From: a bacterium
GTDB taxonomy: Bacteria > Cyanobacteriota > Vampirovibrionia > Gastranaerophilales > Gastranaerophilaceae
Length of the DNA stretch: 37,944 nucleotides
Direction: 5' to 3'
Assembly: GCA_017942035.1 (NCBI GenBank)
Contig: JAGAVG010000033.1
Location: 1 to 37,944, forward strand
Part shown: positions 1-37,944 of the stretch, in pieces
How positions within the stretch are numbered: position 1 is the first letter of the stretch
Layout: every line of letters starts with the position of its first letter
The notes under the pieces: model-generated
What the model saw: only the letters and a program-made list of their open reading frames with translations
What the model was told of the DNA's origin: nothing
Database searches by the model: none
Program-made: the position numbers and the translations under genes

Positions 1-139
1 GCGCCATAACCTTCGGTTAACTCTACCGTTTCTAATCTCGCTGTCGCTTTCGGGTCTAGGTAGACGCCTGCACTTTGTGTCCCTTCCGACAGTGTTATTT
101 TATTATCACTACTTGAGTGGGGGGTACAATCCTCGGCAT
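1..139 (-). other. possible partial or frameshifted coding stretch running off the window edge
   Basis: The minus strand is open from base 146 to base 1. It reads as a protein-like sequence (…ITLSEGTQSAGVYLDPKA…) that is more GC-rich than the surroundings. That frame has no start codon, because a TAA lies just upstream. An ATG at 139 in the neighbouring frame gives a 14-residue peptide ending at TAA right after an AAAA run, and a -1 slip there would join the two frames. No ribosome binding site is visible. I do not recognise the protein; the stretch could be a frameshifted remnant, a sequencing indel, or chance. The plus frame over the same bases looks less protein-like. Confidence 0.25.
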
Positions 140-210
140 AGGTGTATTATTTTATATGGGGTTCTTTTTGTATATAATATATTACCTTTTGTAAATGTTT
201 TATTTTTAAA

Positions 211-242
211 TTGACCATGCCTTTTCTTTCATGGTGTAGAAT
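211..242 (+). promoter_or_regulatory. possible sigma70 promoter of nrdJ
   Basis: TTGACC at 211-216 and TAGAAT at 237-242 precede the ribonucleotide reductase gene. The 20-base spacer is longer than the usual 16-18, so this is a weak candidate. A TATATAATATATTA stretch at 171-184 is another AT-rich candidate further upstream. I see no clear cobalamin riboswitch (no B12-box-like sequence) in the 285 bases before the gene, although the enzyme is expected to need B12. Confidence 0.28.
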
Positions 243-285
243 AGTTTTAAGGATATTTTTTACTTATTAGAAACGGGAGGTTAAT

Positions 286-2277
286 GTGACAACAGTGGCT
301 CAAGATAAGCTTAATTTAACAGAAAATGCTATTAAAGTTTTGGAAAGAAGGTATTTAAAACGCGATAAGGATGGAAATTGCGTTGAAACTCCGGCTGACA
401 TGTTCAGACGTGTGGCTGATACAATTGCGGCAGGAGATTTGAAGTTTGGTAAATCTCAAGAGGAAGTTAAAAAACTTGCCGATAGATTTTATTCTGCTAT
501 TACAAACAGATATTTCATGCCGAATTCACCGACTTTAATGAATGCAGGACGCGAATTGGGTCAGTTGGCTGCTTGTTTCGTTCTTCCTGTTGAAGACAGT
601 CTTGAAGGTATTTTTGAAACTGTTAAAAATACTGCTTTGATTCACAAATCAGGCGGAGGAACAGGTTTTTCATTTTCAAGATTAAGACCTAAAAACAGCG
701 TTGTAAAATCTACAATGGGCGTATCATCAGGTCCGGTTTCATTTATGGAAGTTTTCAATGCCGCAACCGAAGCTGTTAAGCAGGGCGGAACCCGCCGCGG
801 CGCAAACATGGGTATTTTAAGAGTTGATCACCCTGATATTATCGATTTTATCAACTGTAAATCTGATAACAACAAATTGAATAACTTCAATATTTCCGTT
901 GCTATTACAGATAAATTTATGGAAGCTTATATTAACGGAACTGATTACGATTTGATTAATCCTATGAACGGTGAAGTTGCCGGCAAAATGAGCGCCAAAA
1001 AAATATTTGATATGATTGTTGACGGAGCTTGGAGAAACGGCGAACCGGGTATTGTATTTATTGACACTATGAATTCTGACAACCCGACACCATTAGTTGG
1101 CCCGATTGAATCTACAAACCCTTGCGGTGAAGTTCCGCTTCTTTCTTACGAGGCTTGTAATTTAGGCTCAATAAATCTTGGTCAGATGGTTGATGAAGTC
1201 GACGGAAAAGTTTCTGTTAACTGGGAAAGACTTGCTGAAACTACAAGAACAGCAATTCGTTTTCTTGATAACGTTATTGCGGTTAACAATTATCCGCTTC
1301 CGCAGATTTCTGAAATGGTTCAAAACAACAGAAAAATCGGTCTTGGTGTTATGGGCTGGGCTGATATGCTTATGAAAATGGGCATTTCATACAACTCGGA
1401 AGAAGGTACAAAACTTGCCGGTCAGGTTATGGAATTTATAGATTACGAATCAAAATGCGAATCTATTGAGCTTTCAAAAGAAAGAGGCAAATTCAACAAC
1501 TTTGCGGGAAGCATTTATGACGGAAAAGATTTCTTATATAATAAATATAAAGGAAAATCTGCCCGAATTATAAAAGACGAACAATGGAAAGATTTGGACG
1601 AACAGATTAAAAAATTCGGTATTAGAAACGCAACAACTACTTGTATTGCGCCGACCGGTACAATCTCAATGATTGCGGCGGCATCGGGCGGAGTTGAACC
1701 GTTGTTCGGACTTGTATTCTCAAGATTGATTATGGATGGAACTGAAATGCTCGAAATTAACCCTATTTTCAAAGATTATATGGTTAAAAGAGGCTTGTAC
1801 AGCGAAGATTTGATGAAAAAAATCGCTGTCGACGGTTCGGTAAAACATGTTGACGGTGTTTCAGATGAGATTAAGCACATCTTTGCGACAGCTCACGATG
1901 TTTCTCCATACTGGCATGTTAAAATGCAGGCCGCATTCCAGCTTCACACTGATAACGCTGTTTCAAAAACCGTTAACTTTGAAGAACATGCGACAAGAGA
2001 AGATATTGAAGAAGCATACATTCTGGCTTACAAAAACGGTTTGAAGGGTATTACTGTTTACAGAAATAATTCCCGTCAGTTCCAGCCAATGAACCTCGAT
2101 ACTAAAAAAGAAGAGAAAAAAGAAGAAATAGTTGAAGAAATTAAGGAAGAAAAGGTTGAGGATTACGCTCCGACAGGCGAGGTTAAAACTGTAAAATGCC
2201 CTGAATGCGGAACTGAAATTCAAATGGCTGAAGGATGTTTCATCTGCTTAAATTGCGGATACTCCGGATGTGCCTAG
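286..2277 (+). CDS. nrdJ: adenosylcobalamin-dependent (class II) ribonucleotide reductase
   Basis: This enzyme reduces ribonucleotides to deoxyribonucleotides in the cytosol, using a thiyl radical generated from coenzyme B12. The 663-residue protein has the ten-stranded barrel signatures: Cys97 in LAACF, NPCGE at 278-282, CNLGSINLG from 291, and PTGTISMIA from 456. A Lys/Glu-rich linker near 605-625 leads to a C-terminal cysteine cluster (C638, C641, C651, C654, C657, C662), the electron-shuttle/zinc-ribbon tail of bacterial NrdJ. The start is GTG at 286, five bases after GGGAGG (275-280); the ATG at 284 is out of frame. No radical-generating partner lies nearby, which fits class II. A strong hairpin terminator follows, so it is probably monocistronic. 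The enzyme does not itself need or fear oxygen. Confidence 0.95.
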
Positions 2278-2304
2278 TCCGTTAAAGTTTTAAGAGGAGA
2301 GGGT

Positions 2305-2334
2305 AAAAGGACACATTTTTATATGTGTCCTTTT
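2305..2334 (+). terminator. intrinsic terminator after nrdJ
   Basis: A 12-base stem (AAAAGGACACAT pairing with ATGTGTCCTTTT) has a six-base loop, and its 3' arm ends in a T-tract. It lies 28 bases after the nrdJ stop. Confidence 0.8.
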
Positions 2335-2430
2335 ATGTAACAAATTTGTAACAATGTATGGCTTGCATAGCAAAAAAAAAAATCATCTGCTTTAAAATGA
2401 ATAACACAACAAAATGAAAGGTAGTTAGAT

Positions 2431-3096
2431 ATGATTAGTGGTATTAACATGACTCAACCGAACAGCGTGTCATTCCAAGGTCGTTTTTCAAATATGAAAG
2501 AACGCTACAATGATATGTCAAAAGGTGAAAAAGCTGCGGTGATTGCCGGAACAACAGCCGGTGCAGCTGCTATCACGGCTGGAATTATCGTAAGAAAAGA
2601 CATTAAAACTCTTTTCAAAACTGGAAACTTTAAACAGTTCTTCCACAACGCAGGTCAGACATTGAAAAAAGCCGCAGGCAATGTTTTTGAATTTCTCAAA
2701 CACCCGATTAAAGGTATAAAGAAAATGTTCGGTAAAAAGAAGTCTGAACCGATTACCTTATTTTCGAATAGACCGGAACATAGTAATGTAGCTAAAGAAA
2801 TGTTGAATGTGAAACGCCGTTGGATTACAGAAGATATCGTAAATGAAATGGATGCTGTAAATCGCAGAACTACACCGGAAGCTCATGCTAAAGTAGAAAA
2901 AGAATTGATTAAGATGTTTAATGAACAAACATCCATAATATCGAGAAAAGATTATTTTGAAGCTTTATTCAAAGATGCACAGGCAAGATTAGGCGAAGCT
3001 CAGCAAGCAAAACATCCAGATAACGCAAAAATTGATAAATTGTATAAAAAGGTACTAGCATATCAGGAACAGCTTTCACGTTGTAAACAATCATAA
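2431..3096 (+). CDS. unknown small basic protein with N-terminal SVSFQG motif
   Basis: I do not recognise this 221-residue protein. It begins with a short polar leader containing NSVSFQGRF. An Ala/Gly/Ile-rich stretch at about 33-55 (AAVIAGTTAGAAAITAGIIV) could cross a membrane. Lys-rich amphipathic sequence and a probable coiled-coil-forming C-terminal half (from about 160) follow. The start is ATG at 2431 with GAAAGG at 2416-2421 upstream. The N-terminal Phe-Gly motif resembles that of four other unknown proteins in this window (genes starting at 25990, 29305, 30910 and 37689), so it may be a lineage-specific targeting tag; that is inference. The gene is flanked by terminators and is probably transcribed alone. 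Confidence 0.75.
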   Translation: MISGINMTQPNSVSFQGRFSNMKERYNDMSKGEKAAVIAGTTAGAAAITAGIIVRKDIKTLFKTGNFKQFFHNAGQTLKKAAGNVFEFLKHPIKGIKKMFGKKKSEPITLFSNRPEHSNVAKEMLNVKRRWITEDIVNEMDAVNRRTTPEAHAKVEKELIKMFNEQTSIISRKDYFEALFKDAQARLGEAQQAKHPDNAKIDKLYKKVLAYQEQLSRCKQS

Positions 3097-3114
3097 TCTA
3101 AATTATATATAAAT

Positions 3115-3147
3115 AAAAAGCCGCTCAAAATTTTGGGCGGCTTTTTT
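3115..3147. terminator. bidirectional intrinsic terminator
   Basis: AAAAAGCCGCTC pairs with GGGCGGCTTTTT around an AAAATTTT centre, with a T-tract on both strands. It sits between the convergent unknown gene (plus) and rnhA (minus) and can serve both. Confidence 0.85.
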
Positions 3148-3165
3148 AATATCAAAAAATAAAAT

Positions 3166-3651
3166 TTATCCTAAATCGTCTTCTAAAAGATTTTTGACAT
3201 CATCGGCGGCTTTTGTTGCGAGTTCGTCACAGCGTTCGTTATAATGATGTCCGGCATGGCCTTTTACCCAGATGAATTCCACATCATGCGGCTTTTTGGC
3301 CTCAAGCAATCTTTTCCAGAGCGCAATATTTTTAACTGGTGATTTTGTGTTTAATTTCCAATTTTTGCTAATCCAGCCGTCAATCCATTTTTGATTAAAT
3401 GCGTCAACAACGTATTTAGAATCTGATTGGAGCGTTACTTTGCATGGTTTTTTCAAACTTTCAAGCCCGATAATAGCCCCTAAAAGTTCCATCCTGTTGT
3501 TTGTAGTAACCTTATATCCGCCCGAAAACTCTTTTTCATGAATATTTCCGGCTTTGTCTTCATATACAAGAATTGCTCCGTACCCGCCCCGTCCGGGGTT
3601 TCCGCGGGAGGCGCCGTCTGTGTAAAGTTTTACTTGAACTTTCTGTTCCAT
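3166..3651 (-). CDS. rnhA: ribonuclease HI
   Basis: This enzyme cuts the RNA strand of RNA-DNA hybrids, removing R-loops and replication primers. The 161-residue protein is the normal length for bacterial RNase HI. The metal-binding residues are in place: D12 in YTDGASRGNPG, E55 in NNRMEL, D77 in QSDSKYV, and D142 in NERCDELA. The Trp/Lys-rich handle region (GWISKNWKL, about 92-100) is also present. The VKGHAGH motif at 129-135 supplies the family's conserved loop histidine. The gene stands alone, ends at the shared bidirectional terminator, and is divergent from the ferritin-like gene. Confidence 0.95.
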   Translation of the reverse strand: MEQKVQVKLYTDGASRGNPGRGGYGAILVYEDKAGNIHEKEFSGGYKVTTNNRMELLGAIIGLESLKKPCKVTLQSDSKYVVDAFNQKWIDGWISKNWKLNTKSPVKNIALWKRLLEAKKPHDVEFIWVKGHAGHHYNERCDELATKAADDVKNLLEDDLG

Positions 3652-3759
3652 AAACTTATTTTAACATAAAAATTTTATTCTTTTATTTAGCCGGAATTCC
3701 TGATTAAAATATTTTCTTTTTTATTTTTAATAAGCTTGTTTATAAAGAAAGGAGTTGTT

Positions 3760-5055
3760 ATGACTTTTAATCCATTGAAGGAAAAAGGTATTCCTTTGGA
3801 AAAACAGGTGAGAACTTGGTGCGATATTGCAAAAAGAAAATTTAATAAAAACGATGTAGATTGTTACAGCAGAACGCGTCAGATTATGATGAACGGAATC
3901 GAGGTTGAGGCTTGGAATTTTAAACATGCATTTTCGAGATTTTCCGATGATGACGAGGTTAAAGAATTTTTAGCAGTAACTAAACGTATTGAAGATATGC
4001 AGCAGACAACAGTCAACTGGATGTCTCCGGAGGATCAGACAATATTGGAAACTACTCTGGGATATGAACAGGTTGCGGTTGATTTGACAGCATGGATGGC
4101 GCAGAATGAGCCGGATGATTATGTTAGAGAAACTTTTAATTTCGGACTTTTGGAAGATTTTGACCATTTGTACAGATACAGCCAGTGGGCATATCTTGAA
4201 CACGGAATAAATCCGAATGATATAGTTCAGGGAATGACAGATGTTATTCTCGGCCGGCCTACTCAAAATCACCACAATTGTAATATTATAAGACTTCGTA
4301 AATCTTATGATAAGAATAAAGCAACTCCTCAAACAAAAGTTAATATATTAACTCTTGTTTCAGCCGAACAGCAGACCCATAACTATTATGCAGAACACGG
4401 TATGGAATACGGCAACGAAAAAATTCGCACAACTTACGCCGAAATTAAAGATGTCGAAGAAGAACATGTTACGATGTATGAATCTTTGATGGATCCGAAC
4501 GAAAGCTTATACGAAAAACTCCTTCTTCACGAATTCACAGAGGTTTGCAACTATTATACATGTTATAAAGATGAACCGGATGAAATGCTAAAAGATGTTT
4601 GGGAAGAATTTTTAGCGGTTGAGTTGACTCACCTTCAACACGCGGCTGAAATTTTTGAAAAGCGTGAAAACCGTTCAGCCGAAGAAGTTATCGGAAATGA
4701 AATCGTTATTCCGAGCCACTTTGAATCTCAGCGAAGCTATGTGCGAAAAATTCTAGAAAAAGAAGTCGACAAACGTTTGACAGGTGATAAAGGGTTTGCA
4801 AAAATTTCAGAACTTCCGGCGGATTGGGCAAGTTATAAAATTCAGGAAATGTCAGGCAAAAACGGTGCTCCGACAGAAACTGCAATAAGAACTATAAAAC
4901 TTCAAAAAGGCAGAGATATAGTCCTTGCAGATGACAATCTTGCTAAAAAACAGCCGGAGCTTCTTGAGCGCGGTCTTGAGAAAAAATCTCAAGCTCCGAA
5001 TACGGTCACGGTTGAAGAGTATATAGAAATGAATGATAAAACTTTTGAATTTTAA
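3760..5055 (+). CDS. large ferritin-like (probable di-iron) protein, possibly two-bundle
   Basis: The 431-residue protein has spaced Glu and ExxH motifs typical of ferritin-like di-iron four-helix bundles. In the second half these are E203 (SAEQQTH), E233xxH236 (VEEEH), E258/E261 (LHEFTE) and E288xxH291 (VELTHLQH). A weaker similar set precedes them: E103 (GYEQ), D133xxH136 (LEDFDHL) and H171/H172. This suggests two bundles in tandem, the first perhaps with a partial site. The function is unknown; iron or peroxide handling, or an oxidase, is plausible. A TTG-initiated frame could begin at 3736, but ATG 3760 has a strong ribosome binding site (GAAAGGAG, 3747-3754) at five bases. It is monocistronic and divergent from rnhA. 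I know of no gene symbol. Confidence 0.7.
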   Translation: MTFNPLKEKGIPLEKQVRTWCDIAKRKFNKNDVDCYSRTRQIMMNGIEVEAWNFKHAFSRFSDDDEVKEFLAVTKRIEDMQQTTVNWMSPEDQTILETTLGYEQVAVDLTAWMAQNEPDDYVRETFNFGLLEDFDHLYRYSQWAYLEHGINPNDIVQGMTDVILGRPTQNHHNCNIIRLRKSYDKNKATPQTKVNILTLVSAEQQTHNYYAEHGMEYGNEKIRTTYAEIKDVEEEHVTMYESLMDPNESLYEKLLLHEFTEVCNYYTCYKDEPDEMLKDVWEEFLAVELTHLQHAAEIFEKRENRSAEEVIGNEIVIPSHFESQRSYVRKILEKEVDKRLTGDKGFAKISELPADWASYKIQEMSGKNGAPTETAIRTIKLQKGRDIVLADDNLAKKQPELLERGLEKKSQAPNTVTVEEYIEMNDKTFEF

Positions 5056-5070
5056 CTTTAAAATTATAAT

Positions 5071-5093
5071 CGGACGGCTTGAAAACCCGTCCG
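5071..5093 (+). terminator. weak hairpin after the ferritin-like gene
   Basis: CGGACGG pairs with CCGTCCG (nine-base loop) 16 bases after the stop. Only a short AATT follows rather than a T-tract, so it may be a weak or Rho-assisted terminator. Confidence 0.4.
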
Positions 5094-5106
5094 AATTCTA
5101 AATTAG

Positions 5107-5135
5107 TTGACATCACATGAAAAATATTTTATGAT
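5107..5135 (+). promoter_or_regulatory. sigma70 promoter of the RND efflux operon
   Basis: TTGACA at 5107-5112 and TATGAT at 5130-5135 are separated by exactly 17 bases. This is near consensus and lies 41 bases before the membrane fusion protein start. It is the best canonical promoter upstream of a protein gene in the window. Confidence 0.75.
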
Positions 5136-5175
5136 AATTGTAAATTTTTCTACATAAATAAGACTGGAGAGTGTG

Positions 5176-6348
5176 ATGAAAGTAAAAATTACGAGGAAAC
5201 AAGCGGCAATAATTATATTATTAGTAATTATTGTTCCGATTATTTATAACAAAACAGCCGGATATATTATGGGACTGCTTCAAAAGCGGGCAATGATGAT
5301 GCCGAAAGAAGTTGTTGTAGACAATCCCGGTCAGGCAGAAGAATTTATTACTGTTGAAGAAACCGGAAGGGTTGAGGCTAAATATTCTGTTGATGTTATA
5401 GCACGTGTTCCGGGATTTTTGATAAAAAAATATTTTAAAGAAGGCGACTTTGTTAAAAAAGGACAGAGTATTTTCCAGATTGACCCGCGCGAATATCAGA
5501 TAGATGTAAACAATGCAGCCGCTACCGTTAATCAGTACAAAGCGCTTTATGTAAATGCTCAGCAGGAATTAAACAGAGCAAATGCACTTGTAAAAGAAGA
5601 TTTGATAAGCCGTTCGGATGCGGATTCAAGTTTAGCTGCAAGAAATCAGAATAAAGCTTTGCTTGATTCAGCCCGTCAGCAGTTGGAACTAGCAAGAGTA
5701 AATTTGAGCTATACAACAATTAAATCCCCTATTGACGGTCGTATAGGTAAAATCAAGATTACCGAAGGTAACTATGTAACCGCAACTTCCGGTTCTCTCG
5801 TAAATATTTCGAGTACTGCACCGGTTTATGTTTCTTTTAGCTTGAAAAGCTCTGATTTTGTGAAACTTCTCCGCTCAAGTGATAAAAATTTGAAAGATGT
5901 GGAAGTTAAAGTTCAATTTGATGGCGGAAATTGGTATGACGAAATCGGAACGATTGATTTTGTAGATAACCAGATTGATAAAAATTCAGGCTCAATCGCT
6001 TTAAGAGCAGTGTTTGAAAATAAAAAAGGCTGGCTTGTTCCGGGTGATTATATGAAAGTTAAACTGGTTTCTCCTCAAAAAGTCAGCTATATGATAGTTC
6101 CGCAGGCGTCTACAAAAGGTGACGCGATGAGCGGATATTACGTATGGGCTGTGGATGGAAACAACAAGGCCGTAAGAAAAGATATTAAAGTTTCCGATAG
6201 TATTAATAATAATTGGATAGTTGAAGATGGCTTAAATAGTGATGATACGATTGTCGTATCCGGAATTCAGAATATTGCGACGGAAGGGCAAGTATTAAAA
6301 ATTATTGATAACGAAGAGTACACGAAAAAATTGAATGCAGGTAAATAA
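5176..6348 (+). CDS. RND efflux periplasmic adaptor (membrane fusion protein, HlyD/AcrA family)
   Basis: This protein bridges the inner-membrane pump and the outer-membrane channel of a tripartite exporter. The 390-residue product has an N-terminal membrane anchor (about 7-28, [12 protein letters not shown]) and no lipobox cysteine. It then has the split lipoyl/barrel-sandwich halves ([22 protein letters not shown] near 80-100 and [13 protein letters not shown] near 180), a helical hairpin between them (about 115-170), and a C-terminal beta-barrel and membrane-proximal domain. GTG 5173 and ATG 5176 are adjacent; I choose ATG because GGAG at 5166-5169 then lies six bases away. It is the first gene of a tightly coupled operon: its stop TAA shares one base with the ATG of the pump gene. 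The substrate cannot be told from sequence. Confidence 0.9.
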
Positions 6349-9300
6349 TGAAAAAGATTTTTGATAAAGAAAAACTGTTCTTCTTTATAAGAAAACCAAG
6401 GTTTGCGCTCGTAATTTCTGTTTGTATTGTGATTATGGGTGTTGTTTCGGTGATGACATTGAAACAGGAGAATTATCCGGATGTAACTCCGCCTCAGGTT
6501 CAGGTTTCAGCCTCATATATGGGCGCGAGTGCCGAGGTTATTGAATCTTCAATTGCTACAGTTCTTGAAAATAAGCTAAATGGTGTCGAAAACCTTTCTT
6601 ATATGACTTCGACTTCTTATGACGGCAGCTACAAATTAACGTTGTATTTTAAAGTCGGAACAGATAAAAATATCAACTTGATGAATGTTCAAAACAGAAT
6701 TCAACAGGTGCAATCTCAACTGCCGGAAGAGGTTCAAAGAACGGGTGTAACTGCGGTAAGCCGAACTTCAGGTTCAGGAGCGCTTATTCTTAATATTTTC
6801 CCTAAATCCGGAAACTGGTCACAGCTTGACCTGACAAATTACGGTTCAATTTATGTTAAAGATGAGTTGAAACGTGTTGATGGTGTTGCAGATATTGATG
6901 TTTACGGTGCGGGCAATTATTCTATGAGAATATGGCTTGATCCTCAAAAAATGGCCGGATTAAATATTTCAACAAGTGAGATTAAGTCTGCAATTATTAA
7001 TCAAAACACTCAGGTTACGGCAGGTTCTCTGGGGGCATTACCTACGAATAATAAACAGGCTTTGCAAATAACTTTGAAAACTAAAGGCAGACTTGCAGAC
7101 GTTAGAGAATTTGAGAATATAATTTTGCGCTCTAATATGGATGGTACGAAAGTTAGATTAAAAGATGTCGCAAGGGTTGAACTCGGTGCAGAGTCTTATT
7201 CAAACCTTGGAAAAATTGACGGGAAACCTGCGGCTATGATTATGGTCTCTCAGCTTTCTGATGCCAATGTTTTAAATCTGTCAAGAGATATAAGAGCGAA
7301 AGTGGCGGAGTTAAACTCAAAACTCGATAACGGACTTGAAATTCAGGTTATTAAAGATGATGCCGAATATATTAGCGAATCAATGAAAGAAGTTAAATTC
7401 ACTATTCTTCTTACAGGTATAATTGTTGTAATGATAATCTTTTTATTCCTTGGAGACGGAATGGCAACTCTTGTTCCGTGTGTTACAATTCCGGTATCTT
7501 TAATCGGTACTTTCGCGGCATTAAAAGCTTTGAATATGAGTATAAACCTTTTATCTCTGTTTGCAATGGTGCTTGCGGTCGGAGTTGTTGTAGATGATGC
7601 GATTGTTGTTATCGAAAACGTTAAAAGACACCTTGAGGAAGGCAAATCCGCTATTATTGCAACCCAGCTCACGATGGAAGAAGTTGGTTCCTCACTTGTT
7701 GCTATGGCATTGGTTTTAATGGCGGTATTTGTTCCGATTATATTTATGGGTGGAATGACCGGTGTTATGTATAAACAATTTGCCGTTTGTATTGCGGTTT
7801 CTATTGCAATATCAGCGATTTGCGCCTTAACCCTTTCTCCTGCCATGTGTTCTCATTTCTTAGGACAAGAAAAAAAAGACAAAGAATCAGTATTACCTAG
7901 AAGAATTAAACATATTATTGACAGGATATGTAAAAGAACTTCTGTTATGGTTGAAGATTTTAATAAAGTCTTTACGAAAGTTGAAGATTTTTATATGGAA
8001 TTTGTTCATAAATTTGTATACGATAAAAAATTAACCGTAACTCTTTATGTCGGTCTTGTGGCATTAACCCTGTTGTGTTTCCGTGTAATATCAACCGGTT
8101 TTATTCCGGATGAAGATCAGGGAATTTTGCTTGCAAGTATAACCCTTCCGGATGGTGCATCTCTTTCAAGAACAGATGAAGTAGCTACAAGATTTATTGA
8201 ACAAATAAAAAATATTGAAGGGGTTGATGAGAAGAAAACTCTTGTTTTTGGTGGTACCGGAGCAACTAATAGCGCAACTGGTATTATAATGCTTGATGAT
8301 TACAATGAGAGAAAAATCGGAATTGTTGATTCGATAAAACGAAGATTTCAAGGTCGTCCGACAAATTTAAAACATGTGGAAATCTTAAATAAAATACGTC
8401 CTATTGCGGCGGCAACAAAAGAAGCTTCAATTGCAGTATTTTCACCGCCTGCGATTACGGGTATGAGTATGATGGGCGGATTTGAATTCCAGATGCTTTC
8501 TAAAGGTGAATATAGCGCTCAGGATCTTGAAAAATGGGCGAAAAATCTTATCGCCGCGGCAAATCAAGACCCGTCACTTTCAAGCGTTTACACAACTTAC
8601 CAGGCTAACGTTCCGCAATATACGCTGGAAATTGATTACGAAAAAGTTCTGGCGCAAAGCGTTGATTTACAGGAATTGTATTCAACATTATCCTCAATGC
8701 TCGGAACATATTACGTCAATGATTTCAATAAATATGACCGCGTATTTAAAGTTGAACTTCAAGCCGAAAGCAACTTTAGAGATACAGCGGCGGATTTGTC
8801 CGGAATTTATGTGAAAAATACTAACGGAGTTATGGTTCCGGTGTTGTCGATGGTTAAACTCGAACAGACAATTGGTACTGCTTCAATTTCCAGATATAAC
8901 CTTTATAAATCTGTTCAAATTCAAGGTCAGCAAGCTGCCGGAAAAAGTTCCGGTGATGCTATGAGTGCAATGGAAGCCGTTGCAAGAAAAGTTCTTCCGT
9001 CCGATATGACTTTCGACTGGTCAGGAACTTCCGCTCAAGAAAGAGAGGCCTCAGGACAAACGGCCGTTATTGTAGCAATGGCTTTGGTGTTTGTATATCT
9101 TTTCCTTGTTGCATTGTATGAAAGCTATACAATTCCGGTTGCCGTTCTTTTGATTTCTCCGATTGCGGCTTTAGGTGCTTTAATATTCCAGATGATGATT
9201 AACCAGTCATTTGATATTTATTCACAGGTTGGTATGATTACGCTAATCGGGCTTGCGGCAAAACAATCAATTTTGATTGTTGAATTTGCAAAAGAAGAAC

Positions 9301-9599
9301 ACGAAAAGAATGGGCTTTCGGTTCGAGAGGCTGCTATAAAAGCCGCAAAATTGCGTTTTAGAGCGATTATGATGACGGAATTAGCATTTATTATCGGTGT
9401 AATGCCGATGCTTTTTGCCTCAGGCGCCGGCGCAAATTCAAGAATTTCAGTCGGTTCAACCGTTTTTGGCGGAATGATTGCCGCCGCAACTTTAGGAGCT
9501 GTTTTGACACCAGCTTTCTATGTTGTAGTTCAGGAATTTGTGGATAGATTCCCTAAAAAAGAAATTACAGAAAAAGATTTGGAGCTTATAGAAAAATGA
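6348..9599 (+). CDS. RND efflux pump, inner-membrane transporter (AcrB/HAE1 type)
   Basis: A proton-driven exporter of 1083 residues, close to AcrB length. The first transmembrane helix is followed by a periplasmic domain beginning [14 protein letters not shown], the usual HAE1 sequence. The proton-relay pair D416-D417 is visible in [13 protein letters not shown], and an internal duplication gives a second set of helices (about 905-1060, with [14 protein letters not shown]). Porter loops such as [10 protein letters not shown] are recognisable. It overlaps the adaptor by one base and the channel gene by four (ATGA), so the three are translationally coupled. The HAE1 style suggests drug, dye or amphiphile export rather than metal export, but the substrate is not determined. 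Nothing is truncated. Confidence 0.95.
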
Positions 9600-11107
9600 A
9601 AAAACTTGTAAGTCTGTTATTAATAAGCTGTTTTACGGCAACAGCCTCCCAAGCCGCAGATAATCTTGCATTCGGCGGGAAAAATAAAGAGCCTGAAAAA
9701 ATTCAGATTGTAAAACCTGAAGAAAAAAAGGTTAATTTGAAAAGAGAAAAGAAAAAGAATGCTGATAATGCCATCACGAAAATGAAATCTTCAAAAGAAG
9801 CAGAGGGAATGTATGAAACAAAATTTCCGGCCATAAGCAGTTCTATATCTTACAGTGAAATGAATGGCGAAGTGACTTTGCAGGATTGTATAAAGCTTGC
9901 AATAACACACAATCCGACGATTATGTCAGCGATTAGTAATGCTGAAATTTACAAGTCAAAAATCGGGCAGGCATGGTCAAATTATTTTCCGACAATAGGC
10001 GCAGGTGTAAGTTATTCCAGAAATGATACACTTATGACAATGAAAATGAACGGGCCTTATGCCGGCATGATGAATAGACGTTACGGATTGTATTATGCGC
10101 CGACACTTTCTGCGAACATGCTTATTTTCGATTTCGGCAAAACAAAAGCCGGTGCAGATTACGCAAAAAGATCTTTTGAAGCATCAAGATTTGACGCTGA
10201 AACAAGTATTGAACAAGTAATATATAACGTAAAAGTTGCGTATTATAATATGGTTTTTGCCGAAATTCAAAAAGTTGTGTATGAAGATACCGTTAAAGAT
10301 TATGAATTGCAGTTAAAGCAGGCAAAAGCATACTATAACATCGGTAAAAAAGCGAAAATTGACGTTACAACAGCCGAATACAACCTCGGAAACGCTAAAG
10401 TTAACTTGATTAAAGCGAAAAATACCCTTGAACTTGCCGCGGTTCAACTTGCGAACGCAGTTGGTATTCCGGAACTAGAAGGGGTAATTCTTAAAGATAA
10501 ATTGAATACAAAAGCGTATGAAGTTGAATTTCCGAACTTGATAAAAATTGCAGAAGACTCCCGTCCGGCACTCCTTTCTTCTAAAAAGCAAATGGATGCC
10601 GCAGAATTAGGTGTAAGAAGTGCAAAAAGAGCGTTTACTCCTGATTTCAATATCTATGGTTCATACGACAGAGGCGGCCCGAAAATTAACACAGATTACG
10701 GCTATCAATTCGGCGGCCAGCTTACTTATTCAAACCTGAACCTCATGCTTTTGAAAAAACAGGTTGATGAAGCAAAAGCAACTTATAGAAAAGCCGTCGC
10801 CGACTACGAACAGCAAAGGCAAAATGTATATTTGGAAGTTAAAAGTGCATATATAAATCTTTTGAACTCGCATGACAGCATTGCAGTTTCTAAACTTGCC
10901 CTCCAACAAGCAAAAGAGCGGCAATATCAAGCATTCAGAAGATATCAGGTAGGATTGGGTGACGCTATTGAATTTAAAGATTCCGAAAACAGTTACCTGA
11001 ATGCCCAGCTTGAATACTATTCAAACGTGCTGAACTATAACATAAATGCGGCAGAACTTGAACGTGTAATCGGTGCTCCTATCAAGGAATCTTCTGTAGA
11101 ATTGTAA
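9596..11107 (+). CDS. outer-membrane efflux channel (TolC/OprM family)
   Basis: The 503-residue protein has a Sec signal peptide ([20 protein letters not shown]) and a charged Lys/Glu-rich insertion before the barrel (about 30-75). Two repeated OEP domains follow, each with long coiled helices; the first begins at [19 protein letters not shown] and the second carries the [13 protein letters not shown] coiled coil. It has no lipobox cysteine, so it is TolC-like rather than a lipoprotein OprM. The start overlaps the pump stop by four bases. It completes the tripartite exporter. It is followed by repeated intergenic DNA and no obvious T-rich terminator. Confidence 0.9.
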
Positions 11108-11115
11108 TTTTTATA

Positions 11116-11180
11116 TGTCACCCTGAACTTGTTTCAGGGTCTCTGTATTATGAGATTCCGAAACAAGTTCGGAATGACAT
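11116..11180. repeat. dispersed GTCAT…AACTTGTTTC inverted repeat
   Basis: Two facing arms (CCTGAACTTGTTTCAGG and CCGAAACAAGTTCGG, each flanked by TGTCA/TGACA) form nested hairpins. The same family is found at about 13580-13648 and inside the element at 25521-25662. It separates the convergent efflux operon and porin gene, where it could act in termination (inference). Confidence 0.7.
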
Positions 11181-11209
11181 GAAACGCGGAGGTCAATCCG
11201 TTGTTTAGT

Positions 11210-11252
11210 ATGACAGATTGGGGCTATTTCGGTGTACTTGTATATAAGTTCC
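11210..11252. repeat. degenerate right end of the TIR element seen at 25521-25662
   Basis: The segment from TATGACAGATT through GTGTACTTGTATATAAGTTCC follows the last ~45 bases of the 25.5 kb element (ATGACAGATTTGG…GTGTAAACTTATATATAAGTCCC) with several substitutions. No matching left end is present at 11.1 kb, so this is a decayed or partial copy. Confidence 0.55.
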
Positions 11253-11257
11253 TTTAT

Positions 11258-12454
11258 TTAGATTGCAATTTGCGTGCCGATTATTATACGATGACTGTCG
11301 GGTTTGGCATCATTCTGGCAATATACATAGTTGAGAATAAGTTTAAGTGCCTGTCCTTTTATGTAATAATTTAGGCCTGCTGTGTATTCTCTCTGGTTGT
11401 TGTTGCTGATTTTTTTATCAGGGTCAAATTCGTCGTATCTTAAAATTGCCTCAAGTTTTTTTGTAATGTGATATCCTAAAGTTACATACCAGCCCTGTCG
11501 TTTTTTTGTCGTTAAGCCGGAACCGCCGTTTGAGCCGTCAGCGTTTGCATATTCTGCTCTCATCCATAATTTTTTGTATTCATATCCGAGATAAGCTCCG
11601 GTCATAAAATAATCTGTCGAATTTCTCTGGCCGGAAACTATACCGCCGCCGGCTATAAGTTTTCCGTATTTGCCGTCAGTTTTTCCGAGTGGTTTAAAGT
11701 TTACCCAGCCGTCAAATTCAACGCCTGGGAAAAAACTGCTAAAATATGTATCGGAGCTGTATCCGCCCAAATCATAATCTAAAAGAGAGTAATCACCTTT
11801 CAAACGTACACCGAATTTTCTCACATTGGCAAGATTTCTTGAAATCTGCGAACGGTTTGCTAATGGCAAAGTGTAAGGTGATTGCGCGCCCTCAATTCCG
11901 ACTCCCGGGCGGGAATTCCCAAGCATAAGGGTATGATGAGGAATTCTATGAGTTTCTACATATAAATCTTGAATAAATTGCTGCATAAACGGGCGGTTGT
12001 TTTGCGGTGTCGGATCAAACATTATCCTGAAATCTTCTTTGCCGCCTCTGAATTTCCCGTCAATTAATGCGTTTACTAGGCCGACTCTAAATTTATTATC
12101 TACATCTCCGTATTCCGGAAATTCTGTACTCATATTCATCTGAACGACACTCCAGAGATGAACGCTTTCAAGAGGGCCTTTTTCAAAATTGTGTGTCAAT
12201 GGTTCTTTCAAAAGACACGATGGAACATTTGTGTTTTCTATTTGAAGATTATAAACATTATGCGCATTTTTTGAAAGTTCGTCGTAAAATCTGGTGTGAT
12301 GTGTTTGCGGCAGAACCTGAACATCTTCTGATAAAACATTCTGCTCGGCTGAACTCTCAAAAAGTGACGGAGTTTCAAGCAGAACTTCTTCCTCCGCCTT
12401 AGCAGAGGAAGAAATCCCTAATATTAAAATAAATATAAACAAAATCTTTTTCAT
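11258..12454 (-). CDS. outer-membrane beta-barrel protein, porin-like
   Basis: The 398-residue precursor has a signal peptide (MKKILFIFILILGISSSAKA). Its mature part is rich in alternating aromatic/polar strands (GWYVTLGYHITKKLEAILRYDEF, 290-320 region) and ends in an aliphatic beta-strand (IIIGTQIAI), as outer-membrane barrels do. It resembles phosphate-selective porin O/P-type barrels in style, but I cannot name the substrate. An N-terminal domain of about 90 residues precedes the barrel. It lies 12 bases downstream of the formate/nitrite-type channel gene on the same strand. The two are almost certainly co-transcribed and might pass the same small anion across both membranes (inference). 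Confidence 0.7.
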   Translation of the reverse strand: MKKILFIFILILGISSSAKAEEEVLLETPSLFESSAEQNVLSEDVQVLPQTHHTRFYDELSKNAHNVYNLQIENTNVPSCLLKEPLTHNFEKGPLESVHLWSVVQMNMSTEFPEYGDVDNKFRVGLVNALIDGKFRGGKEDFRIMFDPTPQNNRPFMQQFIQDLYVETHRIPHHTLMLGNSRPGVGIEGAQSPYTLPLANRSQISRNLANVRKFGVRLKGDYSLLDYDLGGYSSDTYFSSFFPGVEFDGWVNFKPLGKTDGKYGKLIAGGGIVSGQRNSTDYFMTGAYLGYEYKKLWMRAEYANADGSNGGSGLTTKKRQGWYVTLGYHITKKLEAILRYDEFDPDKKISNNNQREYTAGLNYYIKGQALKLILNYVYCQNDAKPDSHRIIIGTQIAI

Positions 12455-12466
12455 TTTTATTTGAAT

Positions 12467-13327
12467 TTAGTTGTTGTGATCGTCTCTTAAATAAGCTGTC
12501 CAGAATAATAATACAACAAATACTATTGCTCCGACAATGTTTCCGAGAGTTACCGGAATCAAGTTATTAAATAAACAGCTCTGCCATGTTAAGTGTGAAA
12601 GCTGATCAGCGGTTAATCCTGATGCAGCGGCAACGGCAGGGGTATTTTTTAAGAATAATCCGTTAGTTAAGAAATACATATTTGCAATACTGTGTTCATA
12701 ACCTGATGCAACGAATGTCATAATAGGGAAAAATATCGCAAATATTTTTCCGATAACGTGTCTTGATGAAGATGCCATCCAGATTGCAAGACATACTAAC
12801 CAGTTACAAAGAATACCTCTTGTGAAGGCTTCAACTAAAGGTAATGATGCTTTTGTATAAGCTGTTGTCAAACCTAAAGCGCCAAGGGCTTCGTGTGAAT
12901 TGTGAGAACAGCCGGAAAAATAAATTAATGTAGCCAAAATTATTGAACCGACAAGGTTTCCAAAATATACTATTGACCAGTTTCTCAATAATTTCATAAG
13001 ACTTGTTTTCTTTTCAATTACTGCAAATGTCATCATAACGTTACCGGTGAAAAGTTCAGCGCCGGTTAATACAACCATCATTAATCCGGTAGCAAAAGTC
13101 ATTGCTCCGACAAGTTTTGCAATTCCCCAGCTAACCTGCTCTGTTCCTGTCATAACAGTTAAAGATACCTGAGCACCGAAGGCGATAAGTGCACCAGCTG
13201 CGATTGCAAGTACAAAGGTTTTTGACTTTCTAAAATTAGCTTTTGCCGGCATAACTGTTTCAGATAGTTCATGCGCAACGTCGGTGGGGTTGATACAATC
13301 TTTTGTATCCAAATTTTGTGTTGTCAT
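12467..13327 (-). CDS. formate/nitrite transporter family channel (FocA/NirC type)
   Basis: A pentameric inner-membrane channel for formate, nitrite or a related small anion. The 286-residue protein is the usual length. It shows the FNT signatures GAELFTGNVM (89-98) and NWSIVYFGNLVGS (116-128), and the central gating Glu-His in GYEHSIANM (E211, H212, equivalent to FocA His209). About six hydrophobic segments are visible. AAAGGAGAT sits eight bases before the ATG. It leads an operon with the porin-like gene. Its upstream region carries a TTGCAA/TACAAT promoter and a 17 bp imperfect palindrome. Its proximity to the Hyf-like operon suggests a formate role, but no formate dehydrogenase or pyruvate formate-lyase is in the window, so formate versus nitrite is open. 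Confidence 0.9.
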   Translation of the reverse strand: MTTQNLDTKDCINPTDVAHELSETVMPAKANFRKSKTFVLAIAAGALIAFGAQVSLTVMTGTEQVSWGIAKLVGAMTFATGLMMVVLTGAELFTGNVMMTFAVIEKKTSLMKLLRNWSIVYFGNLVGSIILATLIYFSGCSHNSHEALGALGLTTAYTKASLPLVEAFTRGILCNWLVCLAIWMASSSRHVIGKIFAIFFPIMTFVASGYEHSIANMYFLTNGLFLKNTPAVAAASGLTADQLSHLTWQSCLFNNLIPVTLGNIVGAIVFVVLLFWTAYLRDDHNN

Positions 13328-13360
13328 TTTAAATCTCCTTTTTCATTCATAGCTTATTAA

Positions 13361-13377
13361 CCTCGATTAAATCGTGG
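13361..13377. promoter_or_regulatory. imperfect palindrome in the leader of the FNT channel gene
   Basis: CCTCGATTAAATCGTGG has eight-base arms with one mismatch and lies about 35 bases upstream of the start codon, inside the predicted leader. It could bind a regulator or form a small hairpin; no specific regulator is recognised. Confidence 0.35.
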
Positions 13378-13438
13378 TGTCGGGGTTATAAATATCTCGG
13401 CACAAAAATTTTTAAATTGTCCAAAAAATCCGTCTAAA

Positions 13439-13466
13439 ATTGTATATCATAAAATTTTATTTGCAA
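13439..13466 (-). promoter_or_regulatory. sigma70-like promoter of the FNT channel/porin operon
   Basis: Read on the minus strand, TTGCAA (13461-13466) and TACAAT (13439-13444) are 16 bases apart. This predicts a leader of roughly 105 bases before the start at 13327. Confidence 0.5.
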
Positions 13467-13526
13467 GTAAATATTTGTGAAAGGTAATAGAGGGACAGAA
13501 GTCAGGAGGGCAGTCTGGTATTATAA

Positions 13527-13562
13527 AAGACGCTAGGATACTAAGACGCTAAGACGCTAAGA
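13527..13562. repeat. short tandem repeat AAGACGCT
   Basis: Three full or near copies of AAGACGCT(A) lie head to tail, the first two separated by AGGATACT. No gene overlaps it. Confidence 0.6.
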
Positions 13563-13579
13563 AGTTACGTGATGCAGTT

Positions 13580-13648
13580 ATGTCATCCTGAACGTCGGAT
13601 TGGCCTCCGTATTTCATGTCATGCTGAACTTGTTTCAGCATCTCATAA
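13580..13648. repeat. dispersed TGTCAT…AACTTGTTTCAGCATC repeat
   Basis: This is another member of the repeat family at 11116-11180 and 25559-25622, with TGTCATCCTGAAC and GTCATGCTGAACTTGTTTC motifs. It is intergenic and non-coding as far as I can see. Confidence 0.6.
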
Positions 13649-13655
13649 CTTTAAC

Positions 13656-13726
13656 CCCTCTCCCGAATTTGTAAGTTCGCATACTGCTCACTAACAAATT
13701 CACCCTCTCCCACAAGGGGCGAGGGT
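13656..13726. repeat. CCCTCTCCC…GAATTTGT/ACAAATTC inverted repeat, copy 1
   Basis: GAATTTGTAAGTTCGCAT and its partner TAACAAATTC form an inverted repeat flanked by CCCTCTCCC runs. A near-identical copy in the opposite orientation lies at 35888-35958, inside the leader-coding part of a prepilin gene. Confidence 0.75.
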
Positions 13727-13774
13727 ATGCTCACTTACTCACTTACTTAGATTATTAAGAAATGTAAAAATGAA

Positions 13775-13803
13775 TTTCAAAATGGCTCAAACCCAGATAT
13801 AAT
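13775..13803 (+). promoter_or_regulatory. possible promoter of the 13941 gene
   Basis: TTTCAA (13775-13780) and a consensus TATAAT (13798-13803) are 17 bases apart. Transcription would start near 13810, exactly where the ATAGG microsatellite begins. Confidence 0.45.
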
Positions 13804-13808
13804 GCCTC

Positions 13809-13833
13809 ATAGGATAGGATAGGATAGGATAGG
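13809..13833. repeat. 5 bp microsatellite (ATAGG)5
   Basis: Five tandem ATAGG units lie immediately after a TATAAT box and before GCGGGGCGG. Copy-number change would alter the leader of the downstream gene, not its reading frame. Confidence 0.8.
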
Positions 13834-13940
13834 GCGGGGCGGTAGCAATCTTTTCGGCTGATTATTTTTTATAAAGATGTAAGGGGAATTCGAATTACTC
13901 AAAAATGTAAAAATATTTAATTGGAAAGGAAAAAGTTATT

Positions 13941-14333
13941 ATGTCATACGGAAAAATATTATCAAGAATATTTTCAAAAGGTGCGTCTAAAGTAGTTCCG
14001 CCTAAAGTGCCGCCATTGCAGCTAAAAGAATTACCTACAAAGGCAGAACTTTTGGCAAAGAAAGTTGATATAGAAAAGTGTAAGATTGATCTTCCGGAAA
14101 GTGTTATTGCAAAATTTGCTAAAAAACGTCCGAATGTCGATATTGCAGAGTTTAAAGGTAAGGTTCCGGCCGCTTTTAGTGAGGAAATGGCTAAATGCAC
14201 AAAGAATTTAAGTGAAATTGAACTTAAATTGGCTGAGCTAAAAAAACTGAAACAACCGAATTTTACAGATTTTATAAAAATTCCGGAAAAAATTAAGATT
14301 GATTTAAAAGACATTAAGCGTGCTAAAGTATAG
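13941..14333 (+). CDS. unknown small Lys/Glu/Pro-rich protein
   Basis: This 130-residue protein has no family I recognise. It begins MSYGKILSRIFSKG, followed by a proline-rich stretch (VVPPKVPPLQLKELP, about 18-32). Charged amphipathic helices and a likely short coiled coil (about 83-105) follow. There is no signal peptide or membrane helix. The plus-strand start is supported by GGAAAGGAAAAAG before ATG 13941, an upstream TATAAT, and a strong terminator just after the stop. A slightly longer minus-strand frame overlaps it but has none of these. The high Lys content suggests a soluble or nucleic-acid- or membrane-associated protein, but nothing specific can be claimed. Confidence 0.65.
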   Translation: MSYGKILSRIFSKGASKVVPPKVPPLQLKELPTKAELLAKKVDIEKCKIDLPESVIAKFAKKRPNVDIAEFKGKVPAAFSEEMAKCTKNLSEIELKLAELKKLKQPNFTDFIKIPEKIKIDLKDIKRAKV

Positions 14334-14358
14334 TAAATTATAGATTAAAAGAATTCAG

Positions 14359-14389
14359 GGGCGGGATGATTTTTCATCCCGCCCTTTTT
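14359..14389 (+). terminator. strong intrinsic terminator
   Basis: GGGCGGGATGA pairs perfectly with TCATCCCGCCC (four-base loop) and is followed by TTTTT. It ends the transcript of the 13941 gene. Confidence 0.9.
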
Positions 14390-14394
14390 ATATT

Positions 14395-14583
14395 GGTAGA
14401 CTAAAGTCTACCCTACAAGTTATACAACCTCCCTTGTTAAAGGGAGGGGGACCGCGTTAGCGGTGGTGGGATTTTTTTCGTCATTGCGAGGAGCGCAAGC
14501 GACGTGGCAATCTCGTTACTATAATCCCCCCTTCTCTTCCCCCCTTTGACAAGGGGGGAGGGCATACTTCGCTCGCAATGACG
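14395..14583. repeat. cluster of dispersed intergenic palindromes
   Basis: Several repeat families are packed together. They are the palindrome GGTAGACTAAAGTCTACC (14395-14412); a CCTCCCTTGTTAAAGGGAGG-type hairpin (from about 14429, related sequence near 14529-14560); TCATTGCGAGGAGCGCAAGC (14481-14500, running on to GTGGCAATCTCGTT); and its inverted partner ACTTCGCTCGCAATGAC (about 14566-14582). The first and last recur at 22774-22814 inside a prepilin gene, and the TCATTGCGA…TGGCAATCTCGTT unit recurs at 32641-32680. No gene is visible between 14390 and the Hyf-like promoter. Confidence 0.7.
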
Positions 14584-14641
14584 TAAGTAGCCAACCTTCC
14601 TGACCTCTGTCACTCTATTTTTACGTTACTTAAAACTTTCC

Positions 14642-14670
14642 TTGACAAATACTTTTGTTAGTTTTAAAAC
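14642..14670 (+). promoter_or_regulatory. sigma70 promoter of the Hyf/Ehr-like operon
   Basis: TTGACA (14642-14647) and TAAAAC (14665-14670) are 17 bases apart, 38 bases upstream of the first gene of the six-gene operon. Confidence 0.6.
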
Positions 14671-14708
14671 AAGAAATATCACACTAGCATATTAGGGAAG
14701 AGACACTT

Positions 14709-16685
14709 ATGAATAGCTTTTTTATTGGAATAGTTATCCTGCTGATCAGCGGGTTTTCGGCTGGAAAATTTGCGGACAAATTAAAAGTTTCAGTGCTTTC
14801 AATTCTTGTCGGAATTGCGTCTGTATTCTGTTTGACGCCTGCTGTTCAATCGCTTGTGAAGGGTGATTATTTTATCAAAACTTTTGATTTTAACAGTTTG
14901 TTTGGTGCGGTAAACTTTGTTATTGACCCGTTAGCGGCATTTTTTATTGTTGTTATTTCAATAATGAGTTTGGTTTCCGTGATTTATTCCAAAGGGTATT
15001 TAAAACCTTATATTGAAAAAGGAAAAAATATAAATTCGCACCTCGTATTTTTGCCGTTATTGATAGCGTCAATGATGGCGGTTGTAACTTGTCAAAACGC
15101 TTTTATGTTCTTGATTTGCTGGGAAGTTATGTCTTTGAGTTCATTCTTCCTTGTAATTTTTGAGAACGAAAAGAAAGACGTTTTAAAAGCCGGAATTAAG
15201 TATCTTGTATTTATGCATATTTCCGTACTTTTTATAATGATTGCTTTCGGGATGCTTTCTATTAAAGCCGGAAGCTTTGATTTTTCAGCCTTTAAGCTTG
15301 TATTAGAAAATAATGTTCATTTCGCTAATATAATATTTATATTAGCGTTTATCGGTTTTGGATGCAAAGCAGGATTTGTTCCGTTTCATAACTGGCTTCC
15401 GGACGCTCATCCGGCTGCACCTTCACATGTCAGCGCGATAATGTCAGGTGTTATGATTAAAACCGGTATTTATGGGATTTTGAGAATAATTTCTCTAATC
15501 GGAATTCCTTCAAAATCAATTGCATACACAGTTTTGATAATTTCTTTGGTATCGGCATTGTATGGCGTTTTATACGCTATATCTCAGCACGATTTGAAGA
15601 GACTTCTTGCATATCATAGTATTGAAAATATCGGTATTATCGGTATGGGATTGGGTGTCGGAATGCTAGGAATGGCATACCATACTCCGATTGTCGCTAT
15701 TTTAGGATTTGCGGGCGGAATTTTGCATATTCTTAACCATTCTATATTCAAAGAATTACTTTTCCTTTCAGCAGGAAGTGTTTATACAAAAACTCACACC
15801 AGAAATATTGAAGTTCTCGGCGGATTAATTAAATCTATGCCGAAAAGTGCAATACTTTTTCTTATCGGTTCTGTTGCAATTTGCGGGTTGCCGCCTTTCA
15901 ACGGATTTATCAGTGAATTCTTAATATATCTCGGTATGTTCAGAGGTTTGTCAATTCATAACTTCTTTTCATGCGTTATGATATTGTTTACGATTGCCGG
16001 ATTGGCTCTTGTGGGAACTATGGCGGTGCTTTGTTTTTCAAAGGCTTTCAGTATAATTTTCTTAGGAATGCCTAGAAGTGAAGAGGCTGAAAAGGTTCAG
16101 GAAGATGCCTCTTGTTCAATGATTTTGCCGATGAGCTTTCTGGCTTTGTTAACTCTTGTTATCGGGCTTTTGCCGCAGTACGTTTTTGCTGTTATGTTAA
16201 AACCTGTAAGTGTACTTGTTAATATCAATATTTTGGATATGGTTTCTCCTGGATTTTTGATGTGGACGATTTCAATATTTGCGTTTGCATTTGTTGTATT
16301 TTTAACTTTGTTAATTCTGTTGAAATTGAAATTTACTAAGGGAAAAATTCAGATGAATGAAACCTGGGGATGCGGATATAACAGAGGAAACAATCACATG
16401 CAATATACGGCATCATCTTATGCAAGTCCGTTTTTGACAATGTTAAATCCTCTCTTTAAGAAAGTTTTTGATATTGAAAAACCGCGGAAATTATTCCCGC
16501 AGAGCGCGCATTTCAGTATGCATGTAGAAGATATTGAAGAAGCTTATGTAATTGAGCCTGTTGTAAAATCTGACGAGTGGTTCTTGTCAAAATTTGAAGG
16601 GCTTCAGGACGGAAATATTCAGTCTTATATTAAATACGGGCTTATATTTTTGATAATTGTAATAATCGGAAGTTTGTTTATGTAG
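14709..16685 (+). CDS. hyfB: Hyf/Ehr complex antiporter-like membrane subunit B
   Basis: A large proton- or sodium-pumping subunit related to NuoL/NuoM. The 658-residue, highly hydrophobic protein has the channel residues of the family: E139 in FLICWEVMSL, and K220 with the conserved NWLPDAHPAAPSHVSA loop (228-243). The C-terminal extension with ETWGCGYNRGNNHMQYT is characteristic of HyfB/HycC-type proteins. It is the first gene of the B-C-E-F-G-I operon; the ATG lies eight bases after AGGGAAG. The next gene starts 10 bases after its stop. The symbol reflects homology and gene order. Because the large subunit of this operon lacks most NiFe ligands, the complex is probably Ehr-type rather than true hydrogenase-4. 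Confidence 0.88.
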   Translation: MNSFFIGIVILLISGFSAGKFADKLKVSVLSILVGIASVFCLTPAVQSLVKGDYFIKTFDFNSLFGAVNFVIDPLAAFFIVVISIMSLVSVIYSKGYLKPYIEKGKNINSHLVFLPLLIASMMAVVTCQNAFMFLICWEVMSLSSFFLVIFENEKKDVLKAGIKYLVFMHISVLFIMIAFGMLSIKAGSFDFSAFKLVLENNVHFANIIFILAFIGFGCKAGFVPFHNWLPDAHPAAPSHVSAIMSGVMIKTGIYGILRIISLIGIPSKSIAYTVLIISLVSALYGVLYAISQHDLKRLLAYHSIENIGIIGMGLGVGMLGMAYHTPIVAILGFAGGILHILNHSIFKELLFLSAGSVYTKTHTRNIEVLGGLIKSMPKSAILFLIGSVAICGLPPFNGFISEFLIYLGMFRGLSIHNFFSCVMILFTIAGLALVGTMAVLCFSKAFSIIFLGMPRSEEAEKVQEDASCSMILPMSFLALLTLVIGLLPQYVFAVMLKPVSVLVNINILDMVSPGFLMWTISIFAFAFVVFLTLLILLKLKFTKGKIQMNETWGCGYNRGNNHMQYTASSYASPFLTMLNPLFKKVFDIEKPRKLFPQSAHFSMHVEDIEEAYVIEPVVKSDEWFLSKFEGLQDGNIQSYIKYGLIFLIIVIIGSLFM

Positions 16686-16695
16686 GGAAAACGAT

Positions 16696-17613
16696 ATGAT
16701 AATAAAAATTTTAAACTTAATAATACTTTTATTTGTTCCGTTTTTAATGGCGGGTGTAATCAAGAAAACAAAAGCTTTCTGGGGTGGAAGAAAAGGTGCC
16801 TCTGTTTTTCAGCCGTTTTATGATTTCGTAAAATTGCTCAAGAAAGATTTTGTTATAAGTAAAACAACGTCAAAAGTTTTTACAATAGCTCCGATTGTAC
16901 AGATTGCTTCGGTTTTGTTTGCGGCTATGTTTATACCTTTGGCTTATGGAAATGCCTTGATAAATGTGTCAGCAGGACTTATAATCTTTGCTTATACTCT
17001 AAGCCTTGGTAAATTTGCATCGTTAATTTCTGCGATGGATACCGGAAGTTCATTTGAAGGTATGGGTGCATCGCGTGAGGCTTGTTTTACATCAATTGTT
17101 GAGCCGGCATTTTTTATGACTATAGCGTCAGTTATGGCTTTGAGCGGAAACTATTCATTTACGGCTTTGCAAAATATTTTATCAAGCTCCGGAAATTACG
17201 GAATTTTGATTACGATTTTTGCAATTGCGGTATTATTTATAATGATATTAATTGAGGGTTCAAGAGTTCCTGTTGATGATCCTACTACGCACCTTGAATT
17301 GACTATGATTCATGAAGTTATGATTTTGGATAATTCAGGATTAGATTTGGCTTTATTTTCATGGGCAAATTCAATTAAGATGCTGTTGTTGTCATCATTG
17401 ATTGCATATATGATTATTCCTGCGGGAGTGAGTGTATGGGTTTCGATTTTGATTTATCTTGCAGTTATGTTCTTAATTTCAGTTTTAATCGGAACTATTG
17501 AATCGGGTATGGCAAGATTTAGAATGTCGCATGTTTTTGAATTCGTGTTTGTAATGAGTTCATTTGCGCTTGTGGTTCTTTCTCTTGTTGTAGCAAGGAT
17601 GTTCGGAGGTTAG
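16696..17613 (+). CDS. hyfC: Hyf/Ehr complex membrane subunit C (NuoH-like)
   Basis: This membrane subunit connects the peripheral arm to the ion-pumping arm, as NuoH does in complex I. The 305-residue protein shows the expected conserved loops: QPFYDFVKLLKKDF near 39-52, SFEGMGASREACFTS near 118-132, and EGSRVPVDDPTTHLELTMIHE near 187-207 with acidic residues on the cytoplasmic side. Seven or eight hydrophobic segments are visible, and its length matches HyfC/HycD. It lies 10 bases after the B subunit and 10 before the next gene, which fits a single transcript. Confidence 0.9.
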   Translation: MIIKILNLIILLFVPFLMAGVIKKTKAFWGGRKGASVFQPFYDFVKLLKKDFVISKTTSKVFTIAPIVQIASVLFAAMFIPLAYGNALINVSAGLIIFAYTLSLGKFASLISAMDTGSSFEGMGASREACFTSIVEPAFFMTIASVMALSGNYSFTALQNILSSSGNYGILITIFAIAVLFIMILIEGSRVPVDDPTTHLELTMIHEVMILDNSGLDLALFSWANSIKMLLLSSLIAYMIIPAGVSVWVSILIYLAVMFLISVLIGTIESGMARFRMSHVFEFVFVMSSFALVVLSLVVARMFGG

Positions 17614-17623
17614 AGAGAATAAG

Positions 17624-18274
17624 ATGGTAAATGGATTTATAATATTATTTGGCCTTACAATGTTGTATCTGGCGGCAACCAGCAGAATTATCGCCCACAT
17701 AAGATTATTAATAGCACAGGGTGTTTTGCTGTTTTTGATATGCTGCGGAGGATACGGACATATTGACCTTTTGAATTTTGGTTTTCTTGCGATAGAAACA
17801 TTGATATTCAAGGGTGTTGTGATTCCTTGGTTTTTATACAGAGTTTTGAAGAAAACTCATTCTAACCGTGATGTTGCGGCTAATATTCCGCATTTCTACA
17901 GTTTGGTTATATCTAGTATAATTTTGCTTGTCTCAATTCTTGCATCAAATTATTATATTTCTTCAATGAAATTGATTTCACCGATGTTCTTCGGAGTTTC
18001 GGCGGCAACTATTGTGATAAGCTTATGGCTGATTACAATTAAGCACAAAATTATCTCAAATGTTATTGAATTTATTACAATGGAAAACGGTATATTTTTA
18101 CTTTCATTGTCAGTAGCAAAGGAAATGCCGGTTTTGGTAAATATGGGAGTTTTGCTTGATGTATTCATTGCCGTTTATATTTTAGGTTTGTTTGTTAATG
18201 AGATTAACAAGGAATTTAATGATTTGGAAGTTTCACATTTGTCAGATTTAAAGGATTATGAGAACAATGATTAG
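17624..18274 (+). CDS. hyfE: Hyf/Ehr complex small membrane subunit E
   Basis: A 216-residue membrane protein with about six hydrophobic helices, the same length as HyfE of hydrogenase-4. Its C-terminal half carries a NuoK-like pattern (EFITMENGIFLLSLS near 147-161, MGVLLDVFIAVYILG near 174-188) with buried Glu and Asp residues used for ion conduction. It overlaps the next gene by 17 bases, so translation is coupled. HyfE is found in the longer Hyf and Ehr complexes. No HyfA- or HyfD-like gene is present. Confidence 0.82.
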   Translation: MVNGFIILFGLTMLYLAATSRIIAHIRLLIAQGVLLFLICCGGYGHIDLLNFGFLAIETLIFKGVVIPWFLYRVLKKTHSNRDVAANIPHFYSLVISSIILLVSILASNYYISSMKLISPMFFGVSAATIVISLWLITIKHKIISNVIEFITMENGIFLLSLSVAKEMPVLVNMGVLLDVFIAVYILGLFVNEINKEFNDLEVSHLSDLKDYENND

Positions 18275-19694
18275 TACTATTTTAATATTTCCGATAATTG
18301 CATGTCTGCTTGCTCTTTTGATTAAGAATAAAGCATTTGATACATTTCTTGTAACTTTGTATGCAGTTGTGCATTTTGTTACCACAATGATGCTTGCTCT
18401 GGGTTACGGAAATAAAACGATACCATATTTTGCTGTGGACAATACAAATTTGATATTTTTAATTGTGTTGTCACTGGTATTTTTAATGGTTGCGATTTAT
18501 AACGCAGGGTATGTTAAAAATTTTGAGTTTCCGGATAAAAAAATAAGCCATTATTCATTTATGATTTTGATTTTTGTGCTTTCTATGACGGGAACTTTAT
18601 TGAGTACCGACCTTGGCGTTGCTTGGGTTTTAGTTGAAGCTACGACATTATCAAGTGCGTATTTGATATATTTTAACAGAACTAAACATTCAATTGAAGC
18701 GGCTTGGAAATATGTTTTCATCTGCTCAATAGGTATTGCGCTGGCATTTGTCGGTATAATTCTTTTGAACATTTCAACCGGCAGTGTAAATTCTTTGAAT
18801 TTCGTCGAACTTTATGCGAATGCTAATCATTTTAATCATATATGGTTAAAAGCGGCATTTATATTTATGCTTTTTGGTTTTGGTGCAAAAATGGGGCTTG
18901 CTCCTATCCATTTCTGGCTGCCGGATGCGCACTCTGAAGCGCCATCACCTATATCGGCATTGTTGTCTGCGGCTTTGTTAAACTCGGCATTCCTCGTAAT
19001 CGTTCGAGTATTCAAAATTATGGAGCTTGCAAATTGCTCTGAATATGCAAGAATAATGCTTTTTGTAATGGGATTTTTGTCATTGTTTGTGACGGCAGTT
19101 TTTGTTTATCATATAAAAAACTACAAAAGAATGCTCGCTTATTCTTCAATTGAAAATATGGGAATATTGGCAATTGGAACAGCTTTAGGCGGTGCGGCTT
19201 TTTATGCGGTAGTCCTTCATTTGATAGGTCATTCGCTTGCGAAAGCATCATTTTTCTTGACTTCCGGTAATATTCTTGAACTTTTCGGAACGAAAAGAAT
19301 TAAATCTGTGAACGGACTTATTGAAGCTGATGGTAAAACCGGCTGGTTATGGGTTGCGTCATTCCTTGGAATTTGTGCATTCCCGACATCAGTGTTGTTT
19401 GTAAGTGAATTTTTAATCGTAAAAGAAATGATATTACAGAAACATTACCTTTTCATGGCATTGTTTGTTATTCTTTTGACAATTGTTCTGTTCGGTATCG
19501 GAAGAGTTGTTATCAAAATGGCATTTGGCAAAGTCAGCGAAGATAAGGTTAAAGTGATTGAAGATAGCAGACATAAAGTTTGTGTCTGGATGTATATACC
19601 GCAGTTTATTATGCTGATTATTGTATTTGTTCTTGGAATTTACGTACCGCCTTTGTTGAACAATATTATACATTTGTCGGCGGCAGGATTTTAG
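18258..19694 (+). CDS. hyfF: Hyf/Ehr complex second antiporter-like subunit F
   Basis: The second NuoN/NuoM-like ion-pumping subunit, 478 residues. The key features are VAWVLVEATTLSSAYLIY (E127) and the conserved channel lysine and loop in GFGAKMGLAPIHFWLPDAHS (about 208-227). ATG 18258 has AAAGGA too close (18250-18255). ATG 18267, three codons in, has better spacing, so the true start may be either. The reading frame overlaps the E subunit. Two antiporter-like subunits (B and F) imply more ion-translocating capacity than an Ech- or Hyc-type enzyme. Confidence 0.88.
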   Translation: MRTMISTILIFPIIACLLALLIKNKAFDTFLVTLYAVVHFVTTMMLALGYGNKTIPYFAVDNTNLIFLIVLSLVFLMVAIYNAGYVKNFEFPDKKISHYSFMILIFVLSMTGTLLSTDLGVAWVLVEATTLSSAYLIYFNRTKHSIEAAWKYVFICSIGIALAFVGIILLNISTGSVNSLNFVELYANANHFNHIWLKAAFIFMLFGFGAKMGLAPIHFWLPDAHSEAPSPISALLSAALLNSAFLVIVRVFKIMELANCSEYARIMLFVMGFLSLFVTAVFVYHIKNYKRMLAYSSIENMGILAIGTALGGAAFYAVVLHLIGHSLAKASFFLTSGNILELFGTKRIKSVNGLIEADGKTGWLWVASFLGICAFPTSVLFVSEFLIVKEMILQKHYLFMALFVILLTIVLFGIGRVVIKMAFGKVSEDKVKVIEDSRHKVCVWMYIPQFIMLIIVFVLGIYVPPLLNNIIHLSAAGF

Positions 19695-19705
19695 AGGTTG
19701 AAAAT

Positions 19706-21154
19706 ATGCTGAAAATAAAAAATAATTCGAAAGTAAATTTATCAGATATTCCCGTTTTAAAAATCGGAGAATTAAGAGATGAAATAATAAAAGAAAACAA
19801 ACGCCCGATTGGATTTTTCGGAAAAGATTGGGGTGAAGGACGCATCCGTTTGTTTGTAATCCTTGAAGATGCTCCGGAACTTCTTGTATCCTCTGCGATT
19901 TTTGAGGCAGATGAAAAATCTTATGAATGCATTACAAACGAAATTCCTTCTTTTCATATTTATGAAAGAGAATTCTATGAACAGTTCGGAATAGAACCTT
20001 TACATCATCCTTGGCTGAAACCGGTCAGATTGAATCAGGATAAATATGAATTTTTCGAGATGAAAGGGGAAGAAGTCCATCAGGTTGCGGTAGGGCCGAT
20101 TCACGCAGGTGTAATCGAACCGGGGCATTTTAGATTTATGTGTAACGGAGAAACCGTTTACCACCTTGAAATTATGCTCGGCTACCAGCATAGAGGGGTT
20201 GAAGATTTAATGGTTAAAAATCCTTCTAACCAGCTTGCAGAATCTATTTGCGGAGATAGTGTTATTGCCTATAATACCGCTTATTCTCAGATGATGGAAA
20301 ATCTTAAAAACATTCAAGTTTCAAACAAGGCTCAGTTAATCAGAAAAGTTTGTCTCGAGATGGAAAGAGCCGCAATTCACATCGGTGACTTAGGTGCAAT
20401 CGCAGGTGATATCGCATATCTTATGGGGGCGTCTGTATTTGGTGCAACAAGAACGCTTGTGATTAACACAATGCTGGAATTCTGCGGAAGTCGTTTTGGA
20501 CGCGGAATGGTAACAGTTGGCGGTGTTAACTATGATTTGTCTGATGAAAAAATTGAAAGAGCTTTGAAAACTTTTGACAAAGTTGAAAAAGATGTTGAGA
20601 GAATGACAAACACAATGCTTAAAAACTCTACGGTAATGTCCAGACTGGAAAAAACCGGAACTGTTAGTGAAGAACGTGCAAAAGAAGCCGGACTTGTCGG
20701 AATGGCCGGACGAGCTTGCGGTATTGACGTTGATTCCCGTTTCGATTTCCCTGACAAATGGAATGAAGAACTCGGAATTCGCAAAAAAGCCTTCAAAGCT
20801 TCCGGTGATGTTAATTCTCGTTTTAAACTAAGATATAAAGAAATCAGAGAGTCTTTCTCAATTATAAGAAAGTGTTTGGCTAAACTTGCTGATTACAAAA
20901 ACGACCCATTAATTACAAATGGCGAAGATATGGCGAAAGATGCTTTTGTTGTATCAATTGTTGAAGGCTGGAGAGGTGAAATTGTCCATATAGCAATGAC
21001 AGATAATGATGGAAAACTTAGCCGGTATAAAATTAAAGATCCGTCTTTCAATAACTGGTACGGATTAGCATTGGCAGTCAGAAACAACGGCGTTTCAGAC
21101 TTTCCGTTGTGTAATAAGAGCCATAACCTATCATATTGCGGAAATGATTTATAA
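19706..21154 (+). CDS. hyfG: Hyf/Ehr complex large subunit G (NuoC-NuoD-like fusion) lacking most NiFe ligands
   Basis: The peripheral catalytic-type subunit, 482 residues. Residues 1-110 are a NuoC-like 30 kDa domain (FHIYEREFYEQFGIEPL, HHPWLKP), and the rest is a NuoD/NiFe-large-subunit fold (HFRF…YHLEIMLGYQHRGVEDLM). In NiFe hydrogenases the metal is held by two CxxC motifs. Here the first reads ICGDSVIAYN (C182 kept, second Cys now Ser185, following His now Tyr) and the C-terminal one reads NLSYCGND, with Cys478 only and Ser476 where the first Cys would fall. A normal NiFe site is therefore unlikely; Ehr complexes are known for this loss. I start at ATG 19706 (AGAGG eight bases upstream), not at the longer frame from 19580, which runs inside the F gene. 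Confidence 0.88.
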   Translation: MLKIKNNSKVNLSDIPVLKIGELRDEIIKENKRPIGFFGKDWGEGRIRLFVILEDAPELLVSSAIFEADEKSYECITNEIPSFHIYEREFYEQFGIEPLHHPWLKPVRLNQDKYEFFEMKGEEVHQVAVGPIHAGVIEPGHFRFMCNGETVYHLEIMLGYQHRGVEDLMVKNPSNQLAESICGDSVIAYNTAYSQMMENLKNIQVSNKAQLIRKVCLEMERAAIHIGDLGAIAGDIAYLMGASVFGATRTLVINTMLEFCGSRFGRGMVTVGGVNYDLSDEKIERALKTFDKVEKDVERMTNTMLKNSTVMSRLEKTGTVSEERAKEAGLVGMAGRACGIDVDSRFDFPDKWNEELGIRKKAFKASGDVNSRFKLRYKEIRESFSIIRKCLAKLADYKNDPLITNGEDMAKDAFVVSIVEGWRGEIVHIAMTDNDGKLSRYKIKDPSFNNWYGLALAVRNNGVSDFPLCNKSHNLSYCGNDL

Positions 21155-21166
21155 GGAAAAGAGATT

Positions 21167-21907
21167 ATGTTTGATACTTTAAAATCAAGAATTTATCAGG
21201 GAAAACAATTTATAAAAGATATACAAAATGCACCTATGAGAGACCAATTTAGAGGCTTTCCGATATTGAAAGAGGGTGCGGAAGTTTGTGATGAGAATAT
21301 TTGCCCGACAGGTGCACTAAAAACAAACCCATTAACAATTGATATGGGTAAATGTACTTTTTGCGGAGCTTGTGAAAGAGCTTGTAATGCTATAGAATTC
21401 ACAAACGGTTATAAATTAGCCTCAACCGATAGGGAAAAGCTGGTTGTTACACCTCAATCTGATTACGAAAATTACGTAAAATCAGCAGTTGAAGTGAAAA
21501 AAGAAATAGTTAAAACCTTTGGTCATTCCCTAAAATTGAGACAAGTTTCTGCGGCCGGCTGTAACGGATGCGAAATGGAGTTGAACGCTTGTTCCAACGT
21601 TAATTTCGATATGGGAAGATACGGAATAGATTTTGTTGCCTCTCCGCGCCACGCAGATGGGATTGTAATCACAGGGCCTATTTCAAAAAATATGGCTTAT
21701 GCTTTGGAAAATTGCTATCATTCAGTTCCGGATCCGAAACTTGTAATCCTTTGCGGAGCTTGCTCAATATCAGGCGGAGTTTTCCAAAACAGTACTGAGT
21801 TGAATAGAGAATTCCTTGAAAAATACCCGATAGATTTGTATATCCCGGGCTGTCCGGTTCATCCGCTGACATTCATAAACGGAATTTTAAGTTATATAAG
21901 AAAATAA
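21167..21907 (+). CDS. hyfI: Hyf/Ehr complex small subunit I fused to a one-cluster ferredoxin domain
   Basis: The electron-transfer subunit, 246 residues. The N-terminal part carries ferredoxin cysteines: C46 in ENICPTGAL plus C63, C66 and C69 of CTFCGAC make one complete [4Fe-4S] site by the crossed-ligand rule of bacterial ferredoxins. C41 and C73 remain from a second site that has lost its other ligands. The C-terminal part is NuoB/hydrogenase small-subunit-like with all proximal-cluster cysteines: C132 and C135 (AAGCNGCEMEL), C199 (CGACSISGG) and C229 (IPGCPVHP). In hydrogenase-4 the ferredoxin is a separate gene (HyfH), so this is a fusion. It is the last gene of the operon, so electron transfer is intact even though the NiFe pocket is not. 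Confidence 0.88.
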   Translation: MFDTLKSRIYQGKQFIKDIQNAPMRDQFRGFPILKEGAEVCDENICPTGALKTNPLTIDMGKCTFCGACERACNAIEFTNGYKLASTDREKLVVTPQSDYENYVKSAVEVKKEIVKTFGHSLKLRQVSAAGCNGCEMELNACSNVNFDMGRYGIDFVASPRHADGIVITGPISKNMAYALENCYHSVPDPKLVILCGACSISGGVFQNSTELNREFLEKYPIDLYIPGCPVHPLTFINGILSYIRK

Positions 21908-21930
21908 TGGAACTTAAACCCGACCGCCGC

Positions 21931-21981
21931 TTAAAGCTTGTACGGATAATCATCTTTTAACTCCCACCGGACACAGTCCGG
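21931..21981 (-). pseudogene. remnant of a prepilin-type 3' end
   Basis: On the minus strand these bases read PDCVRWELKDDYPYKL followed by TAA. This matches the C-terminal ends of the prepilins here (DGWEFKKDYPYKL at 22054, DGWEIKDDYPTW at 32788). It sits just beyond the stop of the 22054 gene, separated from it by the 21962-22048 repeat. It looks like the tail of a second, otherwise lost, prepilin gene. Confidence 0.5.
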
Positions 21982-22048
21982 CCATACGTGTTGCCGGTTT
22001 TGGTTTAATCTTATCAATTTTCGTTTAATGGGACGACTGGGAATTGTT
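21962..22048. repeat. prepilin 3'-flanking repeat, copy 1
   Basis: The segment from TCCCACCGGACACAGTCCGG through TTTTGGTTTAATCTT to GACTGGGAATTGTT closely matches 32690-32778. Both copies begin a few bases after the stop codon of a prepilin gene. CCGGACACAGTCCGG is a perfect hairpin. The end nearest the gene is the inverse of the gene's own last codons (GACGGCTGGGA). Confidence 0.75.
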
Positions 22049-22053
22049 TTTAC

Positions 22054-22875
22054 TTACAATTTATACGGATAATCCTTTTTGAACTCCCAGCCGTCTCGCA
22101 TTAATAACCCGCTGCAATGATAAGAATTTGCCTTACAATCATTTAAAAGATGCTCTCTGCTGACAGAAGTTTCACTACCAAAACTGCAGAAAAATCGGTC
22201 TTTATTTCCACAGTAGTTCATATTGGAACTTTCATTGAAACATAATAAGAAGTTATGTAAATCTCTGCCAAATTGATTTGGTTTTTTATCTCCATTCACG
22301 TCTACAAAAAAATCAATACAAATTCCATTCCAAAGTAATACAGTAGTGCCATCTGCCAGATATACTTTAGTAGATGATTTGATTTTTAAATCGTTGTTAT
22401 CTAATGTTCCTTCCTGATTTTTGCCCTGTTCAATTTTGATATATTTAATATATGGAGCCAAATATTTGATAAAGAAATTATAAGTGAATTCTCCGCTAGC
22501 ATCGAGATCATCATTTCCGTCATCATCTTTTAGCATTGGAGCTTTGTTCCATTCGGAAGGCAAACCGTTAGTAACTTCAGATAACCGAATAGCCTGATTC
22601 ATTGAACTGTAGAATTTCTTTAACCTTGAAGAATACTCGACTTTTTTATAATGCTGAATCAATGCTGGCAAAGTCATCGCCGCCACAATTCCAATTATTC
22701 CGAGAGTGATTAGAACTTCCGCCAATGTAAACGCGGTTTTATGACGACCGGCAAGGCGGCAATCCAATTTTTCTGGTAGACTAAAGTCTACCCTACTACT
22801 TCGCTCGCAATGACTATTTTTTATCATATTATCCTCTTTCAATTTTTTGCCCTCCATAATTTCATATTTTAGCAT
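22054..22875 (-). CDS. prepilin-like secreted protein (type IV pilin/pseudopilin signal)
   Basis: This 273-residue protein has a prepilin-peptidase signal: TAFTLAEVLITLG at 47-59, with E53 as the conserved +5-type glutamate. A hydrophobic helix (about 50-75) then leads into a globular domain with several cysteines (…NYCGNKDRFFCSFG, SYHCSG). The C-terminus DGWEFKKDYPYKL is shared in style with the 32788 protein. The leader is unusually long (about 48 residues). Part of it (HCERSSRVDFSLP) is encoded by two dispersed intergenic repeats. ATG 22875 is supported by AAAGGAG upstream. It is likely a minor pilin or type II secretion-like pseudopilin, assembled or displayed at the cell surface. The ~170 bp promoter element lies directly upstream and points away. 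Confidence 0.8.
   Translation of the reverse strand: MLKYEIMEGKKLKEDNMIKNSHCERSSRVDFSLPEKLDCRLAGRHKTAFTLAEVLITLGIIGIVAAMTLPALIQHYKKVEYSSRLKKFYSSMNQAIRLSEVTNGLPSEWNKAPMLKDDDGNDDLDASGEFTYNFFIKYLAPYIKYIKIEQGKNQEGTLDNNDLKIKSSTKVYLADGTTVLLWNGICIDFFVDVNGDKKPNQFGRDLHNFLLCFNESSNMNYCGNKDRFFCSFGSETSVSREHLLNDCKANSYHCSGLLMRDGWEFKKDYPYKL
22774..22814. repeat. intergenic repeats inside the prepilin leader
   Basis: GGTAGACTAAAGTCTACC followed by CTTCGCTCGCAATGAC is a copy of the repeats at 14395-14412 and 14566-14582, here translated in frame as part of the prepilin leader peptide. Confidence 0.8.
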
Positions 22876-22913
22876 CCTGTCTCCTTTCCAGCCATAAACT
22901 GACGTTTAAATTT

Positions 22914-23085
22914 ACGCACCATAATTTATATTTTGGTGCGAATAGGCCTGAAATCCACTAAAACATACCTTCTTAAAATTCAAAAAATCACCTAAAAAAT
23001 CAAAAAGCCCACTTGAAAAGTGGTGGAAAATATTGTATAATAAGGCTATAAAAAACTCGCACCAAAATATAAAATTTGGTGCGTA
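22914..23085 (+). repeat. ~170 bp palindrome-ended element with promoter and terminator, copy 1
   Basis: The left end is the hairpin CGCACC…GGTGCG (22915-22940) and the right end is CGCACCAAA…TTTGGTGCG (23058-23083). The two ends are near-identical inverted copies of each other and each is itself a palindrome. The interior holds ACATACCTTCTTAAAATTC, a CCACTTGAAAAGTGG hairpin and a TTGAAA-N17-TATAAT promoter. Copies are at 36060-36236 and 37788-37944. Orientation here is toward the flagellar genes. Confidence 0.85.
23013..23041 (+). promoter_or_regulatory. sigma70 promoter inside element copy 1
   Basis: TTGAAA (23013-23018) and TATAAT (23036-23041) are 17 bases apart. All three copies keep both boxes and the spacing. 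The -35 box lies within a CCACTT/AAGTGG palindrome, which could be an operator. Confidence 0.75.
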
Positions 23086-23094
23086 ATTTTTGAT
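23056..23094 (+). terminator. intrinsic terminator inside element copy 1
   Basis: CGCACCAAA pairs with TTTGGTGCG, followed by TAATTTTTGATTTTTT. It begins only about ten bases after the predicted start of transcription from the element promoter, so most transcripts would be about 43 nt; read-through would enter the flagellar operon. Confidence 0.65.
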
Positions 23095-23190
23095 TTTTTA
23101 CGATTTTTCCGTTTGTATGTTGACTTTTTTAAAACTAACATTAAATTTCTTAAAAAAGCCATACATTTAGATGATTTTTAATTGAAGAAT

Positions 23191-23217
23191 TAAAGTCATA
23201 TTATTAATGGTCGAAAT
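23191..23217 (+). promoter_or_regulatory. possible sigma28-type flagellar promoter
   Basis: TAAA (23191-23194), 15 bases, then GTCGAAAT (23210-23217) matches the TAAA-N15-GCCGATAA flagellar sigma pattern in spacing and in most key bases. It lies 30 bases before the first flagellar rod gene. Confidence 0.4.
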
Positions 23218-23246
23218 ATAAATGTAGTATAAAAGAAGGTAGAAAC

Positions 23247-23945
23247 ATGAAAATTAACGGCGGAATAAGTTTTACAGAAAAAGGCTTGAGAGCTTCACTA
23301 AGGGCAATGCATGTTCAAAGTGAACTTGTTTCAATGACAAATGAAAACATAACCGGATTTGATAAAATAGGTTATCAAAGAAAAGAACCGGTAGTTTCGT
23401 CATTTACGGAATTCTTAGGAGTTCATGGTTTGTCGCAAACTGTTGATGATCAAGTCGGACGTATTGTTTTGACCGAAGGCCCTTTGGATTTTGCACTTGC
23501 AGAAAAAGGTTATTTTGAGGTTCAAACGCAGGAAGGTGTAAAACTTACCCGTGATGGCAGATTTAAGCTGGACAAAGAAGGAAACCTCCTTTCACTTACT
23601 GACGGGAAAGTTCTATCGGCCGCCGGAACCCCTATTAGGCTTCCTTTTATCCCTCAAAATATAAAAGATATTAAAGTTGATAAAAAAGGTGAAATAACTC
23701 TTTATAATCCGAAAACCAACCGGATGGAAAATCTTGGCCGTCTCGGGGTTGTCGATTCAAACGGATATCTGGTCATGTCTCCTCAGGTTATGCAGGGATA
23801 CAATGAATACTCAAATGTTTCCCTTCAAACAGAATTTATGTCATTAATGCCGGTATTAAAAGCGTTTGATGGAAACCGGCAGATGTTCATGCTGCAAAAT
23901 CAGAATTTACAAAAAGTTATCAACCAGCTCGGTTCCGCATCATAA
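23247..23945 (+). CDS. flagellar basal-body rod protein, FlgF/FlgG family (first copy)
   Basis: A 232-residue axial rod component exported through the flagellar type III system, without a Sec signal. The N-terminal helix (GLRASLRAMHVQSELVSMTN) and the following ENITGFDKIGYQRKEP are a diverged form of the usual ANxxTxGYK signature. The middle beta-domain contains EGPLDFALAEKGYFEVQT and LTRDGRFKLDKEGNLLSL, both hallmark FlgF/FlgG segments. The C-terminal helix (MSLMPVLKAFDGNRQMFMLQNQ) packs into the rod core. It is the first of four rod genes in an operon; the next starts 19 bases after its stop. I cannot say from the sequence alone whether it is FlgF or FlgG. Confidence 0.85.
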   Translation: MKINGGISFTEKGLRASLRAMHVQSELVSMTNENITGFDKIGYQRKEPVVSSFTEFLGVHGLSQTVDDQVGRIVLTEGPLDFALAEKGYFEVQTQEGVKLTRDGRFKLDKEGNLLSLTDGKVLSAAGTPIRLPFIPQNIKDIKVDKKGEITLYNPKTNRMENLGRLGVVDSNGYLVMSPQVMQGYNEYSNVSLQTEFMSLMPVLKAFDGNRQMFMLQNQNLQKVINQLGSAS

Positions 23946-23964
23946 GAAGTGTGAGGTATAAATT

Positions 23965-24681
23965 ATGTACACAATGCAATCAATAATCAGAAGAGGAATG
24001 AATAACGCGTTAACTCAATTCGAAAGATTGGGTCATGTGTCAAATAACCTTGCTAATTATACGACAACAGGCTACAAAACTGTAAGTTTTGAGCAAATGC
24101 TTAACGAGGACGGTTATTTAACAGGAGCAATCAGGACGGATTATAAAAACGGTTCAATCAAGGTTACAAGCAACCCTTACGATGTAGCATTAACTGACAA
24201 AGGTTTTATACCGGTAGTTTCACCGGATGGTGATATAGCTTACACACGTGACGGAGCGTTTAAGCAGGGTAAGGAAGGTTATCTTGTAACAAGTGATGAT
24301 TGGATGGTGGGTGATGGAATAAAAATTCCGGCAAATTGCCATAAATTCACTATAAAACCGAACGGTGAAGTGTTTGTGTATGATGCAATTGACAAACCTG
24401 CTCGAAAAATCGGTACAATTCCTCTTGTAACTTTTGACTGTCCGGAGGGGCTAAAACAGGCCGGAATGAACAAACTTGTTCCAACAGAAGAATCAGGAGA
24501 TGCAATATTAGTTAAAAATCCCGACTGTTTTGCGCAAAATAACATTGAAGTTTCAAATACAAATATTTTCAATTCAATGACGGATATTTTGAGAATAAAT
24601 GCTTCAATGTTAGCGAGCACAAAAATGATGAAGGTTGTTGATGATATGTATAACAAAGCAATAAATATCAGAGAAGGATAA
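23965..24681 (+). CDS. flagellar basal-body rod protein, FlgF/FlgG family (second copy)
   Basis: A 238-residue rod protein. The N-terminus has the classical rod signature (SNNLANYTTTGYK, near 29-41). The core carries NPYDVALTDKGFIPVVSPDG, YTRDGAFKQGKEGYLVTSD and the usual C-terminal helix (SMTDILRINASMLASTKMMKVVDDMYNKA). It is closer to the family consensus at the N-terminus than the preceding paralogue and lies 19 bases downstream of it, with flgB following after 15 bases. The pair probably forms the distal/proximal rod (FlgF plus FlgG), but the assignment between them is uncertain. Confidence 0.88.
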   Translation: MYTMQSIIRRGMNNALTQFERLGHVSNNLANYTTTGYKTVSFEQMLNEDGYLTGAIRTDYKNGSIKVTSNPYDVALTDKGFIPVVSPDGDIAYTRDGAFKQGKEGYLVTSDDWMVGDGIKIPANCHKFTIKPNGEVFVYDAIDKPARKIGTIPLVTFDCPEGLKQAGMNKLVPTEESGDAILVKNPDCFAQNNIEVSNTNIFNSMTDILRINASMLASTKMMKVVDDMYNKAINIREG

Positions 24682-24696
24682 GGGGAGGAATAGCAA

Positions 24697-25044
24697 ATGT
24701 TTTCAACTATGGATAATATGGGCAAAGTCTCCTTAATGCTTGATTTGATTTCTCAAAAACAGCGGGCATTAGGTTCAAACCTTGCGAATATGGATACTCC
24801 CGGTTATGTAAGAAGGGATGTTGAATTTGCCGATTATTTAGGAACAATAAACAATCCTATAGAAACAAGATTATCAGAAATCCTCGGGCCTTCAGGGGTA
24901 ATAGAAGAGAGAGATTACGAAGAAATTGACCCGGCGAAAGAATTAACGGAAATGCAAAAAAACTCCCTGTTTTATACAATGGCAACCAGAAGAATGTCTA
25001 ATATAATTACAGAAATGAAAACAGTAATAAATGTAGGTAAATAG
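24697..25044 (+). CDS. flgB: flagellar proximal rod protein FlgB
   Basis: A 115-residue protein, typical or slightly short for FlgB. It has the rod signature GSNLANMDTPGYVRRDVEF near 26-44 and a C-terminal amphipathic helix (MQKNSLFYTMATRRMSNIITEMKTVINVGK). There is no Sec signal, since it is exported by the flagellar apparatus. GGGGAGG lies nine bases before the ATG. It is followed 22 bases later by flgC. FlgB and FlgC adjacency is the conserved arrangement; placing them after the FlgF/FlgG-type genes is less common. Confidence 0.9.
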   Translation: MFSTMDNMGKVSLMLDLISQKQRALGSNLANMDTPGYVRRDVEFADYLGTINNPIETRLSEILGPSGVIEERDYEEIDPAKELTEMQKNSLFYTMATRRMSNIITEMKTVINVGK

Positions 25045-25066
25045 AAATAAAATCGGAGCGTAACTT

Positions 25067-25510
25067 ATGAGTATAATGGAATCAATGAATATTGGCTCAA
25101 ATGCCTTAAGAGCACATGGCTTAAGAATAGATATCCATGCCAAAAACATGGCAAACATTGATACACCGAATTACGTAAGACGTATTCCGATATTAAATGC
25201 GACGGAAGACATTTCCTTCCATGGTCTGATGAACAGCATGAAAGAGGATGTATTTGGTGTAGGAACCCTTCCGTATTTGCAAGGCGGAGTAGCATTTAAC
25301 GGTTGTGTAGAAGATCCGACTCTTGGGGATAAGATTTATCGTCCGGGGCATCCGGATGCAGATGAAAATGGTTACATCAGAGCCTCAAACGTAAATCCGA
25401 TGGTGGAAATGTCGGACGCAATCCTTGCCCAGCGAGCTTATGAGGCAAACTTAGCGGTAATAAGCATGACAAAAGCAATGGCTCTAAAAGCTGTCGAAAT
25501 CGGTAGATAG
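25067..25510 (+). CDS. flgC: flagellar proximal rod protein FlgC
   Basis: A 147-residue FlgC. It has the rod signature AKNMANIDTPNYVRR near 25-39, the middle segment IYRPGHPDADENGYIRASNVNPMVEM, which is diagnostic of FlgC, and the C-terminal DAILAQRAYEANLAVISMTKAMALKAVEIGR helix. It is the last gene of the operon in view. A fliE gene would often follow, but here a TIR element begins almost at once after the stop, so the operon may have been cut short. Confidence 0.93.
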   Translation: MSIMESMNIGSNALRAHGLRIDIHAKNMANIDTPNYVRRIPILNATEDISFHGLMNSMKEDVFGVGTLPYLQGGVAFNGCVEDPTLGDKIYRPGHPDADENGYIRASNVNPMVEMSDAILAQRAYEANLAVISMTKAMALKAVEIGR

Positions 25511-25511
25511 T

Positions 25512-25670
25512 TTGTCATTGGGGACTTATATACAAGTTTACACTAAATTAGTTCCAACATGTCATTCCGAACTTGTTTCGGAATCTCCTAAACTTGAGAT
25601 GCTGAAACAAGTTCAGCATGACAGATTTGGACTATTCCTGTGTAAACTTATATATAAGTCCCTTGTCATT
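25512..25670. mobile_element. MITE-like element with 23 bp inverted ends and possible 8 bp target duplication
   Basis: The ends at 25521-25543 (GGGACTTATATACAAG…) and 25640-25662 (…CTTATATATAAGTCCC) are inverted repeats with one mismatch in 23. TTGTCATT flanks the element on both sides (25512-25519 and 25663-25670), as a target duplication would. The interior is the dispersed GTCATTCCGAACTTGTTTCGG…GCTGAAACAAGTTCAGC repeat. There is no coding capacity, so movement would depend on a transposase elsewhere. A decayed right end is at 11210-11252. Confidence 0.7.
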
Positions 25671-25708
25671 CTAAGGCGATTACAGGCATCTATATAGTTA
25701 TAATAAAT

Positions 25709-25990
25709 TTAGTCTACTCTTGTTAAATAATTAGCATGGTATTGGTTTGCAATTCTGCTATTTAAGTTATCAAGAAGTTTTTGAAGATTTTTGTCAGGCA
25801 CATATACAAAAAGTTCACCGCCACCGATAAGGAATTTATTGTTGATTTTTTTAACTTCATCTTCAATAGTATTTCTTTTTACCAAATCAATAATAACATC
25901 TGATGTACTGTCGGCCAACTTTTTAACCTTAAAAATAGCTCCAAATTGTACGTTATTATTATATTTTTGAGTTGTTCTGTCAACTTGCAT
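25709..25990 (-). CDS. unknown small protein with N-terminal NNVQFG motif
   Basis: A 93-residue protein with no family I recognise. It begins MQVDRTTQKYNNNVQFGAIFKVKKL, then a mixed alpha/beta body (FLIGGGELFVYVPDKNLQKLLDNLNSRIA). The frame can be extended upstream to 26146, but ATG 25990 has AAGGAG seven bases before it, and the extension is AT-rich hydrophobic junk. The first residues (MQV…Q…FG) resemble those of the 29305 gene (MQVQQVSNQQYKPNFG), suggesting a shared targeting segment on unrelated bodies. It is convergent with the flagellar operon and probably monocistronic. Confidence 0.7.
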   Translation of the reverse strand: MQVDRTTQKYNNNVQFGAIFKVKKLADSTSDVIIDLVKRNTIEDEVKKINNKFLIGGGELFVYVPDKNLQKLLDNLNSRIANQYHANYLTRVD

Positions 25991-26100
25991 ATTAATCTCC
26001 TTGTTTTTATATATTATATTAAAATACGTAAAAATAAAATTTGACAAATTATTAAAAATTTGTGAGAAAATGTAATAAAAATATTTACAAAATAAATTGA

Positions 26101-26128
26101 TTGAATATTTTGTTGTTTGTGTTATAAT
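26101..26128 (+). promoter_or_regulatory. probable tRNA-Leu promoter
   Basis: TTGAAT (26101-26106) and TATAAT (26123-26128) are 16 bases apart, just before the first copy of the tRNA leader repeat. The intact tRNA now lies nearly 390 bases downstream. The promoter would have been close to the tRNA before the intervening units were added. Confidence 0.5.
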
Positions 26129-26147
26129 TAACGGGTACGGAAGCAAC

Positions 26148-26192
26148 TTCTAGTACATCGTTAAAACTTAATAATAATTGTGTCGACGTGGC
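26148..26192 (+). repeat. tRNA-Leu leader/5'-end repeat, copy 1
   Basis: TTCTAGTACATCGTTAAAAC… runs into GTCGACGTGGC, the first eleven bases of the tRNA-Leu gene. The rest of the tRNA is missing. It is followed by about 170 bases rich in small inverted repeats (for example TATTAAGC/GCTTAATA near 26327-26345) and no gene. Confidence 0.8.
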
Positions 26193-26345
26193 GCAAGCCG
26201 AGCAGAGGCATGAGCGAAGCGAAAGTCGAACAATCATAAGCGGAAACCGCGTTTTTCGCTTTGATTGTGAGCGGTGCCGTTTAACGCGAGGCGCAGGTAG
26301 GAAGTGATTAGTCATTTTCGAGAGGGTATTAAGCAAAGCTTAATA

Positions 26346-26406
26346 CGTCCGCCACAGACAGTTCTAGTACATCGTTAAAACTTAATAGTAATTGTGTCGA
26401 CGTGGC
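26346..26406 (+). repeat. tRNA-Leu leader/5'-end repeat, copy 2
   Basis: This is the same unit 214 bases further on, now preceded by CGTCCGCCACAGACAG. It again ends at GTCGACGTGGC without the rest of the tRNA. A long hairpin follows at about 26411-26446 (AAATTTTAAT/ATTAAAATTT inside CTCC/GGAG). Confidence 0.8.
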
Positions 26407-26467
26407 AAGGACTCCGAAATTTTAATTGAGTATTAAAATTTTGGAGGATGCGAACAAAAGTGAGCAT

Positions 26468-26527
26468 GTCCGCCACAGACAGTTCTAGTACATCGTTAAA
26501 ATTAAATAGTAATTGTGTCGACGTGGC
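26468..26527 (+). repeat. tRNA-Leu leader/5'-end repeat, copy 3 (joined to the intact tRNA)
   Basis: The third copy lies 121 bases after the second, also preceded by GTCCGCCACAGACAG. Here the GTCGACGTGGC end continues into a complete tRNA. The three copies are nearly identical, so the events that made them are recent. Confidence 0.8.
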
Positions 26528-26598
26528 GGAATCGGTATACGCGCACGTTTGAGGGGCGTGTGGGGAAACCCGTGCGGGTTCAAGTCCCGCCGTCGACA
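26517..26598 (+). tRNA. tRNA-Leu (anticodon GAG)
   Basis: GTCGACG (26517-26523) pairs with CGTCGAC (26591-26597) as the acceptor stem, with discriminator A at 26598. A D-arm (GCGGAATCGGTATACGC), an anticodon stem CACGT/GCGTG with loop TTGAGGG (anticodon GAG), a long class II variable arm (TGGGGAAACCCGT) and a T-arm GCGGG-TTCAAGT-CCCGC follow. CCA is not encoded. It reads CUC/CUU leucine codons. The 3' half is also the tail-coding end of the oppositely oriented recombinase gene. Confidence 0.95.
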
Positions 26599-28280
26599 TT
26601 TAACTTTTTAGAGTCTCCTTGATGAGGCTCTATTTCAGTATTTAAACGGTTTTGGCGAGTTCCAATCATAGTTACATTGCTCAAGGTCAAACGGTCTTTT
26701 TTAAGGGCTTGTTTTGCACTCTCTGAGCGAGTTTCAAGAGTTCCAGTCAATGTTTTTAAGTCTGCTGAGAATTCCTGTTTTCGTCTTGCTTTCATTTGTC
26801 TTAGGTGTTCAAACACTGGTCTCAACTTCACTTTAAGCCTGTTTGTATCTTCATCAAATATGATACTTTCAGTTATAGTATTCAGTATCAGTCGTTTTTC
26901 TTCAAGTGTAGCTTTCAGGTATAACTCAGGTATTCTGTTTGCAAAGTCAATTAAGATACTAATTCGTTTAACTGTGTCCTTTGAGTTCTCAGATAAATTA
27001 CTTATCTCATTAGCAACAGCACTCTTTCGAGTTTCCAGTTTCTTGATTATTTCTGCTCGTGTTGTATCACTTACCCCTAATTTGCTTGTGTTACTTGCTA
27101 TTAAGTGCTCTGCTATCAGGTCTGTAAGCTCATCATATTGCTTTTTAAGGTCATCAATCGACTTATGTTCATATTTCTTTAAGTCTTTAATGGCATTAGT
27201 TATCTCTTTCTTAACTGCCTTGATTTCAGCTTCTGTAATATCAAAGCTCTCAATTACTTCTTGCATGGCTTCATCAATTAAGACTTCATTAATATTCTTC
27301 TCTTTTCTATGTGTCTTTAAATAGTTTGAACAATGATAATATAGGTATGTGCCACTGTTATTCGCACCGTGTTTTGTTATTCCAACCATACTATAGCCGC
27401 ATTTAGCACATTTGATAAAGTTAGAATATGTATAGACAAGCCCTCTGGGAGACTTAATTTCAGACCCTTTAAGCATGAGTTGCACCCTGTAGAATAACTC
27501 AGGTGATACAATCGGCTCATGCACACCGTCAAAAATATCCCCACCATGAACTACTTTTCCTGCATATACAGGGCTCTTGATGATGTCTTCAATTCTTTTT
27601 ACTGTGTATGGTTTACCTTTGCTATCTACAAATCCATACTTAGCTAACTCTTTTCCTATTCTTTCATAGGAGAAAAGCCCTGTAGCATAAAGCTCAAAAC
27701 ATCTCTTTATATGGTGGGCTTTGTTCACATCAGGTTTGATAATTCCATGTTTGTGCTCATCTCGTGTGTTGATATAGCCTACAGGGGCTTTGCCATGAAA
27801 ATACCCCCTTGTTACACGGTTTCTAACTACTGAGCTTGTTCTCTCTTTGATATTGTCAAGCTCATCTTCTGCTTGCCCTATATAAACACCTATAAGGACT
27901 TTCTTAACTTTCTTGATGTCATCAAAGTTTTCCATGATACTTGCAATAGTACAACCACACTGCTTTATAGGTTTAAGTATTTCTGCAAAGAAATCTTCTA
28001 AGCAACGAGAGAGCCTGTCTAACTTCCACACAACAACATAAGCAACCTCATGCCTGTGTTCTTTTACATATTTTAGCATGGCTTTAAGTCCTTTACGGTC
28101 TGTGTTAGAGCCCGTTTTGCCTGCGTCCTCAAAGTACACAAAGCTATAGCCTTGTGCTGTTGCTTTGTTCTTGCAGAGCTCTTTCTGCATTTCAAGGCTA
28201 TAGCCACTGCTAGCCTGTTCAGCAGAGCTAACTCTGCCATAACCTACAACGATTTTTCTACTACAATTTTTCTTTGTCAT
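26580..28280 (-). CDS. large serine recombinase (resolvase-type integrase)
   Basis: This enzyme catalyses site-specific integration/excision of the element. The 566-residue protein has the N-terminal resolvase catalytic domain with the active serine in [11 protein letters not shown] (S18) and the WKLDRLSR arginine motif. A recombinase domain follows (about 160-260, [10 protein letters not shown]… and KSPVYAGKV). Next come a zinc-ribbon domain with [10 protein letters not shown]…YYHCSNYLK and a coiled-coil region (about 340-430, [17 protein letters not shown]), the standard order for large serine integrases. The last codons (KKLNVDGGT) are encoded by the 3' half of tRNA-Leu, so the C-terminus was set by the insertion point. 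The start at 28280 has GGAG seven bases upstream and overlaps the preceding gene by 20 bases. Confidence 0.93.
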
Positions 28281-28437
28281 ATTCGTTCTCCTTTTCTATT
28301 ATAGCATGCTCAGGGTTATCAACCCTAATTCCAATCTGCGTTATAGTGGTCATAAGCTGTGTTATACAAGCCTTAGCAACCACTTCATCCATTTGCTCAC
28401 TAGGGGGCTCAAATTCAACAATTAGCTTTTTATCCAT
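28261..28437 (-). CDS. unknown 58-residue acidic protein of the tRNA-Leu element
   Basis: A small acidic protein beginning MDKKLIVEFEPPSEQMDEVVAKACITQLMT. I do not recognise it. The frame can be read from 28491, but ATG 28437 follows GGGGGTGG directly and overlaps the upstream gene by eight bases, as expected for translational coupling. It also overlaps the recombinase start by 20 bases. Its size and position, immediately before a recombinase, suit a recombination directionality factor or small accessory protein; that is inference from context only. Confidence 0.6.
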   Translation of the reverse strand: MDKKLIVEFEPPSEQMDEVVAKACITQLMTTITQIGIRVDNPEHAIIEKENEYDKEKL

Positions 28438-29128
28438 TATCCACCCCCATGCCAGTACTGTAATAAGCTTGTAGCCTTGCAAGCAGGGCAAGTATAACGG
28501 TTATTGACTTAGGTTTGCGATAAACTAAGAAATTCAATACATTTTGCTTAGAATTACTAAGACGGTTAAAGTATTCAAGCTCAGTATCACTGGCATTTAT
28601 GTATTCAGTCCTGATATGGCTCTTAGTTAGTGCCAAGTCAAAGTTATTTTCTCTTAATAATTCTATAAATCTCTCAGCTGTAAATATTTCAGACAGTGTA
28701 AAACCCTCAGGGGCTGTAGAAATGGTATTAAGCCATTCTAAACGGTCTAGAAGCTCTGTAGGATTGCCACTAAACAATTCAAACATCTGTAGCATAACAG
28801 GGGCTGTACTGTTTAAAACATCTGTAAGCTTTACAACTCCCTTTTCAGGACTTATAACATTTAAAGCATCTCTAATATTTTTTAGTTTAAATAGCTTTAC
28901 TTCAAGCCTTAATGTGCGTTCTGCAAGCTCAATCCCCGTATCGCCTATAATATCAGTGTATCGTGTAGCTCTTGTTCTTTTTTTAACACTATAGTCTAAT
29001 TCCTGTCCTTTGCTGTAGATGACAAAAGAATAGCCTGAGCTCTTAGCTTTTGGTTTAAGAGCCAAACCATGCCTGCCATACTTCGTGATATTAAAACGGT
29101 TTGTGGCAATAGGGAAGAACGAACTCAC
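28430..29128 (-). CDS. element protein, possibly a truncated phage/plasmid replication protein
   Basis: A 232-residue protein with GTG start. The segment SGYSFVIYSKGQELDYSVKK followed by ERTLRLEVKLFKLKNIRDAL recalls the C-terminal part of gene II/X-type replication proteins of filamentous phages and plasmids (…IYSKG…LR.E..L). The usual N-terminal HUH nickase part is absent. In the same frame a TGA stop precedes a short coding-like extension (EVSRYIDGVSSFFPIATN), so the 5' end may be truncated or the start mis-set. The ribosome binding site is weak (AAGG ten bases upstream). It overlaps the next gene by eight bases, and the three genes form one transcription unit. Confidence 0.5.
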   Translation of the reverse strand: MSSFFPIATNRFNITKYGRHGLALKPKAKSSGYSFVIYSKGQELDYSVKKRTRATRYTDIIGDTGIELAERTLRLEVKLFKLKNIRDALNVISPEKGVVKLTDVLNSTAPVMLQMFELFSGNPTELLDRLEWLNTISTAPEGFTLSEIFTAERFIELLRENNFDLALTKSHIRTEYINASDTELEYFNRLSNSKQNVLNFLVYRKPKSITVILALLARLQAYYSTGMGVDNG

Positions 29129-29304
29129 ACCGTCTATATACCTTGATACTTCTCATATTGTAGTATTCTTGCGTTGACTCTTTCATGACTAACACAATTC
29201 TCTGATAGATGTTGCTTACAGTGTTATTCTGTGTTAAGTTATTCTTGTCAAAAAGTTCCAAAGGTTGGAGTTTCACGACATTTTTAAACGAAAGGATATG
29301 TATT

Positions 29305-29676
29305 ATGCAAGTACAGCAAGTTTCTAATCAACAATATAAACCTAATTTTGGAACTGTTTATTTGAGTTCAAAAACTTTTTCAAAGCAACAAACTAAAGTT
29401 GCAAATATAATGATTGAAGAATTTAAAAAGATTTTACCTTCTAAAAAAATATCTTTGCAAGACTGTTTTCAAAAAAAAGGATATGATTTTGTAATTGAAC
29501 CTTATAGAGATAATGATAAATTGGTTTCATTAAATGCATATAAAGGATTTAGACTTGAGGGTACTGGTATTAATCAATATGCTACATATAACAAAGGAGA
29601 AAGTTTCCATGTAGGAAATTACAATGATGAGTTTGTTTCAAATTTAACAAAAGATTTGAAAAAGACATTATTCTAA
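29305..29676 (+). CDS. unknown small protein with N-terminal KPNFG motif
   Basis: A 123-residue protein beginning MQVQQVSNQQYKPNFGTVYLSS. The body is a mixed alpha/beta fold (FVIEPYRDNDKLVSLNAYKG, GESFHVGNYNDEFVSNL) and I recognise no family. A longer frame starts at 29209, but AAAGGA at 29291-29296 sits eight bases before ATG 29305, which I prefer. The N-terminal MQV…FG segment is like that of the 25990 gene on the other side of the tRNA-Leu element. The two could be distant paralogues that flanked the same site before the element arrived (inference). Confidence 0.7.
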   Translation: MQVQQVSNQQYKPNFGTVYLSSKTFSKQQTKVANIMIEEFKKILPSKKISLQDCFQKKGYDFVIEPYRDNDKLVSLNAYKGFRLEGTGINQYATYNKGESFHVGNYNDEFVSNLTKDLKKTLF

Positions 29677-29709
29677 TCCTAAATAGATACTACAGCTCTC
29701 ATATAAATA

Positions 29710-30663
29710 TTATCCATTTAAAAAGCAAGCAGAAAAATGCTCTTTACCTACAGAAAACTGTGACGGTATTTTTTTTGTACATATATCCATACATTTTTTA
29801 CATCTCGGATGAAACCGGCATCCGGCTATGGTTTCATGGATTGTCGGCGGCTGGCCTTTTATGGTATCTAATTTACGGTTTCTATTATTAGGAAGTGAGT
29901 CCAACAAAGCTATTGAATATGGATGGGAGGTTTTTTTGAAAAATTCATCAACCGGTGCATTTTCAACAATGCGCCCGCTGTACATTACAGATACAATATC
30001 GGCATTATCTCTCACCAGCCCCAAATCATGAGTAATCAAAAGGATTGAAGTTTGTCTTTCCTTTTTTATTTCTTTTAAAAGATTCATTATTTGGGCTTGA
30101 ATTGTTACATCTAATGCAGTTGTCGGCTCATCGGCTATTAGAACTTCCGCATTACAAGATAATGCCATTGCAATAATTGCTCTCTGCTTCATCCCGCCGG
30201 AAAACTCGTGAGGATAAGAATTCATTCTTTCTTTTGCTGCCGGAATTTGTACTGCATTTAACGCATCTAACGCTTTTTTATAAGCCTCTTCACCTTCTAA
30301 ATTCTGATGGATTTTTATAACCTCTAAAAGTTGGTTTCCTATTGTGTATAAAGGATTTAATGAAGTCATGGGATCTTGCGGTATCAGTGCTATTTTTTCT
30401 CCGCGAATCTTTTGAAGCTCTTTTGAACTTTGTATAAGTATATTTTTGGATTGAAAAATTACCTCTCCGGATTTCACAACCGCACTTTTGGGTAATAAAT
30501 TGAGAATGCTCATTGCGCTTAATGTTTTGCCGCATCCTGACTCTCCAACCAGTGCACTCATACAGCCTTTATATAGATTAAATGAAACATCAAAAAGTGC
30601 TTGACGAAAGCCGCTTTCTGTATTAAATCCGATGTTTAAGTTTTTTATCTCTACACTTTTCAC
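29710..30663 (-). CDS. ABC transporter ATP-binding protein, OppD/DppD type
   Basis: This is the ATPase subunit of an oligopeptide/dipeptide (or nickel-peptide) importer. The 317-residue protein has Walker A GESGCGKT (40-47), Q-loop PQDPMTSLNP, signature FSGGMKQR (154-161), Walker B LIADEPTTALD (175-185) and the switch histidine in LLITHDLG. The C-terminal oligo_HPY-type extension with a cysteine cluster (CRFHPRCKKCMDIC…C) is the mark of the OppD/DppD branch. The start is GTG at 30663 with only a weak GAAGAGG before it; no better start is in frame. It is orphaned: no permease, OppF-like partner or binding protein is in the window. It might therefore work with components elsewhere, or be a relic. 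Confidence 0.88.
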   Translation of the reverse strand: MKSVEIKNLNIGFNTESGFRQALFDVSFNLYKGCMSALVGESGCGKTLSAMSILNLLPKSAVVKSGEVIFQSKNILIQSSKELQKIRGEKIALIPQDPMTSLNPLYTIGNQLLEVIKIHQNLEGEEAYKKALDALNAVQIPAAKERMNSYPHEFSGGMKQRAIIAMALSCNAEVLIADEPTTALDVTIQAQIMNLLKEIKKERQTSILLITHDLGLVRDNADIVSVMYSGRIVENAPVDEFFKKTSHPYSIALLDSLPNNRNRKLDTIKGQPPTIHETIAGCRFHPRCKKCMDICTKKIPSQFSVGKEHFSACFLNG

Positions 30664-30909
30664 CTCTTCAGTATATAGTTTTTTTTATTTTAAGTAAATA
30701 GGATATTTAGGTAAAAATGAGAAATGTTAACTTTTGTTAATAAATTTAATCTTTCTGTAATGCAGGTATATCAAGTGATTTAGAAATTTCACCAAAATAA
30801 CACATAAAATTTCATGCAATTTTTCAAGACAAAATTTTTTTATAAAGACATAGGGGATAATTTAAAAATTAATTTTCTTGTCACGAGGAAAATTGAAAGG
30901 GGAAAAAAG

Positions 30910-32484
30910 ATGACAACAAATTTTAACACTGTAGATGCTCTTCAAAGACCAAGCTTGTTATTTGGCAGCAAAAAAGAGCGCAAAGCTGTAAGAAAAAATT
31001 TAGAACAACAGTTTATGTCTGAATATTTGGCAAAAGGCATGAATGAAAAGCAAGCAAAAAGATTTGCAAAAGCTAAAGTAGAAAATTATGCAGCCGAAGA
31101 AAGAGTTGCTAGAACTGTTACTTATTATGACAAAGAGGCTGGAAAAGAAGCAAAAAAATTAGTAAAAAAAGAAGATATGCCATTCTTCGTTGAAATTTTG
31201 AGTAAAAGAGACAAAAAAGTTATCGATCGCAATGCCGAAGATTTTAAAAACAATGGGGAATTAGCTCTGAATAAATCAAAAGAATTTATTCATGGCTGGA
31301 CCGGAGATGACTTAACACTTAATGATGGTTCAAATTTGGAAAGACCGGAAGATCATGTACTTGCAAATTATTTAGGAACAAGTGATAGAAGAGCAAGACA
31401 TATTGCTAAGAAATTCGGATTTGAAGCACCTAGTCTAGCATTGAAACGTGCCGCTCACGTTGCAACCGGAGGACTTTTAGGTGGAGCATTCGGTGGCGGA
31501 GCTGCAAAATCCGGAGATACAACAGCAACCTTCTTTAGTAATGCAGTTGTAGATCATAATGGAAACATTTTAAAAGACCCAATTCTTGATATTGTTAAAA
31601 TCCACGGTGATGTTGCCGGCGCACTGACAGCAGGTGCAGTACTCGGCGCATTAGGCGGTATCGGAACAATTAATGCAGTTGGCGGCGACAAAGACTTGTT
31701 CAACGGTCGCGAACCAAAAGCAATTATTGAATCTCGTAACATAAAAGGTCTTGATAAGAGCATTCAACCTTTAATGACCGCAATTATTGCAGATGAAGTA
31801 ATGACAGATGATCAGAAAGTTCAGCTCATAACAGAAGCTATCGGTAAAAATTCAAGTTCATTATGTAATGAAAGAGAATTTGTGGCATTATACGACAAAA
31901 TTCTTAATCAAAAACCGCAAGGCAATCAACCACCGCAAGGTAATACGCAGCCACCACAGGGTAACACTCAGCCGCCGCAGGGGAACACTCAACCTCCACA
32001 GGGTAATACTCAACCGCCGCAAGAAACTTGCCCGATTGAAGATTACGAAAAAGATGTAAAAGAAGAAAAAGATGTCGAAATGAAATCTTACGATTACAGA
32101 CCAAAAAGAGGTGAATACTGGTACGGAATTGTAGCTGCTAAATATGGCCTAAAAGACCCGGTAGAAATTAAAGCCGCAGTTAAAGAACTTAAACAATTAC
32201 ACGGTTTAACAGATGCACAAAGAAAACAAAATATTCAACCTAAGGTGATGCATCTTCCTGAAACTTTACACGGACATAAATATCTGGGAAATAAAGTTAC
32301 AGAAAGAACAAATAAATTCCCAAAAGCAAAACCATATAATGGTAAATACACAAATCCGACAACTAAACAACAAGTAGAAACTAGAAAATATGGTTTTGAA
32401 GATTGCGAATACACAAGCCCGCTATATAATGACAAGGCAACTCGTAATGCGGAAAAAGAAAAATACGCTCAGTCAAGAAAATAG
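30910..32484 (+). CDS. unknown 524-residue protein with Phe-Gly N-terminus, Gly-rich helices and a PQGNT repeat linker
   Basis: The N-terminus MTTNFNTVDALQRPSLLFGSKK contains the Phe-Gly motif seen in other unknown proteins here. A charged helical region follows (about 20-170), then two Gly/Ala-rich hydrophobic stretches (about 184-202 and 235-258) that could insert in or cross a membrane. A low-complexity linker of five PQGNTQP-type units (about 336-371) comes next. The C-terminal region (about 392-455) contains YRPKRGEYWYGIVAAKYGL and is faintly LysM-like, so cell-wall binding is possible. ATG 30910 with GAAAGGGG upstream is better supported than the frame start at 30814. It is a surface- or envelope-associated candidate, function unknown. 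Confidence 0.7.
   Translation: MTTNFNTVDALQRPSLLFGSKKERKAVRKNLEQQFMSEYLAKGMNEKQAKRFAKAKVENYAAEERVARTVTYYDKEAGKEAKKLVKKEDMPFFVEILSKRDKKVIDRNAEDFKNNGELALNKSKEFIHGWTGDDLTLNDGSNLERPEDHVLANYLGTSDRRARHIAKKFGFEAPSLALKRAAHVATGGLLGGAFGGGAAKSGDTTATFFSNAVVDHNGNILKDPILDIVKIHGDVAGALTAGAVLGALGGIGTINAVGGDKDLFNGREPKAIIESRNIKGLDKSIQPLMTAIIADEVMTDDQKVQLITEAIGKNSSSLCNEREFVALYDKILNQKPQGNQPPQGNTQPPQGNTQPPQGNTQPPQGNTQPPQETCPIEDYEKDVKEEKDVEMKSYDYRPKRGEYWYGIVAAKYGLKDPVEIKAAVKELKQLHGLTDAQRKQNIQPKVMHLPETLHGHKYLGNKVTERTNKFPKAKPYNGKYTNPTTKQQVETRKYGFEDCEYTSPLYNDKATRNAEKEKYAQSRK
31915..32023 (+). repeat. 21 bp coding tandem repeat (PQGNTQP)
   Basis: About five tandem 21-base units encode PQGNTQP. Third-codon differences between units (CCGCAAGG, CCACAGGG, CCGCAGGG) show the array is not brand new. 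Length variation here would stay in frame. Confidence 0.85.
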
Positions 32485-32506
32485 AAATATTTAAAACTTG
32501 AATAAT

Positions 32507-32557
32507 AAAAAAGACCTTTGATATTACCATCTACGGAGATTCAAAGGTCTTTTTTTT
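32507..32557 (+). terminator. intrinsic terminator
   Basis: AAAAGACCTTTGA pairs with TCAAAGGTCTTTT across a 19-base loop, followed by a T-tract. It ends the 30910 gene. Confidence 0.8.
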
Positions 32558-32640
32558 ATGTTATAATGAAGATTAGAAGGCAAGCTGGTATTGGAATGTA
32601 AATTCTTTCTTACTTCCTCACCTACTAACTTACATACTTT

Positions 32641-32680
32641 AACGAGATTGCCACACTCACTACGTTCGTTCGCAATGACT
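32641..32680. repeat. dispersed TCATTGCGA…GGCAATCTCGTT repeat
   Basis: AACGAGATTGCCACACTCAC continuing to TTCGCAATGACT is the inverse of the repeat at 14481-14517. It is intergenic. Together with the adjacent prepilin-flanking repeat it fills the stretch between 32560 and 32787, where I see no gene. Confidence 0.7.
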
Positions 32681-32689
32681 AACCTGATT

Positions 32690-32778
32690 TCCCACCGGAC
32701 ACAGTCCGGCCTTACGTGCTGCCGATTTTGGTTTAATCTTCGCAATTTTCGTTTAATTGGACGGCTGGGAAATTGTTC
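32690..32778. repeat. prepilin 3'-flanking repeat, copy 2
   Basis: This closely matches 21962-22048 (CCGGACACAGTCCGG hairpin, TTTTGGTTTAATCTT core). GACGGCTGGGAAAT at 32760-32773 is a perfect 14-base inverted repeat of ATTTCCCAGCCGTC at 32813-32826, which encodes the DGWEI end of the prepilin. The stop codon lies in the loop. Confidence 0.8.
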
Positions 32779-32787
32779 TTAAATTAT

Positions 32788-33621
32788 TTACCAAGTGGGA
32801 TAATCGTCTTTGATTTCCCAGCCGTCATATTGGATAAGTGTTGTGCAATAACCTTTTTGCCAAGTAGAGCATTTTTGCATCAGCCATTCTCTTGTTCCGT
32901 CCCAAGCATAAGTAGGTGTATTCCCAGCAATCCAGAATCCGAATGTCTTTTTGCCATCAGAAATAGTTTCTGAATCTTCAAATGGCCCGTTATCAGCTAA
33001 TTGCTTGCAATCTTTGTAATATGGACAAAATATTAGATAATTTCTAACAGATTCATTAGGTCTGGTAAAATGGTAATAATAAAACCCTGAACCGTTTTGC
33101 AGTGCACCTGTAATTCCATATCTTGATTTTTCAACTTTCATAGTTCTAACATATTTGCCAAAGGTTTCATTATAAGCATTCAATGCAGCTTCCGGATCTT
33201 TTGCACCTAAAGTTACCGATAAACTGCCGCCTTGTTCATATTCAACCTGCCTGTAAGCTTGTTGCCAAACAGACGCAAATTGCTTAACCCTCGTGGCAAC
33301 GACTTTTTTCTGATGCTTCGTAATTAACGCCGGCAACGTCATCGCCGCCACAACACCGATTATCCCGAGAGTGATAAGAACCTCCGCCAATGTAAACGCG
33401 GTTTTACGGTGACCGGCAAAGTGTGATAAAGCTTCTGCCGAAGTGTAGGCGGTTTTACGGTGACCGGCAAAGTGTGATAAAGCTTCTGCCGAAGTGAAGG
33501 CGGTTTTACGACGACTGGCAAAGTGTGATAAAGCTTCTGCCGAAGTGTAGGCGTTTTTACTACAACTGACAAAGTGTGATAAAAAAACTTCGGCCAAAGT
33601 GAACGCAAATTTCTTTTTCAT
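32788..33621 (-). CDS. prepilin-like protein with a five-fold repeated prepilin signal motif
   Basis: The 277-residue protein starts at ATG 33621 (GAGGA five bases before it); the frame extends upstream without support. It opens MKKKFAFTLAEV, which alone would be a normal prepilin signal. It then repeats a 17-residue unit ending NAYTSAEAL, TAFTSAEAL, TAYTSAEAL and finally TAFTLAEVLITLGIIGVVAAM, so the conserved glutamate recurs at 11, 29, 46, 63 and 80. Only the last copy is followed by the long hydrophobic helix needed for a pilin, so cleavage most likely occurs near residue 75. The globular part is about 180 residues, and the C-terminus is DGWEIKDDYPTW. It is divergent from the XRE regulator gene. 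Confidence 0.8.
   Translation of the reverse strand: MKKKFAFTLAEVFLSHFVSCSKNAYTSAEALSHFASRRKTAFTSAEALSHFAGHRKTAYTSAEALSHFAGHRKTAFTLAEVLITLGIIGVVAAMTLPALITKHQKKVVATRVKQFASVWQQAYRQVEYEQGGSLSVTLGAKDPEAALNAYNETFGKYVRTMKVEKSRYGITGALQNGSGFYYYHFTRPNESVRNYLIFCPYYKDCKQLADNGPFEDSETISDGKKTFGFWIAGNTPTYAWDGTREWLMQKCSTWQKGYCTTLIQYDGWEIKDDYPTW
33388..33591 (-). repeat. 51 bp tandem repeat (four units) in the prepilin leader
   Basis: The units start at 33388, 33439, 33490 and 33541. Each contains GGCAAAGTGTGATAAA (plus strand), and three of the four carry GCTTCTGC. The middle two differ at about four positions; the outer ones blend into the true prepilin signal and into the gene start. A multiple of three keeps the frame. 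There are no unique spacers, so it is not a CRISPR array. Confidence 0.9.
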
Positions 33622-33732
33622 AATTTTCCTCATAGTTATATTTGTATAATAACATATTAAACTTTGTTTGTAAATAGTTTTACTTTGTTTATTTGATTTT
33701 AAAAGCAACTTAACATAATAGAAGGTAAAGTT

Positions 33733-34056
33733 ATGACAAATATAAAAAAATTATTAGGGGCGAAGATTAGCCAAATTAGAAAAGAGAAGGGGATTTCGCA
33801 GATGAAATTTGCGGAAATACTCGGGATTTCAACAAATGCATTAAGCCTGATTGAAACCGGAAACGGCTTTTTGACTGCCGAAACCCTCGAAAAAGTTCTG
33901 GAGAACTTGAATGTTGAACCTGACGAATTATTTTCATTTGGCGGAACGAAATCTAACGAGGAATTGCATCAAAATATTCTTAAAAACTTAGAAATAATCA
34001 AAACTGACAGAACTAAACTTACGGTTATAAATACAATAATAAAAACATTAATGTAA
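33733..34056 (+). CDS. XRE-family helix-turn-helix regulator
   Basis: A 107-residue DNA-binding protein. The Cro/CI-type helix-turn-helix covers about residues 6-62 (LGAKISQIRKEKGISQMKFAEILGISTNALSLIETGN…). The C-terminal helical tail probably dimerises. It is divergent from the repeat-containing prepilin gene 112 bases away and could control it or the downstream alcohol dehydrogenase gene; both are inference. GAAGGT precedes the ATG. It shows no phage or toxin-antitoxin partner next to it, so it need not belong to a mobile element. Confidence 0.88.
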   Translation: MTNIKKLLGAKISQIRKEKGISQMKFAEILGISTNALSLIETGNGFLTAETLEKVLENLNVEPDELFSFGGTKSNEELHQNILKNLEIIKTDRTKLTVINTIIKTLM

Positions 34057-34076
34057 AAATTAAAATACCTTTGTAG

Positions 34077-34082
34077 TATAAT
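34077..34082 (+). promoter_or_regulatory. -10 box upstream of the alcohol dehydrogenase gene
   Basis: A consensus TATAAT lies 58 bases before the TTG start. No good -35 box is visible at the right distance, so this is tentative; an activator could be needed. Confidence 0.35.
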
Positions 34083-34140
34083 GTTTTCGACAATTTGAGT
34101 TATTTTTGTACAATTTTAGTGAAATATATAGGAGAAAATT

Positions 34141-35178
34141 TTGCTGGCATATAGTTACAAACAACACGGAGTTTTTGAACTGACAGAAAAACAAAAACCG
34201 GAGATTTTGAATTCCGAAGACGCAATTGTTCGGGTTACAATGAGCAGTATTTGCACAAGCGACTTACATATAAAACATGGCTCGGTGCCAAAAGCTGTGT
34301 TGGGAATTACCGTCGGACACGAGATGGTCGGAATTGTGGAAGAAGTTGGAGCAGATGTAAAAAACGTAAAAGCAGGTGATAGAGTTACGGTGAATGTCGA
34401 AACCTTCTGCGGTAAATGTTTTTTCTGTAAACACGGGTTTGTAAATAACTGTACAGATAAAAACGGCGGCTGGGCTTTGGGTTGTCGTATAGATGGCGGA
34501 CAGGCAGAATACGTTCGTGTTCCTTTGGCAAACCAGGGGCTAAATAAAATTCCTGATACAGTCACCGATGAAGAAGCTCTTTTTACAGGTGATATACTTG
34601 CAACCGGCTTTTGGGCTGCGCGTATTTCCGAAATCAAAGAAGATGACACCGTGTTAATCATCGGTGCCGGTCCGACAGGAATTTGTACATTACTTTGCGC
34701 AATGTTAAAAATTCCTAAAAAGATTATCGTGTGTGAAAAAGATGAAACAAGAAGGAATTTTGTCAAAAAGTATTACCCGAATGTAATTGTAACCGAGCCT
34801 GAAAACTGCCTTGAAACTGTAAATAAAGAAAGCGAACATGGCGGTGCAGATGTTGTTATAGAAGTTGCGGGGACAGAAGAAACTTTTCAGCTGGCATGGC
34901 AGGCAGCAAGACCAAATGCCACAGTTACAATAGTAGCATTATATGACAAGCCTATGACTTTGCCGTTACCTGAAATGTACGGAAAAAATTTGACATTTAA
35001 AACCGGCGGAGTAGATGGCTGTGACTGCGAAGAAATCTTAACTCTTATTGAGCAGGGAAAAATTGATACAACACCTCTTATTACGCACAAATTTCCGCTT
35101 AAAGATATTGAAAAAGCGTATGAAATATTTGAAAAAAGACAAGAAAATGTCATAAAAATTGCAATTGTTAATTCATAA
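34141..35178 (+). CDS. zinc-dependent medium-chain alcohol dehydrogenase
   Basis: This is an NAD(P)-dependent oxidation/reduction enzyme of the MDR superfamily, 345 residues. The catalytic zinc ligands are C38 (ICTSDLH) and H60/E61 (VGHEMVG), with D150 near the third position. The structural zinc site is complete (C90, C93, C96, C104 in CGKCFFCKHGFVNNC). The Rossmann fold starts at VLIIGAGPTGIC (171-182). The CTSDLH style resembles secondary-alcohol, sorbitol and threonine dehydrogenases; the substrate cannot be fixed. Translation starts at TTG 34141, six bases after AGGAG, with no in-frame ATG nearby. It is possibly co-transcribed with the XRE gene (84-base gap) but has its own -10 box. Confidence 0.9.
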   Translation: MLAYSYKQHGVFELTEKQKPEILNSEDAIVRVTMSSICTSDLHIKHGSVPKAVLGITVGHEMVGIVEEVGADVKNVKAGDRVTVNVETFCGKCFFCKHGFVNNCTDKNGGWALGCRIDGGQAEYVRVPLANQGLNKIPDTVTDEEALFTGDILATGFWAARISEIKEDDTVLIIGAGPTGICTLLCAMLKIPKKIIVCEKDETRRNFVKKYYPNVIVTEPENCLETVNKESEHGGADVVIEVAGTEETFQLAWQAARPNATVTIVALYDKPMTLPLPEMYGKNLTFKTGGVDGCDCEEILTLIEQGKIDTTPLITHKFPLKDIEKAYEIFEKRQENVIKIAIVNS

Positions 35179-35231
35179 TACTAAACTAAAACAAAAGTAA
35201 TTTTTGTTGGCACAATAATGTCAACCTGCCG

Positions 35232-36017
35232 CTATTTCTTCAAATAGTCCATGTTGCCCTGCTCAAGAATATATTTTGAACAAGACCAGCCATAACTTGA
35301 ACTGTTACAATCATCATTTCCAAATGTTACAATACCGTTTTTAACAAGTGCAAATAGAAATATATCTTTTGCTATGGTATTAGGCGGATTTTTACCATTA
35401 ATATCTATCCATAAAGTTCCACAAGAATTATTTACGCCATAATCATTAGTGGCACAATATGTATTTACAGCAGTTCTTAGCCACATATAAGTTCCATCGT
35501 TTAAAATTAGTTTATAATAACCATTGTTAGAGTCATAATTTGCCCAGTTATTGCCATTCAGAAGCTTAATAGTTCCATTTTGTAAACATCCGCTTGATGT
35601 TCCGCAATCTTTGGCAATTTTTAAATACGGTTTCAAATAATCCATTAACTTTTCGGTACCTTCTTTTGTAAGTCCACCTGACACATCCCATTCATCTAAA
35701 TAACCATGATCTTTAATTGCCATTAACTGTGCCTGAGACATGACAGAATAAAATTTCTTAACCTTGTTAACCGTAACCCGCTCCTGATGCTTTTGAATTA
35801 AAGGAGGCAGCGTCATCGCCGCAACAACGCCGATTATTCCGAGAGTAATCAAAACTTCCGCCAAGGTAAACGCGTTTTTGCTTTTTACCCTCTCTCTTTG
35901 TGAGAGGGTTGAATTTGTTAGTGAGCAGAATGCGAACTTACAAATTCGGGAGAGGGTTTTATGTAATGACTTTGCCCCCTCACCCTGCCCTCTTGCCTTC
36001 TGTTCTTCTATATTCAT
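35232..36017 (-). CDS. prepilin-like secreted protein with repeat-derived leader
   Basis: A 261-residue prepilin/pseudopilin. The signal NAFTLAEVLITLGIIGVVAAM begins near residue 48 (E54) and continues into a hydrophobic helix. A globular domain rich in Asn, Gly and Tyr follows (NNGYYKLILNDGTYMWLRT, SSSYGWSCS), with cysteines likely to form disulfides. The roughly 49-residue leader is long, and its RICKFAFCSLTNSTLSQRER part is encoded by a dispersed intergenic inverted repeat (35888-35958). The start at 36017 is supported by AAGGAGG eight bases upstream. As with the 22054 gene, a promoter-terminator element lies immediately upstream, pointing away. It likely belongs to the same pilus or type II-like system as the other two prepilins; no assembly ATPase or peptidase is in view. 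Confidence 0.8.
   Translation of the reverse strand: MNIEEQKARGQGEGAKSLHKTLSRICKFAFCSLTNSTLSQRERVKSKNAFTLAEVLITLGIIGVVAAMTLPPLIQKHQERVTVNKVKKFYSVMSQAQLMAIKDHGYLDEWDVSGGLTKEGTEKLMDYLKPYLKIAKDCGTSSGCLQNGTIKLLNGNNWANYDSNNGYYKLILNDGTYMWLRTAVNTYCATNDYGVNNSCGTLWIDINGKNPPNTIAKDIFLFALVKNGIVTFGNDDCNSSSYGWSCSKYILEQGNMDYLKK
35888..35958. repeat. CCCTCTC…GAATTTGT/ACAAATTC inverted repeat, copy 2 (inside a gene)
   Basis: This is nearly identical to 13656-13726 but in the opposite orientation. It is translated in frame within the prepilin leader. Confidence 0.8.
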
Positions 36018-36158
36018 ACTTTTATCCTCCTTTTCAGACTTAAACTACTTTTTAAATTTTCGCACCATAATTTATATTTTGGTGCGAGTCGGTTTGAAAC
36101 TCCCTAAAACATACCTTCTCAAAATTCAAAAAATTTACAAAAAACGACAACAGACCAC

Positions 36159-36187
36159 TTGAAAAGTGTCTGAAAATATTGTATAAT
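36159..36187 (+). promoter_or_regulatory. sigma70 promoter inside element copy 2
   Basis: TTGAAA (36159-36164), 17 bases, TATAAT (36182-36187), identical to copy 1. Transcription would begin near 36194. Confidence 0.75.
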
Positions 36188-36201
36188 AAGGCTATAAAAA
36201 A

Positions 36202-36235
36202 CTCGCACCAAAATATAAAATTTGGTGCGAGTTTT
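36202..36235 (+). terminator. intrinsic terminator inside element copy 2
   Basis: CTCGCACCAAA pairs perfectly with TTTGGTGCGAG (eight-base loop) and is followed by TTTT. The predicted RNA from the adjacent promoter is about 43 nt, almost all of it this hairpin. Confidence 0.8.
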
Positions 36236-36375
36236 ATTAATAAATTTTAAAAATTTTATGCGATACGGTAAATCATAGATTTACCACATACTACAGGTTC
36301 CGATCGCTCTCAATGACGAAATTGAGACAAAAAATACACCGAATTTGCATTCTGGTATAAGTTATTCTTTTAACG

Positions 36376-37689
36376 CTATATCTTTAACAGCGAACATACA
36401 AATTCACCAACTTTTTTAGCTACATTTTGAAGAACTGTCATCTGTTGAAATTCTCTATTAATTGCACGCTTTTCAAGTCCCATTTCATCGTGCTGTTCAC
36501 AAGATTTTAAATCTTTTGCTACAACTGTTTTAAAATTCATTTCTGCGATTTCAACTGATTCTTCATATTCGGGAGTGCCTTTTTTGAATTGACCAAATTC
36601 GTCAAGCAATTTAGTTTGGAAACTTTTAGTATCTATTCCTGCAAATTCTTTTTCATGCAGTTTCATGTATTCTTCCAAAGTCATTCCGACTCTATTAAGA
36701 GCCTCATTACTTGCTTCTTTTCCACCTAAATACATCTTTATCATATCAGATAAATGCTGTATTTCATGCGAAACAATATCTAAAATATTCACACCATCTT
36801 TCAGTTCCGCAATATCATTCACCACGTTTATTTGACCATTTCCTAGAGTTTCGGCCAATGGCACAAATCCTTTTTCAGTCAGCCACTGTTCAGGAGATTT
36901 TTCGCTTGTTTTTATACTGTGTAAATCTTTAGCTTTAACTGTTTTTATTTTCGGTGCAATACCTTCAATATTATGCAATCTTTCATTAATAATTTGTGAT
37001 AATTGTACTTTTTCCTCAAATCTATCTGCTGAAAAATCTTGATATAAAAGTGCAGGCTGGCCGTCTCGTTCTGTAATCACACTCTTTCTCATAATAAAAG
37101 GTAAATACTGCTGTTCTGATTCTGTCAAATCTAATTTGCGACCTTTTGTGTTTTTATGGTTAATTTGAGTTGGCTTACCGTCCCAATGATATTGGTAATT
37201 TATACCGGCAGGAGCTTTTCCTCGCCTCAAAACTTCAAATCCGCCCATATCACCATTTTTAGCAAGTCTGACAAATGAATTTGAGAAGAACAATTTATCT
37301 TCAAGAATATTAGCTATTATAGAATTATAATCCGTTTTCTCAACTGTTCCATCTGCAATAAAATTTCCTTCCTGATCTAATTTACCAACATTTATTGTTT
37401 TTCTGGCAGTATTAATGCACCCTATAGTTTTATCAATATCTGTTACAACATCTGTAACAGTTCCTTTATCGTCAATATACCTGGTATAATGCTGAATTGA
37501 TTTTCCATTGCTATCCTTGAAATTATAAGTTGAGAAACGACCTTTAGCTCCTATACCTTCTACTAAGTTATACTCCTTCGCATTTGCTAATGGTAAAATA
37601 GAAAGACCATTTGACCCGTGAATTTTTTCGCCGCTTTTTATTATATTTCCAAAAGATTTTTGAATTAATTTTACTGGCTTTATATTCAT
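36376..37689 (-). CDS. unknown protein with HEIQH zinc-metalloprotease-like motif
   Basis: A 437-residue protein of no named family. The short N-terminus MNIKPVKLIQKSFGNII carries the Phe-Gly motif seen in other unknown proteins here, and there is no classical signal peptide. HEIQH at 308-312 (DIVSHEIQHLSDM) fits the HExxH zinc-binding motif, and the downstream acidic helix HDEMGLEKRAINREF (E406, ExxA) could give a third ligand. The first 200 residues are beta-rich, with GKGRFSTYNF-like and HYTRYIDDKG-like stretches. It could be a peptidase or a diverged, inactive relative. ATG 37689 has AAGGAAA upstream. The third promoter element lies about 100 bases upstream and points into the gene. Confidence 0.65.
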   Translation of the reverse strand: MNIKPVKLIQKSFGNIIKSGEKIHGSNGLSILPLANAKEYNLVEGIGAKGRFSTYNFKDSNGKSIQHYTRYIDDKGTVTDVVTDIDKTIGCINTARKTINVGKLDQEGNFIADGTVEKTDYNSIIANILEDKLFFSNSFVRLAKNGDMGGFEVLRRGKAPAGINYQYHWDGKPTQINHKNTKGRKLDLTESEQQYLPFIMRKSVITERDGQPALLYQDFSADRFEEKVQLSQIINERLHNIEGIAPKIKTVKAKDLHSIKTSEKSPEQWLTEKGFVPLAETLGNGQINVVNDIAELKDGVNILDIVSHEIQHLSDMIKMYLGGKEASNEALNRVGMTLEEYMKLHEKEFAGIDTKSFQTKLLDEFGQFKKGTPEYEESVEIAEMNFKTVVAKDLKSCEQHDEMGLEKRAINREFQQMTVLQNVAKKVGEFVCSLLKI

Positions 37690-37786
37690 AACTTTTCCTT
37701 TAAAGTTGTGCTAACGTATATTTAAAATACATAAACCTTAAAGTTTGCTATAATATTAAAATTTATTAAATTAATAAAATTTGAAC

Positions 37787-37818
37787 AAAAAAAAGCACCA
37801 AACTTTATATTTTGATGC
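37787..37818 (-). terminator. intrinsic terminator inside element copy 3
   Basis: On the minus strand, GCATCAAA pairs with TTTGGTGC (one G-U pair) and is followed by eight Ts. Read-through would enter the HEIQH protein gene. Confidence 0.7.
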
Positions 37819-37944
37819 GAGTTTTTTATAGCCTTATTATACAATATTTTCCACCACATTTCAAGTGGTCGTTTGTTGTTTTTTGTGAAATTTTTGAAAT
37901 TTAAGAAGGTATGTTTTAGTGAGTTTCAGACCTATTCGCATCAA
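37788..37944 (-). repeat. ~170 bp palindrome-ended element with promoter and terminator, copy 3 (cut by the window end)
   Basis: It is on the minus strand with the same order: TTGATGCGAAT (remaining half of the outer palindrome, at the window end), AAACATACCTTCTTAAA, the promoter, then CTCGCATCAAA…TTTGGTGC and T8. The stem has C-to-T changes that keep pairing as G-U, which suggests the hairpin matters. It points toward the HEIQH protein gene. Confidence 0.85.
37836..37864 (-). promoter_or_regulatory. sigma70 promoter inside element copy 3
   Basis: On the minus strand, TTGAAA (37859-37864) and TATAAT (37836-37841) are 17 bases apart, as in the other copies. Confidence 0.75.

Follow-up and report, generated by a model that had tools for sequence, protein, structure and literature searches.

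Most leaders of the prepilin-type proteins encoded by a Candidatus Gastranaerophilales genome were mosaics of genome-wide repeats, many of them palindromic, and in one gene (P0001) the leader carried four further units of the prepilin signal motif upstream of the last one. This architecture is probably the outcome of a cleaved leader that tolerates additions, in which in-frame repeats and recombinant motif copies have gathered and slippage has given rise to a five-motif array. The gene lies in the window, which here means the whole stretch of 37,944 nucleotides that was analysed and is contig C63 of the source genome (G000; 1,994,118 bases, 99.67% complete). The first-pass annotation of the window had described the array and missed the repeat mosaics.

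The five-motif prepilin-type gene

As assembled, P0001 translates to MKKKFAFTLAEVFLSHFVSCSKNAYTSAEALSHFASRRKTAFTSAEALSHFAGHRKTAYTSAEALSHFAGHRKTA followed by FTLAEVLITLGIIGVVAAMTLP and contains five xA[FY]T[LS]AE motifs in units of 51-54 bp with Glu at residues 11, 29, 46, 63 and 80 (Table 1), in agreement with the first-pass description. TRF reported a 51 bp period at 33398-33583 with 3.6 copies, 93% matches, no indels and a score of 295. The near-identity previously ascribed to the units held for units 2-4 only (YTSAEA/FTSAEA, 17 residues each), with a single base separating units 3 and 4, while unit 1 is 18 residues long and diverged and has the layout of the 54 bp units found in sibling genes (FTLAEVFSSHFAGRRKT). 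Canonical FTLAEV is found in the first and last motifs only, Leu3 and Val6 of the motif having been lost in units 2-4. A hydrophobic helix directly follows the last motif only, and the leader has a net charge of +7 and no hydrophobic 19-mer (maximum Kyte-Doolittle value 0.85). The predicted RNA folding of the array was no more stable than that of shuffled sequences (z -0.04). From Met1 to the hydrophobic helix, start-type codons (ATG, GTG or TTG) were confined to TTG within the first and the last motif, and a membrane-inserted product can therefore be made only if the array is translated.

Table 1. Prepilin-type genes, repeat units and palindrome copies in the window
Feature	Position	Strand	Basis
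P0001, prepilin-type gene with serial signal motifs, 277 aa	32788..33621	-	translation; Pfam N_methyl; TIGR02532
P0001 leader, 75 residues: start, four upstream motif units and RKTA	33397..33621	-	
P0001 unit 1, 54 bp, AFTLAEVFLSHFVSCSKN	33553..33606	-	
P0001 unit 2, 51 bp, AYTSAEALSHFASRRKT	33502..33552	-	
P0001 unit 3, 51 bp, AFTSAEALSHFAGHRKT	33451..33501	-	
P0001 unit 4, 51 bp, AYTSAEALSHFAGHRKT	33400..33450	-	
P0001 last motif and hydrophobic helix, FTLAEVLITLGIIGVVAAMTLP	33331..33396	-	HMM matches, alignment
Second prepilin of the window; leader with RVDFSLP palindrome and LAGRHKTA (single-motif form of the P0001-type spacer)	22054..22875	-	
Palindrome GGTAGACTTTAGTCTACC copy within the leader of the second prepilin, read as RVDFSLP	22775..22792	-	
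Third prepilin of the window; leader with palindromic element read as TLSRICKFAFCSLTNSTLSQRERV	35232..36017	-	
Palindrome GGTAGACTTTAGTCTACC copy outside any prepilin leader	14395..14412	-	

The last motif had been proposed as the working one, and the profile matches bear this out: Pfam N_methyl (PF07963; 25.6 bits against a cut-off of 21.2, residues 72-95) and NCBIfam TIGR02532 (18.6 against 16.3, residues 75-96) both covered that motif only, the sole one leading into the hydrophobic helix. Residues F76, T77, L78, A79 and E80 were invariant in 44 aligned sequences, and after Glu5 of the motif comes a hydrophobic tract of about 21 residues, as is expected of a type IV prepilin. A single gene in the source genome scored over the cut-off for Peptidase_A24 (C84:50494-50883). 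Bacterial prepilin leaders are hydrophilic, 6-26 aa in length and have an invariant Gly at position -1 (review PMC4471445). The leader of P0001 is hydrophilic but its 75 aa fall outside this range, and because position -1 is Ala rather than Gly the protein is called prepilin-like by its HMM matches, not a textbook type IV prepilin. Judged by these sequence features it is a type IV prepilin-like protein, one among about 125 paralogues, and would be cleaved just before F76.

An AlphaFold model of P0001 built with the 44 sequences had a pLDDT of 79, with a confident mature part comprising a 53-residue N-terminal helix followed by strands and a poorly ordered leader (mostly pLDDT < 60). A Foldseek search of the model against the PDB returned nothing below E 0.001, while a second look with VIA placed the pilin FimA first at a low Z of 3.5 over 123 residues with two other pilins lower. 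The predicted fold and its structural matches are compatible with a pilin and prove little. The prepilins, P0001 included (mature part at 32788-33380), had conserved cysteines in the C-terminal part and a GWxIxxDYP ending, set around a variable middle; C251 was invariant and C259, D273 and Y274 were nearly so; prepilins also matched DUF6613, P0001 scoring below its cut-off.

Other features were noted near the gene. The adjoining 556-aa ORF (30814-32484) includes an in-frame 18-21 bp tandem repeat of QPPQGNT units at 31906-32023, and a gene for a small helix-turn-helix regulator, XRE-like by eye, is divergent from P0001 at 33733-34056. A large serine-recombinase-like ORF (566 aa, by eye) at 26580-28280 perhaps marks an inserted element.

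Prepilin leaders as mosaics of genome-wide repeats

A protein search with P0001 gave 169 matches in the source genome, and the prepilin genes were taken from the sequence stretches around these matches. The 130 loci read corresponded to about 125 distinct genes whose start is nearly constant (FTLAEVLITLGIIGxVAAMTLP), and position -1 was Ala in 112 and Gly in 13 of 125 paralogues. Upstream of FTLAEV its own frame was open for a median of 56 codons compared with 6 and 5 codons for the other two frames (91 genes for which 450 nt upstream was available; Wilcoxon P about 3e-16 and 2e-16, nominal values since the tested genes are related), an open frame from which the leaders can be read as translated. 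Measured from the most upstream ATG, leader length had a median of 47 aa and a maximum of 149, values that are upper bounds because some genes may in fact start at a codon nearer to the motif. Positive charge was concentrated next to the motif, the last eight leader residues averaging +1.79 against +0.19 and +0.39 further out and including Lys or Arg in 121 of 123 cases, and a hydrophobic 19-mer was rare in the leaders.

Contigs of the source genome often ended within or just upstream of prepilin leaders (e.g. C1, C5, C11, C15, C28, C53, C58 and C77), which suggests that the repeats probably break the assembly and that copy numbers may be underestimated. One prepilin paralogue, L128 (G000:C20:24200-25492), had a frameshift right after FTLAEV, near 25292-25429, with the helix going on in another frame.

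The leaders read as translated strings of recurring modules including TSVYGWKGDRMLKYRIMEGKNLKEDNMIKNS, SRVDFSLPEKLDC, TLSRICKFAYCSLTNSTLSQRERV and NPSPQPSPTRGEG, and at the DNA level these modules are dispersed repeats, several of them inverted repeats. The palindrome GGTAGACTTTAGTCTACC, which has 8 bp arms around TT, was present in about 120 copies when two mismatches were allowed, each site matching both strands. It occurred in 50 prepilin leaders and in all 50 was read in a single codon phase, direct reading in the leader orientation giving stops in the other two phases. Two further leader elements were likewise restricted to a single codon phase (20/20 and 10/10). Among the roughly 70 copies of GGTAGACTTTAGTCTACC outside leaders, 20 were read and none of the 20 lay in a frame of more than 106 codons; within this sample, coding copies were seen only in prepilin leaders. 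Leaders make up an estimated 1% or so of the genome, based on their median length, yet hold 50 of the approximately 120 copies, which is a strong enrichment that has arisen partly via copying between paralogues.

Leaders were also uncoupled from the mature domains that they precede. The genes L011 and L073 are 92% identical over the mature region while one has a triple-motif leader and the other a palindrome leader, and the mature part of P0001 (L001) is 79% identical to that of L002 with unrelated leaders. Relatives of P0001 in other species, at 54-59% identity, had different leaders again.

Serial motifs across the order

The array was not an isolated oddity. At least 13 other leaders in the source genome had two or three motifs in a 54 bp unit, motif number among the serial-motif paralogues was 2, 3 or 5, and a second genome (G065) had arrays of up to four motifs in 54 bp units. 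In collections with one genome per species, the DNA pattern FTLAE-N(33-60)-FTLAEV gave 172 matches in 29 of 146 genomes of the family, compared with none for the reversed control. The search of the order for repeated motifs before the pilin helix that the first-pass annotation had proposed, carried out with a slightly relaxed double-motif pattern, identified 54 of 286 genomes in 10 of 50 genera; the pattern was absent from 22 genomes of other families in the order. A literature search outside subscription journals found no publication that describes serial motifs in prepilins or prepilin leaders built from repeats.

Spacers between the motifs were species-specific and near-constant within a genome (EVFSSHFAGRRKTA in G000 and EVFSPYYLSPRRIA in G065), while EGATHV... 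spacers occurred in several genera and EGGRRPHL... and EGRLACTTTQ... in g18. The ATHV palindrome GTGCTACGCACGTAG is a dispersed repeat that was also intergenic in two genomes (G016 and G156), and it was present in single-motif leaders (HCEGATHV... followed by FTLAEV) as well as in double-motif leaders. In three genomes the same spacer 3' end was found with and without an upstream motif, the trace that would be expected of recombination between leaders.

The distance between motifs was narrowly distributed. All 89 double-motif gaps checked by script were in frame at 36-45 nt, which corresponds to units of 17-20 aa, and by gap size 172 double motifs fell at 33-60 nt, whereas the 3-32 nt range was empty and the 61-90 nt range held a single case, a gap of 69 with an extra insertion in G106. 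This spacing was kept across several unrelated spacers, which counts against a tolerant leader because free insertion would spread the distances widely. It reflects either one ancestral unit with its spacer swapped piecemeal or selection; common descent of the unit could account for it. Two out-of-frame double motifs, the only ones among the matches listed, came from the relaxed pattern: G188:C1:512753-512833 (81 bases) and G219:C30:11494-11566 (73 bases), possibly in decayed genes.

Upstream motifs of serial leaders in G000 and G065 deviated from FTLAEV in 14 of 56 cases compared with 1 of 42 for the last motif of the same genes (Fisher P 0.0017, nominal as copies are related by descent). The decay is modest, since 42 of 56 upstream copies still read FTLAEV, and the last motif alone apparently works in these leaders. 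An origin of the doubles by recent duplication of the gene's own motif was unsupported (permutation P 0.23-1.0). In codon choice an upstream motif resembled the downstream motif of its own gene no more closely than it did the downstream motifs of other genes, so a founding duplication is not directly visible.

Origin of the arrays and comparison with known systems

In the mechanism that we favour, the prepilin peptidase would remove everything before the last A-FTLAEV junction, and as only a short basic stretch and the last motif matter, the leader would tolerate any in-frame sequence without a stop or a hydrophobic run. Dispersed and largely intergenic repeats, many of them palindromic, would enter leaders in the one open phase, and paralogues would swap leaders by recombining within the nearly identical DNA that surrounds the motif. 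Where a 5' end with a motif recombined at short homologies with a leader that contained repeats, a dead FTLAE would be left upstream of the live one, and the 51-54 bp unit would then multiply through slippage or unequal crossing-over, up to the five motifs of P0001. Neutral expansion of a leader that is cut off had been put forward in the first-pass annotation and is retained here as the likeliest cause, with the extra motifs presumed selectively neutral and cleavage predicted at the last motif.

The serial motifs may instead be functional at a fixed spacing, as docking sites for the prepilin peptidase or export machinery or as pseudo-substrates that slow processing, and in its broader form this reading takes tandem motifs at 17-20 residues as a functional signal of Gastranaerophilales family prepilins, the unrelated spacers being selected to hold a second FTLAE. 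Both forms are unlikely. A spacing that holds across nine to ten genera and several unrelated spacers argues for function, as do EVF spacers that are alike at the protein level across three genera (VF[SLA][SPTQ]...) and the exact FTLAEV retained in most upstream copies, whereas a single motif suffices in most of the approximately 125 paralogues, the closest paralogues differ in whether the extra motifs are present, decay is faster upstream than at the last motif and the 51 bp units of P0001 are without Leu3 and Val6. Because upstream motifs do not run into a hydrophobic stretch, they would not be expected to insert at the membrane, the site of peptidase action. The alternative cleavage, length tuning and slow export suggested in the first-pass annotation thus found no positive evidence, given this and the decay of the upstream motifs; the 17-20 aa spacing is the one observation by which the extra motifs may have a role, and on its account the functional reading is kept at low probability. 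The origin of the units is a separate matter, and it is conceivable, if doubtful, that they derive from the gene's own 5' end, FTLAEVLITLG... having been duplicated and the first copy frameshifted in the T-run after GAAGTT, which would convert the hydrophobic tract into a polar, basic spacer. A G001 spacer matched the core sequence in the shifted register better than shuffles did (P 0.005), spacers of the source genome were borderline (P 0.03-0.07, one 0.35) and the L128 frameshift is at this very spot, but G065, G099, G144 and G072 gave no signal and the ATHV-class spacer clearly belongs to a dispersed repeat. The case is only suggestive, and being concerned with unit origin it is compatible with a tolerant leader.

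That the leader is untranslated, with translation starting near the last motif and the upstream part an untranslated repeat, is very unlikely. Some siblings have an ATG near the motif inside a repeat (e.g. LAMTKPA followed by FTLAEV), as this explanation would have it; against it, the frame is open far beyond chance, the palindromes occupy the single open phase in 50 of 50 leaders and P0001 has no usable start just before its last motif, so the late start raised in the first-pass annotation as a challenge to the array is disfavoured. An array invented or mis-sized by short-read assembly is hardly credible. Repeats would cause the contig ends seen at many prepilin leaders, and the single-base difference between units 3 and 4 would also fit such an error, but the array is internal to its contig and forms a single open frame, serial motifs with species-specific spacers recur in the independent assemblies of 54 genomes, and the same architecture in ten genera makes an artefact unlikely as a general explanation.

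The tolerant-leader reading suggests that non-coding repeats can turn into protein at scale where the cell discards the product, as one gene family of a 2 Mb genome holds approximately 50 in-frame copies of one palindrome, GGTAGACTTTAGTCTACC. The accepted bounds of bacterial prepilin leaders, both in length and in Gly at -1, would be widened, and in this gut lineage starts could be wrongly assigned by annotation tools designed for short leaders. The constant distance between serial motifs is an odd feature, concrete and amenable to testing, and functional tandem motifs, if real, would constitute a signal-peptide class with a built-in pseudo-site.

Type IV prepilins with class III signal peptides (PilA, GspG, ComGC) have in common with P0001 the FTLAEV motif with Glu5, the hydrophobic N-terminal helix and the HMM matches, and the genome of P0001 also contains a Peptidase_A24 gene. 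Compared with those described, the P0001 leader is long at 75 aa (the median for the family is 47 and the maximum 149, measured from the most upstream ATG), Ala is at -1 in 112 of 125 family members and the upstream motifs are repeated. Rickettsia palindromic elements are dispersed coding selfish palindromes that occur between genes and in frame within proteins with one phase open. The palindromes of the source genome are similarly found both between genes and in frame inside genes, but those found in frame sit in a single family's removable leader. The core elements are short (18-70 bp), and the two kinds are likened by layout, not by sequence. PARCEL repeats, too, are coding, arranged in tandem and dyad-symmetric, occur in proteins targeted to the membrane and are shuffled within genomes; their unit is an amphipathic domain of 25 residues that the product retains, whereas the prepilin leader units are 17-20 residues long and belong to a part expected to be cut off, so they do not have the 25-residue amphipathic repeat that defines PARCEL. 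As in coding minisatellites and other intragenic tandem repeats, the 51 bp units of P0001 are near-identical and in frame and their number differs between paralogues, but unlike in those repeats a protein signal motif is copied with every unit.
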